Assembly: GCA_913058185.1 (NCBI GenBank)
Contig: CAJXQX010000005.1
Coordinates: 1 to 64,000, forward strand
From: an uncultured Verrucomicrobiota bacterium
Lineage (GTDB): Bacteria > Verrucomicrobiota > Verrucomicrobiia > Opitutales > Opitutaceae
DNA: 64,000 nucleotides
Direction of reading: 5' to 3'
Positions 1 to 64,000 of the stretch are shown here, in pieces. A program made the position numbers and the translations under genes. Positions within the stretch are counted from its first letter, which is position 1. Each line of letters opens with the position of its first letter. Under the pieces are notes generated by a model, which worked only from the letters and a program-made list of their open reading frames with translations, had not been told where the DNA came from and ran no database searches.

Positions 1-46
1 AGATCAGCCTCGGTCTCGTGGGCTCGGAGATGTGTATAAGAGACAG
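1..46 (+). other. Untrimmed Nextera i7 sequencing adapter (artefact)
   Basis: Bases 28-46 read AGATGTGTATAAGAGACAG, the Tn5 mosaic end used in Nextera kits. Bases 13-27 are the Nextera read-2 adapter stem. Bases 5-12 (CAGCCTCG) match the i7 index I remember as N710, and bases 1-4 are the last bases of the P7 primer. The stretch is library adapter, not organism DNA. Any reading frame running through it, including an ATG at base 30, is spurious. The genome starts at base 47. Confidence 0.97.
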
Positions 47-2144
47 GTTCTACACCAACGGCATGTTGCGTAACTTCATCGATGCTGATCTGGTCGATAA
101 ACAAAACGTCGCCCCCAACCTCGCCGCCCGCGCCCGCGTTTGGCGCAACGCCGCCAAACGCGAAGAGCCCAACCTCGCCTTCCGCAACGACGGCGACCTG
201 CAATTTACCAATGTATCCGCCGACTGGGGACTTGACCAAGTGGGTGTTTCATTTGGTTGCGTCGTGGCCGACCTCGACAACGACGGCGATCTTGACCTCG
301 TGTGGAGCAACCAGGACGGGCCACCTACTCTCATGCGCAACGACTTCGCGACGGGTCACCGTGCTGCCATCCGACTCGAAGGTCGCGCGCCCAATCGCAA
401 CGCCATCGGCGCCGAGATCACGTTGACCACCGCGACCGGCCAACAGGTCCGTCAAGTTTTTGGAGAACGCGGCGTCGTCTCCTCCGAACGCGGCACCATT
501 ATTTTCGGCCTCGGTGAAGATCCCACCATCAAATCCCTAAAAGTGCGTTGGCCCAATGGCACCGAGTCGACCCACGCCCACCCCCCGGCCGACGGCCTCC
601 TCGTGATCAAGCAACCGGAGATGAAACCTGCCCGCCGCCCCGCGCAGTTTCACGCTGATCTTTCATCCAGCCTCTACGCCGAGACCTCAGCCGACCGCGG
701 CCTCATCTACACCAGCGACGCCTACCCCTTGGAAGAACTCGCCAGCCAACGCCTCCTCCCCCGCCGCCTCGGCGGAACCGCACCCGCCTTGGCAACCGCC
801 GACGTCAATAACGATGGCCTGGCCGATGTCTTCGTAACCGGCGCCCGCGCGCAATCCGGCACCCTGTTTCTCGGGAATTCCGACGGATCGTTCGCTCAGG
901 CCGAATCTCAACCGTGGAGTAAATCCGCCACGGCCGACGACGTCGGCGCGACATTCTTTGATTTCAACGGTGATGAAAATATCGACCTCTACATCAGCGC
1001 TGGAGGCGTTGAAGGAGACTTCGATAACCGCATCTACCTCAGTGACGGCGAAGGAAGATTTGAGCGCCATTCCTTCGCGAATCCCTCGCACGTTTCAACA
1101 GTTGTGACAGCGGCTGACTACGACCAAGACGGTCGCACCGATCTGTATGTCGGCGGAAGTTCCATTCCCGGGAAATGGCCCAACTGGACGTGGAGTAAGC
1201 TTCTCCGCAACACCACCGAAGGATTCGAACCCCATCACGACAAAACCGACGATCCTACTCCCTTGGAAGGGCGCGTTATGGCAGCGCGTTGGGCGGATGT
1301 TGATGCGGACGGCGATCTCGACCTCGTCACCGCCACGGATTGGGGAGCAATCAAAGTCGCGCTAAATAGAGAAGGGAAACTAACCGATGCTTCAGAGAAA
1401 CTCGGTCTCGCCGCCCACAGCGGTTGGTGGCGCGCGATCGAAGTCGCCGACGTCAACGGCGACGGGCGCCTCGACATCATCGCAGGCAACGTTGGCCTGA
1501 ACACCAAATACCGTGCTTCACCCAAACACCCCGCCGTCGTCTTTGCAGGCGACCTTGATGGCTCCGGCATTTTCGAGATCCTCGAAGCCCAATACGACAA
1601 AGACGGTCGTCTTTACCCACTCCGCGGACGCAGCAAGCTCTCCTACTCATTCCGTAAACTGCGTCGCCAATTCCGGAGCTTCGCGTCTTTCGCTGAAGCC
1701 TCAGTCGACGAAATATTCGAAGGTGAGTTATTGGACAAAGCGATGAAGCTCGAAGCCACCGAACTGCGCAGTGGTATCTTCCTGCAACAGCCAGACGGGA
1801 CCTTCGTATTCGACCCCCTACCCATCGCAGCGCAGATGGCTCCGATCCACGGCATCGTCTTCGCCGACCTGACCGGTGACGATCTCCCCGACCTCTTTGT
1901 CGCCGGCAACGACTTCAGTCCCGAACCGTCCACTGGTCGTTTCGATGGCAGCCTCGGCCGCCTCTTCCAAGGCGACGGACGCGGCAACTTCACCGCAATC
2001 TCTCCGGCAAAAAGCGGACTCATCGTTCCCGGTGATACGCGGGCAGTCATCATGCTGCCACCTTTGAAACCCGGCGGTGCTCCCCGCATTGTCACCGCCA
2101 ACGCACTTGGCCCGGTCCGCCTCTTCGAGCCTCGTGATCAATGA
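47..2144 (+). CDS. FG-GAP/VCBS repeat protein with ASPIC/UnbV domain (5' partial)
   Basis: About 699 residues are visible; the N-terminus is lost at the contig end. Calcium-type FG-GAP loops of the form DxDxDGxxD recur (DLDNDGDLD, DVNNDGLAD, DYDQDGRTD, DVDADGDLD, DVNGDGRLD), as expected of a beta-propeller. An ASPIC/UnbV domain lies at about residues 105-190, with the typical NAIGAEI start and the VRWPNG signature, followed by a second propeller region. CRTAC1-like proteins of this kind are secreted, calcium-binding and probably adhesive or carbohydrate-associated; they are often present in many copies in Verrucomicrobia and Planctomycetes. The exact role is unknown. The stop TGA at 2142 is followed by a short hydrophobic frame. 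Confidence 0.9.
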
Positions 2145-2150
2145 GCACTA

Positions 2151-2243
2151 TTGCTGCATTTCTTTCTAGTCGGCACCCTGGCCTCCCTCTTGATCGTGTT
2201 TATTACCGTGCTGGTTTTCCGCGGGCTAATCTATCTCACTTAA
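2151..2243 (+). CDS. Possible 30-residue membrane peptide
   Basis: Directly after the stop of the FG-GAP gene, and in the same frame, a TTG at 2151 opens 30 codons to a TAA. The product is almost entirely hydrophobic (LVGTLASLLIVFITVLVF core), enough for one transmembrane helix. An ATG at 2141 overlaps the upstream stop (ATGA) but lies in another frame, so it could start this peptide only with a 1-nt shift. The competing ATG frame at 2141-2356 has unnatural composition and overlaps the next gene. This is either a small membrane protein or the remnant of one. No homologue is recognised. Confidence 0.25.
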   Translation: MLHFFLVGTLASLLIVFITVLVFRGLIYLT

Positions 2244-2255
2244 TCTGTCTTTATC

Positions 2256-3950
2256 GTGAAGTTCTTCATCTCAAAAATCCTAACGAGCCTGATAACCACA
2301 GGTCTGGTAACTTCCACGGTTTTCTCTGCCGAAATGACGTGGAAGGCATGGAGTGAGGCCACTCGGGCCGAAGCCGCCGAACGCGCGGTCCCACTTTATA
2401 TCGTCATCGGCGACTCGCTGAGCGAGCTCACAACCTCAATGCGCGAGGACACCTTCGCTAACGACGAAGTAGCCGCGTTTCTGAATGAGAACTTTGTCTG
2501 TGTTTACGCCGATCGTTCCGACGCTCCAGGTATCGCGGCATACGGTCAGCAGTGGCTCGTAGCTGATCAGAAGATTCCGGGATGGCCCCTCAATCTGTGG
2601 TTCACCCCCAACATGGAACCGCTGGAAGCCGCCAGCTACCTTCCTCCCACGGAAGAATGGGGCCGAGAAGGTTTTATGGTCGTCGCCAACCGGGTCGTTG
2701 ATGGCTGGGCCTCCAATCGCGAAGGGGGCGAACGCAGCGCCCAGCGTCGCACCGAACTCATTGCCGACTACTTGCCTTTCGCCGCCGAGCCGATTGGCGA
2801 CATGGCCGCCGCGCTACAGACCGCCGCCGAAGATTGGTTGGCTCTGCTCAATCCTGAGACCGGCTTGTTCGGCGATTCCCCTCACCGTGCCGAACCAGAG
2901 TTACTTCGGTTTCTGATCGGACAAGGCGGCGAAGCCCGCGCCGCTGCTCTCAAGGCGTTGCGTATCCGGGTTGCCTCCTCTCTGCGTGATCCGATCGACG
3001 GGGGGTTCTATCGGGCCACTTCCGATACCAACGGCGGCATCCCGGTTTTCCAGAAACGCCTCACTGACCAGGCCCGTATCGCCCTTGCCTTTCTCGATGC
3101 AGCCGCCGTTTCTGATGACCCCATCTTTGCCGCCGGCGCCCACAGCGCGCTGGACTACGCGATCAATCGACTGAGCCCCGGCGACGGCACATTTTGGGTG
3201 GGCGAAGACGCGACGGACCCCAACTCTACTCGAAACCAAACCTGGATTTGGGATGCGCTTGCTGAACTCACGGGTGACGAATTCGCCAATCGTCTCGCCG
3301 CTAAATCCGCGGGAAACGTCGATGCCGAAGAGGATCTGGAGAGACATCACAGCGGTCGGAATATTTTGCGCGCTGACCCCACCGAACACACGAGCCGAAA
3401 AGACTTCGAACTGCGGACCAAAGTGCTCACTACCCGTCTCGAGCTCGGGAATCCTCGGATCGAACGCACCGCCACTGCCGGCGCGCATGGCTTGATGCTT
3501 CACGCCCTCAACCGAGCCACCGTGGAGTTGAACGATTTGAACTATGGAGGTTATGCGGTGGCCGTGCGCTCCGCCATCCGACGTGACTTTGATCTCGCCG
3601 CGGTAGAACTCACTCGGGTCGCCCATGCCGATGTCCCTGCCCTCCCCGATGACTACTTGCTGATCGCCATGGGCATGAACGATCCAACTCTCGTGCAACA
3701 GGCGGACGATCTTTTCTATGACGATAAATTCGGACTCTACTACGCGACGGCAGGCGAAGTCGCCGGAGTGCGTCCCCAGATGTGGTCGGCCGCTCCCGGC
3801 GAGTTGCCCTCGCCCGCCGTATGGCGGCTGCTGATCGGTAATCCACCCGAATTGCTGGCCGACGAGATCACCCTCGCGTTCGACAATCCCGACGCCCCAC
3901 CTCCCGGAGACGTATTGCTGGCTCTGCAGAAGCATGATCGTTCTAAGTAG
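2256..3950 (+). CDS. Secreted DUF255 (YyaL/SPATA20-like) protein lacking the CxxC
   Basis: 564 residues from a GTG start, with a signal peptide ending near FSAE. Residues 40-120 fit the thioredoxin-like DUF255 domain (REDTFANDEVAAFLNENFV, then YADRSDAPGIAAYG). The remainder looks like the alpha/alpha-toroid half of YyaL proteins. The cytoplasmic family normally carries a CHWCH motif; here the matching stretch is IGDSLSELTTSM, so both cysteines are gone. With the signal peptide and a length below the usual 650-700 residues, this points to a periplasmic variant without redox chemistry. The substrate is unknown. It stands alone, and the gap to the next gene contains inverted repeats. Confidence 0.75.
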   Translation: MKFFISKILTSLITTGLVTSTVFSAEMTWKAWSEATRAEAAERAVPLYIVIGDSLSELTTSMREDTFANDEVAAFLNENFVCVYADRSDAPGIAAYGQQWLVADQKIPGWPLNLWFTPNMEPLEAASYLPPTEEWGREGFMVVANRVVDGWASNREGGERSAQRRTELIADYLPFAAEPIGDMAAALQTAAEDWLALLNPETGLFGDSPHRAEPELLRFLIGQGGEARAAALKALRIRVASSLRDPIDGGFYRATSDTNGGIPVFQKRLTDQARIALAFLDAAAVSDDPIFAAGAHSALDYAINRLSPGDGTFWVGEDATDPNSTRNQTWIWDALAELTGDEFANRLAAKSAGNVDAEEDLERHHSGRNILRADPTEHTSRKDFELRTKVLTTRLELGNPRIERTATAGAHGLMLHALNRATVELNDLNYGGYAVAVRSAIRRDFDLAAVELTRVAHADVPALPDDYLLIAMGMNDPTLVQQADDLFYDDKFGLYYATAGEVAGVRPQMWSAAPGELPSPAVWRLLIGNPPELLADEITLAFDNPDAPPPGDVLLALQKHDRSK

Positions 3951-4028
3951 CAGAGACGGGCCGCTCCCCGGAACATAGGCACATCCCGCGAAATGGAACG
4001 CCCGGATTATACCGTGTTCGGCCGGGCA

Positions 4029-4071
4029 GAATTTAAATTCAGAAATAGTTTCAACTCGATGAAACTATTTC
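4029..4071. repeat. Palindrome and 12-bp-stem hairpin in a leader region
   Basis: GAATTTAAATTC at 4029-4040 is a perfect 12-bp palindrome. It is followed at once by a perfect 12-bp inverted repeat, GAAATAGTTTCA (4042-4053) and TGAAACTATTTC (4060-4071), with a 6-base loop. No T-run follows on the plus strand, so it is not a standard terminator for the gene ending at 3950. It sits 35 bp before the ATG at 4106 and could be an operator pair or a 5' leader hairpin. Confidence 0.7.
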
Positions 4072-4105
4072 GGGGATGGGACGTCAGATTGGCACCTTCA
4101 CACTC

Positions 4106-6514
4106 ATGCAGCTATCGCCCTCGTCCCTCTCGGCCACTTTCTGTCAGTCGTGCCAAACCCGTAAATTGCTCGGAGCTGTGATCGTAGGTATTTTCGGCTC
4201 CTTCGGCTGGGCGCAGGCTCAACCGGCTCCTGAGCCGACGACAAAGGTCCAAAATTGGCAGGCGAATCCCGGACCATGGGGCAACCTTCGCGTCCGCCAA
4301 ATCCAACTCGCTCCGCCGCCAGAGGCCCTGGATCAAATTGAATTCCTCGACACTCGGATTTGGAGTTTCGGCGAATTGTCTTGGGATGAGATCTACGCGT
4401 TTTTGCGGACCACCGGCCTGACCGACACTCAGTATGCGGAACTCACGGCCCCTGATCGGAGCCGTTTCGGCAGGAAATGGAAATCCAATGCGATTGAGAC
4501 CACCCCTGAGCTCTTGTTGTCCTTGTCGCCTAGAAGTCGGCTGGCGATCTACAATCGACTAGCCATCTATCGTGGCAATCCAACGCACACCCTACCATGG
4601 GTCATCTCAAAATCGGTAAAAATTGACGCCGCTCAATTCAGCCCGCCGCTTCGCGCTGCTCTGGATAAATTAACCTACGAACGCGACGGTCGGAAATGCC
4701 TCACTGATGCAAACCTACTCGAGACGTTTGCGGCCGATGACGCCGAAGTCAGGCGATTGAAACGCTTTCTGATCACCACCCGTTCACTCATAGTTGAACT
4801 CACGCGGGCGAGCTTGAGCCAACGCGATGAAGTCCTTCGCTATTGGTCCCGCAATCAAACTAAATCCATTGCCGATTTGCTCCAGATGCTCGCCGATTCG
4901 CCGGACCTCGACGGTCTCGATATCGCGCACCTTCTGCCACGGATGCCCCAAGAGTTGATCAATCAATATCCCGACGATGAAGTCTTGCGCATTTCCAACT
5001 GTTTCTGGACCGCGATGAACTTCTTCAACCCGCGACCCGACCCGCAGTTCATGGCCTATCCCGGAGAAAAAGAGAACGCCAGTGATCGGACGATGCGGGT
5101 GCTCGAACGCGACTACGAAGTCGTCGCACCGCCCTACCAATTCGGCGATGTGCTCGGGTTGCACGCGTCGACCGAGATCCACGCCGAGCCGCGCCTCATT
5201 CACGCGGCGTCCTACATCGCGGACGACATTGTCATCAGTAAAAATGGCATCGGAGATTTCGTCCCCATCGTGCTGATGAAACTCGACGATGTGATGGACC
5301 TGTATGCGTGGCCTTCCGAAATCGAAATCCGCGGATATCGCCAAAAATCTCCTGCCTTCGCGCCGGTCCTGCTCCCTCCGCCAACCCCACCCTTTCACCC
5401 TCGCGAATCGACCGCCGTTCCCGGCGGGTTTCTCGAGTTCCAAGTCGTTCAATTGACGGCCCCCGACCCCACCATCGAATCCTATCTCGATACGTTCAGC
5501 ACCCGACAATGGTGGATCGGCGAGGATTCGCGCGGCGCATTTATCGGCCGCATTTTGGGATTAGAAATCAGCGCGCGGGCACGGGATGCCCTTTTCGCTG
5601 CCGAACACTGGCGGCCGGCGAAAAATCAAAACGGATTCTTCGTGACCCCACCGCCGGAAGCTTTGGGGCAACTCAAAGTCGAGGAACGGAGCCGACTCTA
5701 CCGAGAATTAGCCCGTTGGACCGACAACAAATCTGAACTCTGGCCATTGTTCTTTCCGGTGGATTCAGACTGGGATAGATTTACCCGAGCGGGAATTCCG
5801 GCGGCGTTTGTGCAACGCGTTCGCGAGCTCTGTTATACGTTCGGCGACGGCTACGGGTTGAGTGACTTCTCGGTTCTCGCCCACGAATTTCCGGACCGAG
5901 CTATGCTTCGACGGTTCCTGAAACTACAATCTACCATCTCAACCGTGTTGCCGCGCCTCAAAATGACGGCGGCGAAGTCCATTTCCGAAACCTTGGCCCA
6001 CTGGACGAGTGACCATCAAAACCCCTTCGCTCAACCCCTATTGGAAGCCCTATTGGAGTCCGAGACGGAAGAGGACGTTGAGTTGATCAGCATCATGCCC
6101 GGAACGGCCCGCCGTCTTTCAATCAACATCGAGCCAGAGGAGGTCTCCTACGACATCCAGAAAGTGAGCTTCCTCATCTCCGCCAACCTCTCCTCGCCGT
6201 CGCACAAACTGGTAAAAGCCGATGAATTAAGGAGCTGGCTCGGCGCCAATTTCAAACGCGTATCCCCTCCGTATCGTTACGGCGACATTTTGGCATTCAA
6301 TCATCCTAAGGATCCGATCATCAACTACGCCTGTGCATTCATCGGCGCCGATGTAATCTTCGCTCGCGACCCGGTGGGACTCGGCCTCTGGCGATTCATG
6401 CGCGTGAAAGAGATTCTGGGCCGCAACCCCCATTTTGACGGAGGCTCACTGGAAGGTCTGCGCTATAATCCGGTCCCGGCCTCAATCATTGGCTCCGCAC
6501 AAGAAGACAGCTGA
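4106..6514 (+). CDS. Secreted protein with two NlpC/P60-like modules, the second degenerate
   Basis: 802 residues with a signal peptide (hydrophobic GAVIVGIFGSFGW, cleavage near AQAQ). An ATG at 4076 would add ten residues but spoils the signal peptide. The mature protein is a tandem duplication. Each half has a helical part (DTR..W; PEL/PEA..R.AIYNRL/SRLYREL) and ends in a small beta part: PPYQFGDVLGL...HAASYIADDIVISKNG in copy 1, PPYRYGDILAF...NYACAFIGADVIFARD in copy 2. The GD...H.a.Yi.dd pattern, with NCFWTAMNFF upstream in copy 1, resembles the Cys and His blocks of NlpC/P60 peptidases. Copy 2 has neither. A cell-wall hydrolase-like role is an inference; the family is not firmly recognised. 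Confidence 0.6.
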   Translation: MQLSPSSLSATFCQSCQTRKLLGAVIVGIFGSFGWAQAQPAPEPTTKVQNWQANPGPWGNLRVRQIQLAPPPEALDQIEFLDTRIWSFGELSWDEIYAFLRTTGLTDTQYAELTAPDRSRFGRKWKSNAIETTPELLLSLSPRSRLAIYNRLAIYRGNPTHTLPWVISKSVKIDAAQFSPPLRAALDKLTYERDGRKCLTDANLLETFAADDAEVRRLKRFLITTRSLIVELTRASLSQRDEVLRYWSRNQTKSIADLLQMLADSPDLDGLDIAHLLPRMPQELINQYPDDEVLRISNCFWTAMNFFNPRPDPQFMAYPGEKENASDRTMRVLERDYEVVAPPYQFGDVLGLHASTEIHAEPRLIHAASYIADDIVISKNGIGDFVPIVLMKLDDVMDLYAWPSEIEIRGYRQKSPAFAPVLLPPPTPPFHPRESTAVPGGFLEFQVVQLTAPDPTIESYLDTFSTRQWWIGEDSRGAFIGRILGLEISARARDALFAAEHWRPAKNQNGFFVTPPPEALGQLKVEERSRLYRELARWTDNKSELWPLFFPVDSDWDRFTRAGIPAAFVQRVRELCYTFGDGYGLSDFSVLAHEFPDRAMLRRFLKLQSTISTVLPRLKMTAAKSISETLAHWTSDHQNPFAQPLLEALLESETEEDVELISIMPGTARRLSINIEPEEVSYDIQKVSFLISANLSSPSHKLVKADELRSWLGANFKRVSPPYRYGDILAFNHPKDPIINYACAFIGADVIFARDPVGLGLWRFMRVKEILGRNPHFDGGSLEGLRYNPVPASIIGSAQEDS

Positions 6515-6574
6515 ATTTGCCCGACAATTGGTTGTTCATCCTGCGGCATTCGTGGTTAAAAAACTGACCTCTGC

Positions 6575-8155
6575 ATGGACGAGACCAATCTTATACCCGA
6601 TCGCATCGCGGCGACGCTTCGGCAGTTTCCGCCATTCTCGATGCTGCCACCCGACTCCATCGCGGATTTGGCGCAAAGTGCCCATGTCCGGGTGTTGGTC
6701 GCCGGGGAGCAAGTTTGGCATCAGGGCGATCCTCCCGGCGAAGACCTGGATGTCCTCGTGCGAGGACGAATCGAATACCACATCACCAGCGACGAGCAAA
6801 CCGAGATGGTGGCGGTGCGCGACGAGGGGGATTTGTTGGGGCTTACCCCGCTACTGCGAAGTCAACCCGCCCGCACCACCGCTAAAGTCGTCGCCGGCGA
6901 GTTGCCCCGCGAGTCTCCAGTTGAACAAATCATGGCGAGCCCCGTCATCACGGTATCGGCACTATCATCCGCCACGGCGGCCATTTTATTGATGCTCCGT
7001 GAACGGATCGGACAAGTTTGTGTCACCCAGGACGGCACGACGGCTACACCAGCCTTAGATGTTTTTACCCACAAGGACTTGTTGGCCCAGAGTGGCCACC
7101 ACCCCGCCGGGTTACTGCGGGAATTTCGACACGCCCGCACCGTCGCTCGACTGCGCGAGCTCTGTGACGAGGTGGAAGAAATCACCGGCAGCTATTTGGA
7201 TGCGAGCGTCTCGGCTATCTTCCTCGGTCAAATTTGTGCGGAACTCTACGACGAGTTGATTCAAAGACTACTCGAACTCACCACCACCGAAATGAACGCC
7301 GCCGGCGCCCCCCTCCCGTCGGTTTCGTGGGCCTGGCTCTCGGTCGGTAGTGACGGACGTCGGGAGCAGACGCTCCGCACTGATATGGACAACGCGTTGG
7401 TTTTCGGTGCGGCCGCCACGGCTGAAGAGGATGAAAAGAATCGCAAAACATTCCTGCAATTCACCCACGCAGTCGTGGCAAAAATGGTAGAGTGTGGGTT
7501 TGCCCGCTGCCAAGGCGGCGTGATGGCGTCGAATCCCCGGTGGTGTCGCACCGATCGGGAGTGGCTTGAAGAAATCAAAGTGATCAGCACCAGCACGGAG
7601 CCTGACCCACTCTTTCGAGGAATCGTGCTCTACGACATGCGATTCGTATCCGGAGATCCCGCTATGGTTTGGCCGGTGCGTCAGGCGATCATTGATTCGG
7701 TCCGATCAAATTCGTGGCTGCAACGACGCTTAGCCGAGCTCGTAATTGAAACCCCGCCGCCGCTAAACTTCTGGGGCAAATTCGTGGTCGAAAGCCGAGG
7801 TGACCATGTTGGTGAATTTGACCTCAAGGGCCGCGCCATCGCTCCGCTGCGCGATGCCGGACGAATCCTAACCCTTAAACACAATCAACTGCGGCGCTAC
7901 TCCACCGGCGGACGCTGGGAGGATATTCAGCGCAATGTGCCCGCCCTCGAAGAGATGGCCAAAGTAGCGCGGGAGGCCTATGACGTGCTGCTGACCCTGA
8001 GACTTCAAACCGCCATTGCTCGGCAGAATTCCGGGCGGTTCGTCGATCCTTCCAAACTATCAAAACTCGAGAAGGCGCGACTCGCACACGCCTTCGATGT
8101 GGTGCGGATGGTTCAGACCCACGTGCGCCTCGCGTTCAGTTTGGAGTCCCGGTGA
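6575..8155 (+). CDS. cNMP-binding/CBS/DUF294 nucleotidyltransferase-like protein
   Basis: 526 residues, soluble. Residues 15-105 form a cyclic-nucleotide-binding-like beta-roll (VAGEQVWHQGDPPGEDL). A CBS-type segment follows at about 115-170 (VEQIMASPVITVS). The DUF294 nucleotidyltransferase core at about 257 reads GSDGRREQTLRTDMDNAL, the GlnD-like GS...R...TDxD metal site. A C-terminal DUF294_C helical domain (about 340-500) ends with KLEKARLAHAF. Proteins of this design are thought to be signalling enzymes and often neighbour DUF4212/SSS acetate-type symporters and a DnaQ-like exonuclease. Here the exonuclease gene starts within the stop (TGATG), so the two are translationally coupled. The substrate is unknown. 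Confidence 0.88.
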   Translation: MDETNLIPDRIAATLRQFPPFSMLPPDSIADLAQSAHVRVLVAGEQVWHQGDPPGEDLDVLVRGRIEYHITSDEQTEMVAVRDEGDLLGLTPLLRSQPARTTAKVVAGELPRESPVEQIMASPVITVSALSSATAAILLMLRERIGQVCVTQDGTTATPALDVFTHKDLLAQSGHHPAGLLREFRHARTVARLRELCDEVEEITGSYLDASVSAIFLGQICAELYDELIQRLLELTTTEMNAAGAPLPSVSWAWLSVGSDGRREQTLRTDMDNALVFGAAATAEEDEKNRKTFLQFTHAVVAKMVECGFARCQGGVMASNPRWCRTDREWLEEIKVISTSTEPDPLFRGIVLYDMRFVSGDPAMVWPVRQAIIDSVRSNSWLQRRLAELVIETPPPLNFWGKFVVESRGDHVGEFDLKGRAIAPLRDAGRILTLKHNQLRRYSTGGRWEDIQRNVPALEEMAKVAREAYDVLLTLRLQTAIARQNSGRFVDPSKLSKLEKARLAHAFDVVRMVQTHVRLAFSLESR

Positions 8156-8829
8156 TGTTTGGCTGGGGTCGACGTAAAAATGAGCCGGACTTCATTCGGC
8201 ACTACTGTGAGGCGACGAAACGGAAGATCGATCGCAAGACTGTTTTCGACGGCTTGCCGTTCGTCGCGCTCGATGCGGAGACCACGGGTTTGGATATCAA
8301 CAAAGACCGCTTGCTCAGCATCGGCATCGTGCCGCTTAAAAACGGGGCCTTGGACGTGACCAATCGGCGCACTTGGCTCGTGCAACAAACCGCCTCGCCC
8401 AACAACGAAGCGGTTAAACTCCATGGCATCGCGCCGGGGGAATCTGCCAAAGGCACCCCTGAAGCACAGGTATTGAAGGAGCTCCTCTCGACGATCTCAG
8501 GCCAGATAGTCGTGGGCCATCACATTGGTTTTGATGCCGGGATCATCGGCCATGCGCTCCACTGACATTTTAGCGTAAAATTCCACAACCACCTGATTGA
8601 TACCTCGATGATGGCCATGCGGCATCTGGATGCATTCCACCGGACGGGTTACGCCAATCAACGACCTCCCGGATTGGATGAAGTGTGCGTGCATGCGGGA
8701 CTTCCGGTGCTGGGACGCCATACCGCCAGCGGCGACGCCTTCACCACGGGGCAGCTATTTCTGTGGATGTGCGGCCGCCTCCGCGTGCGATTCGGACGCC
8801 AACTCGTCGCCGGAGACCTATTGAAGTAG
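8155..8829 (+). pseudogene. DnaQ-like 3'-5' exonuclease, interrupted by in-frame TGA
   Basis: From ATG 8155 (overlapping the upstream stop) the frame encodes a DEDD exonuclease: ALDAETTGLDINKDRLLSIG is the Exo I motif with D and E, and VVGHHIGFDAGIIGHALH is Exo II. A TGA at 8563-8565 then interrupts. The same frame continues without further stops to TAG 8827, giving HFSVKFHNHLIDTSMMA and a C-terminal HTASGDAFTTGQLF that carries the Exo III H...D pair. The whole frame of 224 residues is normal for the family. A CGA (Arg) to TGA change explains it. Without readthrough, the 136-residue product lacks Exo III and should be inactive. Confidence 0.85.
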
Positions 8830-8878
8830 AACGTCATGTTTATCGAGGGGTGAGGCCCTGCTCTGCGTATAACCCAGT

Positions 8879-9226
8879 ATGAAACTGTTGGTCGCGCTGA
8901 TTTTCTCCTCTCTTATCGTCGGCTCCCTGCTGGCTAACCACCACGAGGCCGCGGACACGTATCCTCTCAAAACCTGCGTGGTTTCGGGAGAGGATCTGGG
9001 ATCGATGGGTGATTCCGTCGTCATCTGGCACAAGGTCGACGGTCAACCTGACCGGGAGGTCCGGTTGTGCTGCGAACGCTGCGAGGGCCGCTTCAATTCC
9101 AATCCCGAAAAATATCTCGCGAAGCTGGATACGGCCGTTACCGGAGTCGACGCCTGCTGCGCAGATGGGCAATGCTCCGAAACCAAGCCAAGCGCGAGCG
9201 ATCACTCATCCGGACCCAACCATTGA
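8879..9226 (+). CDS. Small secreted TRASH/YHS-like cysteine protein
   Basis: 115 residues with a signal peptide ending LLANHHEA. The mature part has LKTCVVSGEDLGSMGD and VRLCCERCEGRFNSNPEKYL, the CxxxG...CCxxCxxxFxxxPxKYL arrangement of YHS/TRASH metal-binding domains, then a cysteine/histidine-rich tail (DACCADGQC...DHSSGPNH). It is the first gene of the Cus-type operon, 56 bp before the outer-membrane component. It most likely binds Cu, Ag or a similar thiophilic ion in the periplasm and hands it to the pump or senses it. The metal cannot be told from sequence alone. Confidence 0.75.
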   Translation: MKLLVALIFSSLIVGSLLANHHEAADTYPLKTCVVSGEDLGSMGDSVVIWHKVDGQPDREVRLCCERCEGRFNSNPEKYLAKLDTAVTGVDACCADGQCSETKPSASDHSSGPNH

Positions 9227-9282
9227 ATGCGGCAACATGCTCAACCGACGATTTTCGAGCTCCCCTATTCAAACCCTAAATC

Positions 9283-10593
9283 ATGAGTATATCTCGATCT
9301 CTTCCCTTCCGGGTGTTCATTTTCTTGTTGAGCGCCGCCGCCTCATTGGGGGCATCGAAGTCCGCGATTCAGCCCGAAACGCTGTTAGCTTACCTGACGC
9401 ACGTTCAGGAAGTGAACCCGGATTTGAAGGCATTCGAATCCCGCTACAACGCGGCGCGAGAACGCACGGCCCAAGCCAAAGCGCTACCCGATCCCGTTTT
9501 TCAAATGACGTATTTTGTCGAATCGGTTCAGACCCGGACTGGGCCTCAGGAAAACGTTTTAATGCTCAGCCAGCGTATCCCGTGGTTCGGAAAACGAGAT
9601 CAACGGAGCCTGGGAGCCTCGGCTGAAGCCGAAGCCATCTGGTATGCTTGGCAAAACCGCCAGCTTTCCGTCGCGCTCATCGTTTCGAACCTGTTCTTCG
9701 ACTACGGCTACAATGACCGAGCCATCAAACTCACCATCAAAAACCTCGGGTTACTCGAACAAATCGAGCCAACCGTAGAAGAAAAAATTCGCGCCGGCGG
9801 CGCCCTGAATGCGCTGCTTCGTCTCAAAGTAGAAATTGGTCGCACGGCCGACAAACTCGCATCCTTGCAACAAGATCGCATCGCTATCGCCGCCCGACTC
9901 AACGCGCTGTTGGCCCAGCCGAGCGACACGAACCTTCCCGCCCCGCAATGGACAGTTCCAGCCGCATTACCAACGTGGCAATCCGCCAACCTTGCCCGCG
10001 CGTTGGAGACCAATCATCCGGAGCTAAAGATGATCCAACGCAAAATAGAAAGCGCGGACATCCGTCGAGAGATCGCCCGGCTAGAACGTTATCCCGATCT
10101 CGCGCTGGGGGTTAATTATATTCAAGTCGGAGATCAGACGGTAAATCCGACCACGCCCGATGCGGGTCGTGATCCCTGGGGCGTGACGCTTTCTGTCAGT
10201 CTGCCAATCTGGGGTTCCCGCAACCAAGCTATCCGCGCGGATGCCGATTCCTCCCATCGCGCGATCGCCCAACAGTATGAAGATCGGCTCAATCATTTGC
10301 GAAGCGATCTGAGTTCCAGTCTTGCCCGTCTTGATGACGCCCATCGTCGAATAAAACTCTACGGCGATGAGCTGTTGGGACTCGCTCGCCAGTCTCTCGA
10401 TAACAGTCGGTCGGCTTATGAAAACGGCGGCACCACCCTGCTGGAGGTGATCGATAGCGAGCGCTCGTTGCTCGAGTTGGAACTGCAACACTGGCGCGCG
10501 TCGGCCGACGCCTGGAAACAGCACATCACGGTGCAGACTTTGATCAATCAACCTTTGCTCGGCACATTCGTTGCCACTTCCAATCATGAATAA
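9283..10593 (+). CDS. TolC-family outer-membrane efflux protein (CusC-like)
   Basis: 436 residues with a signal peptide (VFIFLLSAAASLGAS). Two helical repeats of the TolC/OEP type are visible (NPDLKAFESRYNAARERTAQAKALPDP near the start, NHPELKMIQRKIESADIRREIARLERYPDLALGVNY in the second), and the periplasmic ends carry the usual LPDP and YPD turns. It should be the outer-membrane channel of the RND pump encoded next. Its 3' end overlaps the adaptor gene by 8 bp, which implies a single operon and coupled translation. Confidence 0.9.
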   Translation: MSISRSLPFRVFIFLLSAAASLGASKSAIQPETLLAYLTHVQEVNPDLKAFESRYNAARERTAQAKALPDPVFQMTYFVESVQTRTGPQENVLMLSQRIPWFGKRDQRSLGASAEAEAIWYAWQNRQLSVALIVSNLFFDYGYNDRAIKLTIKNLGLLEQIEPTVEEKIRAGGALNALLRLKVEIGRTADKLASLQQDRIAIAARLNALLAQPSDTNLPAPQWTVPAALPTWQSANLARALETNHPELKMIQRKIESADIRREIARLERYPDLALGVNYIQVGDQTVNPTTPDAGRDPWGVTLSVSLPIWGSRNQAIRADADSSHRAIAQQYEDRLNHLRSDLSSSLARLDDAHRRIKLYGDELLGLARQSLDNSRSAYENGGTTLLEVIDSERSLLELELQHWRASADAWKQHITVQTLINQPLLGTFVATSNHE

Positions 10594-12496
10594 AACCACC
10601 GCTTTTGCCGTGGCGGGCGCCTTTATCGTCGGCGTGATTGCGGGCTGGGTATTCAGTCCGTCCCCCTCCGCTCACGATCACGCCTCAACCTCCGCCGTCG
10701 CGCAGGCTGACTCGCCCGATGAACCGTCGATCTGGACTTGCTCCATGCACCCCCAGATCCAACAACCCGGCCCCGGGGCCTGCCCCATCTGCGGCATGGA
10801 TCTAATTCCATTGATCGATGACTCAGACGACAACGAGGGTCCGCGCACGCTCAGTATGAGTGAGAGTTCCCGCGCGCTCGCCGACATCACGACAACGGTG
10901 GTCGAACGTCGGCTGCCTATCGCAGAAGTGCACCTCGTGGGCAAACTCGACTACGACGAAACGCGACTGCGCTCCCTCACGGCCCGATTCCCCGCGCGGA
11001 TCGATGAGCTCTTTGTCAATTTCACCGGCGTCCCCGTAAAAGCCCGCGATCATTTGGCTCGTATCTACAGTCCCGAACTCCTCACCGCTCAGCAGGAGTT
11101 ACTCACCGCCCACGCCGCCGATCCCGACAGCATCTTCACCCGGATTGCTCGAGAAAAATTGCGCCTCTGGGATCTATTGCCCGCCCAAATTGATGCTCTT
11201 ATCGCCAATAATACCCCCGGGGAGGAATTCGAGTTACGGGCCCCACTCGGCGGTGTGGTCATCACCAAAAACGTCAAAGAAGGTGACTACGTCAAAACGG
11301 GCGAACCCCTCTTTCGTATCGCTGATCTGAGTGTGCTCTGGCTGCATCTTGACGCCTTCGAATCGAACCTCGCTTGGCTGCGTTTCGGCCAGGAAGTTTC
11401 GTTCAGAGTCGAGGCCTACCCCGGCGAGGTATTTCGCGGCAAAATCGCCTTTATTGCTCCGGAAGTTGATCGACGCACCCGCACGACAGCAATCCGAGTC
11501 AATGTGCCCAATCCGGATGGGCGGCTGAAGCCCGGCATGTTTGCCACCGGCCGAGTTGAGGCTCTTCTCACCGGCAACGGCGATGTCGCGGTGCCCGAAC
11601 TCGCGGGGAAATGGATCAGCCCCATGCATCCGGAAGTCGTTATGGATGGTCCCGGCCAATGCACCGTCTGCGGCATGGATCTCGTCCCGGCAGCCGAGAT
11701 GGGCTACGCGAAACCCGGTGACGAGGAAGCGCCTCTACTGGTGCCCGCGTCCGCGGTTCTGCGCACGGGGCGTCGGGCGGTGGTTTACGTGGCGCTGCCC
11801 GACCGTGATCGCCCGACCTTTGAAGGTCGCGAAATCGTGCTCGGCCCCAAGGCAGGGCAAGTCTACATTGTGCGATCCGGTCTCACCGAAGGCGAACGCG
11901 TGGTCACCCACGGTGCTTTCAAAATCGACAGCGCGCTGCAGATCCTAGCCAAGCCGAGTATGATGAACCCCGAGGGGGGCGGACCCGTTCCCGGGCATAA
12001 TCACGGAGGCGTCACCGCAACGGTAACCACTCCTGCCGGTGGATCGGGATCCGACTCACTGATGTTGGCGCCCGATCTTGCGGCCCAAGTCATGCCCGCC
12101 TACTTCGACCTGCACGCCGCCTTGGCGGCGGACAATCTACCCGCCGCGCGTGAGGCTCTCAGCGCGATGATGCAGGTAACCGGACATCAAGGTGCGTTGC
12201 CCGACCTCATCCACCCCTTGCTCGCCGCAGACGATTTGGACAACATCCGTCGTCCTCATTTCGAAACGATCTCGAACGCGCTGATAGCCGCCGTGCGCGC
12301 CGACCCAACCGCGTTCACCGGCGATGTCGTGCTGATGCACTGTCCGATGGTTTATGAAGATCGCGGGGCCGACTGGCTTCAATCGGACGAAACCCTGCTA
12401 AATCCTTACTTCGGCGCCATGATGCTGACGTGCGGAAACATGCGCGAGAACCTCACCGCAACCGACGAGTCCGACCATTCCGGCCATGCCCACTGA
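10586..12496 (+). CDS. CusB-like membrane-fusion protein with two metal-binding motifs and a DUF3347 tail
   Basis: 636 residues from ATG 10586; an in-frame TTG 15 bp upstream is less likely. An N-terminal membrane anchor (FAVAGAFIVGVIAGWVF) is followed by a heavy-metal-binding domain at about 50-76 (CSMHPQI...CPICGMDL), then the hairpin, lipoyl and beta-barrel regions of a periplasmic adaptor (FELRAPLGGVVITKNVKEGD). A second motif at about 343-370 reads WISPMHPEV...CTVCGMDLVP, in which the first cysteine is replaced by serine. The last 140 residues are a DUF3347 domain (VLMHCPMVYEDRGADWLQ, LLNPYFGAMMLTCG). It links pump to channel and binds Cu or Ag. The gene overlaps both neighbours. Confidence 0.92.
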   Translation: MNKTTAFAVAGAFIVGVIAGWVFSPSPSAHDHASTSAVAQADSPDEPSIWTCSMHPQIQQPGPGACPICGMDLIPLIDDSDDNEGPRTLSMSESSRALADITTTVVERRLPIAEVHLVGKLDYDETRLRSLTARFPARIDELFVNFTGVPVKARDHLARIYSPELLTAQQELLTAHAADPDSIFTRIAREKLRLWDLLPAQIDALIANNTPGEEFELRAPLGGVVITKNVKEGDYVKTGEPLFRIADLSVLWLHLDAFESNLAWLRFGQEVSFRVEAYPGEVFRGKIAFIAPEVDRRTRTTAIRVNVPNPDGRLKPGMFATGRVEALLTGNGDVAVPELAGKWISPMHPEVVMDGPGQCTVCGMDLVPAAEMGYAKPGDEEAPLLVPASAVLRTGRRAVVYVALPDRDRPTFEGREIVLGPKAGQVYIVRSGLTEGERVVTHGAFKIDSALQILAKPSMMNPEGGGPVPGHNHGGVTATVTTPAGGSGSDSLMLAPDLAAQVMPAYFDLHAALAADNLPAAREALSAMMQVTGHQGALPDLIHPLLAADDLDNIRRPHFETISNALIAAVRADPTAFTGDVVLMHCPMVYEDRGADWLQSDETLLNPYFGAMMLTCGNMRENLTATDESDHSGHAH

Positions 12497-15400
12497 TCCT
12501 AGTCCCAACCCGATCAATCGGCTCATCCGGTTTTGCCTGGAGAATAAGCTGGTCGTTGTTCTCTTCACCGGACTGCTGATTTTATGGGGCGTGATGGTCG
12601 CGCCGTTCGACTGGGAGATCGAAGCGATTCCGCGTGATCCTGTGCCGGTCGACGCCATCCCCGATATCGGGGAAAATCAACAGATCGTATTCACTCAATG
12701 GATGGGCCGTTCGCCGCAAGATATTGAGGACCAGATCACCTATCCGCTCACCACCGCGTTGCTCGGACTCCCGCAGGTCAAAACCGTGCGCAGTTACTCG
12801 ATGTTTGGGTTTTCTTCGATCTACATCATTTTCAAGGAAGAAGCGGAGTTCTATTGGTCGCGCAGTCGGATCCTCGAAAAACTCAACAGTCTGCCCTCCG
12901 GAACCCTGCCCGTTGGCGCGGTGCCACAACTCGGTCCTGATGCGACCGCCCTGGGTCAAGTTTTCTGGTATACACTGGAAGCCGTGAATTCCGCAGGCGC
13001 TCCCGCCGGGGGATGGGACCCACAAGAGCTGCGCAGCACCCAAGACTGGTATGTGCGTTACGCACTACAAGGGGTAGACGGCGTGGCTGAAGTCGCGTCC
13101 ATCGGCGGCTTCGTGAAGGAATACCAGATCGATGTCGATCCGGACGCGTTGCGCACCTACGACATACCCCTACACGAAGTCTTCAATGCGGTGCGCGGTA
13201 GCAATCTGGATGTGGGGGCCCGCACCATCGAAATCAATGCTGTTGAATACGTGATCCGCGGACTCGGTTTCATCCAAAACCTCGATGACTTGCGCAAGAC
13301 GGTGATCACGTCGCGCGACAATGTGCCGATCACGTTGGGACAAATCGCTGAGATCGAGTTCGGCCCCGCGCTACGGCGCGGAGCGCTCGACAAAGCCGGA
13401 GCCGAAGCGGTGGGTGGAGTCGTGGTCACTCGCTATGGCGAGAACCCGCTGGCTGTCATTAAACGCGTGAAGGAAAAGATCGCCGAAATCTCTCCAGGTC
13501 TGCCCAAGAAGACCCTCGCCGACGGCACGATTAGCCAAGTCCAGATTGTTCCCTTCTATGATCGCACCCAGCTGATCAATGAAACCCTCGGCACCCTCGA
13601 GGATGCGGTGCGCCAACAGATTCTCGTCACCATCATTGTGGTCGTGATCATGCTGCTACACCTGCGTAGCGCCGCATTGATCTCTGGGGTTCTCCCCCTC
13701 GCCGTATTGTTCGCGTTCATCGGCATGAAGGTTTTTGGCGTCGATGCCAACGTGGTCGCGCTTTCGGGAATCGCCATCGCCATCGGCACGATCGTCGACA
13801 TGGGCGTCGTGCTGATCGAAAACATACTCAAACACTTGGACAATGCGCCCCCGGACGAGAGTCGTCTGGAGGTTGTTTACCGCGCCTGTTCAGAAGTTTC
13901 TGGTGCGGTCGTCACCGCGGTGCTCACCACCGTAATCAGCTTCCTGCCGGTCTTCACGATGGAAGCGGCAGAAGGAAAACTCTTTCGCCCCCTAGCTTAC
14001 ACCAAGACCTTCGCGTTAGTCGGCTCAATCGTCGTCGCGCTCACCGTGATCCCGCCGCTGGCCCACTGGTTGATTGCCGGAAAGTTCCGCGCGCAATGGT
14101 CGAAGCTAGGTCTCTGGGCCGGTATCGCTGCTGCCGGATTAATCAGTCCCTTCGTGATCGCTTGGTTTCCAGGTTGGTTGGGCGCTGTGCTGGTAGGTGC
14201 CGCAGCTTTGCACCTTTTCGGCGACCGGTTATCTCCGCTCGCCCGCCGCAGTATCTTGGTGAGTTTCAATTTCTCGGTTGCCGTCCTGGTCGCGTTCTGG
14301 CTGGCGGCCGACTGGAAACCACTTGGTCCGGAGTTACAGGTCCATAACATCATTTTCGTTTTGATCACCGTCGGAGGATTGCTCGGGGTTTTCTGGTTGG
14401 TCATCAAATTCTACGCGCGGTTGCTCGCGTTCTTTCTGCGCATCAAATTGCTCTTCCTTGCGGGCAGCGCCCTGATCGTGATATTCGGCTTCGCCGCCTG
14501 GCTGGGCTGGGGCAAGGTGTTCAGCTGGCTACCTGAATTTGTGCAGAAATCGGACACTTATGTGGCGATGGATCACGCCATGCCCGGCTTGGGCAAAGAG
14601 TTCATGCCGTCACTCGACGAAGGCTCCTACCTATTGATGCCGACCACCATGCCTCACGCGTCTATTGGCGAGGCCATGGATGTGCTGCGCAAGCAGGACA
14701 TGGCGATCAATGCCATCCCCGAAGTCGAATTGGCGGTTGGTAAACTCGGTCGCGCCGAGACTCCCCTGGACCCTGCTCCCATTTCGATGATCGAAACGAT
14801 CATCACCTACAAATCGGAGTTTATTACCGATAAAGGCGGCCACATTCTCACCTTCAGATACGACCGAAAAAATAAGAATTTCTTCCGCGACGAAGCCGAT
14901 GAATTGATTCCCGACGAAGACGGTCGTCCGTTCCGGCAATGGCGAGACGAGATTAAGAGTCCCGACGATATTTGGGACGAGATAATTGCCGCCGCCCGCA
15001 TCCCCGGCACCACCTCCGCCCCCAAGCTTCAGCCCATTGCCGCCCGCATCGTCATGCTGCAAAGTGGCATGCGCGCTCCCATGGGATTGAAAGTCTACGG
15101 TCCTGATCTAGAGACGCTCGAAAAGGTCGCCCTCGATATCGAACGTCTGCTCAAGCAAGTGCCTGCGATCAAAGCTGAAGCCGTGCTCGCTGACCGCATC
15201 GTAGGTAAGCCCTATCTGGAAATTGACATCAATCGCGACGCCATCGCTCGCTACGGCGTGAAGATCAAGATGGTCCAGGATGTGATCGAAGTCGCCATTG
15301 GCGGTAAGACGATCACTCAGACTGTCGAAGGCCGCGAACGCTATCCCGTCCGCGTGCGCTACCAACGCGAACTGCGCGACACGATTGAATCGATCGAAGA

Positions 15401-16283
15401 GATTTTGGTCGCCACGCCCGATGGAGCGCAAATCCCACTACGCGAGCTCGCTACCATCAACTACACGCGCGGTCCTCAAGTGATCAAAAGCGAAGATACT
15501 TTTCTGGTGGGCTATGTGATTTTTGATAAACGTGACGGCTACGCCGAAGTCGAAGTCGTGGAGCAAGCCCAAGCACTGCTCCAGGACCGCATCGATTCCG
15601 GCGAACTCAATATTCCAGCGGGTGTAAGCTATAAATTCACCGGCAGTTACGAGAACCAAGTGCGGGCTGAGAAACGTCTGAGCATCGTGCTACCGATCGC
15701 ACTTTTTGCGATTTGGTTGATCCTCTATTTTCAATTCAAACGTATCGCCACCACGTTACTCGTTTTCTCCGGCATCCTGTTCGCATGGTCCGGAGGTTTC
15801 ATAATGCTGTGGCTTTACGGACAACCGTGGTTCCTCGATTTCAGTTTATTTGGGCACAATCTACGCGACCTGTTTCAGATGGGCACCATCAACCTGAGCG
15901 TCGCGGTTTGGGTCGGCTTTCTCGCCCTGTTCGGCATCGCCACCGATAACGGCGTGATCGTCTGCACCTACCTGCAACAGATTTTCCGAGACCAACAGCC
16001 GCAGACCATCGAGTCCATTCGGGCCGCCACCATCGCAGCAGGCTATCGCCGCGTGCGGCCAGCCATGATGACGAGTGCCACGACCATTCTCGCCCTCTTG
16101 CCGGTGCTCACTTCGGTCGGCCGTGGTTCCGATATCATGGTGCCCATGGCGATCCCCTCCTTCGGCGGCATGTTACTCGCCATCATCACCATCTTCGTCG
16201 TGCCCGTGCTTTACTGCGGCATCGAAGAAACCCGCCTCGTTTTCCAGTCGAAATTCAATCCACAAACCAAACTAAAATCTTAA
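12486..16283 (+). CDS. CusA/CzcA-type heavy-metal RND efflux pump
   Basis: 1265 residues, longer than the roughly 1045 of E. coli CusA. N-terminal features are typical (VDAIPDIGENQQIVFTQWMGRSPQDIEDQITYP spans the start of the porter domain). Transmembrane blocks include GIAIAIGTIVDMGVVLIEN and GFLALFGIATDNGVIV, which hold the proton-relay acids. The extra length comes from added hydrophobic segments near 540-660 and an acidic insert near 785-835 (YDRKNKNFFRDEADELIPDE). Methionines at LLMPTTMPHAS and RIVMLQSGM fall where Cu(I)/Ag(I) pumps place theirs. This favours monovalent copper or silver, but Zn/Co is not excluded. It starts 11 bp inside the adaptor gene. Confidence 0.93.
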   Translation: MPTDPSPNPINRLIRFCLENKLVVVLFTGLLILWGVMVAPFDWEIEAIPRDPVPVDAIPDIGENQQIVFTQWMGRSPQDIEDQITYPLTTALLGLPQVKTVRSYSMFGFSSIYIIFKEEAEFYWSRSRILEKLNSLPSGTLPVGAVPQLGPDATALGQVFWYTLEAVNSAGAPAGGWDPQELRSTQDWYVRYALQGVDGVAEVASIGGFVKEYQIDVDPDALRTYDIPLHEVFNAVRGSNLDVGARTIEINAVEYVIRGLGFIQNLDDLRKTVITSRDNVPITLGQIAEIEFGPALRRGALDKAGAEAVGGVVVTRYGENPLAVIKRVKEKIAEISPGLPKKTLADGTISQVQIVPFYDRTQLINETLGTLEDAVRQQILVTIIVVVIMLLHLRSAALISGVLPLAVLFAFIGMKVFGVDANVVALSGIAIAIGTIVDMGVVLIENILKHLDNAPPDESRLEVVYRACSEVSGAVVTAVLTTVISFLPVFTMEAAEGKLFRPLAYTKTFALVGSIVVALTVIPPLAHWLIAGKFRAQWSKLGLWAGIAAAGLISPFVIAWFPGWLGAVLVGAAALHLFGDRLSPLARRSILVSFNFSVAVLVAFWLAADWKPLGPELQVHNIIFVLITVGGLLGVFWLVIKFYARLLAFFLRIKLLFLAGSALIVIFGFAAWLGWGKVFSWLPEFVQKSDTYVAMDHAMPGLGKEFMPSLDEGSYLLMPTTMPHASIGEAMDVLRKQDMAINAIPEVELAVGKLGRAETPLDPAPISMIETIITYKSEFITDKGGHILTFRYDRKNKNFFRDEADELIPDEDGRPFRQWRDEIKSPDDIWDEIIAAARIPGTTSAPKLQPIAARIVMLQSGMRAPMGLKVYGPDLETLEKVALDIERLLKQVPAIKAEAVLADRIVGKPYLEIDINRDAIARYGVKIKMVQDVIEVAIGGKTITQTVEGRERYPVRVRYQRELRDTIESIEEILVATPDGAQIPLRELATINYTRGPQVIKSEDTFLVGYVIFDKRDGYAEVEVVEQAQALLQDRIDSGELNIPAGVSYKFTGSYENQVRAEKRLSIVLPIALFAIWLILYFQFKRIATTLLVFSGILFAWSGGFIMLWLYGQPWFLDFSLFGHNLRDLFQMGTINLSVAVWVGFLALFGIATDNGVIVCTYLQQIFRDQQPQTIESIRAATIAAGYRRVRPAMMTSATTILALLPVLTSVGRGSDIMVPMAIPSFGGMLLAIITIFVVPVLYCGIEETRLVFQSKFNPQTKLKS

Positions 16284-16284
16284 A

Positions 16285-16824
16285 ATGAAAAACTACATCA
16301 AACCTCTCGCCGTCGGGATAATCGGTCTTCTCTCCATCGCCACGGTGGCCTCGGCCCACGGTGACGAATTCAAACCCGCGTTTGTCGACAGCCTTGTGCC
16401 CAACTATCTCGCGACGCAAACGGCATTGGCCGGGGATGATCTTGGGGGCGCGAAAAAGGCAGCAGGCGAGCTTGTCGCGACCGCAAAAAATGGTCCTAGT
16501 TTTCCCGCCTTCACGGCACCTGCTTCAGCAATCGCTCAAGCCGAGAATATCAAATCAGCCCGAGCGAATTTCCTCACCGTTTCCATGGAAATGCAGGACC
16601 TCGTCGATCACGTCGGCACAACGGGAGAACATAGTTTATATGAGGCGCACTGCCCCATGGCCTTCGGCGGCAAGGGCGGTTCCTGGCTGCAAGGCGACCA
16701 AAACGTGCTAAATCCCTATTTCGGCTCCTTGATGCTCCACTGCGGCAGTATCAAAGGCATTATAGCCGGCGCATCGAAAACAAACGCTAGTCCAGGCGGC
16801 GACCACTCGGGTCAAAACCACTAA
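16285..16824 (+). CDS. Secreted DUF3347 protein
   Basis: 179 residues with a signal peptide (IIGLLSIATVASAHG). The mature protein is a single DUF3347 domain: a helical first half (YLATQTALAGDDLGGAKKAAG) and a conserved end with HCPMAFGGKGGSWLQGDQ and VLNPYFGSLMLHCGSIKG. It is clearly homologous to the C-terminal domain of the adaptor encoded in the same operon. The CPM...C and His residues suggest Cu binding in the periplasm. It starts one base after the pump stop, so it belongs to the operon. The role as a metal-delivery partner is inferred. Confidence 0.85.
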   Translation: MKNYIKPLAVGIIGLLSIATVASAHGDEFKPAFVDSLVPNYLATQTALAGDDLGGAKKAAGELVATAKNGPSFPAFTAPASAIAQAENIKSARANFLTVSMEMQDLVDHVGTTGEHSLYEAHCPMAFGGKGGSWLQGDQNVLNPYFGSLMLHCGSIKGIIAGASKTNASPGGDHSGQNH

Positions 16825-16847
16825 GGGCAAAACACCCAACGTCGGGG

Positions 16848-18041
16848 CTATAAAACGACCTGACCAACTACGGCCCCCACGCCCACCAAGGCCCAGACCG
16901 GGAATTTGGTGAACTTGAGCGCGGCAAAGGCGATCGCGGCGAAAACCAAACGCAAGGGCTCGGTCAAAGCGTGAATGCCAATAGGATTCACTAATGCGGC
17001 GGCAAGGAGGCCGACGACGATTGCATTGGCGCCAAGCAGAGCGGCTTGCGCGGCAGGCATGGCGCGCAATCGGTCCCAGTAAGGCATCAATCCGAGAATC
17101 AGTAGTAGCGAGGGCACATAGGTGGCAACCAAAGCGAGCACGCCACCGCCTACCCCGCCTGGACCGATACTAACCGAAGATCCTAAAAAAGCGGTGAATG
17201 CGAAAAGCGGGCCAGGTAGAGCCTGAGCCGCGCCGTAACCCGCCAAAAAAACATCTTGAGTGATCCAATCACGGCCAACGGTGAATGCATCGAGGAGCGG
17301 TAAAACCACGTGCCCTCCTCCAAATACTAACGAACCTGCCCGGTAAAATCCGTCGATGATCGCGATGGTTTCACCACCGCCTAAGGCTAGCAATGGCAGC
17401 CCAATTAGACCCGCAAAAAATAGCGCCAGCCAGAGTAGTCCACTTTTTGGAGATTTACCCTGGGTGATCGGGGCGGGATCACCGACGGAGTCTCGAAACC
17501 AGAACCGGCCGACCAACGCGCCGAGTAAAATCACCACAACCTGTCCCCCCACGCTATAGGAAGTCAGGAGCCATCCGCAGGTGAAGGCAGCCATCAATTG
17601 GCGCTGCCAATCCGGACAGAGTTTAACCGCCATACCCCATAGGGCGTGAGCCACGACGGCGACGGCCACGAGTTTTAGACCCACCACCCAACCGGCAGAT
17701 TCGAGCGAACCCAGGGAACTCAATCCCAAGGCAAACCCGATCATCAATGCTGCAGACGGCAAAGTGAATCCTAACCACGCCGCCGCTCCGCCCCAAAAGC
17801 CGGCCTGTCGCAACCCGAGGGCGTAGCCCACCTGACTACTCGCGGGACCGGGAAGGAACTGACAGAGCGCTACGAGGTCCGCATATTCAGCATCAGATAA
17901 CCAACGCCGCCGTTCCACAAACTCCTCCCGGAAATAGCCCAAGTGAGCGACGGGGCCGCCAAAACAAACGCAACCCAGTCGTAGGAAGATAAAGAGCACG
18001 TCGATGGGGCGGTTGAAAGCGGTTGGTGGCACGGTCTTCAT
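16848..18041 (-). CDS. chrA: Chromate transporter, CHR family (two-domain)
   Basis: 397 residues, the usual length of bidomain ChrA. The N-terminal half has RLGCVCFGGPVAHLGYF and ALCQFLPGPASSQVGYALG; the C-terminal half has GSLVFGGGHVVLPLLD and GYGAAQALPGPLFAF, the paired FGG and PGP signatures of the family. Ten or more hydrophobic segments are predicted. ChrA expels chromate by a proton- or sulfate-linked mechanism. It faces the Cus operon tail to tail, extending the metal-resistance block, and is divergent from the lipoprotein gene at 18113. Confidence 0.93.
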   Translation of the reverse strand: MKTVPPTAFNRPIDVLFIFLRLGCVCFGGPVAHLGYFREEFVERRRWLSDAEYADLVALCQFLPGPASSQVGYALGLRQAGFWGGAAAWLGFTLPSAALMIGFALGLSSLGSLESAGWVVGLKLVAVAVVAHALWGMAVKLCPDWQRQLMAAFTCGWLLTSYSVGGQVVVILLGALVGRFWFRDSVGDPAPITQGKSPKSGLLWLALFFAGLIGLPLLALGGGETIAIIDGFYRAGSLVFGGGHVVLPLLDAFTVGRDWITQDVFLAGYGAAQALPGPLFAFTAFLGSSVSIGPGGVGGGVLALVATYVPSLLLILGLMPYWDRLRAMPAAQAALLGANAIVVGLLAAALVNPIGIHALTEPLRLVFAAIAFAALKFTKFPVWALVGVGAVVGQVVL

Positions 18042-18112
18042 TTTTTAGGAATTCACGCCGATTTTGCAATTCGGTCTGGGAACAATCCGCACATTTTTCC
18101 ATCCTACCATCT

Positions 18113-18598
18113 ATGAAGATCACCGCTTGTTTAGCTATTTTGGTGGCACTGTTGATGGTGGGTTGTGAGTCGATCAGCTCGCGGATCAACGAGCGCTCCA
18201 CGGCGTTCAACAACTGGACTCCGACCACCCAAGAGCGGATCCGCACCGGTGAACTTAAAGTCGGCGACAATACGGATATGGTCTACATCGTCCTAGGTAA
18301 GCCGGACCCCGCGGAAGAGATCCTCCGCGAGGACGACAGCACGCTTTCAATCTGGAATTACCCCAAACTCAAACAGCAATTCATGGCCGAAGAAACCGTC
18401 GGCTACGAAGATCATTCCGACTACGACATTGCGACGGGGCAGCGGGTTCATTACCAAATCCCGAATCGGCAAAAGGTCTACCAAAACACGAAGGTCAAAG
18501 GCATGCAGGTGATCCTGCGCAACGGATTGGTGACCAGCGTGCGCTGGGAGGGGGAGCCGCCGCCGACTCTTTTCGAGGGTCCAGAAAAGACTGAGTAA
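18113..18598 (+). CDS. Putative lipoprotein with SmpA/OmlA-like motif
   Basis: 161 residues with a lipoprotein signal (LAILVALLMVGCES, lipobox VGC). A short region RTGELKVGDNTDMVYIVLGKPD resembles the fold start of SmpA/OmlA (BamE-like) small lipoproteins, in which a helix is followed by G.....V...LG.P. The tail (VKGMQVILRNGLVTSVRWEGEPP) has the character of a beta-strand. It is probably anchored in an envelope membrane. The function is unknown; a role in envelope assembly would be inference only. It faces the gene at 18730 tail to tail across an inverted-repeat element. Confidence 0.65.
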   Translation: MKITACLAILVALLMVGCESISSRINERSTAFNNWTPTTQERIRTGELKVGDNTDMVYIVLGKPDPAEEILREDDSTLSIWNYPKLKQQFMAEETVGYEDHSDYDIATGQRVHYQIPNRQKVYQNTKVKGMQVILRNGLVTSVRWEGEPPPTLFEGPEKTE

Positions 18599-18620
18599 AC
18601 GCGGAAACCGCGACGCAGCA

Positions 18621-18718
18621 TGTCGGGCATAAAGCCCGACCCACCCAGCAGGACGCGTCTCAATGTGGGTCAGGCTTTCTTGTCCGCCGACGCCTCGACG
18701 AAGGAGGAACGCCCGACA
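18621..18718. repeat. Nested inverted-repeat element (REP/BIME-like) between convergent genes
   Basis: GTCGGGC (18622-18628) and GCCCGAC (18634-18640) form a 7-bp hairpin with loop ATAAA. GACCCAC (18638-18644) can instead pair with GTGGGTC (18665-18671), and TGTCGGGC (18621-18628) with GCCCGACA (18711-18718). The nested arms fill almost the whole gap between two convergent genes, as extragenic palindromes do. No transposase lies nearby, and no second copy was noticed in the window. Confidence 0.6.
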
Positions 18719-18729
18719 TCGGATCCGCC

Positions 18730-19731
18730 TTAACTCTTGGCGAGTAGTCGTTTGATCGCTGGCCGCACTTTTCGCGCCAGGTGCTGGTTCGCATAGCCCA
18801 CCCAACTCACTGCCGAGGTGGTATCGAGTGGGTCGCGAAGGCGCCCACCCTGAGGGCGTTCGATCACGGCTCCGGCCTCACGCAGCAATAGCTCTATGCA
18901 CAGGTCATACGGATGGCTCGTCAGGCCCGCATGGCGCAGGCCGAGGGCCCGAAATGCTTCGGGACGGATATCGATCACCATGAGATCATGGCCGAGCAGG
19001 ATCTCGGCAATCTGTCCGCCACATGAAATATATTGATCCTCAAAAATCGGCGGCGGTTTAGCGCCCGGCTTGCTCTCGCCCAGCTCTCGCCAAAGGTCTT
19101 CCTCAAATTTCGCCAACCATTCTTTGGCCGAGGGAAAGAACTTCGAGACGGTGGAAAACCCGTGATGGAACGACTTCGCGGAGGAAGGTCGCACTGCCAA
19201 TCGGGTGCGTTTCCCATCGAGCACATTGGTTGAGGTCGCGACGACTTTTCCGGTGCCACTCACCGCGCTAAATTGATCAGATCGCCATTGTTTACTGATT
19301 GGAAGTTCGGTCATGGCCGCGACCACGATATCCCCGAGGTGATTCCGCGCGCCGCGATGGGGCGCCAATCCGGCCATCGCCCAGGCACTGCGCTTGTCGT
19401 GCATGATGCCGCGGGTGCCGTCGATGGGATCGATGATGAGTTTCCACTGAGTTTCCTTAAGGGGCGTGCCGAGGGGAAACGTAAGCTCAGTTTCAAGCCC
19501 CTCCATGATGAGTTCAATGGGCCAAGATTTTGGCCAGTTTTTCGCGAGCCAGGCCACGAGCACATCCTCGGACAGTTTATCGATCTGGTAAATCGTGTCG
19601 GCAGCCGTCACTTCGGCGACCCGGGCGAACGATCGGGACTGGCGTTGGCGAGCCGCGATCAAGCGGTCACGGATGACTTCCTGAAGTTGACATAGCAGCC
19701 GGCGGGCGCGTTCGAGCATTCGTTGATCCAT
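18730..19731 (-). CDS. Inositol-monophosphatase-family phosphatase
   Basis: 333 residues from ATG 19731; an in-frame GTG at 19779 would add sixteen. The metal-binding motif WKLIIDPIDGTRG is exact for the Li+-sensitive IMPase/CysQ/FBPase superfamily. The first acidic site appears as LIMEGLETE and the late aspartate site as SHPYDLCIELLLREAG. The length and the large inserts (an N-terminal helix, and a long loop between DPIDGT and the C-terminal lobe) are more like 3'(2'),5'-bisphosphate nucleotidase relatives than true inositol phosphatases, but the substrate cannot be settled. Confidence 0.8.
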   Translation of the reverse strand: MDQRMLERARRLLCQLQEVIRDRLIAARQRQSRSFARVAEVTAADTIYQIDKLSEDVLVAWLAKNWPKSWPIELIMEGLETELTFPLGTPLKETQWKLIIDPIDGTRGIMHDKRSAWAMAGLAPHRGARNHLGDIVVAAMTELPISKQWRSDQFSAVSGTGKVVATSTNVLDGKRTRLAVRPSSAKSFHHGFSTVSKFFPSAKEWLAKFEEDLWRELGESKPGAKPPPIFEDQYISCGGQIAEILLGHDLMVIDIRPEAFRALGLRHAGLTSHPYDLCIELLLREAGAVIERPQGGRLRDPLDTTSAVSWVGYANQHLARKVRPAIKRLLAKS

Positions 19732-19833
19732 GCGAGGGTCAGCCCGACAGATCCAGCGGCGCTTGCCAACGTTCAACACGGCCTAGGACTCGACGATTGA
19801 CCGCAACGGGCTAGCCCCCCATCCGTGTTCTCC

Positions 19834-20094
19834 ATGGCTACTCCTGAACAACGCTTGGCGCATTGGCGAGCCAACCTCCGTGTCTTATCTACCCTGCTCG
19901 TTATCTGGGCATTCGTTTCGTTCGGATGCGGTATCTTCCTGGCCGACGCCCTCGACGGGATTCGGATCGGCGGCTTCAAGCTCGGATTTTGGATGGGCCA
20001 ACAAGGCTCCATCTTCGTATTCGTGGGCATCATCGCCTACTACGTCTGGCGCATGAGAAAGCTCGATCGCCAATACGGTGTGAACGAAGACTGA
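19834..20094 (+). CDS. DUF4212 small subunit of sodium:solute symporter
   Basis: 86 residues from ATG 19834; a GTG at 19825 is possible. Two transmembrane helices (LLVIWAFVSFGCGIFLAD and IFVFVGIIAYYVWRM) and the GGFKLGFWMGQQGSIFVF centre are characteristic of DUF4212 (TIGR03647), the small protein always found just before VC_2705-type SSS transporters. It probably assists assembly or function of the large subunit, which follows after 65 bp. A run of nine C lies in the gap. Confidence 0.88.
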   Translation: MATPEQRLAHWRANLRVLSTLLVIWAFVSFGCGIFLADALDGIRIGGFKLGFWMGQQGSIFVFVGIIAYYVWRMRKLDRQYGVNED

Positions 20095-20159
20095 GTTCTA
20101 TCCGTCCGCGCCCCCCCCCTCCCTCCTTTTCGTAACCCGCTAACTGCTTTCTTTTCTTC

Positions 20160-21869
20160 ATGTCCGCTCAAGTCTGGACCTACATCATCGTCGCGCTCTC
20201 GTTCACGCTGTATCTTTATATAGCCTACCGCTCTCGAGCGGGATCGACCAAGGAATTCTACATCTCCGGCGGAGGGGTAAAACCCATCCACAACGGCATG
20301 GCCACCGCGGCCGACTGGATGAGTGCTGCATCCTTCATGGGCATGGCCGGCATCATCTCGTTTCAAGGCCGAGACGGCGGCGTCTACCTTATGGGTTGGA
20401 CGGGGGGCTACGTGCTCCTCGCTCTCCTGCTCGCCCCCTACCTGCGAAAGTTCGGTAAGTTCACAGTGCCGGACTTCGTCGGCGATCGTTACTACTCCCA
20501 AACCGCCCGCATGGTCGCCGTCTTGTGCGCGATCGTTGTTTCATTCACCTATGTCGCTGGTCAGATGCGCGGCGTCGGTATCGTGTTTTCCCGCTTCTTG
20601 GAGGTGGAGATCACCACGGGAGTCATAATTGGCACCGGGGTCGTGTTCATCTACGCCGTGCTCGGCGGTATGAAGGGCATCACCTACACTCAGGTCGCAC
20701 AATACTGCGTGCTCATCTTCGCCTACATGGTGCCCGCGATCTTCATCTCGATTATGCTGACCGGTAACCCGGTGCCTCAACTCGGCCTCGGCTCCGAGGT
20801 CAAGGAAGGTGGCGCCTATATGCTCGACCTGCTCGACACTCTGAGCACCGATCTCGGTTTCCATGCCTATACCCACGGCGTAAGACCCGTCTGGGACGTC
20901 GCCGCTATCACCTGTGCGCTCATGGTGGGCACGGCCGGACTGCCTCACGTCATTGTCCGATTCTACACTGTTCCCAGTGTGTCCGGAGCACGGATGTCAG
21001 CCTTCTGGGCCCTGCTCTTCATCGCCATTCTCTACACCACCGCTCCAGCCGTCGCAGCCTTCGCCCGGGCCAACCTGCTTCAGACCGTCACCAACGCGAC
21101 CTATTCCGAAGTGCCCGCTTGGTTCAGCCAATGGGAAGAAACCGGCTTGCTCAGTTTTGAGGACAAGAACGGTGATGGCCGTATTCAGTATTACAACGAT
21201 GCGAACCAAGACGCCGACTTCCAAGCTATGGCCGCCGCCAAAGGCTGGCAGGGCAACGAGCTCACCATCGACCGCGACATTATCGTGCTGGCCAATCCCG
21301 AGATCGCCCAGTTGCCCAATTGGGTCATTGGCTTAGTCGCCGCCGGCTGTCTGGCCGCCGCTTTATCCACCGCCGCCGGTCTGCTCCTCGTGATCTCGAC
21401 CGCGTTCGCCCATGATTTGGTCAAACGCTGCCTCAAACCAGACATTAGTGAAAAGGCCGAGCTGATGTATGCCCGGGTCGCGGCCGGTGGCGCCGTGGTG
21501 GTAGCTGCCTACTTTGGCATCCATCCGCCTGACTATGTCGCTGCGGTCGTCGCTTTCGCCTTCGGCCTCGCGGCGGCATCCTTCTTCCCCGCCATCCTCA
21601 TGGGAATCTTCCAGAAGAAGATGAACCGCGAAGGCGCAGTCTCCGGTATGATTGTCGGCATCGTTTTCACCGCAGCCTATATCATCTACTTCAAGTTCGT
21701 GACTCCAGAGCACAACAATCCTGACCACTGGCTCTTCGGTATTTCCCCTGAAGGTATTGGCACCATCGGCATGTTCCTGAACTTCATCGTATCCCAAATT
21801 GTGATGCGCTTCACCGCCCCTCCTCCTCAGGAGGTGCAGGATATCGTCGAAAACATCCGCACGCCGTAA
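20160..21869 (+). CDS. Sodium:solute symporter, VC_2705 (acetate permease-like) subfamily
   Basis: 569 residues with about 13 membrane segments. The SSS core is clear (STKEFYISGGGVKPIHNGMA, DWMSAASFMGMAG, and LAAALSTAAGLLLVIS near the sixth to eighth helices). Together with the preceding DUF4212 gene this marks the ActP-like VC_2705 group (TIGR03648), likely carrying acetate or another short monocarboxylate with Na+. A soluble insert at about residues 320-380 contains DKNGDGRIQYYNDANQD, which resembles an EF-hand calcium loop. Confidence 0.9.
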   Translation: MSAQVWTYIIVALSFTLYLYIAYRSRAGSTKEFYISGGGVKPIHNGMATAADWMSAASFMGMAGIISFQGRDGGVYLMGWTGGYVLLALLLAPYLRKFGKFTVPDFVGDRYYSQTARMVAVLCAIVVSFTYVAGQMRGVGIVFSRFLEVEITTGVIIGTGVVFIYAVLGGMKGITYTQVAQYCVLIFAYMVPAIFISIMLTGNPVPQLGLGSEVKEGGAYMLDLLDTLSTDLGFHAYTHGVRPVWDVAAITCALMVGTAGLPHVIVRFYTVPSVSGARMSAFWALLFIAILYTTAPAVAAFARANLLQTVTNATYSEVPAWFSQWEETGLLSFEDKNGDGRIQYYNDANQDADFQAMAAAKGWQGNELTIDRDIIVLANPEIAQLPNWVIGLVAAGCLAAALSTAAGLLLVISTAFAHDLVKRCLKPDISEKAELMYARVAAGGAVVVAAYFGIHPPDYVAAVVAFAFGLAAASFFPAILMGIFQKKMNREGAVSGMIVGIVFTAAYIIYFKFVTPEHNNPDHWLFGISPEGIGTIGMFLNFIVSQIVMRFTAPPPQEVQDIVENIRTP

Positions 21870-21896
21870 CCGTTCCCGACAAAATTATTCATCCGG

Positions 21897-22181
21897 ATGA
21901 GCACGGTGGTCCTGTCGGGTTACATCTCGATTCCCGAGTCAGAACTCCGACAGGTCAAAGCAGCTCTCGTCGAGCACACTTCGCTTACTCGCGCTGAATC
22001 CGGTTGCCTAGTCTTCAAAGTAACTGAAAGCCCTCACGCCAAAACGCGCTTCGACGTCTATGAAGCGTTTGAGAATCAGACGGCCTTCACCCTCCATCAG
22101 CAACGCGTGGCGACGTCCCCATGGGGCGCCTGCACAAAAAACGTAATACGATACCACAACATTGAAGGCCTCGATGAATAG
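21897..22181 (+). CDS. Antibiotic biosynthesis monooxygenase (ABM/YgiN-like) protein
   Basis: 94 residues, one ABM-type alpha+beta barrel domain: VVLSGYISIPESELRQVKAAL, then TRAESGCLVFKVTESPH and FDVYEAFENQTAFTLHQQ. The E-SGC-F and Y-E-F--AF--H pattern is typical. Family members oxidise quinones or other aromatics without cofactor, or degrade haem; many small members have unknown substrates. The following gene starts inside its last codons (ATGAATAG, with the stop at 22179), so the two are co-translated. Confidence 0.8.
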   Translation: MSTVVLSGYISIPESELRQVKAALVEHTSLTRAESGCLVFKVTESPHAKTRFDVYEAFENQTAFTLHQQRVATSPWGACTKNVIRYHNIEGLDE

Positions 22182-22838
22182 AACTCTCTGCACCCTGTTT
22201 TTGGTCACGTTGAGCAGTTGGTTTCGGCCGCTCCGCCTACCGCTGAGACTGTCCTGAATCGGGCAATCGCTTGTCACGACCCTGAGGGAGTATGGCCGAC
22301 CCTCAGCGCGACCTTCCACTTCAACGAAACCCGAGCTGACGGAAGGACGTCTGAATCCACGATGGAACTGGACAATTCCCGCTCATTCATGCGCGTCGAT
22401 ATGGGCGGCAAGGAATCCTACGAAATCACGGGCGAAGCGTGCATAATCCTGAGTGGCGACAAAGACGAGAAACGCGGCCTGATGATCCGTAACTACTTTC
22501 TTTACCTGTGGGGTTTGCCAATGAAGTTGCTCGATCCCGGCACACAATTTACACCAGAAGTCGGGGCATCTGAGATCGATGGTAATCCCTGTGATGTGCT
22601 TCGAGTGATTTACGAAAAGGACACGTGGTATTTCCACATCGATCGCGAAAACGGGCGCATGCGCCAATACGAATTCTACAAGGACGACACCAAGGCCGCC
22701 GGAGAGATCATCACGCTCGAAGGTGAAATACGAGCCGACTCCATCCGCATCCCCCAGAAGAGGAATTGGTATAAAATCCCCGGTAACGAATACCTCGGCA
22801 CGGATATTTTGGAAGCGGCTGAACTCGCTAAAAGATAG
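22174..22838 (+). CDS. Secreted DUF6503-like protein with probable 1-nt frameshift in the signal peptide
   Basis: ATG 22174 overlaps the upstream stop and encodes MNRTLCTLFLVTLSS, a good signal-peptide start, before running into a stop. The frame that carries the protein begins exactly there with LVSAAPPTAETVLNRAIA. Restoring one T at about 22218 joins them into a normal signal peptide cut after SAA. The mature domain (SATFHFNETRADGRTS, EITGEACIILSGD, NYFLYLWGLPMKLLDPG, YEKDTWYFHIDRENGRM) resembles periplasmic DUF6503 lipid-barrel-like proteins. Alternatively the gene starts at TTG 22218 and makes a cytosolic protein. The frame is otherwise intact to the stop at 22838. Confidence 0.6.
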
Positions 22839-23113
22839 CTGCCACCCAGCCCCAGCCGCCATCCAAACACCGTCTCAGGGGATTGAGACTCGTATCACGA
22901 CCGGAAACCGGTTCCTTCTAGGGTTTGGTTCACCTCGCTCGACTAACCGATGGGTGAAGCAGTATACCCCACTTTGCGCACTCGCCGCTTATCCCCCCAT
23001 ATTGCTACTTCGCGCCTCGAGGCAGCACCGTATCGGATGAACTGTTCAGTCACGCTGCAGTGGCTTAATGCGAACGACGCGTCACCCCATTTAGGTTAAA
23101 TCACTACCCCATT

Positions 23114-24898
23114 ATGCAACTGGAAACTCTAGATTGGATCATCATCGGCACGTATTTCGTGGTCGTCATCGCAATAGGCATCGGCTTCGGCCGGGTCTCG
23201 GGCAAGGACACCAACCAGTTCTTCCTCGGCGGACGAAATATGCCGTGGTGGCTGCTGGGCTTTTCCATGGTGGCGACGACGTTCTCAACCGATACGCCCA
23301 ATTTGGTGACGGACATTGTCCGCCAAAATGGCGTCGCTGGTAACTGGATTTGGTGGGCGTTCCTGGTCGGCGGCATGGTCACCGTGTTTTGGTATGCCAA
23401 GTTGTGGCGACGCTCGGAAGTAAAGACCGACATCGAATTCTACGAGGTCCGTTACAGCGGGAAAAGCGCCGCATTTCTTCGAGGATTCCGGGCGCTGTAT
23501 TTAGGACTCCTATTCAATGTGATGGTGATGGCGGCCGTGTCTTTGGCGGCCATCAAGATCGGTGGAGTCATCCTCGGATTAAGCCCGCTGCAATGTATTC
23601 TCTGGGCGATGGCCGCCACCGGTTTATTCTCATCCATCGGCGGGTTTCGGAGCGTTATTTTCACCGATTTTATTCTATTCGGGATGGCCATGATCGGGGC
23701 TGTCGCAGCCGCCTATTTTGCGATCAACCATGAGATGATCGGCTCATTGGGAGCGTTGCTGGAACACCCCAATCTGGAGGGGAAACTCAGCTTCGTGCCG
23801 GAAATTGAAAGGACGGCGGATGGCGCCCTGACCGAACAGAGTCTGAACGCCTGGGTGACCCTGATGATTATTCCATTATTGGTCCAGTGGTGGAGCGTTT
23901 GGTATCCCGGCGCGGAACCCGGGGGCGGGGGTTACGTTGCCCAACGGATGCTGGCCGCCAAGAATGAAAAACATGCAACGGGAGCGGTGCTGTTTTTCAA
24001 TTTTGCCCACTACGGGCTAAGACCGTGGCCGTGGATTTTGGTGGCCCTGGCATCGCTGGTGGTCTTCCCGACTCTGGATAGTATCCAGGTAGCATTCCCT
24101 CATATTGATCCGGAATTGGTCGGTCATGATTTAGCGTATCCGGCCATGCTGACATTCGTGCCCACCGGCTGGCTGGGCTTGGTGATCGCATCGCTAATCG
24201 CCGCCTACATGTCGACGATCTCCACTCAAACAAACGGTGGTTCCTTTTATATTGTAAACGACTTCTACAAACGATTCGTGAAGCCCGATGCGACGGAGAA
24301 GCAGCTCGTCCTAGCGGGACGAATCTCCACGATCCTCATGATGGTTGTAGCCGGGTGGCTGGCTCTGCAGTTGAGATCTGCGATGGATACATTTCAGATT
24401 CTTATGCAGGTTGGCGCGGGGACTGGATTGATCTTCCTCCTGCGGTGGTATTGGTGGCGCATCAACGCCTTCAGTGAAATCGCAGCCATGATTTCCTCCT
24501 TCGCCATAGCCGTAGCATTCAAGGTATTCGATTTCGACTTGGCCTGGTGGCAGGAGCTCGTAACGGGCGTCGCTCTGACCACCGTCGTTTGGGTCGTAGT
24601 AACCTTCATTTCTCCGGCTACGGACAAAGGCGTGCTCGAGGCATTCTATCGCAAGGTAAGACCCGGAGGTCCCGGATGGACGCGCGTGCGCAACCAGATT
24701 CCTGAGACCCTGCCCGAGAGCGACCCTCTCGTGCCGCAATTGACCAGCCTGATCATGGGAATCGCATCAGTATACGGATTCCTCTTCGGCATCGGTCGCC
24801 TGATCTACGGTGACATACTCGTGGGTGTAGCTCTCGTGGTGATGGCCTCAATCTTGGGCTACATTCTAGTCGCCAGAGAATCTTCTCATCAGGGCTAA
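23114..24898 (+). CDS. Sodium:solute symporter (SSS family)
   Basis: 594 residues with about 14 membrane helices. Diagnostic SSS segments are FGRVSGKDTNQFFLGGRNMPWWLLGFSMVATTFS split over the first two helices, and YMSTISTQTNGGSFYIVNDFYKRF after the eighth. It is longer and of a different subgroup than the symporter at 20160, closer to the sugar/amino-acid/choline-like branch with an extended C-terminus. The solute is not predictable. It is a single gene; the 275-bp gap upstream shows only small dyads (GTCTCA/TGAGAC near 22874) and no clear promoter. Confidence 0.87.
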   Translation: MQLETLDWIIIGTYFVVVIAIGIGFGRVSGKDTNQFFLGGRNMPWWLLGFSMVATTFSTDTPNLVTDIVRQNGVAGNWIWWAFLVGGMVTVFWYAKLWRRSEVKTDIEFYEVRYSGKSAAFLRGFRALYLGLLFNVMVMAAVSLAAIKIGGVILGLSPLQCILWAMAATGLFSSIGGFRSVIFTDFILFGMAMIGAVAAAYFAINHEMIGSLGALLEHPNLEGKLSFVPEIERTADGALTEQSLNAWVTLMIIPLLVQWWSVWYPGAEPGGGGYVAQRMLAAKNEKHATGAVLFFNFAHYGLRPWPWILVALASLVVFPTLDSIQVAFPHIDPELVGHDLAYPAMLTFVPTGWLGLVIASLIAAYMSTISTQTNGGSFYIVNDFYKRFVKPDATEKQLVLAGRISTILMMVVAGWLALQLRSAMDTFQILMQVGAGTGLIFLLRWYWWRINAFSEIAAMISSFAIAVAFKVFDFDLAWWQELVTGVALTTVVWVVVTFISPATDKGVLEAFYRKVRPGGPGWTRVRNQIPETLPESDPLVPQLTSLIMGIASVYGFLFGIGRLIYGDILVGVALVVMASILGYILVARESSHQG

Positions 24899-24918
24899 CC
24901 GTCCTCGCTGCGGAACCC

Positions 24919-25917
24919 TTACTCGCGCTTCAATTCACGCATCATCAGATCTTGAAGCGCGAGCGCGGGAGACTTGTCGACGAAGAGCGCGTTATACACC
25001 TCGTTTAGAATCGGGGCTTCGATCTTCTTGCTCTGACAAAGTTGATAAAACGACTCGGTGGTTTTGTAGCCTTCGACCACCGTTTTCCGTCCAGCCAACA
25101 GGCTTTCGATGGATGCACCTTGTCCAAGTTTCTCACCAAACTGGCGGTTACGGCTCCATCCGCCATGGCATGTAGCCACGAGGTCACCAAATCCCCCGAG
25201 GCCGTAAAACGTCTCAGCTTGAGCCCCAAGCCCTGCGCCTACCCTAACCATCTCAGCAAGCGCGCGCGTGAGCAAAGCAGCCTTGGAGTTATCACCGAGT
25301 TTGAGACCATCACAAATGCCCGTCGCGATGGCGTAGATATTCTTCAAACAACCACCTATTTCGACGCCGATAACGTCATTGCTGGCATATACGCGCAGAG
25401 TCGGGCCGCTGATTTGGGCCTGCACCCGCGCCAAAAAATCATCGTCAATTTTTGCCGCAAGCACCATCGCCGCAGGAAGCCCCTGCCCTACTTCAGCGGC
25501 ATTGGTCGGCCCCGTCAGTGAACCGGCGGGAATATCAGGTAAGATCTCCTGGATCACCTGCGTGGGTCGATTGTGCGTGTCGAGTTCCAACCCCTTGGCC
25601 AAACTGAGAATGAGTTTAAACTCCGTCGCCAAACTTAGGCTATCTTTGACCCGTTTCGCGGTCTCACGCAGCGCCTGAGCGGGACAAGCCAAGAGCACGA
25701 TTTCGGCCTCCATCAATACGGGGACGAGCTCATGCCCGATTTGCAAACTGGGGGGCAAAGCTACTCCCGGGAGATAGTCGGGATTTTCTCGATCAGACGA
25801 AAGTTGCAGCGCCTGTTCAAATCGTCGGGGCACGAGCGTAACGGTATGACCCAGCCGAGAAAGGTGGATTGCAATGGCCGTGCCCCAAGCTCCGGCTCCG
25901 ATGACCGCAAAATTCAT
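24919..25917 (-). CDS. gpsA: Glycerol-3-phosphate dehydrogenase [NAD(P)+]
   Basis: 332 residues. The nucleotide-binding start MNFAVIGAGAWGTAIAIHLS sets the start at ATG 25917. LACPAQALRE, LSLAKGLE, LTGPTNAAEV and EIGGCLKNIYAIATGICDGL (with the catalytic lysine) follow in the expected order, then GFGDLVATCHGGWSRNRQFG in the C-terminal domain. It makes sn-glycerol-3-phosphate from dihydroxyacetone phosphate for phospholipid synthesis. It converges with the symporter gene, leaving only 20 bp between stops. Confidence 0.97.
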   Translation of the reverse strand: MNFAVIGAGAWGTAIAIHLSRLGHTVTLVPRRFEQALQLSSDRENPDYLPGVALPPSLQIGHELVPVLMEAEIVLLACPAQALRETAKRVKDSLSLATEFKLILSLAKGLELDTHNRPTQVIQEILPDIPAGSLTGPTNAAEVGQGLPAAMVLAAKIDDDFLARVQAQISGPTLRVYASNDVIGVEIGGCLKNIYAIATGICDGLKLGDNSKAALLTRALAEMVRVGAGLGAQAETFYGLGGFGDLVATCHGGWSRNRQFGEKLGQGASIESLLAGRKTVVEGYKTTESFYQLCQSKKIEAPILNEVYNALFVDKSPALALQDLMMRELKRE

Positions 25918-25968
25918 CCCCCAGTCAGCCCATTCCCTTCGCATCGGGGCAAGGACAAAGCACCGCGA

Positions 25969-27628
25969 TCAACTCGCTCGGGCCAACGAAACGAGAAATG
26001 TTGCACCCCGGCCCAGCTGACTCTCGCAAGAAACCTCACCATTCATCGCCTTCACGAGGGATTTTACGATATAAAGGCCCAACCCATGTGAACTCTCACC
26101 ATCGGTGGGGCGGGCACAGAGGCGGCCGAACTTGGTGAACAACAAATAAAACTCATCAGGTGCAAAACGAGGACCGTTGTCGCGAACTTCGAACCGAATT
26201 TCGTCTTCGTTTTCCACGAGGCGAATCGTCACCCTGCCGCCAATCGGCGAGTATTTCACCGCGTTACTCACCAAATTTTCAACCACCTGACGGACCGTTA
26301 CGACGTCTCCTTTGACCTGCAAGACACCCACCGGAGCAGACCATTCAATCTTGATATCTTTCCGCTGAGCATGGGGTTGAAATCGTTCGATGACCTGCTC
26401 AATGCAGGCGCGAAAATTCACCGCATTCTGGCCAAAGCGTCGGCTCCCATTTTCAATCGCTTCCACGTCGAGCAGTCCATCGATCAATCCCTGCATCGCC
26501 TCCGTTTCCCGATCCATGCGGGAAAGTACCGTGCTCCACTCTAAATCTTGAGGTTGATCTGCAATGCGTTGATTGACGAGTCCCACCCCAGTTTGAAAGG
26601 CCATGAGAGGGCCCCGAAGATCATGGGCCACCATGTGTAATAGATCGGATTTCTCTTCACTCAAACGCGTCGCACGCTCGTGCGCTTCTTCCAGCGCTAT
26701 CTGGTGCTGCTTGCGTTCTTCAAGTTGTGATCGCAACTATCGGTTGCGCCATAATAAGAACCACAATAGGGCCGCGCCCAACAAAACAAAAGATATTCCA
26801 ATTCGGATTACTAAACCCCAATCGAATTGGGCTGGAACCTCTAAGCGCACCCACTTTTCGATCATGATATTTTTTCCCACTGCGGAGAGTGACGCAAAAT
26901 ACTTGTCGATAATTCCCGCCAAAATTGCCCAGTCCTTACGGACCGCAAACCGAGAACGGGTGAACTCGGGCATCACGCCTGAAATCTTCAGATTAGAGAT
27001 TCCCAATCGCGGTATGAGATAACTTGCGTTCCCCAGATTCCCGACCGTCGCATAACATCGCCCCGTCGCCACCGCCAAGTAAGCATCTGTGATAGTGGGA
27101 ACAAATATGACCTCAACGTCCCAGCCAATTTGATTCATAACTTTGTGGGTCACGAAGCCTTCCGGAACCGCGACTTTTTTGCCGCGCATCGCCGATGGCG
27201 TTGAATAAAAATCCGCCTCGTTGCGGGTAATGATCGCTATCGGAAAATCGAAGTACACCTGAGTGAAGGCAAGAAACTCTTCCCGTTCCGGAGTGCTCGT
27301 GAGACACGTCAATAAATCCAACTCCTTATTTTTAACCACCTCAACCGTTGCAGGCCATGACTCCATTTTAACGAACTCAAATTTGACTCCCGTAAATTCG
27401 GAAATTGCGCTTAAAAATCGGCATCAATTTCCTGCACTCGACCACTCTCATCCCAAGAATTCGCGGGTGGATAACCTTCATCAACCCCCACCCTTACGAC
27501 CGGATTCTCGATCAACCAGTCGCACTCCTCCTGCGTAAGATCCAAGCGATTTTCCATGTCTGCAGCCGTCAGCGCAGATATGGCTGTGAGGCATAGAACA
27601 GAGAGAGAGAATTAAAGATACGTTTCAC
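25969..27628 (-). pseudogene. Sensor histidine kinase with periplasmic SBP_bac_3 domain, three lesions
   Basis: Joined, the frames give a signal peptide (GTG 27628, MKRIFN...LTAISALTAADME), an SBP_bac_3 ligand domain (VGVDEGYPPANSWDESGR, MESWPATVEVVKNKELDLL), a transmembrane helix (FVLLGAALLWFLLW), a coiled coil, HisKA (LLHMVAHDLRGPL, phospho-acceptor His) and HATPase (NLVSNAVKYS, SHGLGLYIVKSL). Three breaks interrupt it: a (GA)5 tract at 27601-27610 that is one unit too long, an A5 run at 27413-27417 one base short, and TAG at 26739-26737 where CAG (Gln) fits. Between lesions the protein is well conserved, so decay is recent or some lesions are assembly errors. No response regulator is adjacent. 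Confidence 0.85.
27601..27610. repeat. (GA)5 dinucleotide tract in the kinase signal-peptide region
   Basis: Five GA units lie within the first ten codons of the sensor-kinase frame. With four units the GTG at 27628 is in frame with the signal peptide; with five it is not. Such a tract can slip, but it is short for a true contingency locus. Confidence 0.5.
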
Positions 27629-27866
27629 GGATAGGAGATCGGACAGACTTGTAATTTGATGCAATATGCCCTACGGAGCCATTGGGAAAACTACACAATT
27701 CCCCAGTCGTAACACCACCCATTCGAACCTATTCGATCCGTAATTCAAGCCGGCCCAATTTCCGCTTCGGCCCCAAGAACCCGACTATACTACTTCACCC
27801 GGAAACACGTGAATCACTTGAGTGATTTCGGCTCATTATTGTCCCGTAACCGTAATAGATTTAAAA

Positions 27867-28661
27867 CTACTTTTCTGGAAAATTTCGGGTTCGAACGGCC
27901 ACACAATAACCATCTAAACCTTTCCGCACTTCAGCTCCAGCGTCCGCAAACTGTTCTACAAATCCGGGCACGTAACCCGGCGTCAAACCGAGCGCATCGG
28001 TGATCACCAAAATTTGGCCATCACAGGCCCCACCCGCGCCGATTCCTATCGTCGGAATTTCTACCGCAGCGCACACCTCTTTGGTCGCCGCTGGTTTCAC
28101 CATCTCGAGCAAAAGGGCAAAACATCCAGCCGCTTCCAGTGCCTTCGCATCAGCGACCAACTGCGCGGTCTCTTTCGTCGTGAGTCCAAACTTCTTGTAG
28201 CGGCCAAGTTGTTTCACTTGTTGTGGCATCAACCCCGTGTGACCCCAAACAGGCACTCCTGCGCTGACCAATCGTTTGATCGTGGGAGCAAGAGATTCGC
28301 CTCCTTCAATTTTCACCGCGTCGGCTCCCGCTTCCTGCATGATGCGCTGGCACGAACGGAGCACGTCACCAAAATCAAAATGGGCTTCCGCAAAAGGAAC
28401 ATCGGCCACGACCAACGCTGATGGTCCGGCGCGCACCACCGCGGCTGTGTGGTGCACAATCATGTCGAGAGTGACCGGAACGGTGCTCTCCAATCCCAGG
28501 GCAGTATTCCCGACGGAATCGCCCACGAGAATGATGTCTACTCCCGCGGCGTCCGCATAGTGCGCCATGATCGCATCATAAGCCGTGATGGCCACAATCA
28601 GTTGCCCACCTTTGCGTTGCCGCAGGGTGTGAGGAGTGAGTTTGGCGCGGTTGACGGACAT
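27867..28661 (-). CDS. panB: 3-methyl-2-oxobutanoate hydroxymethyltransferase
   Basis: 264 residues, standard length. Conserved blocks are ITAYDAIMAHYADAAGVDIILVGDSVG (metal-binding Asp), TLDMIVHHTAAV, VKIEGGE, VPVWGHTGLMPQQ and IPTIGIGAGGACDGQILV. The enzyme makes ketopantoate with methylene-tetrahydrofolate, the first committed step to pantothenate and CoA. It lies 14 bp after lysA on the same strand, so the two form an operon. No panC or panD is in the window. Confidence 0.97.
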   Translation of the reverse strand: MSVNRAKLTPHTLRQRKGGQLIVAITAYDAIMAHYADAAGVDIILVGDSVGNTALGLESTVPVTLDMIVHHTAAVVRAGPSALVVADVPFAEAHFDFGDVLRSCQRIMQEAGADAVKIEGGESLAPTIKRLVSAGVPVWGHTGLMPQQVKQLGRYKKFGLTTKETAQLVADAKALEAAGCFALLLEMVKPAATKEVCAAVEIPTIGIGAGGACDGQILVITDALGLTPGYVPGFVEQFADAGAEVRKGLDGYCVAVRTRNFPEK

Positions 28662-28675
28662 TGAATAAAATACGG

Positions 28676-29980
28676 TTAAGCCAGAAAGGCGGGGATCTGT
28701 TCGCCAGCAATCTGGTCTTCGAACGTCTCACGTTTATTGATGAGCTCAAACGCACTGTCTTGCACGAGAACTTCGGCCGGGCGGCCGCGGGTGTTGTAGC
28801 GACTGGCCATGGTAAAAGCATAGGCCCCTGCCGACATGAACGCAACCATCTCGCCCTCGCCCACGGATTGGATCTCTCGATCCTGCGCGAAACAATCACC
28901 GGACTCGCAAATGGGTCCCACCACATCGGCGGTCATGGCCGCGCGGGAGGAATCGCGCTCAACCGGCACAATCTCGTGATAACTTTCATACATCGCTGGA
29001 CGCACGAGATCATTCATGGCCGAATCGATCACCAAAAAATTCTTGTCCGCCCCGCGCTTCAGATACTCGACCCGTGATACCAGCACGCCCGCATTGCCCA
29101 CTAGGAATCGGCCGGGTTCGAGAAGGATCTTCAGCCCGAGCGGCATCAACAACGGTTCCAACACGGCTCCATACGCCTCAGGGGTAAGAGGACGCTCTTC
29201 ATCCGGGAACGCATCCCACCATGCTTGGACACCGCTAGCCAAAGCGTCCTCGTAGATGATTCCGATACCGCCACCGATTGAGAAATATTCGAGGGCGTGA
29301 TCCTCCTGCAGTTTGGCAATAAACGGCACGACCTTGGCCACCGCTTCACGAAACGGACCAACCGAAGTGAGTTGCGAACCAATATGCATCTGCACCCCAG
29401 CGACTCGAATATGAGGTAATTTGGCCGCCGCGGCGTAGGCGGCCGCTGCCACCCTCATCGGAATACCAAACTTGTTGTCACTTGTGCCGGTCGTGATCTT
29501 GGCGTGAGTCTTCGCGTCGACGTCGGGATTCACTCGGATGGCGATCGACGCCTTCACGCCGAGACGACCGGCCACGTAATTGATGCGAGCCAACTCAGGT
29601 TCGCTTTCCACGTGAAATGCGAAGACTTCGCTTTTTAGGGCGAGTTCGATCTCTGCCTCCGTTTTGCCGACCCCGGCAAATACACTCGATTTCACGTCAC
29701 CGCCGGCAGCAAGAACGCGGCGAATTTCACCGCCACTGACCAAATCGTAACCGGTGCCCAGATTCGAAAACAACCGCAACAATGCCAGCGAGCTGTTGGC
29801 CTTCATCGCGTAGCAAATCTGGAGGTCGAGTCCGCCGAGACTACGTTGCAAACGGGTAACATTGTCGGCGATTGTCGTCGCGCTGTAGACGTAGGTGGGG
29901 GTGCCGTAGAGTCCGGTGATGGCCGCTAAATCTACATCCTCACAATGAAGAGAAGAACCGTGGTAAGAGAAGTGATGCAT
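28676..29980 (-). CDS. lysA: Diaminopimelate decarboxylase
   Basis: 434 residues. The PLP lysine is in ICYAMKANSSLALL, the phosphate loop in SIGGGIGIIYEDA, the substrate-binding region in LLEPGRFLVGNAGVLV, and the dimer-site cysteine in PICESGDCFAQDR. It decarboxylates meso-diaminopimelate to L-lysine. ATG 29980 (MHHFSYHGSSLHCED) fits the family. It is the first gene of a lysA-panB pair, divergent from a small membrane-protein gene. Confidence 0.97.
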   Translation of the reverse strand: MHHFSYHGSSLHCEDVDLAAITGLYGTPTYVYSATTIADNVTRLQRSLGGLDLQICYAMKANSSLALLRLFSNLGTGYDLVSGGEIRRVLAAGGDVKSSVFAGVGKTEAEIELALKSEVFAFHVESEPELARINYVAGRLGVKASIAIRVNPDVDAKTHAKITTGTSDNKFGIPMRVAAAAYAAAAKLPHIRVAGVQMHIGSQLTSVGPFREAVAKVVPFIAKLQEDHALEYFSIGGGIGIIYEDALASGVQAWWDAFPDEERPLTPEAYGAVLEPLLMPLGLKILLEPGRFLVGNAGVLVSRVEYLKRGADKNFLVIDSAMNDLVRPAMYESYHEIVPVERDSSRAAMTADVVGPICESGDCFAQDREIQSVGEGEMVAFMSAGAYAFTMASRYNTRGRPAEVLVQDSAFELINKRETFEDQIAGEQIPAFLA

Positions 29981-30080
29981 GGCCGGCTGAAGTAAGTCGC
30001 TAAAAAGGCGTCAAACCAGCCAAATCTGCGAGTTTCCTCTTGAGATAACGACCTAAAAAAACTCTCGTAAAGTCGTTGTC

Positions 30081-30344
30081 ATGAATTTCCTCCGCCGCCT
30101 CTTTCGTCGACCTCCCATTAAGATGGGATTCATGGATGATACGGCGAATAGACCGACCCCCATTCGCAACGCTCAATTCGTCAGCTTTTTCAGTGCATCA
30201 GACTGCGACACGCGGAGAAACAGTGATCATTTTGATGTGCGGCTCCGTCGGCAGAAGTTCTACAAAACTGCGGTGATCGTAACCGTCACGGTTCTATGCA
30301 CGTGGTTCGTGATTGAGAGTGCCCAGGCACTCTCGACATTCTGA
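30081..30344 (+). CDS. Small C-tail membrane protein of unknown function
   Basis: 87 residues. The N-terminal 60 are basic and polar (FLRRLFRRPPIKMGF), followed by one membrane helix (TAVIVTVTVLCTWFVIESA) near the C-terminus, which suggests a tail-anchored inner-membrane protein. It is not recognised. It precedes the AbgT-type transporter by 52 bp on the same strand, and its last codons form a strong inverted repeat. Confidence 0.5.
   Translation: MNFLRRLFRRPPIKMGFMDDTANRPTPIRNAQFVSFFSASDCDTRRNSDHFDVRLRRQKFYKTAVIVTVTVLCTWFVIESAQALSTF
30315..30334. repeat. 9-bp-stem inverted repeat at the end of the small membrane-protein gene
   Basis: GAGAGTGCC and GGCACTCTC are separated by CA and form a near-perfect hairpin in the last codons before the TGA at 30342. 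No T-run follows, so it is not an ordinary terminator. It may protect or attenuate the transcript ahead of the transporter gene. Confidence 0.5.
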
Positions 30345-30396
30345 GCGCGACGTAGGATTCGCTCGCCCCGACGCGTATTTCGGGTTCAGTCGAGCC

Positions 30397-31938
30397 ATGT
30401 CTGAATCCGCTCCTACCCCTCCGCGGCTGCTTTCGCGCGTGCTCGGCACAGTCGAACGTGTCGGCAACGCCTTACCGGAGCCTGCCACTCTTTTTGCCAT
30501 CATGGCACTCGGCACCTTGTTGCTATCTGGCATCGCAGAAGCAATCGGGCTCGCCGTCGCACATCCCGCGACGGGGGAGATCATCCCCGCGATAAGCCTT
30601 CTGAACCTGGCAGGATTCCAAAGGATCGTGCAGGAAATGGTGCACGTCTTCGTGAACTTCCACCCACTTGGGGTGGTGATCGTCTGTTTACTCGGCATCG
30701 CGGTGTCGGAACGAACCGGGCTCATCGGCGCGGCCGTGCGCGCGCTCGTATTGTCCACCCCCCGTGCTTGGGTGACCCCTATCGTGGTCCTTGCCGGGGT
30801 GTTATCAAACATCGGTGCCGATGTCGGCTACGTGTTGCTGATACCCTTGGCAGCGACCATCTTCCACGCGGTCGGTCGCCATCCCATAGCTGGCTTGGCC
30901 GCTGGATTTGCCGGGGTATCCGGCGGGTTTAGTGCCAATCTCCTGATCAGCGCGATTGATGTGATTCTGGCGGGCCTCTCCCAAGAAGCCGCCAACCTGA
31001 TCGACCCCAACTACGTCGTCACAGGACTGGCTAACTATTACTTCATTTTCGTCTCCACCTTCATTGTGGTCGGCATCGGCACCTGGGTGACCCATCGAAT
31101 CGTCGAACCTCGCCTCGGCACCTATGGCGGATCGGTCGAACCAGAAGCGCTTAAGCCGCTCGAAGCGGCGGAGAAGCGTGGATTGTGGTTCGCGGCCATC
31201 TTCATGGTGATTAGCGCGGGACTTCTCGTGGCCGGCGTGGTTCCAGCCGACGGTTTCCTGCGTAATCCCACTTACCCGGATCTAATGATGCGCGCGTTGC
31301 CGTTTAGCTATCTCGTCCCGTTCCTCTTCGTTTTAGGATTTGGCAACGGATTCGCCTACGGAATCGGGGCACGCACGATCAAATCTGACCGAGATATTGT
31401 CGGAGGGATGAATGACGCGATGGGCACGCTAGGGGCGTATCTGGTGCTCGCATTCTTCGCCTCTCAATTCATCGCGTTCTTCAATTGGACAAACTTGGGC
31501 CTCATTTTCGCGGTCAAAGGTGCCGGAGCCCTGCAAGCGCTTGGTCTCGATGATTGGCCGATCCCCATGATGGTGGGCCTAGTTCTGCTCGCCGCCGTCA
31601 TCAATCTGCTCGTCGGTAGTGCCTCCGCCAAGTGGGCGCTCATCGCCCCCATATTCGTGCCCATGTTCATGCTGCTCGGATTCTCCCCCGAACTGGTGCA
31701 AGCTGCCTATCGCGTTGGTGATAGTGTGACCAACATCGTCACTCCGTTGATGGCTTACTTCCCGTTGATCATCACCTTCGCTCGAAAATACGATCCAGAT
31801 ACGGGAATGGGCACGATTATCGCCACCATGTTGCCCTACTCATTCGCGCTGATGATCGCTTGGACCATCATGCTGGCGATTTGGATTATGACCGGATTAC
31901 CCCTCGGCCCCAATGCGCCACTCTATTTAAACAGCTAA
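30397..31938 (+). CDS. AbgT-family transporter (p-aminobenzoyl-glutamate or drug efflux)
   Basis: 513 residues from ATG 30397. About 12 membrane segments carry family blocks NALPEPATLFAIMALGTLLL, NIGADVGYVLLIPLAATIF, AGFAGVSGGFSANLL and LLVGSASAKWALIAPIFVPM. AbgT proteins import p-aminobenzoyl-glutamate or export sulfonamides, driven by protons. Folate-salvage partners (abgA, abgB) are absent here, so the substrate is open. Confidence 0.92.
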   Translation: MSESAPTPPRLLSRVLGTVERVGNALPEPATLFAIMALGTLLLSGIAEAIGLAVAHPATGEIIPAISLLNLAGFQRIVQEMVHVFVNFHPLGVVIVCLLGIAVSERTGLIGAAVRALVLSTPRAWVTPIVVLAGVLSNIGADVGYVLLIPLAATIFHAVGRHPIAGLAAGFAGVSGGFSANLLISAIDVILAGLSQEAANLIDPNYVVTGLANYYFIFVSTFIVVGIGTWVTHRIVEPRLGTYGGSVEPEALKPLEAAEKRGLWFAAIFMVISAGLLVAGVVPADGFLRNPTYPDLMMRALPFSYLVPFLFVLGFGNGFAYGIGARTIKSDRDIVGGMNDAMGTLGAYLVLAFFASQFIAFFNWTNLGLIFAVKGAGALQALGLDDWPIPMMVGLVLLAAVINLLVGSASAKWALIAPIFVPMFMLLGFSPELVQAAYRVGDSVTNIVTPLMAYFPLIITFARKYDPDTGMGTIIATMLPYSFALMIAWTIMLAIWIMTGLPLGPNAPLYLNS

Positions 31939-32014
31939 CTTCATCGCTGAATCGACACCTCGGCCTTGCTCCTTGCCCCCCCGGTTGTTCACCTTGACCC
32001 ACACCCACCCTGCC

Positions 32015-32491
32015 ATGACCCGACATTTCAACCGATTCCTCTTCGCCCCGCTATTTCTGATTCTTGCCCTATTCGTAGGTTGCGAAAATATCCCCAAGGA
32101 TTTGGCCGGACTCGAAGTCGACATCGTAGGGGTGCGTTCATTTACTCCATCCGATACGGGTGGCGAAATGGTAGTCACGGTGCGTTGCCGCAATGAGACG
32201 GTGCGACCGATCGGTATCCGCGAAGTGCGACTGAACCTGAAAATCAACGACATAAACGTCGGAAAGGGAGTCTCCAGCAAGCCCATCGCAACTCAGGCAC
32301 TCAGCACCAACACGTCGGACGTTACCTTTGCCATTAAGGATTCCTCCATCGCTCAACAGCTAGAAGCAAGTTTCGCGCAAGGATCCGTGAACTACGATAT
32401 CAAGACTCAGCTGATGATCATGTCTGGCGGCCAGCTCCTGCACAGCAAATCAAGCTCCAGCGGCAACGTCAGCGTCAGCAATTTACGCTGA
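32015..32491 (+). CDS. Lipoprotein with LEA14-like (WHy) beta domain
   Basis: 158 residues from ATG 32015 with a lipobox (LILALFVGCEN). The mature region (DLAGLEVDIVGVRSFTPSD, EMVVTVRCRNETVRPIGI, REVRLNLKINDINVGKGV) alternates like the beta-sandwich of LEA type 2/WHy domains found in bacterial envelope lipoproteins. Its function is unknown. It lies after the AbgT-type gene and before the amtB promoter region. Confidence 0.6.
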   Translation: MTRHFNRFLFAPLFLILALFVGCENIPKDLAGLEVDIVGVRSFTPSDTGGEMVVTVRCRNETVRPIGIREVRLNLKINDINVGKGVSSKPIATQALSTNTSDVTFAIKDSSIAQQLEASFAQGSVNYDIKTQLMIMSGGQLLHSKSSSSGNVSVSNLR

Positions 32492-32648
32492 TAACTTTCC
32501 GTTATTCTAGCGAGGTGGGGTACCTGCTCCCCCAAGAATAATCGGACCCACACCAGAAACTCCCGGTGATCCATTCGAGCTGTGCAGGCAACTTTTGCTC
32601 TGCTGCACGGCGAACTGGGTAGGTGATTGCCCATTATTCTGACCAGTT

Positions 32649-32713
32649 TTGGCCAATTTTCGGGCTTTGAATCGATTGGTATGAATTTTGCTAATGTATA
32701 AATTGGTCCAATT
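32649..32713. promoter_or_regulatory. Two TTGG-CCAA palindromes flanking the sigma-54 promoter
   Basis: TTGGCCAA (32649-32656) lies 27 bp before the sigma-54 site, and AATTGGTCCAATT (32701-32713), a perfect dyad around T, lies at the expected start of transcription. Both share TTGG and CCAA half-sites. They do not match the enterobacterial NtrC consensus (GCAC-N5-GTGC type). They look like operators for a dimeric regulator; the regulator is unknown. Confidence 0.4.
32676..32692 (+). promoter_or_regulatory. Sigma-54 (-24/-12) promoter of amtB-glnB
   Basis: TTGGTATGAATTTTGCT matches the sigma-54 consensus TGGCAC-N5-TTGC: GG at 32678-32679 and GC at 32690-32691 are exactly ten bases apart, with the T-rich run before GC. 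Transcription would begin near 32702, 33 bp before the amtB ATG. Nitrogen-responsive sigma-54 control is well known for this gene pair. Confidence 0.7.
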
Positions 32714-32734
32714 AACATTTTTTCAGATAACCCC

Positions 32735-34030
32735 ATGCTCAACCTCCCGCAACGCCCCTTCGCCCTTCTCTCCCTCCTTGTGGGCTGCCCGGCTCTGCTA
32801 TCTGCTCAAGACGCTGCCGCCACCCTCGATTCCGGCGATACCGCTTGGATGCTGATGGCTACCGTGTTGGTCCTGTTCATGACCCTGCCTGGTCTCGCTT
32901 TGTTCTATGGCGGTCTGGTGCGGGTAAAGAACTACCTCTCGGTGCTGATGCACTGCTTCACCATCGCTTGTTTGGCCTCCGTTTTGTGGGTAGCTGGTCT
33001 TTACAGCCTAGCTTTCTCCGACGGCAACGCGTGGATCGGCGATTTTCAGCATCTCTTCCTCAACGGCATCTCCATCGGTGAACTCAACGGTGGCACGTTC
33101 CCCGAAACCGTTTTCGTGATGTTCCAGATGACGTTCGCGATCATCACGCCCGGTCTGATCGTCGGCGCGTTTGTAGAGCGCATGAAATTTAGCGCTATGA
33201 TACTCTTTTCGGCTCTGTGGCTCATCCTCGTTTACACGCCAGTAGCTCACTGGGTATGGGGTGGCGGTTGGATGATGCAGATGGGCACGCTCGATCTCGC
33301 TGGTGGTATCGTCGTTCATGCAACGGCCGGCATTTCGGCTCTCATTCTCGCTAAGGCTATCGGACCTCGCCCGCAGTTTCCCAAGAGAGTCAGCCCTCCC
33401 CACAATCCTGCCATCGTGATGATCGGCGCTTCGATGTTGTGGGTCGGTTGGTTCGGCTTCAACGCGGGTAGCCAAGGGGCAGCCAACGGTGCGGCTGGTA
33501 TGACCATGCTCGTCACCCATATTTCCGCCGCGGTGGCATCTCTCACCTGGATGTGTATCGAATGGCGCCAAGCCGGGAAACCCGGTTTGGTCGGCATCGT
33601 AACTGGCATGGTTGCGGGCTTGGCCAGTATCACCCCCGCTTCCGGTAATGTCGGACCACTTGGCGCAGTCATCATCGGACTCCTCGCTGGTTCGGTCTGT
33701 TATTTCAGCTGCAGCTTCGTGAAAAACAAATTGGAGATCGACGATGCGCTGGACGTATTTGCGGTCCATGGCGTAGGCGGAATCATGGGGTCAATGCTTG
33801 TCGCCGTGTTAGGCACCGCTGCCTTCGGCGGCACGGGCGTTGATAGCATGGCGGCCCAGTTGGTCATCCAATTCAAGAGTGTCGGATTTACGCTGATTTG
33901 GTCGGCCGTAGGGACGATCGTAATTATCGCGATCGTTAAGGCGACCACCGGACTACGCGTTGATCAAGAAGCCGAACAAGCTGGCCTCGATCAAGCTGAA
34001 CACGGTGAGAAAGCCTATCACCTCGATTGA
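32735..34030 (+). CDS. amtB: Ammonium transporter
   Basis: 431 residues with a cleavable N-terminal leader (LLVGCPALLSAQ) and 11 membrane helices. Signatures include FYGGLVRVKNYLSVLMHCF, GGGWMMQMGTLDLAGGIVVHATAG (first pore His near residue 194) and LDVFAVHGVGGIMGS (second pore His near 344). It conducts ammonia or ammonium across the inner membrane. The PII gene follows 25 bp later, the classic pairing in which PII plugs the channel when nitrogen is plentiful. Confidence 0.97.
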   Translation: MLNLPQRPFALLSLLVGCPALLSAQDAAATLDSGDTAWMLMATVLVLFMTLPGLALFYGGLVRVKNYLSVLMHCFTIACLASVLWVAGLYSLAFSDGNAWIGDFQHLFLNGISIGELNGGTFPETVFVMFQMTFAIITPGLIVGAFVERMKFSAMILFSALWLILVYTPVAHWVWGGGWMMQMGTLDLAGGIVVHATAGISALILAKAIGPRPQFPKRVSPPHNPAIVMIGASMLWVGWFGFNAGSQGAANGAAGMTMLVTHISAAVASLTWMCIEWRQAGKPGLVGIVTGMVAGLASITPASGNVGPLGAVIIGLLAGSVCYFSCSFVKNKLEIDDALDVFAVHGVGGIMGSMLVAVLGTAAFGGTGVDSMAAQLVIQFKSVGFTLIWSAVGTIVIIAIVKATTGLRVDQEAEQAGLDQAEHGEKAYHLD

Positions 34031-34043
34031 TCCATCACTCTAA

Positions 34044-34394
<351 letters not shown>

Positions 34395-34398
34395 TTTT

Positions 34399-34440
34399 CC
34401 AAAAATCTCCTACGGCTGGTCGTTTAGCGACCAGTTGTAG
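34399..34440 (-). terminator. Terminator overlapping the last codons of the DUF547 gene
   Basis: CTGGTCG (34416-34422) and CGACCAG (34428-34434) form a 7-bp stem, extended by CTAC/GTAG, and on the minus strand it is followed by GATTTTTGG. The stem lies in the final codons and stop (34412-34410) of the DUF547 gene. It may also stop glnK transcripts on the plus strand, although the T-run is poor there. Confidence 0.6.
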
Positions 34441-35204
34441 GGCGTGTAATCGAGCGACCATTTTCCAGGCGCTTGCCGGATAGCTTCACCTGTTGTTGGA
34501 GGAGCGACTTCGGCCAGAAACAACAACACCGCTGAGTCATCGTCACCGAAATCCTCTTCGAACCAGGAAAAAATCGGAGAGACTTCAGCTCGTTGCCAAG
34601 AAAGATTAAATCGGTTGCTGCGCCTATCGGCGACAAACTGTCGAGCTTGAGCATCCAACTGCTCATCGAGTCGCTCCGGGACATAAGCTTCCGAGCGCAG
34701 GGGAGGACACGATATCGCCGCACAAACGACCGCAAAATGGATCCGTGGTTCATCGAAATCGACCCGCAGGATCTCATGTTCGATTTCATTCAGAGTGTAT
34801 TCTTCGCCTCCAACCTCAGCGAATCGGATATCCCAAGGGGACTTATTCAACAACCATCCGAGAATCCTGCCTCCCGTGCCTAAATCATGAATGCTTTCGA
34901 TCGGATAAGCATCGGCGACCAATTTCAATGTGTAGGCGTTGTAAGCGTTAATCCACAACGTGAGTTGTTCGTCGACGGTGGGTAATTCCGCCGGATTGGT
35001 CTGAGATAATTGTCCGAGATATTGATCGAGCCTCACGTCATCACCTAGAGCAGCGTAATCAACCAACCCGTCCAACACGTGGTCTTGGAGCACCTTGGTA
35101 AACAATTGGTGATCCACGGCAGCCCCGCTGTAGGCAGGAATGAGACCGAGACATAGAAGCAAAGTTGAACATCCGGTGAAACGGAACGGGAACAGGGTTC
35201 TCAT
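34410..35204 (-). CDS. Secreted DUF547 protein
   Basis: 264 residues with a signal peptide (LLLCLGLIPAYSGAA). The DUF547 core is visible as VDYAALGDD, LTLWINAYNAYTLKLVADAYP, LNEIEHEILR and HFAVVCAAISCPPLRSEAY, whose Cys and His resemble a papain-like catalytic pair. The function is unknown; fold comparisons in the literature hint at a transglutaminase/NlpC-like origin. It is last in a three-gene operon (DUF3047, glycosyltransferase, DUF547), starting three bases after the stop of the glycosyltransferase. Confidence 0.85.
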   Translation of the reverse strand: MRTLFPFRFTGCSTLLLCLGLIPAYSGAAVDHQLFTKVLQDHVLDGLVDYAALGDDVRLDQYLGQLSQTNPAELPTVDEQLTLWINAYNAYTLKLVADAYPIESIHDLGTGGRILGWLLNKSPWDIRFAEVGGEEYTLNEIEHEILRVDFDEPRIHFAVVCAAISCPPLRSEAYVPERLDEQLDAQARQFVADRRSNRFNLSWQRAEVSPIFSWFEEDFGDDDSAVLLFLAEVAPPTTGEAIRQAPGKWSLDYTPYNWSLNDQP

Positions 35205-35207
35205 GGG

Positions 35208-35900
35208 TCAAACTTTCATAGCGGGGTAGTGACGAGCGAGTCGCCGAGGATCGGCCCCGGCGAGAAACCGCAAGAGCAAGAAACTATTGCGGATTTGCTG
35301 CCGCAATGGGCCGTGGCGTCTAAACCTGCGGGCGGAGGTTAATACCTTGGCCGGTAGCACATCGATCCGACCCTGCCGTCGAGCCCGACGGATCAGATCC
35401 ACATCCTCAAACAACGGCCACGATTGAAAGCCTCCCAGCGATGTATAAAAATCGCGCCGAATCAAAATGCCTTGATCGCCAAATCGGGTGAAGACCGAAT
35501 CGTAACGCGTCCACCACGAGGAAAAACGCAGCAATAAGGTTGGTGCATCAAAGCTAATTTGGAACATCGCGACGCTCCCTTGAGGTTGCGCGAGATATGC
35601 CTTGGCCGCCTCCGCAGCCTCATCGGTCAGTCGAGTATCAGCATGAATGAATAGGATCCACTCACTCTCGGTGGCATGGGCTCCGGCCTTCAGTTGCACT
35701 CCCCGAGATCGCTCAGCCACAGGTATTACCGTTGCTCCCGCGGCCCGAGCTAGCGCGGAGGTTTCATCGGTGCTTTGACCATCCGCCACCATGACTTGGG
35801 CCGAAGGCCATATCGCGAGAATTCGACTCACGGCATCTGCGATTCGAGCAGATTCATTGAGTGCGGGAATAACCACGGATAACTGAGGCAAGGGCATCAT
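35208..35900 (-). CDS. TIGR04283-family glycosyltransferase (GT2)
   Basis: 230 residues. GT-A features are LSVVIPALNESARIADAV, the nucleotide-binding VMVADGQSTDETS, and the metal motif FIHADTRL (HxD). The C-terminal part (FEDVDLIRRARRQGRIDVL) carries the ED base. TIGR04283 proteins are annotated as arsenosugar-biosynthesis-associated, but no arsM or arsS gene is here, so the substrate is uncertain. It starts within the stop of the DUF3047 gene (ATGA). Confidence 0.87.
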   Translation of the reverse strand: MMPLPQLSVVIPALNESARIADAVSRILAIWPSAQVMVADGQSTDETSALARAAGATVIPVAERSRGVQLKAGAHATESEWILFIHADTRLTDEAAEAAKAYLAQPQGSVAMFQISFDAPTLLLRFSSWWTRYDSVFTRFGDQGILIRRDFYTSLGGFQSWPLFEDVDLIRRARRQGRIDVLPAKVLTSARRFRRHGPLRQQIRNSFLLLRFLAGADPRRLARHYPAMKV

Positions 35901-36592
35901 GGATCGGAGTCCGCGGGAGCCGGACTTATTTCCAGAAACATTTCCGCGAAGTCTGCTTCGGCTCGGCCGCCGGAATTATCCGAGTCCACCATGATTGCCA
36001 CCCCAGAGATCTTCGTAGGGGGTTCACCGAATATTTTTTCGTAGTAGGCTAGAACGTCGCGGCGTTCACTTTGCCAAATATTGGCCTGCGGCTCATGGGA
36101 ATTCGTGCGCAATACCAGGTGAGAAACATGGCGAGTATACGGGCTGGGAAATGTCCCTCCGACTGGTTCCTTCGTCGCCCAAACATAATTAATCGCCCGC
36201 GTGCGAGTCGGGATTAACGAGGTCTCGAAAACCACAAACACTCGAGCGGCGAAATCATCCCCTGCTTTCGTCCGCTCCGCGATTTCGCCCGGAAGCGCTC
36301 CCCTCGACCTCCACCGCCATCTCAACACCATCTTCGTGGGGTTCATGACTTCAAGATCACGCAATAAGGCGCAACTAGTATCCTCACTTCGGCCCGTTAT
36401 CACCCAACGGTTTCCCTCCGCCTTCACCCCATATTCGGTTGCTGCAATAAATGGGAATCTTTGTTCACGCCAATTCTGGTGAAACTCCTTTTCGGATTCG
36501 CCAATCAGATTAATGGACGGCGGTTCTATTTTGCCGCCGTGGCTCAGCACTGAAGCCAGGATTGCGACCGAAAGAAAACCCGCACGTATCAT
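35897..36592 (-). CDS. DUF3047 protein starting inside the sdh terminator
   Basis: 231 residues with a short signal peptide (FLSVAILASVLSHGG). Domain blocks are LVLRWRWRSRGALPG-type (here MVLRWRWRSRGALPG), DDFAARVFVVFE, NYVWATKEPVGGTFPSPYT and ISGVAIMVDSDNSGGRAEADF, as in DUF3047 jelly-roll-like envelope proteins. The function is unknown. The ATG at 36592 lies in the loop of a hairpin that looks like the sdh terminator, so no leader is available for a standard ribosome-binding site. Confidence 0.83.
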   Translation of the reverse strand: MIRAGFLSVAILASVLSHGGKIEPPSINLIGESEKEFHQNWREQRFPFIAATEYGVKAEGNRWVITGRSEDTSCALLRDLEVMNPTKMVLRWRWRSRGALPGEIAERTKAGDDFAARVFVVFETSLIPTRTRAINYVWATKEPVGGTFPSPYTRHVSHLVLRTNSHEPQANIWQSERRDVLAYYEKIFGEPPTKISGVAIMVDSDNSGGRAEADFAEMFLEISPAPADSDP

Positions 36593-36600
36593 CGTGCGGG
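36570..36600 (-). terminator. sdhCAB terminator containing the DUF3047 start codon
   Basis: On the minus strand CCCGCACG, loop ATGATA, CGTGCGGG, then TTTTCTTTC form an intrinsic terminator, 46 bp after the sdhB stop. The ATG of the next gene is in the loop; the 3' arm and T-tract encode its residues 3-8 (RAGFLS). Confidence 0.75.
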
Positions 36601-36646
36601 CAATCTTCGTAAAAATGCGTAAGAGACAAGTCGATCAGGCGGAACT

Positions 36647-37432
36647 CTAAGGCTTAAAGGCCGACCGCACCGTGGCGCCGATATATTCTTTGTTCAGCTT
36701 GGCGATAAAATCGTGGCTGATGAGCTTCGGACAGGCGGCGGAACATTCGTATTGGTTGGAGCAATTGCCAAATCCAAGTTCGTCCATTTTCGCGACCATG
36801 TTGAGCACGCGGGAATCACGCTCGGGCTGCCCTTGCGGCAGCAATGCGAATTGGGAAACCTTGGCACCCACGAACAACATCGCGGAGGAGTTCTTACAGG
36901 CCGCGACACAGGCACCGCAGCCGATGCAGGCTGCCGCATCCATGGCGAGGTCAGCGTGTTCCTTGGGAATCGGATTGGCGTTGGCGTCACAAGCCGAACC
37001 CGTGCGCACGCTAATGAATCCGCCCGCCTGTTGAATCGTATCAAACGAGGAGCGATCCGTAATAAGATCCTTTTGGATCGGAAACGGCTCGGCCCGGTAA
37101 GGTTCGACGACGATCACGTCACCATCTTTGAAACTACGAACGTAGGTCTGGCAGGAGGCGATCCCGTCATGCGGGCCATGCGGCTTGCCATCGATGACGA
37201 GTGAACACGTGCCACAGATGCCTTCACGACAATCGTGGGCGAATGCAATGGGCTCTTCGTTGCGGCGTTCGAGATCGTCGTTGATCACATCGAGCAACTC
37301 GAGGAACGACATGTTCGGGTTCAGATCCGTAGCCTTGTAATTAACAAAACTGCCCTCGGCTTGAGGACCCGCTTGGCGCCATACGCGCAAGGTCAGGGAA
37401 ATGTTTTTGGTGGAGGAGGTGTCAGCGACCAT
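36647..37432 (-). CDS. sdhB: Succinate dehydrogenase/fumarate reductase iron-sulfur subunit
   Basis: 261 residues. The [2Fe-2S] ligands are in HDCREGICGTCSLVIDGKPHG; CIGCGACVAACKNS and CSNQYECSAACPK provide the [4Fe-4S] and [3Fe-4S] ligands. The layout is that of the Bacteroidetes/Chlorobi and delta-type enzymes. It passes electrons from SdhA to the membrane subunit. The gene is last in sdhCAB but is separated from sdhA by a 417-bp inverted-repeat cassette. Confidence 0.96.
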   Translation of the reverse strand: MVADTSSTKNISLTLRVWRQAGPQAEGSFVNYKATDLNPNMSFLELLDVINDDLERRNEEPIAFAHDCREGICGTCSLVIDGKPHGPHDGIASCQTYVRSFKDGDVIVVEPYRAEPFPIQKDLITDRSSFDTIQQAGGFISVRTGSACDANANPIPKEHADLAMDAAACIGCGACVAACKNSSAMLFVGAKVSQFALLPQGQPERDSRVLNMVAKMDELGFGNCSNQYECSAACPKLISHDFIAKLNKEYIGATVRSAFKP

Positions 37433-37445
37433 GATTTTAAAGTGG

Positions 37446-37461
37446 GATTTACGAATTACGA
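37446..37461 (+). repeat. Left terminal inverted repeat of the cassette
   Basis: GATTTACGAATTACGA pairs perfectly with 37847-37862. It continues inward with TTTACGA, giving three heptamer units. The stop codon of the enclosed gene (37458-37456) lies inside it. Confidence 0.85.
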
Positions 37462-37814
37462 TTTACGATTGGCTCGCGAAGTTCGTATCGCGGCTACGAC
37501 GATTGAAAGGAGTTCGTTGGCTTCTTGGAAGAGAAGTCGGACCTTCGAATTGGGGACTAGTTTGGCCGCGACGATTAATTCCATCCAATAAATGGTTTCG
37601 TCGCATTCCTCTTCTACTATTTTGAGTTTGTTGATGAAATCTGCTTTGGATTTCGCTCGGCAAGCAGCCCGATAATTTGCTCCCACGGAAGTGCCACATC
37701 GAAGCAGTTGCCTCCCCAACACCGATCCGGTCGTGCCCGCTGGCAACGCTTCCACGAGACGAAGACCCGTAGAGCAAACTCCTGAGTTCGTCGTATCATC
37801 TCGTCCTTGGTCAT
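37456..37814 (-). pseudogene. Four-helix-bundle (S23/IVS, Avd-related) protein gene with 1-nt frameshift
   Basis: The N-terminus MTKDEMIRRTQEFALRV begins at ATG 37814. The body, LRLVEALPAGTTGSVLGRQL, SVGANYRAACRAKSKADFI and EEECDETIYWMEL, is in another frame. Adding one G (plus strand) beside 37764 joins them as ...ALRV-LRLVEALP..., a normal 119-residue protein of the family. Members form small helical bundles; they occur in 23S rRNA intervening sequences, as stand-alone genes, and as the Avd partner of diversity-generating retroelements. The function in this setting is unknown. The C-terminal residues ANRKS and the stop are encoded by the terminal repeat. Confidence 0.85.
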
Positions 37815-37846
37815 GCATTTGCCTCAAAGAAATCGTCATTCGTAAT

Positions 37847-37862
37847 TCGTAATTCGTAAATC
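37847..37862 (-). repeat. Right terminal inverted repeat of the cassette
   Basis: TCGTAATTCGTAAATC is the exact reverse complement of 37446-37461. Further CGTAATT and CGTCATT units extend inward to about 37833. Confidence 0.85.
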
Positions 37863-37870
37863 TCGCAGAG

Positions 37871-39793
37871 CTATTTATAGCTTCTTGTGCTCATTTTGAC
37901 GGTCTCGTAGTTGAGATCCTCGGTGAGTCGGTTCGGGACGGTGCCCTCACCTTGATATTCCCAGGCGGCGACGTGGGCGAAATTCTCATCGTCGCGGAGA
38001 CATTCGCCGTCCGGATGTTGATACTCTTCACGGAAGTGTCCGCCACAACTCTCCTCACGGGTGAGGGCGTCACGGCACATCAGTTCGCCAAGTTCAAGGA
38101 AGTCGGCGAGGCGGCCCGCCTTCTCCAGGGCTTGATTGAGTGATTTGTCAGAACCGGGGACATTGACGTTGGCCCAGAACTCTTCGCGTAAAGCGGGGAT
38201 GAGTTTGAGCGCTTCTTCCAGACCTTCCTTGGTCCGAGCCATGCCACAATGGTCCCACATGATCTTGCCGAGGCGTTTGTGGAAATGGGCGACGGTTTCT
38301 TTACCTCTGGTGTTGAGCAGACGCTGGGTCATTTCGTTCACCTTGTCGGTTGCTTCCTTGAAGGCCGGATCATCGGTTGAAGGCGTCGATCCCGGCTTTT
38401 GCGTCGCAAGGTAGTTTCCGACGGTGTAAGGCGCGACGAAATATCCGTCGGCGAGTCCCTGCATCAACGCGGAGGCACCGAGGCGATTGGCCCCATGATC
38501 GGAGAAATTGGCTTCACCGAGCACGAACAGTCCCGGGACATTGGACATGAGGTTATAGTCCACCCAGAGGCCACCCATCGTATAGTGAACGGCCGGGAAG
38601 ATGCGCATCGGCGTCTCGTAGGCGGACTCATTGGTGATCTCTTTGTAGATATCGAAGAGGTTGCCGTAGCGGGTACGAACCGTATCCGCGCCGAGGCGAT
38701 TGATCGCATCACTGAAATCGAGATAAACACCGAGCTTAGTCGGACCGACGCCGCGACCTTCATCGCACATGCGTTTGGCCGCCCGGGAGGCGACATCGCG
38801 CGGAGCCAGATTTCCGAAACTCGGATAGATCCGCTCGAGGTAATAATCCCGATCTTCCTCTGGAATGTCATTGGGATCCTTTTCGCAGTCTACGGCCTTC
38901 TTGGGCACCCAGATACGTCCGTCGTTGCGTAACGACTCCGACATGAGAGTGAGTTTTGACTGATAGTCGCCCGAAACCGGAATGCAGGTCGGATGGATCT
39001 GGGTGTAACACGGGTTGGCGAAACAAGCGCCCTTCTTGTAAGCCCGCCATGCGGCGGTCGCATTGGAATTACGCGCGTAGGTAGAGAGGTTAAACACGTT
39101 GCCGTATCCGCCGGTCGCCATGACCACACAATCAGCGGCGTGCTTCGTGACTTCGCCGGTGATGAGGTCCCGCACGATAATGCCCTTGGCTTGGCCATCA
39201 ACGAGGACCAGCTCGAGCATCTCGGAATTGGCGTGAAGCTTCACCCCACCCGATCCGATCATTTTCGACAGGGCGGAGTAAGCGCCAAGGAGGAGCTGTT
39301 GGCCGGTTTGACCGCGGGCGTAAAAGGTGCGCGAGACCTGAGCGCCACCAAAAGAACGATTCGCGAGTAGTCCGCCGTATTCACGGGCGAACGGCACGCC
39401 TTGGGCGACGCACTGGTCAATGATATTGGCAGATACCTCGGCCAAGCGATGGACGTTGGATTCGCGGGAGCGGTAGTCGCCTCCTTTAACCGTGTCATAA
39501 AACAAACGATAAACGCTGTCGCCGTCGTTCTGGTAATTTTTCGCGGCATTGATACCGCCCTGGGCAGCAATGGAGTGAGCGCGACGCGGGCTATCGTGAA
39601 AGACGAAACAGTCTACTCGGTATCCCAGTTCCGCCATAGTGGCTGCGGTGGAACCGCCCGCCAAACCAGCGCCAACAACGATTACCTTATATTTTCGCTT
39701 ATTGGCGGGATTGACCAACTTCATGTTGGCTTTGTAGGTGCTCCACTTCTCCGGGAGATCTCCCGGAGGAATATTCGAATTTAGAGTGGCCAT
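37871..39793 (-). CDS. sdhA: Succinate dehydrogenase/fumarate reductase flavoprotein subunit
   Basis: 640 residues. The FAD-binding [20 protein letters not shown] and the [15 protein letters not shown] block, with the histidine that binds FAD covalently, are intact. HPTCIP and the catalytic-arginine region [14 protein letters not shown] are present, then [26 protein letters not shown]. It oxidises succinate to fumarate. The gene starts 12 bp after sdhC and ends 8 bp before the inserted cassette. Confidence 0.97.
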
Positions 39794-39805
39794 ATCAGAA
39801 ATACG

Positions 39806-40588
39806 TTAGCGTTGCGCAATGAGTTCGGCGGCAGCAGCAGTGCCAGCGGCAGGTTCAACCAGTCCGGTGAGGATGGCCCCAGGGATCGCCAAGTTTCCGA
39901 GGAAATACAGCAGGCAGAAGACCGCGACGACGCGGCGAAGACCGATCTCCCACTTACCATTACGCCACCCGAAGGTTTGAAAAAGCGACTCGGTCCCGTG
40001 CCACAGGTGAACACTGAGAAGTCCCACCGCGACGATGTAGAACAAGGAAACGAGAGGATTCGCAAAACCAAGGAACACCATCGAATAAACGTCGTGAACT
40101 TCGGTGCCGGCGGTCGCGAGGGGGATACCAAACTCACGCACATCGTGCTGCAAGATGACTGGATCCAAGGTTCCTTTGAAGGTTTCAGACCCCGTAAAGC
40201 CCAAGGTAAAGTGCGCCAAGTGATAAAGGATGAAGGCGAGGACCACGAACCCGCTCATGCGCATGTAGCGCGAAGCAATCGAAGCACGTAGCCATTTTTT
40301 GACGCCATAGGAAACAGAGCCTTGAGCCGTGCGGCTTTCGATCGTGAGGACGACGGCGGCCCAAATATGAATCGCCACACAAGCCAGTAGAAATAGCCGG
40401 ATCCCCCACAAAGCGGGACCGAGTCCCTGCACAAAGTGAGCGTAGCCGTTAATCTGATCCGGGTGCGCGAAAATCTGTAGATTGCCAACGAGATGACCGG
40501 TAACAAAACCGACTAGGACCAATCCAGTGATCGCCATCAGAAATTTTCGGCCGATGGAGGAGGTAAACAGGTTGCGAAACAGGTTCAT
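39806..40588 (-). CDS. sdhC: Succinate dehydrogenase cytochrome b558 subunit
   Basis: 260 residues from ATG 40588; longer upstream frames lack hydrophobic or family features. Five membrane helices and histidines placed as in the b558 type that binds two haems (VTGHLVGNLQIFAH, AIHIWAAVVL, YHLAHFTLGF, LLSVHLWHGTESLFQTFGW) indicate a single-subunit anchor, so no sdhD is expected. It passes electrons to quinone (menaquinone is common in this type). It is the first gene of sdhCAB. Confidence 0.93.
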   Translation of the reverse strand: MNLFRNLFTSSIGRKFLMAITGLVLVGFVTGHLVGNLQIFAHPDQINGYAHFVQGLGPALWGIRLFLLACVAIHIWAAVVLTIESRTAQGSVSYGVKKWLRASIASRYMRMSGFVVLAFILYHLAHFTLGFTGSETFKGTLDPVILQHDVREFGIPLATAGTEVHDVYSMVFLGFANPLVSLFYIVAVGLLSVHLWHGTESLFQTFGWRNGKWEIGLRRVVAVFCLLYFLGNLAIPGAILTGLVEPAAGTAAAAELIAQR

Positions 40589-40770
40589 CGCAAAAGGTGT
40601 AAAAAGTAGAGAAAGTCTAGCCCAACGAGGCCGACAAGAGAGCGAGCAATCTGGAAGCCCCCCCTCCCGATGTAAACGAATCAACCCCGAGAAAGACTGC
40701 CTATAAGGCTTGCTGTCATAGCAGAGTAGATACCACCGAGTGGGATAACCTACCCTCACCCCGCAACGGA

Positions 40771-42024
40771 TCACTCAACGAGTGGCTTGAGCAGAGCAAA
40801 TTTGCCACTGGCCGCCGGGGGAATATGTCGACGTCGGAAAGCAACCACGCGCGCTTGATCGCCCAAAACTGCCGCAATCGCATCGGTCATTCCGGCAGGA
40901 GCCGTATGCTCTGCGACATAATGAAAATCCCAGCGGTCGGGTTTGCTTTGAATCAGCGAGTAGTGCCAGCACGTGAAGTCTGTCGGCATGGCTTCATCCA
41001 CGTCAGTCGGCGAGACGAGGGATCCATCGGCGCGGAAGTGTAAACCGGACTCGCGACCGAGCACTCGGAAACCATGGGCGCGTTTCTGCACGATATCGCC
41101 GGTGTGGTAGCGCAATAGAGGCATGGCCTCGCGACCACGGGTCGTGACGATTATCTGGAATGTATCCTCTAATCCGCGATAAGGCACGAGTTCGATGAAA
41201 GCATTCGAATCGATCGATTGGGAATTGTCCGCGAAGGCATCACCGACAAACAAGTACCCCGCCTCCGTCGATCCATAGAGATCGACTTGCGGAGCATCGA
41301 TGACCTCAGCGAAACGGCGGCTATGCTGCAGACTCGCTTTGCCGTAAGTCAGGATCACCGCTTTGACGCTTGGCACTTCGACTTTTCGGCGAGCCAGAGC
41401 CCGGGCCAGCAAGGAAAGGTAAATCGGCTCGCCTTCGATGATGTCCGGCTTGACGGCCTGAACCTCAGTGACGATGCGATCCCATTCCGCTTCCTGGAAG
41501 ACGAACGGATCACTGGTGAGATTGAGATAAACAGTGCCATCCAAGTAACGATTAGGAAATTCGTGATCCTCGTAGGGGCACAGATTACTGGAGCAACCCA
41601 CTGGGGCCAAAATACACTTGCGATGGGCTTGCCCGACGAACGGCTTCAAAATGGGTGAGGCTTCGTAGGCGCGGGCGGTTTGAGCATCCCACCAACCATC
41701 TTCCATGATCACGGTCATGGGACCGGAAGTCGTGCCAGACGTGCTCTCATACTCGAAGCGTTCCTCGGCTAAACCGCGTTCAATTTTGGTGTAGTCCTCA
41801 AAAAACGATTCGTGACCATGCTCAACAATGTCGCTTTTGGTTAGGCGCGGGATCTCAGCGTAACAGCTCCATTGCAGCGGTTCATTGTGTAACGGAAACC
41901 GTTTACCATACAAAGGACTGCGCTCGTAAATACGTCGTATCTCCTGCTCCAGCGGAGCGGGAATGATATCGGCTAAGGCTGATCCCTGGGTAGCGGGATC
42001 GTGGGCAAATTGCGGCGCGGACAT
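40771..42024 (-). CDS. Phenylacetate-CoA-ligase-like AMP-binding protein
   Basis: 417 residues from ATG 42024. The adenylate-forming P-loop is YESTSGTTSGPMTV. Motif A5 is visible as DLYGSTEAGYLFVG and motif A7 as LLRYHTGDIVQ, the arrangement of PaaK/CapK-type enzymes of the ANL superfamily. The N-terminal IYERSPLYGKRF is also typical. It should activate an aryl or acyl acid as the AMP ester, then the CoA thioester. No phenylacetate pathway genes adjoin, so the substrate is unknown. It lies upstream of sdhC with a 182-bp gap. Confidence 0.8.
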   Translation of the reverse strand: MSAPQFAHDPATQGSALADIIPAPLEQEIRRIYERSPLYGKRFPLHNEPLQWSCYAEIPRLTKSDIVEHGHESFFEDYTKIERGLAEERFEYESTSGTTSGPMTVIMEDGWWDAQTARAYEASPILKPFVGQAHRKCILAPVGCSSNLCPYEDHEFPNRYLDGTVYLNLTSDPFVFQEAEWDRIVTEVQAVKPDIIEGEPIYLSLLARALARRKVEVPSVKAVILTYGKASLQHSRRFAEVIDAPQVDLYGSTEAGYLFVGDAFADNSQSIDSNAFIELVPYRGLEDTFQIIVTTRGREAMPLLRYHTGDIVQKRAHGFRVLGRESGLHFRADGSLVSPTDVDEAMPTDFTCWHYSLIQSKPDRWDFHYVAEHTAPAGMTDAIAAVLGDQARVVAFRRRHIPPAASGKFALLKPLVE

Positions 42025-42062
42025 ACTCAAGATCGGTTAGGTAAGCTGCTCGGAGCCGCAAG

Positions 42063-42641
42063 TCAAACGGAGGGTCCATCACCACATCGCTGCCGCCACC
42101 ACGGCTCGAGCAGGAACAGCATGTTCAACATCAAGGCGTGGGTGATTTTTCCTTCTCGCGCCATGGTCAGCACCTCCGCCACCGGAGCGAGCGTGATGGA
42201 AAGTTCTTCATCGGCGTCCCAATCGGGTGCCGCGGTCAACTGCACGTCGGGCACGACGATCAGGTGAGCTCGGTTGCTCTGAATCGCGGGATTGGGATGC
42301 ACACTCCCTAAAACAACCGCATCGGAGCCACGATATCCGGTTTCCTCCGCCAATTCTCGAACCGCAGCGGCGGCGGGATCCTCTCCCGGCTCAATCACAC
42401 CACCCGGAAGTTCCAAGGAGAGTTGCTGCACTCCAAAACGAAACTGACTCACCAGCACCAACTCACCCTTCGGCGTGACGGGAGCCACCACCGCCCAGTC
42501 GGGGGCATCGATGACCAAGAACTCTTTCCCCGCTGCGCGAGACGGATGACGGAACTCACTCGCGCGCACAACGAAAACCCGGGTGTGTAGTAACTCTCGG
42601 CTGTTCAAACGCTGCCAGTCGGAAGGGCGATCGGAATTCAT
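42063..42641 (-). CDS. NUDIX hydrolase (ADP-ribose pyrophosphatase-like)
   Basis: 192 residues. The Nudix box GGVIEPGEDPAAAAVRELAE, with EETGY following, is complete (G-x5-E-x7-REuxEExGu). The N-terminal strand region (VFVVRASEFRHPSR, FLVIDAPDWAVVAPVT) is that of ADP-sugar pyrophosphatases. It probably cleaves ADP-ribose or related NDP-sugars. The ATG at 42641 lies just beyond the terminator of the LysM gene. Confidence 0.88.
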   Translation of the reverse strand: MNSDRPSDWQRLNSRELLHTRVFVVRASEFRHPSRAAGKEFLVIDAPDWAVVAPVTPKGELVLVSQFRFGVQQLSLELPGGVIEPGEDPAAAAVRELAEETGYRGSDAVVLGSVHPNPAIQSNRAHLIVVPDVQLTAAPDWDADEELSITLAPVAEVLTMAREGKITHALMLNMLFLLEPWWRQRCGDGPSV

Positions 42642-42649
42642 AGGGTGTG

Positions 42650-42688
42650 AAAACAAAATCGCCTCCCTACCAGAAACGGTGGGAGGCG
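42650..42688 (-). terminator. Terminator of the LysM protein gene
   Basis: CGCCTCCC (42660-42667) and GGGAGGCG (42681-42688), extended by ACC/GGT inside, give an 11-bp stem. On the minus strand ATTTTGTTTTC follows. It begins 24 bp after the LysM stop and ends 9 bp before the NUDIX ATG. Confidence 0.8.
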
Positions 42689-42712
42689 AAAAAATTAAAC
42701 TTCCAGCGGAGC

Positions 42713-43255
42713 TTAGTTGCCGGGGATATTCAGGACTTGGCCGATACCAATACGATTCCAGTTCACACCCGGGTTGGCGTTGAGTAGGGCATTGAGCGAG
42801 ATCCCAGCATTGCGAGCGATCTTCGAACCCGTATCTCCACCTTTAACCGTGTAGGTGCCGGCAGCGGTCGCCGGGGCAGAGGAGCCCGAGGAGCTTTCAG
42901 CCGGAGCCGAATTAGCCACTTGTTGAGCGGGTGCCGGTTGAGGATGCATCTCTTCAACAGAGGTGCGAAGTTCGGTGAACGCGTCGCTAAAACTCTTAAA
43001 AGCCGCGTTAGTCTCGCCGGCCACCTTATTGATGCGAGCCGTCGCTTCTACGGCGGAGGTCGATGTCTTGCGCAACTCGGTTTCGAGAGCGTCGACTCGA
43101 TCAGCCACGGCGGACTGTTCAGAAAGTGATTGGTTGATGTTTGAGACCTTCGCCAGCGCAACACCGCCGAGCACGCCGGCAATCAAGCCAACGATAAGAG
43201 CGAGGATGGGGAGGTAGCTGAAGGAGTCGTTGTTATCCGAAGAAATGGTATCCAT
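42713..43255 (-). CDS. Membrane-anchored LysM-domain protein
   Basis: 180 residues. One N-terminal helix (LPILALIVGLIAGVLGGVALA) anchors it. A coiled-coil-like region (VADRVDALETELRKTSTSAVEATARI) and a proline/serine/alanine linker follow, then a C-terminal LysM domain (YTVKGGDTGSKIARNAGISL, ending IGIGQVLNIPGN). LysM binds peptidoglycan N-acetylglucosamine, so this protein may tether the inner membrane to the cell wall. Its partner is unknown. It has its own terminator. Confidence 0.85.
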   Translation of the reverse strand: MDTISSDNNDSFSYLPILALIVGLIAGVLGGVALAKVSNINQSLSEQSAVADRVDALETELRKTSTSAVEATARINKVAGETNAAFKSFSDAFTELRTSVEEMHPQPAPAQQVANSAPAESSSGSSAPATAAGTYTVKGGDTGSKIARNAGISLNALLNANPGVNWNRIGIGQVLNIPGN

Positions 43256-43436
43256 GGCAATTTAGCGAAAACACGATTACGGCCTGACTTCCTCTCTAAG
43301 CAAGCCGGTAAATGCACTAGAGGCATGCAAACCAACATCAATTGCTCGAAAGAGTGCCCGATGCGATGAATTCTGGGCGGAATTGACCCCCACTTTCATT
43401 TCAGGGGTTCCAGCAGTCGATTGACTGCGTTCTCGA

Positions 43437-43513
<77 letters not shown>

Positions 43514-43626
43514 TAACTCGAAGATTTAACAAAGCCAGCTACTCAAACCCGACCTGTCAACTGCCACTTCCGAACTTTCTAAAAAAACAAATCCGATATC
43601 GATTCAGATATTCTCAACCAAAGTGA

Positions 43627-44346
43627 TTACGGCGTCTCGAAAGAGATCTCTACGTCGGCTGCCACATCCGCGGCACCAGCGTCGAGCGTGGAGCGCATCA
43701 GCATGATGCGTTGGGCCCAGTTTGAAGCAGGGCTGATCGCGTCAATTTGAGTCGCAAGGGCATCGATTTCCTCCGTATTCCCTTCGGAAAGAGCGAGAGC
43801 GGCGAGGTGATAGATCGCTTCGCTGCGGATAGCCGCAGCGGCATCGGTGTCATTGGCTAAATTTCGGAGCGAAGATTGTCCCGTAGTCGCCTCTCCGCCT
43901 AGGAGTTGCGACATCGCCCGACCCAAATCAACCCGAGCGGCGAAAACGGAGTCAGACAGTTCGGCCGCAGCCGCATCATAACCCGAAAGCGCGGCGCTGT
44001 AATCGCCATCAGTAAATGCCTTGTCCGCCATTTGGAGCAACGCCACGCCCGCCAAGACGGTGCCTGAACGATCAGTGGCGAATGCCTTGAGTTTATCATC
44101 GGAGTCGGCCGCCGCGAATTCTTCACGGGTGGACTCCACTTGTCCGGCTTCGTAGGCGGCCAATCCACTGCGACCCAAGATGGCCAAAAGGATGACAGCG
44201 ACCAATCCCAGTAACAGGGAGCGGTTCTTTTCCCAAAACTGACGGACGACCTCTTCGAGTTCAGGAGCCGCAGCCGATTCAAGGTTGGCGACCAGTTCAG
44301 GATCGTCTCCAGCAGGTGTGGAAGGGGTTTCGTTTGACTTGGACAT
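43627..44346 (-). CDS. YfgM-like membrane-anchored tetratricopeptide protein
   Basis: 239 residues from ATG 44346. An acidic N-terminus (DDPELVANLESAAAPELEEV) is followed by one membrane helix (SLLLGLVAVILLAILGRSGLAAYEAG) and a periplasmic helical repeat region with TPR-like spacing (LLQMADKAFTDGDYSAALSGYDAA, AIYHLAALALSEGN). This matches the layout of YfgM/TPR_21 proteins, which in E. coli attach to SecYEG and help secretion. No bamB-type partner is nearby, so the role remains inferred. Confidence 0.7.
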   Translation of the reverse strand: MSKSNETPSTPAGDDPELVANLESAAAPELEEVVRQFWEKNRSLLLGLVAVILLAILGRSGLAAYEAGQVESTREEFAAADSDDKLKAFATDRSGTVLAGVALLQMADKAFTDGDYSAALSGYDAAAAELSDSVFAARVDLGRAMSQLLGGEATTGQSSLRNLANDTDAAAAIRSEAIYHLAALALSEGNTEEIDALATQIDAISPASNWAQRIMLMRSTLDAGAADVAADVEISFETP

Positions 44347-44454
44347 GTGTGCGAAAACGACCACCGAAACACAACGCCCGTCCTCCGTAAAGGCAGGATT
44401 TGGGTCCAGTAGTAGGATTTCAGGGCTGTTCGTCGTGCACGACGGCCGCGAAGG

Positions 44455-47691
<3,237 letters not shown>

Positions 47692-47764
47692 GGCGTAGGC
47701 TCAGGAGACGTTTGGATTGCCCCCTGAACTGCGCAAGCGAGAAGTCCCTACATCTGTAGTTTGA

Positions 47765-47974
47765 TCAGTCGAGTTCTGCCTCAGTGACTTCGAGCACACG
47801 GGCGGCGATCTCACGATCACTGTGGCAAGCGCGTAAAACCTTGGCAATATAGCTCCGACGCGTTTCGCGCATATAGTCTTCCAGCGAAGCCCAGAATCCA
47901 ACTTTCTTCAAATTCCCGGCAGCTTATTTCTTCTTCCCGGATTTGGATTTTGAACCACCTGAAATAATCGCCAT
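47765..47974 (-). pseudogene. Small helical (HTH-like) protein gene with in-frame TAA
   Basis: ATG 47974 encodes MAIISGGSKSKSGKKK and then meets TAA (47926-47924). The same frame continues for 52 codons to TGA 47765: AAGNLKKVGFWASLEDYMR, then ETRRSYIAKVLRACHSDREI and AARVLEVTEAELD. The last 35 residues have the pattern of a Fis-type helix-turn-helix. The whole of 69 codons is a plausible small DNA-binding protein broken by CAA (or AAA/GAA) to TAA. A TTG at about 47908 could start the helical part alone. It lies 73 bp upstream of carB on the same strand. Confidence 0.5.
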
Positions 47975-48141
47975 GTCCGCAGAGAAAACAGTCCGGCGGA
48001 GGCCCGCAACTTCATTCCCCACGTCAAAATGCCAATAAACTGTGAAACGACTTCGACCGATTCAAAGAAGGATCTACCTAAAAATCCGTTGGACGACAGG
48101 CTTGACGGATCATCAATGACCCCGATGCTTCGCCTTCCCTC

Positions 48142-48215
48142 GCGCCTGTAGTTTAGTGGTAAAACCTCTGTCTTCCACACAGATGTCGTCGGTTCGATTC
48201 CGTCCAGGCGCACCA
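48142..48215 (+). tRNA. tRNA-Gly (anticodon UCC)
   Basis: 74 bases including an encoded CCA. The acceptor stem GCGCCTG/CAGGCGC is perfect, the anticodon stem TCTGT/ACAGA holds the loop CTTCCAC (anticodon TCC), and the T-loop is TTCGATT. The T-stem GTCGG/CCGTC has a U50-U64 mismatch, the same position as in the tRNA-Pro of this window. Confidence 0.95.
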
Positions 48216-48297
48216 TTTCCCCCCGTATCGCGGGAAATGGGAATGGCAAACCTGCCGTAAACGAGCTCGCGCAAACAACTTCCACGGACCACCTCCA

Positions 48298-49026
48298 GTG
48301 AATATCGTCCTGCTCGAGACCGCCGAGATCGACCGGCCACTCCCCCTGAACGACCCGCGCACCCGACACATTCGCAAAGTCCTGTGTCGTGAAATCGGTG
48401 ATTCCTTCGACGTCGGTGAGATTAATGGGCCTCGAGGTAAAGCCACGGTCACCGCAATCGACGAATCTGGCCTGCATTTCGATTTCAAATGGAACCAGGG
48501 GCACACCCACGCTAGTTTAATCAGACTAGCCATCGGATTTCCTCGGCCTCAAACCGCCCGCGATGTTTTAAGAGACGCGACCACCTTGGGTGTAGCCGAG
48601 TTGAGTTTTGTCGCGACCACCCGGAGTGACCCCAATTATGCCGGCAGTTCGCTTTGGTCCGACGGCGAGTGGCGCAGGCAAACGATCACCGGCGCAGCTC
48701 AAGCCTTCGATACGTTCCTCCCCGCAGTGCATTGGCATGAACGCCTCGCCGAAGTTCTCGATCGCTGGAGCCAGGAGGGCGTCAACGCGGTCGCCCTCGA
48801 TCTATACGATTATTCCTCAACGTTGGCCGCACACCTAAAGAGGAATTCCGATACGCCCCCAAACGGGATCCTGATCGGACCTGAACGCGGTTGGGATGAC
48901 GCTGATCGAGCGCTACTCCAGTCGCACCATATCCCTCGACTCAGTCTAGGAGACCGAGTTCTACGCACCGAAACAGCAGTGACGGTTACTTTAGGTCTAC
49001 TGCACGCGGCCGCGGTTCGAGCCTGA
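48298..49026 (+). CDS. rsmE: 16S rRNA (uracil1498-N3)-methyltransferase
   Basis: 242 residues from a GTG start. The PUA-like N-terminus is seen as DPRTRHIRKVLCREIGDSFDV. The SPOUT knot region has GFPRPQTARDVLRDATTLGV, and the SAM site is ILIGPERGWDDAD followed by RLSLGDRVLRTETAVTVTLG, the family signature. It modifies U1498 near the decoding site. Its 3' end overlaps the opposing rsmD gene by 41 bp. Confidence 0.93.
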   Translation: MNIVLLETAEIDRPLPLNDPRTRHIRKVLCREIGDSFDVGEINGPRGKATVTAIDESGLHFDFKWNQGHTHASLIRLAIGFPRPQTARDVLRDATTLGVAELSFVATTRSDPNYAGSSLWSDGEWRRQTITGAAQAFDTFLPAVHWHERLAEVLDRWSQEGVNAVALDLYDYSSTLAAHLKRNSDTPPNGILIGPERGWDDADRALLQSHHIPRLSLGDRVLRTETAVTVTLGLLHAAAVRA

Positions 49027-49579
49027 AGATACCGACCGTCGGCTGTTGCGGGCCTTTGCCAATACGTTTCACGAGTTCGAATCCACGCGGAGTCAAATTC
49101 ACTTCACCGGGCATCTCAAAAATGACCCGCGGATCGTCTCGATGCCTCAACAAACCCTTCAATGCGGAAAATATCGCCGGAGCTACTTTCTCAATTACTG
49201 GATAAGGTGGATCAATAAACACCAAGTCAGGTGCCAAATCCATCGTATCCCAAGGAACCGCGACCGCATCACCGCATCGCACTGCAAGATTCCCCTCATC
49301 ACGCTGCATGCTTTGGCAAACCGCCGCGATGTTGCGCCGCAACAATTCGAAGGTGCGGCGGTGTTTTTCAACCCAAAGCCCTCCGGATGCGCCGCGACTC
49401 AACGCCTCGAGGCCGTAGGAACCGCTGCCCGCGAACAGATCTAGAAACCGGGCTCCCTCTACCCGTCCGCCCAAGCTGGAGAAAACGGCTTGCCGCATAC
49501 TATCCGTCGCCGGACGGACTGCATCGCCTTTAGGGACGAGCAACGGGACACCTCGGGCTGATCCTCCACTGATTCGCAT
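48986..49579 (-). CDS. rsmD: 16S rRNA (guanine966-N2)-methyltransferase
   Basis: 197 residues from ATG 49579 (MRISGGSARGVPLLVPKG), the usual start for RsmD; a longer frame upstream is not conserved. RPATDSMRQAVFSSLG and the SAM motif FLDLFAGSGSYGLEALSRGA are followed by the catalytic DLVFIDPPYP, the N2-guanine (D/N)PPY motif. It methylates G966 of 16S rRNA. It converges with rsmE, so two 16S rRNA modifiers share overlapping ends. Confidence 0.95.
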   Translation of the reverse strand: MRISGGSARGVPLLVPKGDAVRPATDSMRQAVFSSLGGRVEGARFLDLFAGSGSYGLEALSRGASGGLWVEKHRRTFELLRRNIAAVCQSMQRDEGNLAVRCGDAVAVPWDTMDLAPDLVFIDPPYPVIEKVAPAIFSALKGLLRHRDDPRVIFEMPGEVNLTPRGFELVKRIGKGPQQPTVGIFRLEPRPRAVDLK

Positions 49580-49745
49580 AACCCGAACGGAAGTCCCCTT
49601 ACCCCGCTTGGCAAACGTCAATAGCTGGTCAATCCGTCCTAGGGTCGATTCGATAACACTTCCACGCTTCACTCGGCACCGATTTCCACCCAACTTCGCC
49701 GACTGGGGTGGCGCAGGTGTCGGCGCCGCTAAGATCGCAAACAAC

Positions 49746-50723
49746 ATGGCTTCACAACGTCGATTTCCTAAATCCGATCACTGCGATGGTTTCCGATTTT
49801 TCAATCCCGGAACCCACGTAGATCGGTCATTACGGGATATTCTTAAGTGGAAACGCACCTCGCCCGTCACACCTTGGCCCAAAACTGTCGCCATTGACCC
49901 TCCTCCGGTTCCGACCACTCCACTCGATGGGACCGTCAGTGCCACCTGGATCAATCACGCCACTGTCTTAATACAATCAAGGCACGCTAATATCCTCACC
50001 GATCCCTTGTTTAGCGATCGCACCAGTCCGGTGCAATGGGCCGGCCCCAAACGAGTTCACCCACCAGCCGTCGCGCTCAAGGACTTACCGCAGATTCACG
50101 TGATCCTTCTGAGTCACGATCACTACGATCACTGCGACAGTGAGAGCCTCCGTTACTTCGCCAAACTGCCCCACCCACCCATCGTCGTCACGCCTTTGGG
50201 TAACGGTAGTCTATTAAAACGTTTCGGGTTCCCAGAGGAGCGTATCATCGAGTTGGATTGGTGGGAGGCCCACGAATTTTCTCACGGATTTCACGTGCGG
50301 GCCTCTCCAGCGCGCCACTGGAGCAACCGTCTCTCAGGTCGCCGCAATCGACGACTTTGGTCTGGATTTTATCTTCAGGTGGGTGGTCGCACCGTTTACT
50401 ACACCGGCGACACCGCTTGGGACGACTACATGTTCGAAGAACTACGCGAGCGCTGCGGAGAACCCGATCTGGCGATCATCCCAATCGGAGCCTACGAGCC
50501 CCGGTGGTTCATGGCGGCCCAACACTGCAACCCCGCCGAAGCCGTGCGCATCCACCAAACCGTCGGCGCCAGCAAATCTATCGGGGTGCACTGGGGAGCA
50601 TTTCAACTCACCGACGAGGGTCGCGATGCTCCGCTGCACGCCCTCGAGGCGGCCCGCGATCAAGCGCTGATCGCACCAGACTGCTTTAATGTGCTGGATC
50701 CCGGCGAATCATTGGCCGTCTAA
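49746..50723 (+). CDS. Metallo-beta-lactamase-fold hydrolase (NAPE-PLD/UlaG-like)
   Basis: 325 residues from ATG 49746. The metal ligands are in VILLSHDHYDHCD (HxHxDH), SPARHWSNR, TVYYTGDTAWDDYMF and a late IGVHWGAFQLTDE. The RTSPVQWAGPKRVHPPAVAL segment is typical of the NAPE-PLD-like group. In bacteria such proteins are presumed phosphodiesterases or lactonases of the cytoplasm. The substrate is unknown. It stands divergent from rsmD. Confidence 0.88.
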   Translation: MASQRRFPKSDHCDGFRFFNPGTHVDRSLRDILKWKRTSPVTPWPKTVAIDPPPVPTTPLDGTVSATWINHATVLIQSRHANILTDPLFSDRTSPVQWAGPKRVHPPAVALKDLPQIHVILLSHDHYDHCDSESLRYFAKLPHPPIVVTPLGNGSLLKRFGFPEERIIELDWWEAHEFSHGFHVRASPARHWSNRLSGRRNRRLWSGFYLQVGGRTVYYTGDTAWDDYMFEELRERCGEPDLAIIPIGAYEPRWFMAAQHCNPAEAVRIHQTVGASKSIGVHWGAFQLTDEGRDAPLHALEAARDQALIAPDCFNVLDPGESLAV

Positions 50724-50864
50724 CTCGGACGGGCCTCCTCAAACAAGGTCATTTTATCAATCGCAACAATCAGTTGCACCGTGGGAATAATTCGCAGTAG
50801 TTAGGACCCTAACTGCATTGTGAACGGCTCCTGTGACTGTTCCTTCGACTAACAAACTAACATC

Positions 50865-52316
50865 ATGATCCTGCGTCTCAATTCTGCTCTGGCAGTATTC
50901 GGGGCCGCGTGCCTTTGCGCGGCCACGGCCGCTTCTGTGCAACCTCATGAGACCAATCTGTGGCCGTTGATGGTCACTCGCCCGGCGGATTCCGAAGGTG
51001 TTGAACGCTGGAGCTCACTCGGACCACTTCGATTCGGTTCCACCAATGCAGCCGGAGATCGTCTGCAAGGCTTCCGACCCCTGTGGCATCAATTCGATGG
51101 GGCCGACGGATCAAAGTCAGTCAGCGTCGCCTACCCGCTCTGGTATCACGTCGCTGACGGGAAATCGGATCGCGAACGGTGGACATTCTTCAATCTCATC
51201 AACTCCGATGCGGGCTCAGATCAAGTCGATCGATTCAGTGTGTGGCCTTTCTATTATTCGCGAGATACGGGAGAGGAGGACTCCAGTTACCGCGCGCTCT
51301 TTCCTCTCTACGGCGATATCGGGCAACGCTTTGGTCAGGATCGACTTCAATGGCTCCTAGCGCCACTGTTCGTCCGCTACCAAAACAACGATGAGATCAC
51401 CACCGCCACACCTTGGCCTTTCATAAAATCCATCAACGGTGACGGACATCGCGGATTCGAATTCTGGCCAATCGCAGGACAGCGCGAGGAAATCGGCGTC
51501 AGTCAACGGAAGTTCTTTCTTTGGCCTCTCGGATTCCGTAGTAGCAAAAATCTCGATACCGATACTCCCTCGAGTCGATCGGGGTTTCTGCCCTTTTACG
51601 CGCAAACCAACTCCCCCGGTTACCGGAGCGAATCCTATGGCTGGCCGTTCTTTGGCTACGTGGATCGCACTTCGCCAGTCCGCTATCACGCGAAACACTT
51701 TCTCTATCCGCTTTGGGTGCAGGGCCGCGGCGAAGAACGTTATGTGAATCGCTGGGCACCGTTTTTCAGCCACTCTCGTTCACCCGCCAAGACCCAGACT
51801 TGGGTTCTTTGGCCACTTTGGCGCGATCGCGAATGGGACAGCAATCACCTGCATCATCGTCGCCAGCAACTGCTCTACTTCGTCTACAACTCCGAGATCC
51901 AACGCAGTCGGCAATCGCCCGATCTCGCTCCCGCCATCAAACGCCATGTTTGGCCGTTGTTCAGTCATTGGGATAATGGCGCCGGGCGCGTGCAAGTGCA
52001 GGCCATCAGCCCCATCGACGTCTTTTTTCCTCATCAGGAACGCATGCGTCAAATGTGGTCCCCGCTCTTCGCGTTCTATCGCTTCGATCAAACCTCGCCC
52101 GGCGAAACCCGGCATTCGTTTCTGTGGGACGCCATCACGCTAACCGAAAGTTCCGTCGAAGAGCGTCGTGAGTTTCACCTCGGACCTTTGTTTGACTACA
52201 CCCAAACTCCCGAAGGCAAACGCTGGGGCTTCTTCGCTGGGCTGCTGAGTATCGAACGCAGCCACGCTGGCAGCCTCACCGCCTCCAGCAAAGCCAGATT
52301 CCTTTCCCGTCGATGA
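50865..52316 (+). CDS. Secreted W/L-x-P-aromatic repeat protein coupled to mlaE
   Basis: 483 residues with a signal peptide (AVFGAACLCAATAASV). The mature protein has about 17 copies of a short motif, (L/V/F/Y)xP(L/F/I)(aromatic/x): LWPLMV, FRPLWHQF, YPLWYHV, VWPFYYS, LFPLYGD, LAPLFVRY, FWPIAG, LWPLGF, GWPFFGY, LYPLWV, WAPFFSH, LWPLWRD, VWPLFSHW, WSPLFAFY, LGPLFDY. The spacing is roughly 20-35 residues, consistent with repeated beta-hairpins such as a barrel or propeller. The stop overlaps the mlaE start (ATGA), so it is coupled to the MCE transporter and may be its envelope partner. No named family was recognised. Confidence 0.65.
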   Translation: MILRLNSALAVFGAACLCAATAASVQPHETNLWPLMVTRPADSEGVERWSSLGPLRFGSTNAAGDRLQGFRPLWHQFDGADGSKSVSVAYPLWYHVADGKSDRERWTFFNLINSDAGSDQVDRFSVWPFYYSRDTGEEDSSYRALFPLYGDIGQRFGQDRLQWLLAPLFVRYQNNDEITTATPWPFIKSINGDGHRGFEFWPIAGQREEIGVSQRKFFLWPLGFRSSKNLDTDTPSSRSGFLPFYAQTNSPGYRSESYGWPFFGYVDRTSPVRYHAKHFLYPLWVQGRGEERYVNRWAPFFSHSRSPAKTQTWVLWPLWRDREWDSNHLHHRRQQLLYFVYNSEIQRSRQSPDLAPAIKRHVWPLFSHWDNGAGRVQVQAISPIDVFFPHQERMRQMWSPLFAFYRFDQTSPGETRHSFLWDAITLTESSVEERREFHLGPLFDYTQTPEGKRWGFFAGLLSIERSHAGSLTASSKARFLSRR

Positions 52317-53065
52317 CCCGCATTAACAATTTCTTCGAAGCCTTCGGTGCCGGCGTCATCATGACGTGGCGCGCGTTTGCTATGCTACCAGCCGCTCCGC
52401 GAATTCTCAAACGAATCGCTGAACAGGGCTTTCTCATCGGCTACACCTCGATGCCGATCATCGCCATTTTGTGTTTTTTCATTGGTTCCGTTCTGGCTAT
52501 CCAAGCGGGTATCAGTTTACGCGAATTTGGAGCCAAGGAATTCATCGGCGCATTGGTCGGTGCATCGATGGCCCGCGAGCTGGGTCCCGTGATGGTCGCC
52601 ATTATCCTCGCCGGTCGCGTCGGGAGTGCGGTCACCGCCGAGCTCGCATCAATGCGAGTAAATTCTGAGATCGATGCTCTCACCACGATGAACATCCCTC
52701 CCGAACGACTACTCGTATTGCCTCGGCTGCTCGCGGTTATCCTGGTAATGCCGGTGCTCACGATGATGGCTAATCTCGTCGGTTGGTTCGGCGGTGCAAT
52801 CGTCTGCGAATACGTTGATTTCATCGGACTCTCGGCCAACGAGTTTTTTCGTAATCTGCAAGCCTATATGAAATTCAGCGACGTCACCGATGGTCTGATC
52901 AAAGCGGAAATCTTCGGGATCGTAGTCATGATCATCTCCTGTAATACCGGCCTGCGAACCCGAGGCGGTCCACGCGAAATTGGTCTCGCCGTCACCAAAG
53001 CGGTGGTGCTCTCGCTGATCGCGATTCTTACGCTCGATTACTTCATCACCAAACTGCTCGCCTGA
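52313..53065 (+). CDS. mlaE: MlaE-family ABC permease
   Basis: 250 residues with five to six membrane helices. Family blocks are FIGSVLAIQAGISLREFGA, VGASMARELGPVMVAIILAGR, VGSAVTAELASMRVNSEIDA and MNIPPERLLVLPRLLA. It is the membrane subunit of an MCE lipid transporter that moves phospholipids between the outer and inner membranes. Its start overlaps the repeat-protein stop; mlaF starts 4 bp after its end. Confidence 0.96.
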   Translation: MTRINNFFEAFGAGVIMTWRAFAMLPAAPRILKRIAEQGFLIGYTSMPIIAILCFFIGSVLAIQAGISLREFGAKEFIGALVGASMARELGPVMVAIILAGRVGSAVTAELASMRVNSEIDALTTMNIPPERLLVLPRLLAVILVMPVLTMMANLVGWFGGAIVCEYVDFIGLSANEFFRNLQAYMKFSDVTDGLIKAEIFGIVVMIISCNTGLRTRGGPREIGLAVTKAVVLSLIAILTLDYFITKLLA

Positions 53066-53069
53066 CACC

Positions 53070-53876
53070 ATGGCTTCTCCTCGAAAATCTTGTATTCAAC
53101 GCGAAGACCGCAGTCCTGCCTCGGTCAACGTCGATGGATTGTCCAAAACCTACGGTCAGCAGGAGGTCCTGCGCGACGTTAGTTTCAAAGTCGAACCCGG
53201 CGAAATCTTCGTGATCATGGGCCCGAGCGGTTCGGGCAAATCGGTGCTCCTACGCCATATCGCTGGACTCGAAGTGCCGACCCGTGGCGCGCTGGACATC
53301 AATGGCCTCAGTCCGACCGAACCGGAGACCCGTAACCAATTTGCCCTCGCCCTCGTTTTCCAATCCGGCGCATTGCTCAACTCGTTGTCCGTCTACAACA
53401 ATCTCTCGCTCTATCCCCACGAACATCAGCTTTGCTCCAAAAAGGAGATCCACGATCGGGTGATGCGGGCGTTGCAGATTCTCTCCATCGAACACGCCGC
53501 CAAAAAAATGCCCGCGGAACTGTCAGGTGGCATGCGCAAGCGGGTCGCGATTGCCCGCGCATTGGTGATGGAACCGCAGCTCATGCTCTACGATGAACCC
53601 ACCAGCGAGTTGGATCCCATCATGGCGGCGACGATCGCCGAAATAATCGCTACGTTGCGCGAGGAATACGCGGTGACGAGTATCGTGGTTTCCCACGATC
53701 GCGACCTCTCCCTCACCATCGCTGATCGAGTCGCGCTGATGCAGAATGGCCAGATCCACTCCATCGCGCCCCCCGCCGAGTATCGGCAAGCAACCGATCC
53801 GCTGATCACCGAATTTCTAAATCCCCAAATCAATCTACAGAATCCCCGCTTCAAAACACTGGAGGCAACATCATAA
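53070..53876 (+). CDS. mlaF: MlaF-family ABC ATPase
   Basis: 268 residues. Walker A is MGPSGSGKSVLL, the Q-loop lies in ALVFQSGALLNSLSVYNN (the SGAL-dSL form of MlaF), the ABC signature is LSGGMRKRVAIARAL, Walker B is LMLYDEPTSELDP, and the switch histidine is VVSHDRDLS. It powers the MlaE permease. The short N-terminal extension (SPRKSCIQREDRSPAS) is not part of the fold. Confidence 0.96.
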   Translation: MASPRKSCIQREDRSPASVNVDGLSKTYGQQEVLRDVSFKVEPGEIFVIMGPSGSGKSVLLRHIAGLEVPTRGALDINGLSPTEPETRNQFALALVFQSGALLNSLSVYNNLSLYPHEHQLCSKKEIHDRVMRALQILSIEHAAKKMPAELSGGMRKRVAIARALVMEPQLMLYDEPTSELDPIMAATIAEIIATLREEYAVTSIVVSHDRDLSLTIADRVALMQNGQIHSIAPPAEYRQATDPLITEFLNPQINLQNPRFKTLEATS

Positions 53877-53887
53877 ACAACGCACAA

Positions 53888-54865
53888 ATGTCAGCCCGCG
53901 TCGGGCTGTTCTTCCTACTCGGACTGGCCCTAATCTGGATCACCCACGAGTCGCTCAACGGCAACCGGCTCAACGATGATGCCGCCTACGAACTCACCGC
54001 TCGATTCGCCACCATCAAAGAACTCAAAGCTGGTGACGATGTCCGACTAGCCGGCGTTGGCGTCGGCATAGTTAAGGAGACTCGACTCAACGGTCGTCAT
54101 GCCGAGGTTGTGATGCAAATTACCGATGGCGTCGAAGTCCCGGAGGACTCCGTCGCGACAATCGCGATGTCGGGACTCCTCGGCAGTAACCACGTCTCGC
54201 TCACCCTCGGTCGTCCTGACACTGCGGCGCTCTCTGCTGGGAGCACCATGCGCTCGGAAGACACTCCCGATTTGAACACGGTCATTTCTCAAGTCGGTGA
54301 GATCGGCCGTAAGGTCGAACAGGCCCTCACTCAATTCACCGGTGCGCTCGGCACGGATGGTTCCCAGGACAGTCTGATGGGAAAAATGAACGCTCTGCTC
54401 GATGACAATCGGAAGAAGATCGAAACCATCACCACCAACATGGAGATCGTGACCTCCCGCTTGAAAGACGGCGAAGGCACCCTCGGTAAACTCTTCACCG
54501 AAGAGGATGGCTACAATGAACTGATCGCGGCGATTGCCGACATTCGTTCCGCGGCCAAGTCCGCCAATACCTTTATGAGCGAAGCCGAAACCATGGTCGC
54601 TCACCTCAAAATCGGCGAAGGCACTCTGGGCACGCTGCTCTACGACGAGGAAGCGAGCGCAAACCTGAAATTAACGATGAGCAATTTGCACGAGCTGTCC
54701 GACAAGTTGAACAGCGGTGAAGGCACTCTCGGGCGCTTGATCAACGACGACAGTCTTTATCTCGAAGCCCAATCTACGGTGCAAAAGGTAAACCGCGCCG
54801 TCGATGGATTGGCCGACCAAGGCCCCATCACCGCCGTGGGAGTCGCGGCGAATACGTTGTTCTAG
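53888..54865 (+). CDS. mlaD: MCE (MlaD-like) substrate-binding protein
   Basis: 325 residues from ATG 53888. One N-terminal helix (LFFLLGLALIWITHESL) anchors it. An MCE domain at about 35-115 follows (YELTARFATIKELKAGDDVRLAGVGVG). The long C-terminal helical part has three repeats of GEGTLGxL (DGEGTLGKLF, IGEGTLGTLL, SGEGTLGRLI). MCE proteins form hexameric tubes that pass lipids. A GGAGG at 53861-53865, the only clear Shine-Dalgarno core seen in this window, sits 7 bp before an in-frame ATA (53873), so a rare AUA start adding five residues is possible. Confidence 0.93.
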   Translation: MSARVGLFFLLGLALIWITHESLNGNRLNDDAAYELTARFATIKELKAGDDVRLAGVGVGIVKETRLNGRHAEVVMQITDGVEVPEDSVATIAMSGLLGSNHVSLTLGRPDTAALSAGSTMRSEDTPDLNTVISQVGEIGRKVEQALTQFTGALGTDGSQDSLMGKMNALLDDNRKKIETITTNMEIVTSRLKDGEGTLGKLFTEEDGYNELIAAIADIRSAAKSANTFMSEAETMVAHLKIGEGTLGTLLYDEEASANLKLTMSNLHELSDKLNSGEGTLGRLINDDSLYLEAQSTVQKVNRAVDGLADQGPITAVGVAANTLF

Positions 54866-54885
54866 ATCGGGGATTAATTTCAGAG

Positions 54886-54908
54886 TGATCCGCTAGCCGC
54901 GCGGATCA
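54886..54908. terminator. Hairpin between convergent mlaD and the 54906 gene
   Basis: TGATCCGC (54886-54893) and GCGGATCA (54901-54908) form a perfect 8-bp stem with a 7-base loop. Neither side has a strong T-run. The 3' arm includes the stop codon of the minus-strand gene. It probably marks the end of both transcripts. Confidence 0.5.
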
Positions 54909-55349
54909 TTGCTTAACCGCTTCGAACTTCCACGTAACATTGGTCCGACCTGTCGTTTTGGCCGTGCCGGCCCAAACGATATCGCCGGCCTTATTGCGTT
55001 TTACCGTGCCGCGATGTTCCACCCGTTCTTCCTTCCGGTTTACCCAACGATAGGTGGTGATCCAAACGCGCCCCGTCTTGAGACTATAGTAACCGCGTTC
55101 AGGCCGAGGTTTGGTCGACCATTTCATGAAGAAGTATCCATCCGCCCATTTACTTTTTCCTGAAGTTGCCCGTAGAATATTGAAGTTGGGTTTGTTCGAT
55201 GGATAGAGCAGTGACGGGCTCATATCATCCATCTGCCAATTACCGGCCAGTTCGTCTGGCACCTGCGCGGCGAGAGGGCTGGTCGCGGTCAATAATCCTG
55301 CGATCAGGCCAAGCATTGCGGTGGTGAAACGGTGAGGCGCAATTCTCAT
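54906..55349 (-). CDS. Secreted protein of unknown function
   Basis: 147 residues with a signal peptide (AMLGLIAGLLTATSPLAAQ). The mature 115 residues are basic and rich in tryptophan and tyrosine (LAGNWQMDDMSPSLLYP, YFFMKWSTKPRPERGYYSLK, VWITTYRWVNRKEERVEH, NVTWKFEAVKQ). The GNW start and the alternating beta pattern suggest a small lipocalin-like barrel, but no family is assigned. It follows the DUF1579-like gene by 10 bp, forming a two-gene operon after argG. Confidence 0.55.
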   Translation of the reverse strand: MRIAPHRFTTAMLGLIAGLLTATSPLAAQVPDELAGNWQMDDMSPSLLYPSNKPNFNILRATSGKSKWADGYFFMKWSTKPRPERGYYSLKTGRVWITTYRWVNRKEERVEHRGTVKRNKAGDIVWAGTAKTTGRTNVTWKFEAVKQ

Positions 55350-55359
55350 GGGGATATCT

Positions 55360-55908
55360 TTACAAGTGAGAGGGGGGTTGTCTCGGGAAATTTTCCTCCA
55401 ATTCTGCAGGCCCCTCTACAAGCACATATTTGCCATCGAAGAGGGTGCTCCAACTCACGCGACTATCAGCGCTCACTTCCCAGTGTTGGCGCACGCTACC
55501 ATCGGCGTTAGGTGTCCAGGTGATGCGATCTATCACGGTTTCACCGTTGGGATTAACCCGTTCGCCGGAGAGAATCATCTGTCCGTCATCGTCGAGGCCA
55601 CCAACGAGGTGGAGCGCCGTGCCCGAATTATCCACCCAGAATTGCTCCCAGCGCTTCTTGCCCGCATCGTAGCTGTTGTAGCTGTGCCCGGCAAATAGCC
55701 CAGGGGTGGTGTAGTTCTCCCGCACCACTCGGCCAACGAGGATCGACTTAATATCATTATGGCCGGCGATCTTCCCGTCGGGCGTCGTCACCTTCCAATG
55801 GCCCACCCAAAAATCAAATTGATTGGACTCGTCAGGAACCGGCGGGAGCTGCTGAGCAGAACTCACCAGCGCTGCCACCGTAATACCAAGAAAAAAGGGT
55901 AAACGCAT
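55360..55908 (-). CDS. DUF1579-like secreted protein starting inside the argG terminator
   Basis: 182 residues. The signal peptide is MRLPFFLGITVAALVSSAQQ. The mature domain begins NQFDFWVGHWKVTTPDG and continues YNSYDAGKKRWEQFWVDNSG, SGERVNPNGE and VRQHWEVSADSRVSWSTLF, the F-xG-W lipocalin-like pattern of DUF1579 proteins. The function is unknown. Its ATG (55908-55906) forms part of the terminator hairpin of argG, and codons 5-6 (TTT TTT) supply the T-tract. Confidence 0.75.
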   Translation of the reverse strand: MRLPFFLGITVAALVSSAQQLPPVPDESNQFDFWVGHWKVTTPDGKIAGHNDIKSILVGRVVRENYTTPGLFAGHSYNSYDAGKKRWEQFWVDNSGTALHLVGGLDDDGQMILSGERVNPNGETVIDRITWTPNADGSVRQHWEVSADSRVSWSTLFDGKYVLVEGPAELEENFPRQPPSHL

Positions 55909-55923
55909 GATGCGTTTACCCTT
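55889..55923 (-). terminator. argG terminator overlapping the next gene's start
   Basis: On the minus strand AAGGGTAAACGCAT, one C, ATGCGTTTACCCTT and then more T (six in a row) form a 14-bp perfect hairpin with a U-tract, 30 bp after the argG stop. The 3' arm begins with the ATG of the DUF1579-like gene and encodes MRLPFF. Confidence 0.85.
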
Positions 55924-55952
55924 CAGAAATGAGCGAATTTTACGAGCTAGAA

Positions 55953-57179
55953 TCAGATCTTCGGGCCACCCTGGGCGATATGCCGGGCGCGAAGTCTAAG
56001 TCCGTTCAAACGAATGAAACCCGTAGCATCGTCCTGGTTATACCAGCTTTGAATACCTTCCATCGATGCGATGTTTTCGTCGTAGAGCGAATACTTCGAT
56101 TTCGTGCCGCACGTGGTGATGTTGCCCTTGTAGAGCTTCAAACGAACTTTTCCCGAAACGAACTTCTGACTGTCATCGATGAACGCCTGCAACGCCTCGC
56201 GTTCCGGAGTGAACCAGAAACCATTGTAAATCAGTTTGGCATACTTGGGCATGAGCTCATCGCGCAAGTGCATGAGATCGCGGTCCATGGTCAGAGCTTC
56301 GACCTGACGATGACCGTGCATGAGAATGGTTCCGCCTGGAGTCTCATAGACGCCGCGGGACTTCATCCCGACAAAACGGTTTTCCACGATGTCGACGCGA
56401 CCGATGCCATGCTTCCCACCCAAGGTGTTGAGTGTCTTCACCACTTTACCGGGAGACATCTTCTTGCCGTTCACGCGGACGCAGTCGCCCTTTTCAAAAT
56501 CGAGTTCTAAGTATTCGGCCTTGTCAGGGGCGTCCTCCGGATCAGCCGTTAACTTGAACATGCCTTTGTTGGCCTTCGTCGTCGGGTCAAACCAGGGATC
56601 TTCGAGAATTCCCGCTTCGTAGGAAATATGCAGAAGGTTCCGATCCATCGAGTAGGGCTTCTTGGTCGACGCCTCGACGGGAATCTTGTGCTTCTTGCAG
56701 TAAGTGATCATCTCGGCGCGGCCTGGAAAGTCGGCGCGGTAATTAGCCATCCGCCAAGGCGCCATGATGGTGAGATCGGGAGCGAGTGCCATGTAGGCGA
56801 GTTCGAAACGACATTGATCGTTTCCTTTGCCCGTCGCTCCGTGGGCGAGTGTATCCGCGCCTTCCTTACGGGCGATTTCGACGTGAGCCTTGGCGATCAA
56901 GGGACGAGCGATCGAAGTGCCCAAGTAGTATTGGCCTTCGTAAATGGCATTGGCGCGGATCATCGGGTAGATGTATTCGCGAGCGAATTCCTCCACTAGA
57001 TTGAGCGTGTAGTGCTTCGAGGCACCGGTTTTACGGGCCTTTGCGCTCAAGCCCTTGAGCTCTTCCTCCTGCCCAACATCGGCAGCATAGGTGATAATTT
57101 CAGCTCCGTAAGTTTCCTTGAGCCATTTAACGACGACGGAGGTGTCTAGACCACCAGAGTATGCGAGGACGATTTTCAT
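55953..57179 (-). CDS. argG: Argininosuccinate synthase
   Basis: 408 residues. The ATP-pyrophosphatase loop is [32 protein letters not shown] binds aspartate and citrulline, and [21 protein letters not shown] and [14 protein letters not shown] are family blocks. It joins citrulline and aspartate with ATP. ATG 57179 is the only sensible start. It is divergent from the pilin-like gene; no clear arginine operator is visible in the 154-bp gap. Confidence 0.97.
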
Positions 57180-57333
57180 GCGTATATAAACGCCTGTTCT
57201 ACGGGTTCCGACCAGTCAGGGGCAAAGTAAAACCCTCGTGCGCTAAAACTAGGTAAAGATAACGCTCCGGAGCATTAGGAACTTGGGCTAAACGCGAATC
57301 CGTTTCATCTCGAATACATCAGCCATTTTAGTC

Positions 57334-57816
57334 ATGTCAGCCCATTCCCTCAAAATGCATTCGACCCAAACCAAACATCGAGCTTTCACGTTGATCGAGA
57401 TAATGGTGGTTGTGGTCATCATCGGTTTATTGGCCGCGATTACGATTCCGGCTTTCCAACAGATCCGCCTCCGTTCGCAGGTGAGTTCGTTCGCCAACGA
57501 TCTCAGAATTGCCGGTAACGCCTTCGAAACGTTCGCCACCGAAAACGGAACTTGGCCATCCGATGGCATATCCGCGATTCCAAATTCAATGAACGGCTAT
57601 TTGAGCCTCAGTAAATTCAACGCCCCCACACCGCTAGGCGGGGTCTGGGACTGGGACTATCAGCAATTCGACGTGACCGCCGGGTTGTCCGTGCGGAGCC
57701 CAACCGCAGATATCGCCACCATGACAAAAGTGGACGAATCGATCGACGACGGTGATCTGACCACCGGAAGCTTCTTAGCTAGAAGCGGAGGATATATCCT
57801 GGTGCTAGAGAACTAG
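57334..57816 (+). CDS. Type IV pilin/pseudopilin-like protein
   Basis: 160 residues; an ATG at 57355 is an alternative start. The class III signal is HRAFTLIEIMVVVVIIGLLAAITIPAF split around the prepilin-peptidase site, with Ala rather than Gly before the Phe and the conserved Glu at +5. The globular part (SSFANDLRIAGNAFETFATENGTWP) resembles GspG-like pseudopilins. No secretion or pilus machinery is nearby, so it is an orphan, common in Verrucomicrobia. It converges with argF. Confidence 0.85.
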   Translation: MSAHSLKMHSTQTKHRAFTLIEIMVVVVIIGLLAAITIPAFQQIRLRSQVSSFANDLRIAGNAFETFATENGTWPSDGISAIPNSMNGYLSLSKFNAPTPLGGVWDWDYQQFDVTAGLSVRSPTADIATMTKVDESIDDGDLTTGSFLARSGGYILVLEN

Positions 57817-57825
57817 GTCTCTCCC

Positions 57826-58773
57826 TCAGGCCCGCGCTTGTTGGGCGAGGACAGCCATGATCGCTTTCTGGGCGTGAAGCCGGTTTTCCGCTTGGTCGAA
57901 GATGATGCAACGATCGTGATCGAGCACCTCCTGCGCAACCTCCTCGCCCGGGTGGGCCGGAAGACAGTGCATGAAGAGTGCATCCGGTTTGGCCGCTGCG
58001 AATAAATCCGCGGTAACCTGATACGGAGACATCTGAGCGATTCGCGCCTGAGATTCCTCTTCTTTGCCCATGCTCACCCATACATCGGTATAAACAACAT
58101 CGGCATCGCGAACCGCCTCAAAAGGATCGGTCGTGAATTCGTAGACATCACTAAAGCCCTCTGCTTCGGCAACGGCCTTAAACTCCGCTGAAGGTTCGAA
58201 CCCAGGGGGGCCAGACAGCGCGATTTTCATGCCGAATAGTCCCGCACCCAATATCCAGGAGTTTGCCATGTTGCAGGCAGTATCACCGAGAAAGGCTATC
58301 TTGCGGCCCTTCAGCGAACCCAGCAAATCGCCATCCGGTCCGACCCAACGTTCCGCCATGGTAAAGGCATCGGTGTAGATCTGACAGGGGTGCAAGAAGT
58401 CGGTCAGCGCATTGATGACGGGCACGGTCCCCGCGGCGGCGATTCGCTCGACATCGCTGTGATCGTGGGTCCGCACGATCAGTCCGTGCACAAAGCGCGA
58501 AAGCACCTTTGCGGTGTCCTCAATTGATTCACCCCGGTCCAACTGAATATCATTCCGGTTAAGGAACATGGGGTTGCCTCCGAGCTCGTGAATACCGACT
58601 TCGAAGGACACCCGCGTGCGCGTGCTGGATTTAGAGAAAATCAGGGCCCACGTTTGGTTAGCCAAAACCGGTGGGGTATGACGGCCGCGCTTGGCTTTAA
58701 AATCGCGAGCTAGGGCGAACACCTCCGCCACTTCAGGGGGACTCAGGTCGGTCTCTTTGAGGAAGTGTTTCAT
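57826..58773 (-). CDS. argF: Ornithine carbamoyltransferase
   Basis: 315 residues. The carbamoyl-phosphate loop is FSKSSTRTRVSFEVG, VHGLIVRTHDHSDVE follows, then FLHPCQIYTDAFT, the ornithine-binding VYTDVWVSMGKE and the catalytic MHCLPAHPGEE. It converts ornithine and carbamoyl phosphate to citrulline. It is part of the minus-strand arginine cluster, separated from argD by a sulfatase gene. Confidence 0.97.
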   Translation of the reverse strand: MKHFLKETDLSPPEVAEVFALARDFKAKRGRHTPPVLANQTWALIFSKSSTRTRVSFEVGIHELGGNPMFLNRNDIQLDRGESIEDTAKVLSRFVHGLIVRTHDHSDVERIAAAGTVPVINALTDFLHPCQIYTDAFTMAERWVGPDGDLLGSLKGRKIAFLGDTACNMANSWILGAGLFGMKIALSGPPGFEPSAEFKAVAEAEGFSDVYEFTTDPFEAVRDADVVYTDVWVSMGKEEESQARIAQMSPYQVTADLFAAAKPDALFMHCLPAHPGEEVAQEVLDHDRCIIFDQAENRLHAQKAIMAVLAQQARA

Positions 58774-58844
58774 AGGGAAAAGAGGATCAAATTAGGAAAT
58801 AACGGTCCGGTGCGGCCAGATTAAAAGGGGCTGCCTTAAAATCG

Positions 58845-60230
58845 TCACAACTCGGACGGACGAGCCACCCGGCCCACTTCAATGCGCATCTTCATCAGGC
58901 GGACTAACTCAGGGCGTTCCGCCGCCAGATCCTGTTGCTCATACGGGTCTTCGTAGAGATTGAAGAGCTCCATTGATTTGCCGGCCTCGACATAGGCTTT
59001 CCATTCCCCAGCTCGAACCGCTTGGGAAAACAGCTTCTGCTCCGACCCTTTGCAAAACTCCCAATACAAAAATGGATGCTCAGTCTGGGCGAGCGGCCGG
59101 CCCAAAAGCGTCGGCATCATCGAAATCCCATCGACCGCTGCCGGCACGGGCTGACTCAATAACTCCGCGACGGTGGGCACGATGTCCTGAAACGAACTGA
59201 TATGATCCGATGAGGCGCCGGCCTCAATCGTGCCGGGCCAGCGAGCCAATAACGGAGCCCGAATGCCGCCTTCATGCATGTCACGTTTGTGTCCACGCAA
59301 ACCTCCGGAGGAATTCCAGAAACTCGGATCGTGGCCGCCCTCGAGATGCGGACCGTTATCGCTGGTGAAGAGAATCACCGTATCTTCGTCGATGCCGAGA
59401 TCAGTCAATAGCTGGAGGATAGCTCCGACTTGATTGTCCAAGTTCTCCATCATCGCCGCGAATCCGGCGATCGGGTTCTGCACGTCTGGACAGTCTTCAT
59501 CGCCCGCGCGATATGTGCCGACGACATCATCGAACTGCGGTAAAATTTTGCGCCACTTCTCGTGCAACTCAGTCGGGGCATGCATCGCCGCATGCGGCAC
59601 CGCGGTCGGGATATAGCAGAAAAACGGCGTATCAGATTCCGCATTTTTGCGCATGAAATCCGTGGCACGATCCATGATCAAATCATGAAGGTAACCACCA
59701 GCGGGATTCGGCAGCTCCTGGCCATTTTCAACATACGTGGTCGGATAATACGTGTGAGCAATGGTCTGACTTTTCCATCCCACAAACTCATCAAAACCAT
59801 GCGCCAACGGATTATTGTCTCCGGGCACGTGAGTATGGCCCAATCCCCATTTACCAAATGCTCCAGTGGCATAACCGGCGGCCTTGAATAGTTCAGGTAA
59901 CACGATCTTCTCCGGATCCAAGGAAGCTCCCACTTCTCCCGACAAATTGCCGCGGATGTAACTTCGACCAGAACTTATTCCAGTCATCAAAACGGCCCGT
60001 GACGGAGAGCACACGGTGTTCCCTGAATAGTGATCCGTAAATTTAAGTCCCTCGGAAGCCAGGCGATCGATATGGGGCGTGCTCAGCTTCGTTTGCCCGT
60101 AACTAGAAAGATCCCCGTAGCCCAAATCATCTGCCATAATGAGGATCACATTGGGCGACTTGGCGTTAACACCGACCAGCCCACCAACGAGCGCTAGAAC
60201 AAGGGTAAATAGAAACCGAATACGGGGCAT
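58845..60230 (-). CDS. Secreted arylsulfatase-family enzyme
   Basis: 461 residues from ATG 60230 with a signal peptide (FLFTLVLALVGGLVGVNA). Metal-binding VILIMADDLGYGDLSSYG is followed by the formylglycine motif TVCSPSRAVLMTG (CxPxR), GKWGLGHTHVPGD and FTSDNGPHLEGG. This is a type I S1 sulfatase, probably acting on sulfated glycans outside the cytoplasm and needing formylglycine activation. It lies among arginine genes with no carbohydrate partner. Confidence 0.94.
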   Translation of the reverse strand: MPRIRFLFTLVLALVGGLVGVNAKSPNVILIMADDLGYGDLSSYGQTKLSTPHIDRLASEGLKFTDHYSGNTVCSPSRAVLMTGISSGRSYIRGNLSGEVGASLDPEKIVLPELFKAAGYATGAFGKWGLGHTHVPGDNNPLAHGFDEFVGWKSQTIAHTYYPTTYVENGQELPNPAGGYLHDLIMDRATDFMRKNAESDTPFFCYIPTAVPHAAMHAPTELHEKWRKILPQFDDVVGTYRAGDEDCPDVQNPIAGFAAMMENLDNQVGAILQLLTDLGIDEDTVILFTSDNGPHLEGGHDPSFWNSSGGLRGHKRDMHEGGIRAPLLARWPGTIEAGASSDHISSFQDIVPTVAELLSQPVPAAVDGISMMPTLLGRPLAQTEHPFLYWEFCKGSEQKLFSQAVRAGEWKAYVEAGKSMELFNLYEDPYEQQDLAAERPELVRLMKMRIEVGRVARPSEL

Positions 60231-60322
60231 GGCAGAACAGAGTGAGGGGTGGCCTAACACGGAAGACTCCGTGAATTGAGAGTCTGCAAGGTTTCAGAAA
60301 CACCACCCCGTGGCAACGTCTC

Positions 60323-61537
60323 TTACCCTGCAGCCAAAACGCGCCGGAAAATCTCAACCGACTCCGTCAGTTCTTCCGCCGTCGCGTTAAGCGGAGGCAG
60401 TAACCGAACGACGTTGCCCCCAGCGGGAGGAGCCAACATTCCGGCGGCGCGCAACTTGCCCACCCAACCGAGCGCGTCTCCGGCCATTTGTAGACCCACC
60501 AAATACCCGAGGCCTTTTAGGCCGACCACATGTTGAGGAAATTCGGCGACCAATGCCTTGAGCTGCTCATGCCAGGCGGGAGTGAGTTGTTGCACGCGGG
60601 CCAGCAGATCTTCCTGTTCCATGACATCGAGCACCGCCAAAGCCGCGGCGCACGCCAACGGCGTTCCGCCAAACGTGGAGCCGTGCGATCCGGGCTGAAA
60701 AAGTTCGGCCGACGTCTCGCTTATCCAAATCGCGCCAATGGGAAAACCTCCGCCGAGACCTTTGGCCATGCCGATCGCATCGGGCCGCACATCGGCGTGT
60801 TCAAAGGCGAAGAACGCTCCCGTGCGCCCGATCCCACACTGCACCTCATCGAGCATCAGCAACAGATTGTGTTTCGTGCACAGCGCCCGCAGGCCCCGGA
60901 GAAATTCGGGAGTCGCCGGATTGATACCGCCCTCGCCCTGCACCGTCTCGAGGAAGATCGCCGCGGTGTCTTCGTCGATCAGATCGGCGAAGCTCTGGAG
61001 ATCGTTGAGTTTCCCGAAAGAGAAACCGTCCAACAAAGGTCGAAACCCCTGCTGGATCTTCTCTTGGGGCGTAGCGCTCATGCCGCCAAACGTGCGCCCG
61101 TGAAAAGCATTTTCCGCGCCGATGACTTTGAAGCACTTGCCCTCTACTCCGCCAGATTTACGAATGCCATGCAGTCGCGCGAGCTTGAGCAAACCATCAT
61201 TCGCCTCGGCTCCACTGTTGCAAAAAAACAACCGACCCGGCCCCGCCCGGGCCACCAGTCGCCGGGCAAGTTCACCTTGCAACGGGTTGCGGAAAAGATT
61301 GCTCGTATGAATCAACTCGCCGGCTTGGCGTTGCACGGCCTGCACCCATTTCGGATGGCAGTGCCCAAGCACGCTCACCGCAATTCCTGAAGTGAAGTCG
61401 AGGAACGACTTCCCTTCGTCGTCCCACACTCTGGCTCCGCGCCCTCGAACCAACGTCAGCGGGGCGCGCCCGTAATTATTGAGCACGTGGGCGTCGTAGA
61501 GGTCGACGGTGTTGAGGCGCGTAATTTCAGAACTCAT
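60323..61537 (-). CDS. argD: Acetylornithine aminotransferase
   Basis: 404 residues of the class III PLP aminotransferase family. FTSGIAVSVLGHCHPKWV, FCNSGAEANDGLLKLAR, LMLDEVQCGIGRTG and the PLP lysine in MAKGLGGGFPIGAIW are all in place, then GSHGSTFGGTPLACAA. It transaminates N-acetylglutamate semialdehyde to N-acetylornithine. It is followed by the sulfatase gene and preceded by argB (75-bp gap). Confidence 0.95.
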   Translation of the reverse strand: MSSEITRLNTVDLYDAHVLNNYGRAPLTLVRGRGARVWDDEGKSFLDFTSGIAVSVLGHCHPKWVQAVQRQAGELIHTSNLFRNPLQGELARRLVARAGPGRLFFCNSGAEANDGLLKLARLHGIRKSGGVEGKCFKVIGAENAFHGRTFGGMSATPQEKIQQGFRPLLDGFSFGKLNDLQSFADLIDEDTAAIFLETVQGEGGINPATPEFLRGLRALCTKHNLLLMLDEVQCGIGRTGAFFAFEHADVRPDAIGMAKGLGGGFPIGAIWISETSAELFQPGSHGSTFGGTPLACAAALAVLDVMEQEDLLARVQQLTPAWHEQLKALVAEFPQHVVGLKGLGYLVGLQMAGDALGWVGKLRAAGMLAPPAGGNVVRLLPPLNATAEELTESVEIFRRVLAAG

Positions 61538-61612
61538 ATCGAATCATCAGAGAACGGACCAGATGGCTCATCCGTCCAATCGAATTCTTACTCCGATCGC
61601 CAAGTCGACCAA

Positions 61613-62494
61613 TCAACCGTGCACAATCTCAGTGCCGATACCGCGATCGGTAAATATCTCGAGCAACAATGCATGGGGCAATCGACCATCGATGAAGTGA
61701 ACCCGGTGCACTCCATCTTGAAGCGCGCGCATCCCACCGCCGACCTTCGGCCGCATACCTTTGCTGATTACACCGGTTTCCTTGAGTCCTTCGACTTGAG
61801 AGATCTTGAGCGTCGAGATGAGGGAATCGAGATCGTCAGGATCACTCAACAATCCCGGAACGTCACTCATGTAAACCAACCGGCGAGCGCGCAAGGCACT
61901 GGCTACTCTTCCGGCAGCCATGTCGGCGTTGACGTTGTAGGGATGACCATCGTGATCCAAAGCCACCGGCGAGACCACCGGAATCAATCCCTCGGCGATC
62001 GCCTTTTTGATCAATTTCACCTTCACCTCGGTGACTTCGCCCACGTAGCCCAAATCAATCGGGTCACCCTCATCGCTTTGTTCGAGTTTGCGGCAACGCA
62101 GCACTTCATCACCCGGCAACCCATGAGGTTTGCCTTTCGCCTCCTTGATCGCCGTGCACACATCCGGATTAACCACTTCGTTGAGGGTAGATCGCACGAT
62201 CTTAACGGTCTCGGCATCCGTCACGCGCATCCCGTTGATAAATTTCGCCTGCAAACCCGACTTCGTCATCGCTCGCGTGATCGCTTTGCCACCGCCATGC
62301 ACGACGACGGTGTTGATGCCACACGCGGCAAAAAAGGCGATGTCGTAAGCCACCCGGCTTCGCACGCTCGGATCTGGATCGTCCATGAAACTCCCCCCGT
62401 ATTTGACCACAAACGTAGACCCTCGGAAGCGTTGGATATACGGCAGGGCTTCTAGCAGCACCTCGGCCTTGGCGGTGATCTCATCCATATTCAT
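61613..62494 (-). CDS. argB: Acetylglutamate kinase
   Basis: 293 residues. [13 protein letters not shown] is the ATP-phosphate loop, [14 protein letters not shown] and [10 protein letters not shown] follow, then [29 protein letters not shown] and [17 protein letters not shown]. The longer C-terminal insert fits the arginine-inhibited group. It phosphorylates N-acetylglutamate. It is divergent from argJ across about 200 bp. Confidence 0.96.
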
Positions 62495-62695
62495 GACATT
62501 ATATTGCTTGAGGATGAGCTAAAGGAGCGTCGGGCGGAGACGCAGGATTCGTGCTTAGAATCGGACATTAGATAGATACGGAAAGCTGGCGATTATGGTT
62601 ATCCTACCCGGCATTTCCACGTAAATCTGATATTCAATTATAATTCGAAGCAGAATCAGCTTCACACAACGCCCATCGGACCCCAGTTGTGCCGA

Positions 62696-64000
62696 GTGCC
62701 AAGCACCGATCTGATCTTCTCTAATCGCGACGAACACCTCACCTGGTTGCGCGAACAATCCGTCTTACCGCCAGGATTCAAGGTCGGCACCACCACGTTT
62801 GATTTCACTCCGCAGGAGGCGCTTAAGCCGGCCCGGATGACGCTGACATTGATCGCACTCGATGAACCCTCCGCCGATTTTGGGGCGGTCTTTACCCAAA
62901 ATGCATTTCCGGGTGCACCGGTCATCATCGGTCGCCAACGATTGGACGAACCCACGATGGGCGCATTGGTGATAAATAATAAAATCTCCAACGTTTGCGC
63001 CCCCGACGGCGTCGCCACCTCCGAACAAATTTGCGCCGCGACCGCTGAAACACTGAAACTGAAACCCGGCCAGGTTTTCCCCAGCTCCACCGGGGTAATC
63101 GGATGGCGACTGCCGGCCGAGGCCATGATTGCCGCCCTGCCCGCCGCAGATTTAGCCCTGCAATCGGAGTCGATTCTTCCTGCGGCCGAGGGAATTGTAA
63201 CCACCGACCTCTATCCCAAAGTCCGATCCACCCAAATTGGCGAAGGTCGCATCGTTGGCATCGCCAAGGGAGCCGGGATGATCGAACCGAATTTGGCCAC
63301 CATGTTGGTTTATGTGCTCACCGACATCGCGATTCCCCGGGATGTGCTGCGGGCTGAACTGACCCTGGCCGTCAATGAGAGCTTCAACCGGATCAGTATC
63401 GATAGTGATACGAGCACTTCGGATACCGTGGCAGTCGTTTCCAGTGGCCAAGTCGAAGGGGTCGCACGCTCCGATTTCGCCACAGGACTACGCCAGGTCT
63501 GTCGTGATCTAGCCGAAGACGTCGTGCGCAACGGCGAAGGCGTGCGTCATGTCATCCGCGTTTTCGTGCAGGGTGCTCCGGATACAACATTCGCGACCCA
63601 GCTTGGCCGTGCCGTGGTGAATGCCCCTCTTTTCAAATGCGCAATTGCCGGTAACGACCCGAATGTAGGTCGACTGGTGCAGGCCATCGGCCGTTTCGTG
63701 GGCAACTCTGCTCAGCCGATCGATGTCAGCCCGATGCGGCTTTCGATCGGAGGCATCGAGATCTTCGCCAACGGGGAATTTATGCTGGATCCGGCTAAAG
63801 AGGTCACCCTCCAATCCCATCTCGAGGCCGCTCAACTCTATGCCAGCCAACCCACCGAAAACGGGGTCTTTCTCCCACCCGTTGACTATCCGACCCACGA
63901 GCGCTGCGTAGAGATTGAGATCAATCTCGGAGTAGGCACCGCCGAAGCGATCGTCCTAGGTGGTGATCTGACGCACGAATATGTCACAGAAAACGCTGAC
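62696..64000 (+). CDS. argJ: Glutamate N-acetyltransferase/ornithine acetyltransferase (3' partial)
   Basis: 435 codons from GTG 62696 run off the window end (TTG 62687 is another possible start). GAVFTQNAFPGAPVIIGRQ, FPSSTGVIGWRLPAEAM and the autocleavage site KGAGMIEPNLATMLVY, with the nucleophilic Thr, are intact. Near the end GGDLTHEYVTENAD aligns with the usual terminus, so only a few codons are missing. ArgJ transfers the acetyl group from N-acetylornithine to glutamate, giving the cyclic arginine pathway. Confidence 0.93.
   Translation, partial: MPSTDLIFSNRDEHLTWLREQSVLPPGFKVGTTTFDFTPQEALKPARMTLTLIALDEPSADFGAVFTQNAFPGAPVIIGRQRLDEPTMGALVINNKISNVCAPDGVATSEQICAATAETLKLKPGQVFPSSTGVIGWRLPAEAMIAALPAADLALQSESILPAAEGIVTTDLYPKVRSTQIGEGRIVGIAKGAGMIEPNLATMLVYVLTDIAIPRDVLRAELTLAVNESFNRISIDSDTSTSDTVAVVSSGQVEGVARSDFATGLRQVCRDLAEDVVRNGEGVRHVIRVFVQGAPDTTFATQLGRAVVNAPLFKCAIAGNDPNVGRLVQAIGRFVGNSAQPIDVSPMRLSIGGIEIFANGEFMLDPAKEVTLQSHLEAAQLYASQPTENGVFLPPVDYPTHERCVEIEINLGVGTAEAIVLGGDLTHEYVTENAD

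Follow-up and report, generated by a model that had tools for sequence, protein, structure and literature searches.

In the window, by which we mean the whole stretch of 64,000 nucleotides analysed here from an uncultured Opitutaceae bacterium (Verrucomicrobiota), one intact gene encodes a chain of two related halves, and we consider it rather probable that the product is an amide hydrolase of NlpC/P60-like type, secreted and probably directed at peptidoglycan, which is joined to a pseudoenzyme half with a binding or regulatory role. The sequence-based part of this reading consists of the tandem homology of the halves, the conservation of a catalytic triad in the family of the first half (copy 1), the loss of this triad in the second half (copy 2), the co-retention of the two copies in related genomes and, in four of these genomes, a dead half that is more conserved than the live one; what we infer is the export, the peptidoglycan substrate and that copy 2 has a part in binding or regulation.

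Results

The gene and its two halves

The gene occupies positions 4106..6514 of the forward strand and codes for 802 amino acids in two halves; it lies in an uninterrupted open reading frame (4076-6514), and a second in-frame ATG is found upstream of 4106, at 4076. When the halves (4106-5419 and 5420-6511) were compared by BLASTP, 337 residues could be aligned with 23% identity at an E-value of 1e-16, thus an internal duplication is indicated well beyond chance, and the tandem of related halves proposed in an earlier, sequence-only reading of this DNA was borne out. The same reading had matched the halves motif by motif: the halves do align, but some of the motifs are looser than they had been written, since the 'DTR' of copy 1 is 'STR' in copy 2. 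Its statement that the family has little annotation was also correct, as no Pfam or NCBIfam model names the family of copy 1. Scanning the whole protein and each half against Pfam and NCBIfam gave no usable match; the sole one, of HycI to copy 2 (E 0.25), was dismissed as noise.

The features of the gene are collected in Table 1. Judging from the hydrophobic stretch at its N-terminus, the 802-residue protein would be exported. By a crude 15-residue score, a hydrophobic stretch upstream of the domain was detected in 60 of 67 domain entries of the family, the misses including internal second halves, compared with 78 of 230 neighbours.

Table 1. Features of the tandem gene and of the region just upstream of it, in window positions.
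Feature	Position	Strand	Basis
Perfect 12-bp inverted repeat with 6-nt loop	4042..4071		just upstream of the gene
Probable Sec signal peptide	4106..4219	+	translation; possible cleavage after AQA (residue 38), inferred
Copy 1, live NlpC/P60-like domain with N-terminal helical lobe	4268..5350	+	family profile match; model m5e78213d6dfb
Predicted catalytic Cys299	5000..5002	+	Cys in 63/63 live copies; within 'NCFWTAMNF'
GD motif of copy 1, Gly347-Asp348	5144..5149	+	Asp 63/63, Gly 62/63
Predicted catalytic His366	5201..5203	+	His in 63/63; within 'IHAASYIADD'
Predicted third catalytic residue, Asn380 of 'KNG'	5243..5245	+	63/63, constantly at His +14
Arg412, expected partner of the GD Asp	5339..5341	+	63/63; pairing according to the available part of PMC10318531
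Proline-rich linker joining the halves	5351..5425	+	translation; gap between profile matches
Copy 2, dead NlpC/P60-like domain	5426..6484	+	profile match; model m2349fbbc23af
Ser688, best-supported residue in the Cys column of copy 2	6167..6169	+	hmmalign to the family profile
Retained GD of copy 2, Gly726-Asp727	6281..6286	+	GD in 6/6 Cys-less copies
Tyr741 in the His column of copy 2	6326..6328	+	profile alignment
Asp755 in the third-residue column of copy 2	6368..6370	+	RDP in place of KNG
Retained Arg786 of copy 2	6461..6463	+	invariant in alignment A2 (3 dead copies)

Predicted active site of copy 1

For the family of copy 1, 69 near-complete domains were aligned, which remained from 72 unique domain matches after three partial ones had been set aside and which represent the subset of genome-search matches with a locus. 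The Cys is present in 63 of them (the live copies) and absent from six, and these six have lost the His and the Asn too. All 63 Cys-bearing members have the Cys, the Asp of the GD motif, the His, the Asn and the Arg, and in each of them the His-to-Asn spacing is 14 residues. The Cys and the His of copy 1, which had been suggested to be placed like the catalytic pair of NlpC/P60 enzymes, are Cys299 and His366. According to the available part of PMC10318531, the NlpC/P60 cluster is marked by a GD on strand 1, the Asp of which contacts an Arg on strand 5; by sequence, both the Asp and the Arg of this mark are found in 63/63 members. In the low-confidence model of copy 1 a helix (245-250) starts at the Cys (model residue 245), the His (residue 312) is on the strand 310-318, and the Asn stands two residues beyond the strand 321-324.

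The order Cys, GD, His, polar residue is common to copy 1 and to NlpC/P60 proper (PF00877, MEROPS C40), and the fold predicted by the low-confidence models may be shared as well. In contrast to NlpC/P60 proper, the third residue of the copy 1 family is an Asn at +14 and not at +12, the position of the third column in the NlpC alignment, and an extra N-terminal lobe of about 220 residues is present.

Fold and class assignment

For copy 1 a model with a pLDDT of 63.4 was obtained from four sequences, and for copy 2 one with a pLDDT of 61.6; the two models are not independent, because they go back to the same four source sequences. In Foldseek the list for copy 1 was led by BACUNI_02947, NlpC/P60 lipoproteins and cell-wall hydrolases, and copy 2 gave mostly NlpC/P60 structures, none of the matches of either model being at E<0.001. 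In the VIA comparison the best Z of copy 1 was 8.5, with the phage endolysin Lys2972 (rmsd 3.6 over 122 residues), followed by MepS, a T. thermophilus NlpC/P60 protein, Spr, CwlO and others, and 88 of 905 chains had a Z of at least 5; for copy 2 the best Z was 6.6 (rmsd 4.3 over 109 residues), with 14 of 890 chains at a Z of at least 5, and by the tool's own caution a Z below 8 can reflect a common arrangement. The model of copy 2 retrieved the same group as copy 1 at lower Z, the non-catalytic RipD included. Most of the VIA rows listed are NlpC/P60 or other peptidoglycan hydrolases, and the structure matches are located mainly on the C-terminal part of the models (about residues 221-365), those of copy 1 in the VIA comparison being within residues 201-370. 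Folds unrelated to NlpC/P60, which would have spoken against the sequence-only reading, did not emerge from the prediction of either half: at pLDDT values of 62-63 and with weak matches, both retrieve mostly NlpC/P60 structures, and by these models a papain-like NlpC/P60 fold of both halves is weakly supported.

When the 63 Cys-bearing members were compared as a profile with 25 NlpC domains (of 27 extracted, from 30 loci), the similarity was weak, with a score of 25.4, but 60 column shuffles reached no more than 18.4. The comparison with CHAP (four of six domains) reached 24.3, nearly as high as NlpC, as a weak similarity (E 0.006) over the GD and His region. Pfam NLPC_P60 (PF00877, C40) matched eight of the 63 members weakly, with a best E-value of 0.011, and from their E-values these matches are taken to be under the 23-bit cut-off; the CHAP (PF05257) and AmiA-like (PF07313) models were absent from the Pfam matches of the 63 members. 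In our reading the family of copy 1 is a separate family inside the NlpC/P60-like cluster and not PF00877 proper.

Membership in the AmiA-like (DUF1460) family was considered as well, on account of its high-ranking structures (with both models, those of BACUNI_02947 were retrieved near the top) and of the likeness of 'DCWTFFE' to 'DCHWTSLNFF'. It was rejected, as the profile comparison (17 of 22 domains) was unsupportive, its E-value of 0.025 being obtained on a stretch outside the catalytic region; additionally, the triad given for this family in the accessible portion of PMC10318531 is Cys-His-His, unlike the Cys-His-Asn found here. In the genome of the window there were no matches to the Pfam NLPC_P60, CHAP and AmiA-like models, and among 76 genomes of the class such matches occurred in 25, 6 and 22, respectively.

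Chance matches were all that sequence searches of the PDB returned, whether the query was the single protein or a profile of 16 or 63 rows, and NCBIfam gave only scattered single-member matches on the 63 members.

Occurrence of the family

The family of copy 1 was detected in 56 of 286 genomes of the class; relatives were present in 13 of 57 close-relative genomes and, by profile search, in 32 of 387 genomes drawn from the phylum. Most members are single-domain proteins. One is found in a Verrucomicrobiota record that carries an Akkermansia label, possibly a wrong one. At another locus (G108:C413) tandem family copies stand on one contig, one of them separately without Cys, His and Asn, and at G275:C1:2922863-2923911 a member is split into two adjacent matches which jointly cover the profile, possibly a broken gene.

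Searching the plasmid and phage collections for the family gave no match, and four further viral scans yielded no new record. A live member was seen on the viral contig IMGVR_UViG_3300035701_008955 (3767-5062 of locus L053), in opposite orientation to a phage portal gene (phrog_21, E 4e-39) the end of which it just overlaps; it may possibly be a cargo gene. Literature searches over titles and the starts of abstracts found no description of the copy 1 family and no paper combining Opitutaceae, NlpC and peptidoglycan.

Loss of the triad in copy 2

Copy 2 has lost the Cys, the His and the Asn, and it retains the GD and the Arg. The absence of a Cys, remarked earlier, could be verified, none being present in the matching helix region. 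The further remark that an Asn replaces the His was off by one position: Asn740 is outside the His column, which holds Tyr741, and in the four close dead copies this column has Tyr in three and Phe in one. Beyond the Cys/His pair the third residue of the triad is also changed, from Asn380 in copy 1 to Asp755 in copy 2. The placement of Ser688 is uncertain, since the 69-row MAFFT alignment puts no Ser in the Cys column.

The region which replaces KNG has conserved residues of its own, namely R-D-P, G-L-G, W-R-F-M and R-N-P-H-F in 3/3 aligned dead copies; in copy 2 the pattern at the former active site is R-D-P-x-G-L-G-x-W followed by R-N-P-H-F. Taken with the models, the triad, which is complete in 63/63 live copies and lost in copy 2, supports the earlier proposal of an active and a pseudo-enzyme module in one secreted, unannotated chain.

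The live-dead pair in related genomes

A related dead copy is present in five genomes, that of the window, G001, G003, G117 and, in divergent form, G020, and in all five a live copy is beside it, fused in three and adjacent in two. In the search of 200 genomes of the taxonomic family, four genomes scored at least 406 bits and the next match 114; the dead copy of G020 (84 bits) was assigned by the tree. The maximum-likelihood tree unites the five dead copies in one clade (98/94) and their five live partners in another (97/91). In a tree with 21 further family rows, from which one partial match was dropped and of which two were repeats of known dead copies, no row without a dead copy was placed among the live partners. 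The sixth Cys-less copy, in G108, is of separate origin according to the tree. The pair is rare, as it occurs in 5 of 200 genomes of the taxonomic family.

The arrangement of the pair varies. In G001 and G003 the dead and the live copy are two genes in this order, about 10 nt apart in G001 (counted on the sequence) and overlapping by 4 nt in G003 (6867-8087 and 8084-9286 of L146); in G117 and G020 they are fused as dead-live, and in the window as live-dead.

Among the window, G001, G003 and G117 the dead copy is more conserved than the live one in 6/6 comparisons, with 43.6-48.5% identity for the dead and 33.6-43.1% for the live copy (dead/live per pair of genomes: 44.0/37.2, 44.8/33.6, 43.6/36.0, 48.5/43.1, 43.9/38.4 and 43.9/36.5). 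In the comparisons which involve G020, on the other hand, the live copy is the better conserved of the two in 4/4, and the branch of this very divergent dead copy is 2.24. The reading frame of the dead copy is open in all five genomes, and the GC3 of the halves in the window (0.651 and 0.654, the latter in copy 2) is close to the 0.660-0.674 of the neighbours. That copy 2 has lost the triad and is nevertheless well kept, with the pair co-retained in relatives, suggests a separate function for the dead half.

The locus and its neighbours

The window and G003 share the flanks of the pair: upstream a gene of cluster c2, which we take to be FG-GAP-like, and a DUF255 gene, and downstream a DUF294-type gene. 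From these shared flanks it appears that the order of the copies has been reversed at what is apparently one locus. Both the reversal and the fusion would be explained if a dead-live pair had been duplicated and the outer copies lost.

No conserved neighbourhood linking the family to wall metabolism was detected when 21 stretches were compared and 20 neighbour proteins were scanned with Pfam, by means of a greedy gene caller which misses or shadows some genes, e.g. the dead gene of G001. A link to a peptide transporter was considered and discarded, as the ABC and glycosyltransferase genes differ among loci and the single-link clusters had mixed unrelated ABC proteins.

The inverted repeat upstream of the gene folds better than 200/200 shuffles (z -4.0), and with as many as 3 mismatches allowed it was found only once in the genome; in G001 and G003 the region upstream of the pair showed no inverted repeat of at least 10 nt. 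It might be an operator or a leader hairpin, its link to the gene being putative.

The adjoining DUF255 (Thioredox_DsbH) gene of the window (2256-3950) is without CxxC, and in G001 and G003 its homologues which adjoin the pair have no CxxC in the matching stretch; a DUF255 paralogue elsewhere in the genome of the window (L195) has CKDC. By its sequence the gene at 2256-3950 could possibly encode a second catalytically dead protein at the locus. At the beginning of the window, positions 13-46 presumably resemble a sequencing transposase adaptor, and the first residues of the open reading frame 18-2144 are for this reason probably an artefact.

Discussion

Parts of this arrangement have counterparts in known systems. 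Ruminococcus flavefaciens RflaF_05439 and its strain-17 homologue have, according to the available part of PMC3573020, tandem NlpC/P60 modules in one secreted chain, and the first module of the strain-17 homologue carries Ser for the catalytic Cys, which is a likeness to copy 2. In that tandem, as far as the same source goes, the His is kept and a dockerin is on the chain, whereas in the protein described here one half has lost the Cys, the His and the Asn, both halves possess a large N-terminal lobe, and the two can also be encoded by separate genes. RipD of Mycobacterium tuberculosis is described in the accessible parts of PMC6628586 and PMC12067865 as a non-catalytic NlpC/P60 protein which has lost the triad and is a reported peptidoglycan binder; unlike copy 2, it appears there as a gene by itself that is linked to no particular live partner. 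RipD had no sequence match to the window protein or the family profiles in the PDB sequence searches, and its match is structural only. By analogy, and to the extent that these sources cover it, a non-catalytic NlpC/P60 protein and a Cys-to-Ser tandem repeat may be regarded as already known precedents.

In the reading that we favour, one gene would provide a secreted pair of NlpC/P60-like modules of papain fold. In copy 1 Cys299 would be the nucleophile and His366 the base, with Asn380 orienting the His, and the module would cut an amide bond, most likely in the stem peptides of peptidoglycan. Copy 2 would be a pseudoenzyme derived from one old duplication, in which the scaffold (GD, Arg) was kept and the triad was not; most likely it would bind the wall or the live partner and in this way place or control copy 1. 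More tentatively, and with somewhat more doubt than belief, we propose that the two form an obligate enzyme-pseudoenzyme unit, in which the dead half, by a new conserved site for a ligand or partner, might gate the live half; fusion or overlapping genes would hold the two one-to-one, and the pair would have been fused more than once, with its order reversed at one locus via tandem duplication and loss of the outer copies.

The alternative which survives best, although we regard it as unlikely, is that copy 1 has the NlpC/P60-like fold and a different reaction or target, as an extracellular protein or lipid amidase, a deamidase or a transglutaminase. Lipid amidases and transglutaminases are among the wider superfamily in the available part of PMC10318531, the deamidase TecA and staphopains stand beside NlpC among the structure rows, and neither a wall-binding domain (by Pfam) nor a wall-linked neighbourhood was found; against this, peptidoglycan hydrolases predominate among the top structural matches, and most members of the family count as exported in the crude hydrophobicity test described above.

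It is improbable that the domain is not papain-like and that Cys, His and Asn are conserved for something else, e.g. metal binding. The low confidence of the models and the Pfam matches, which are all weak, would leave room for such a view, but the residue order, the GD/Arg pattern, the profile score above the shuffles and the NlpC-dominated structure lists agree with each other.

That copy 2 is still an enzyme with altered chemistry, using e.g. Ser688 and Asp755, is in our judgement very improbable. In 4/4 close dead copies a Ser occupies one and the same position of a block without gaps and an Asp replaces the Asn, and a Cys-to-Ser NlpC/P60 repeat is known from the tandem in PMC3573020, as far as its available part shows; nevertheless the His is absent, Tyr or Phe being in its column in 4/4, and the placement of the Ser varies with the alignment. 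Least probable of all is a functionless, decaying copy 2, for which the lost triad and the divergence of the G020 copy could be cited, since the frame is open in all five genomes, the GC3 is like that of the neighbours, the dead copy is conserved above the live one in every comparison among four genomes, and the live partner is always present.

If the NlpC/P60-like hydrolase with a pseudoenzyme half is the right reading, an unnamed and widespread NlpC/P60-like family would be added to the repertoire of wall hydrolases of the phylum. Wall hydrolases need control, and a clear evolutionary record is seldom available for inactive relatives that act as their controllers or targeting parts. The pair described here, fused in either order or present as two genes, would be a natural, repeatable system in which the effect of a dead copy on a live one may be studied.

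Follow-up and report, generated by a model that had tools for sequence, protein, structure and literature searches.

Heptamer-flanked S23 four-helix-bundle cassettes as candidate mobile elements at operon junctions

Our results support a model in which small cassettes, each consisting of a heptamer array, an S23-type four-helix-bundle (4HB) gene and an inverted heptamer array, would form a mobile and widespread class of elements resembling the intervening sequences (IVSs) of 23S rRNA. In this model, which we consider probable, the 4HB protein recognises the heptamers of its own lineage and an enzyme from outside the cassette does the cutting. One such cassette separates sdhA from sdhB in the window analysed here, a stretch of 64,000 nucleotides from an uncultured Opitutaceae bacterium (Table 1). 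The window genome (G000) is a draft of 4.09 Mb in 159 contigs and is 99% complete.

Table 1. Features of the window cassette and of the sdh operon around it.
Feature	Position	Strand	Remarks
Whole cassette	37446..37862	-	417 bp; RNA predicted as one structure closed by heptamer stem
5' heptamer array (operon sense), GATTTACGAATTACGAATTACGAATGACGA	37833..37862	-	8 bp past sdhA stop codon
3' heptamer array, inverted relative to 5' array	37446..37468	+	+ strand reading = GATTTACGAATTACGATTTACGA
S23/PF05635 4HB gene, clade B	37456..37814	-	ATG 37814; frameshifted
sdhA, upstream host gene	37871..39793	-	Profile match
sdhB, downstream host gene	36647..37432	-	Profile match
sdh cytochrome subunit	39806..40774	-	First operon gene visible; Pfam match weak (25.9 bits; cut-off, 25.8)

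The first-pass annotation of the window had described a 417-bp unit with perfect 16-bp heptamer repeats in a 438-bp gap between sdhA and sdhB, and its coordinates were all borne out. The perfect repeat (37446–37461, GATTTACGAATTACGA, and 37847–37862) is built of tandem WTTACGA heptamers and is part of longer arrays. The 438 bp from the sdhA stop codon to the sdhB ATG hold these arrays and one gene, which has the same sense as the sdh operon and whose last codons overlap the 3' array. The identification of this sole gene as S23-type stood, with a match to PF05635 (S23, 23S_rRNA_IVP; E = 1.4e-14; 54.6 bits against a cut-off of 33.8), but a frameshift had been overlooked: one nucleotide is lost near 37752–37766, and the normal N-terminus (MTKDEMIRRTQEFALRV) and the remainder lie in different frames. 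The 4HB copies at the sdhA–sdhB junction of relatives are in frame. Because of its frameshift, the window copy is probably in decay; the frameshift could also be an assembly error. Open reading frames and a profile search revealed no transposase inside the 417 bp, and an Rfam scan at the cassette returned no family at gathering score. The host is thus a junction between protein-coding genes and not an rRNA gene. In the whole genome, ATTACGAATTACGA with at most one mismatch gave 29 matches, compared with none for the reversed control.

The association of heptamers with 4HB genes extends well beyond this junction, and the finding of heptamer repeats around 4HB genes elsewhere goes against one of the refutations that the first-pass annotation had set for itself, namely repeats at this site alone. 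G000 has six PF05635 genes, five of which are flanked by clear inverted short-unit repeats with a different unit each time, whereas those of the sixth (L002) are weak or absent. We also examined 138 PF05635 loci from the window's family and many other phyla, picked by protein alone and in many cases taken from MAGs. Their flanks have a 7-nt period, with mean lag-7 matches of 14.9 and 15.4 of 21 against ~9.2 of 21 at control positions, and other lags at baseline. An inverted-arm score of at least 15 was reached by 76% of own pairs and by 7% of mismatched pairs, although about a quarter of the loci have no clear inverted arms and some units are 6 nt long. Together, the genome counts and the comparisons across phyla rule out chance, or a peculiarity of this one locus, as the source of the heptamer–4HB pattern.

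At the level of sequence, the heptamers are specific to 4HB clades and keep a fixed orientation. Across 111 elements, heptamer similarity correlated with protein identity (Mantel r 0.61; maximum of 999 permutations, 0.17), with kinship among loci partly controlled in these statistics, and the correspondence held only on the same strand relative to the gene. The motif GAnTKnn occurred in 67 of 75 elements of the window's clade but in only 2 of 36 elements of other clades; as controls, its reverse complement was found in 4 of 75, and a column-permuted control gave 12%. Heptamer likeness was 0.59 within one clade across phyla, compared with 0.44 between different clades within one bacterial family. 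Other 4HB clades have words of their own (GAGTAGY, GCnnTCA, GAGTTGA, AGGAGTC and more), and within one genome the end words differ between clades. This pattern bears on whether the cassettes are non-autonomous MITEs that depend on an ordinary transposase and carry the 4HB gene along as a passenger. MITEs are small, with inverted ends, a short target duplication and no transposase, and the cassettes resemble them in each respect; gene-less short forms, inverted ends without a catalytic gene between them and the 5-bp duplication described below are all compatible with such an origin. However, unlike MITEs, the cassettes hold a conserved gene, and the sequence of the ends can be predicted from its clade. 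Because the ends track the 4HB clade across phyla, and differ between clades in one genome, a passenger role is disfavoured, and we regard a MITE origin as very improbable.

The sdhA–sdhB junction is variably occupied among relatives. Of the 30 family sdhB loci, six (G000, G005, G007, G002, G008 and G023) carry a 4HB cassette whose arrays are of the WTTACGA type; a 4HB cassette is also present at this junction in G061 and G076, and a 4HB gene adjoins sdhB in G018. Among the 30 family loci read, 18 relatives have an empty site, with a gap of 4–60 bp. The window cassette had been proposed to be a precise insertion into the operon, for which empty sites in relatives were the natural comparison, and these 18 sites, together with those at other junctions, uphold the proposal. 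In G028, the gap is occupied by a heptamer hairpin that has no gene and belongs to a different type (AGTAGCG), and the gaps in G024 and G030 contain array-like remnants. As a separate observation, the gap in G011 (L047) and G033 (L061) holds an ORF6N-domain gene instead, with repeated CAAATTGTGACATCC-like words.

Comparison of sequences at further junctions revealed filled, empty and decayed sites, one clade at three junctions, and one clean 5-bp target duplication. Filled and empty sites were also found at pheS–pheT, at a two-component junction and at three plasmid junctions. Within the window's genus, the two-component junction has a 4HB gene in G005, G003 and G004; in G007 there is an internal deletion but both arrays are retained, G001 has one array only, and in G002 a small remnant is left. 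The GAGTAGY clade occurs at pheS–pheT, gyrB–gyrA and gatA–gatB, and its members are interleaved on the protein tree, where several nodes have low support. Related conjugative plasmids with ~97.5% identical flanks are filled in Trichormus and Scytonema and empty in Aulosira, Nostoc linckia and Tolypothrix. At the clean plasmid junction, the empty site reads AAAAAGTAATTAAC and the filled site AAAAA-GTAAT-[cassette]-GTAAT-TAAC, a 5-bp duplication of GTAAT. A second junction, in Nostoc, has TTCTA on both sides but is ambiguous, being partly confounded with the element end, and a third, with ATG or an imperfect 5 bp duplicated, is likewise ambiguous. In this third case the element belongs to another 4HB lineage and lies one gene beyond, on a plasmid that is unoccupied at the first junction. 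The target duplication is therefore that of one clean plasmid case, and it is not resolvable at the window's sdhA–sdhB site.

Because the empty sites of close relatives lack heptamers, the arrays and the gene must have arrived together, and an order of arrays first and gene later is ruled out by the empty-site junctions. The same evidence tells against the arrays being ordinary microsatellites that grew by slippage and received 4HB genes by chance, as does the fact that the arms are inverted and clade-specific. Unit counts do vary between ~97% identical Planktothrix plasmids, and gene-less arrays are common, both of which slippage could explain; nonetheless, we find a microsatellite origin scarcely credible. 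In contrast, the empty sites, the 5-bp duplication and the presence of one clade in three operons strongly support the initial idea of a mobile element that lacks a transposase.

The flanking sequences place the cassettes inside operons and in sense orientation. According to heuristic gene calls, both neighbouring genes read in the direction of the 4HB gene in 146 of 166 elements and in the opposite direction in 10. Orientation was assigned by a codon-position GC rule, which called all 13 scored known junctions correctly and was picked after antisense frames in high-GC genomes had caused errors in rules based on the longest frame or on amino-acid composition. The median distance from the stop codon of the upstream gene to the start of the array is 4 bp (n = 96; interquartile range, -1 to 11). 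Host junctions include sdhA–sdhB, pheS–pheT, gyrB–gyrA, gatA–gatB, cysD–cysN and miaB–gmk, as well as cmr2–cmr3, drmD–pglX and csx2–cas1, with part of the neighbour names reflecting our own reading of protein sequences and not database matches.

The protein itself appears to be conserved and functional. Intact relatives of the window 4HB protein match TIGR02436 (86 bits), and the AlphaFold model of the 4HB protein (pLDDT 95.8) has the S23 structure 2rld as its best PDB match. The fold is that of S23 (2RLD/2GSC), a protein that is a pentamer in a published structure cited in PMC4990558. The four-helix bundle also resembles that of Avd, an accessory protein of diversity-generating retroelements (DGRs; Foldseek to 4dwl and 8ub7, TM ~0.73–0.76), a likeness of fold only and not of DGR membership: unlike at a DGR, no reverse transcriptase or variable gene is seen at the cassette. 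In the 4HB protein we identified no signature of a nuclease or of a transposase; PF05635 is the only Pfam match of the 4HB gene, and a Y1 HUH transposase is absent. In 13 of 14 measurable 4HB pairs, dN/dS was 0.04–0.15, indicating purifying selection, and the proteins are therefore made and used; the remaining pair, Trichormus–Scytonema (dN/dS 0.86), is too close to judge.

Purifying selection, like the operon-sense placement, could also mean that the cassettes are not mobile but are host regulatory modules, in which the 4HB protein binds heptamers in the mRNA and tunes or balances the neighbouring operon genes. The occurrence of cassettes between subunits of one complex and of dispersed arrays with the same word would suit such a role, and earlier authors have proposed regulatory roles for heptamers. 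However, cassettes are patchily present in close relatives and decay internally, the same clade occurs in unrelated operons, a junction or its neighbour can be occupied by different 4HB lineages, and a target is duplicated, and we thus consider a regulatory module quite improbable.

The cassette RNA is predicted to close on the heptamer stem (z = -3.4), in line with the earlier expectation that the ends would form a long stem in RNA. The analogy with rRNA IVSs drawn in the first-pass annotation proved a good one. Like the 23S rRNA IVSs of Coxiella and Leptospira, the cassette has an S23/PF05635 ORF between inverted ends that can pair in RNA, a similar length (~0.43 kb in IVSs) and a sense orientation relative to the host transcript, and in Coxiella heptamers have been reported before the IVS ORF and the IVS is excised by RNase III (PMC4990558). 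This IVS-type anatomy is already known. The cassettes differ in residing in protein-coding operons and not rRNA, and in showing purifying selection, two-sided heptamer arrays that follow the clade, and target duplication.

The resemblance raises the possibility of an RNA-level element, whose arms pair in the polycistronic mRNA, which RNase III excises and which spreads via RNA insertion and reverse transcription. In addition to the shared protein family and length, the Coxiella precedent and the closed RNA fold, the orientation bias and the likeness to Avd, the accessory protein of a retroelement, are consistent with this possibility. However, the need for read-through expression also predicts sense orientation, and the 5-bp duplication points to a staggered DNA cut. 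Reverse transcriptase (PF00078) is absent from G000, despite its completeness, and from 40 of 61 family genomes, several of them rich in 4HB genes; reverse transcription in G000 is thus unlikely, and its lack of the enzyme rules against spread driven by reverse transcriptase. Stems were no better matched within own pairs than across pairs among 12 pheST-clade and 3 sdh-type elements, a comparison weakened by low unit variation, and preservation of the RNA stem by compensatory change is unsupported in these two ortholog groups. Overall, we judge an RNA-level element unlikely.

Under the preferred reading of a mobile cassette, the 4HB protein would recognise its own lineage's heptamer in the ends, whether as DNA, a folded strand or RNA, and would join the ends or target them. 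An enzyme encoded outside the cassette would make a staggered cut, and the cassette would land within an operon, just past a stop codon, in sense orientation and with ~5 bp duplicated, where read-through of the host operon would allow its expression. Later internal deletion would leave hairpins or single arrays, and these would explain some or more of the heptamer repeats dispersed through genomes. Direct heptamer binding, a 4HB role in mobility, an outside nuclease and a function for the RNA stem are what we infer from these patterns. More tentatively, the cassettes could be a new mobile class in which a non-enzymatic 4HB protein reads a lineage-specific heptamer code and directs insertion beside stop codons within operons, with live and dead copies as a main source of the heptamer repeats found across bacterial genomes.

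Gene-less arrays are abundant. GAWTTACGAWTTACGA has 83 copies in 12 of 61 family genomes, compared with none for the reversed control, and the majority of its copies in G000 are without a gene. These gene-less arrays include decayed cassette copies, and because of the decay series at the two-component junction, arrays can evidently outlast genes. Arrays away from the gene were found in 5 of 6 genomes with the closest 4HB gene and in 6 of 55 others; the association is weak for AGTAGCG arrays, where the gene is present in 6 of 11 array genomes against ~2.7 expected. Many arrays have no matching gene in their genome, as in G072, where gene-less hairpins have loops of ~30–110 nt. The GATTTAC hairpins of G072 (L231–L250) often have a common inner GGCGCKGCCGCGCC-type palindrome, whereas the closest 4HB gene in that genome has GATTTTC arrays; these hairpins may be a self-copying short derivative. 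Elsewhere, two ATTACGA arrays of G000 (L020 and L035) lie directly downstream of apparent tRNA genes. In REPIN/RAYT systems, dispersed short palindromic or inverted repeats match the ends of a single-copy gene family, and RAYT is a Y1 HUH transposase. The cassettes are similar in that dispersed inverted repeats share the sequence of the ends of a gene, but their protein is a four-helix bundle and their units are tandem heptamers.

Intergenic tandem heptamers, often in inverted pairs, have been described in Xanthomonas and Nostoc (PMC4692102), Beggiatoaceae (PMC4679880) and Geobacter (PMC2700814), and a survey of 7006 genomes reported that, among short tandem DNA repeats between genes, they are the most abundant in many prokaryotes, without any clear indication of what they do (PMC6344855). 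When rotated, the published GGGANTN and GGGGAYT become GANTnGG and GAYTGGG, which are compatible with the GAnTKnn core of the cassettes. In excerpts of these four papers, no link is made to S23 or 4HB genes or to cassette mobility, and we found no report in the open-licence literature that ties heptamers to S23 genes in operons. Relative to that literature, the correspondence of clade and heptamer, the placement within operons and the connection with heptamer repeats dispersed through genomes appear to be new. S23 crystal structures date from 2006–2007, but the proteins are not known to have a function, and the heptamer–S23 link suggests a testable hypothesis for both, namely a small protein reading a 7-nt word. 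If binding holds true, 4HB proteins would provide a compact module for nucleic-acid recognition that occurs naturally in many specificities. The cassettes are also a candidate mobile element that has no recognised transposase and inserts between operon genes, essential ones included, and they may explain the abundant intergenic heptamer repeats, for which they offer a testable origin.

Finally, several minor observations concern related arrangements. In the pheS–pheT gap of L280 (G076), a GxxExxY/PDDEXK_3 gene lies between inverted arrays of 9–10 nt units (AACRAAGRN-like), an arrangement that may represent a parallel cassette system, and the pheS–pheT gaps of L277, L276, L292 and L303 contain other gene-less inverted short-repeat families (ACACGGATG, GCGCAAAGACGCGAAG, CACAGAGGACACGGAG). 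A search for phage carriage of cassettes gave two weak phage matches only. 4HB cassettes recur in defence operons of cyanobacterial and Chloroflexota plasmids (L304–L307, L311, L337 and L338), with DISARM, DUF1156–Swt1, type III-B CRISPR cmr2–cmr3, csx2–cas1 and cas2–cas1 as hosts. In L304 and L309, which are the drmD–4HB–PglX loci of the ~97% identical Planktothrix plasmids, the number of units varies, and the arrays on either side of the 4HB gene each form a hairpin of their own.
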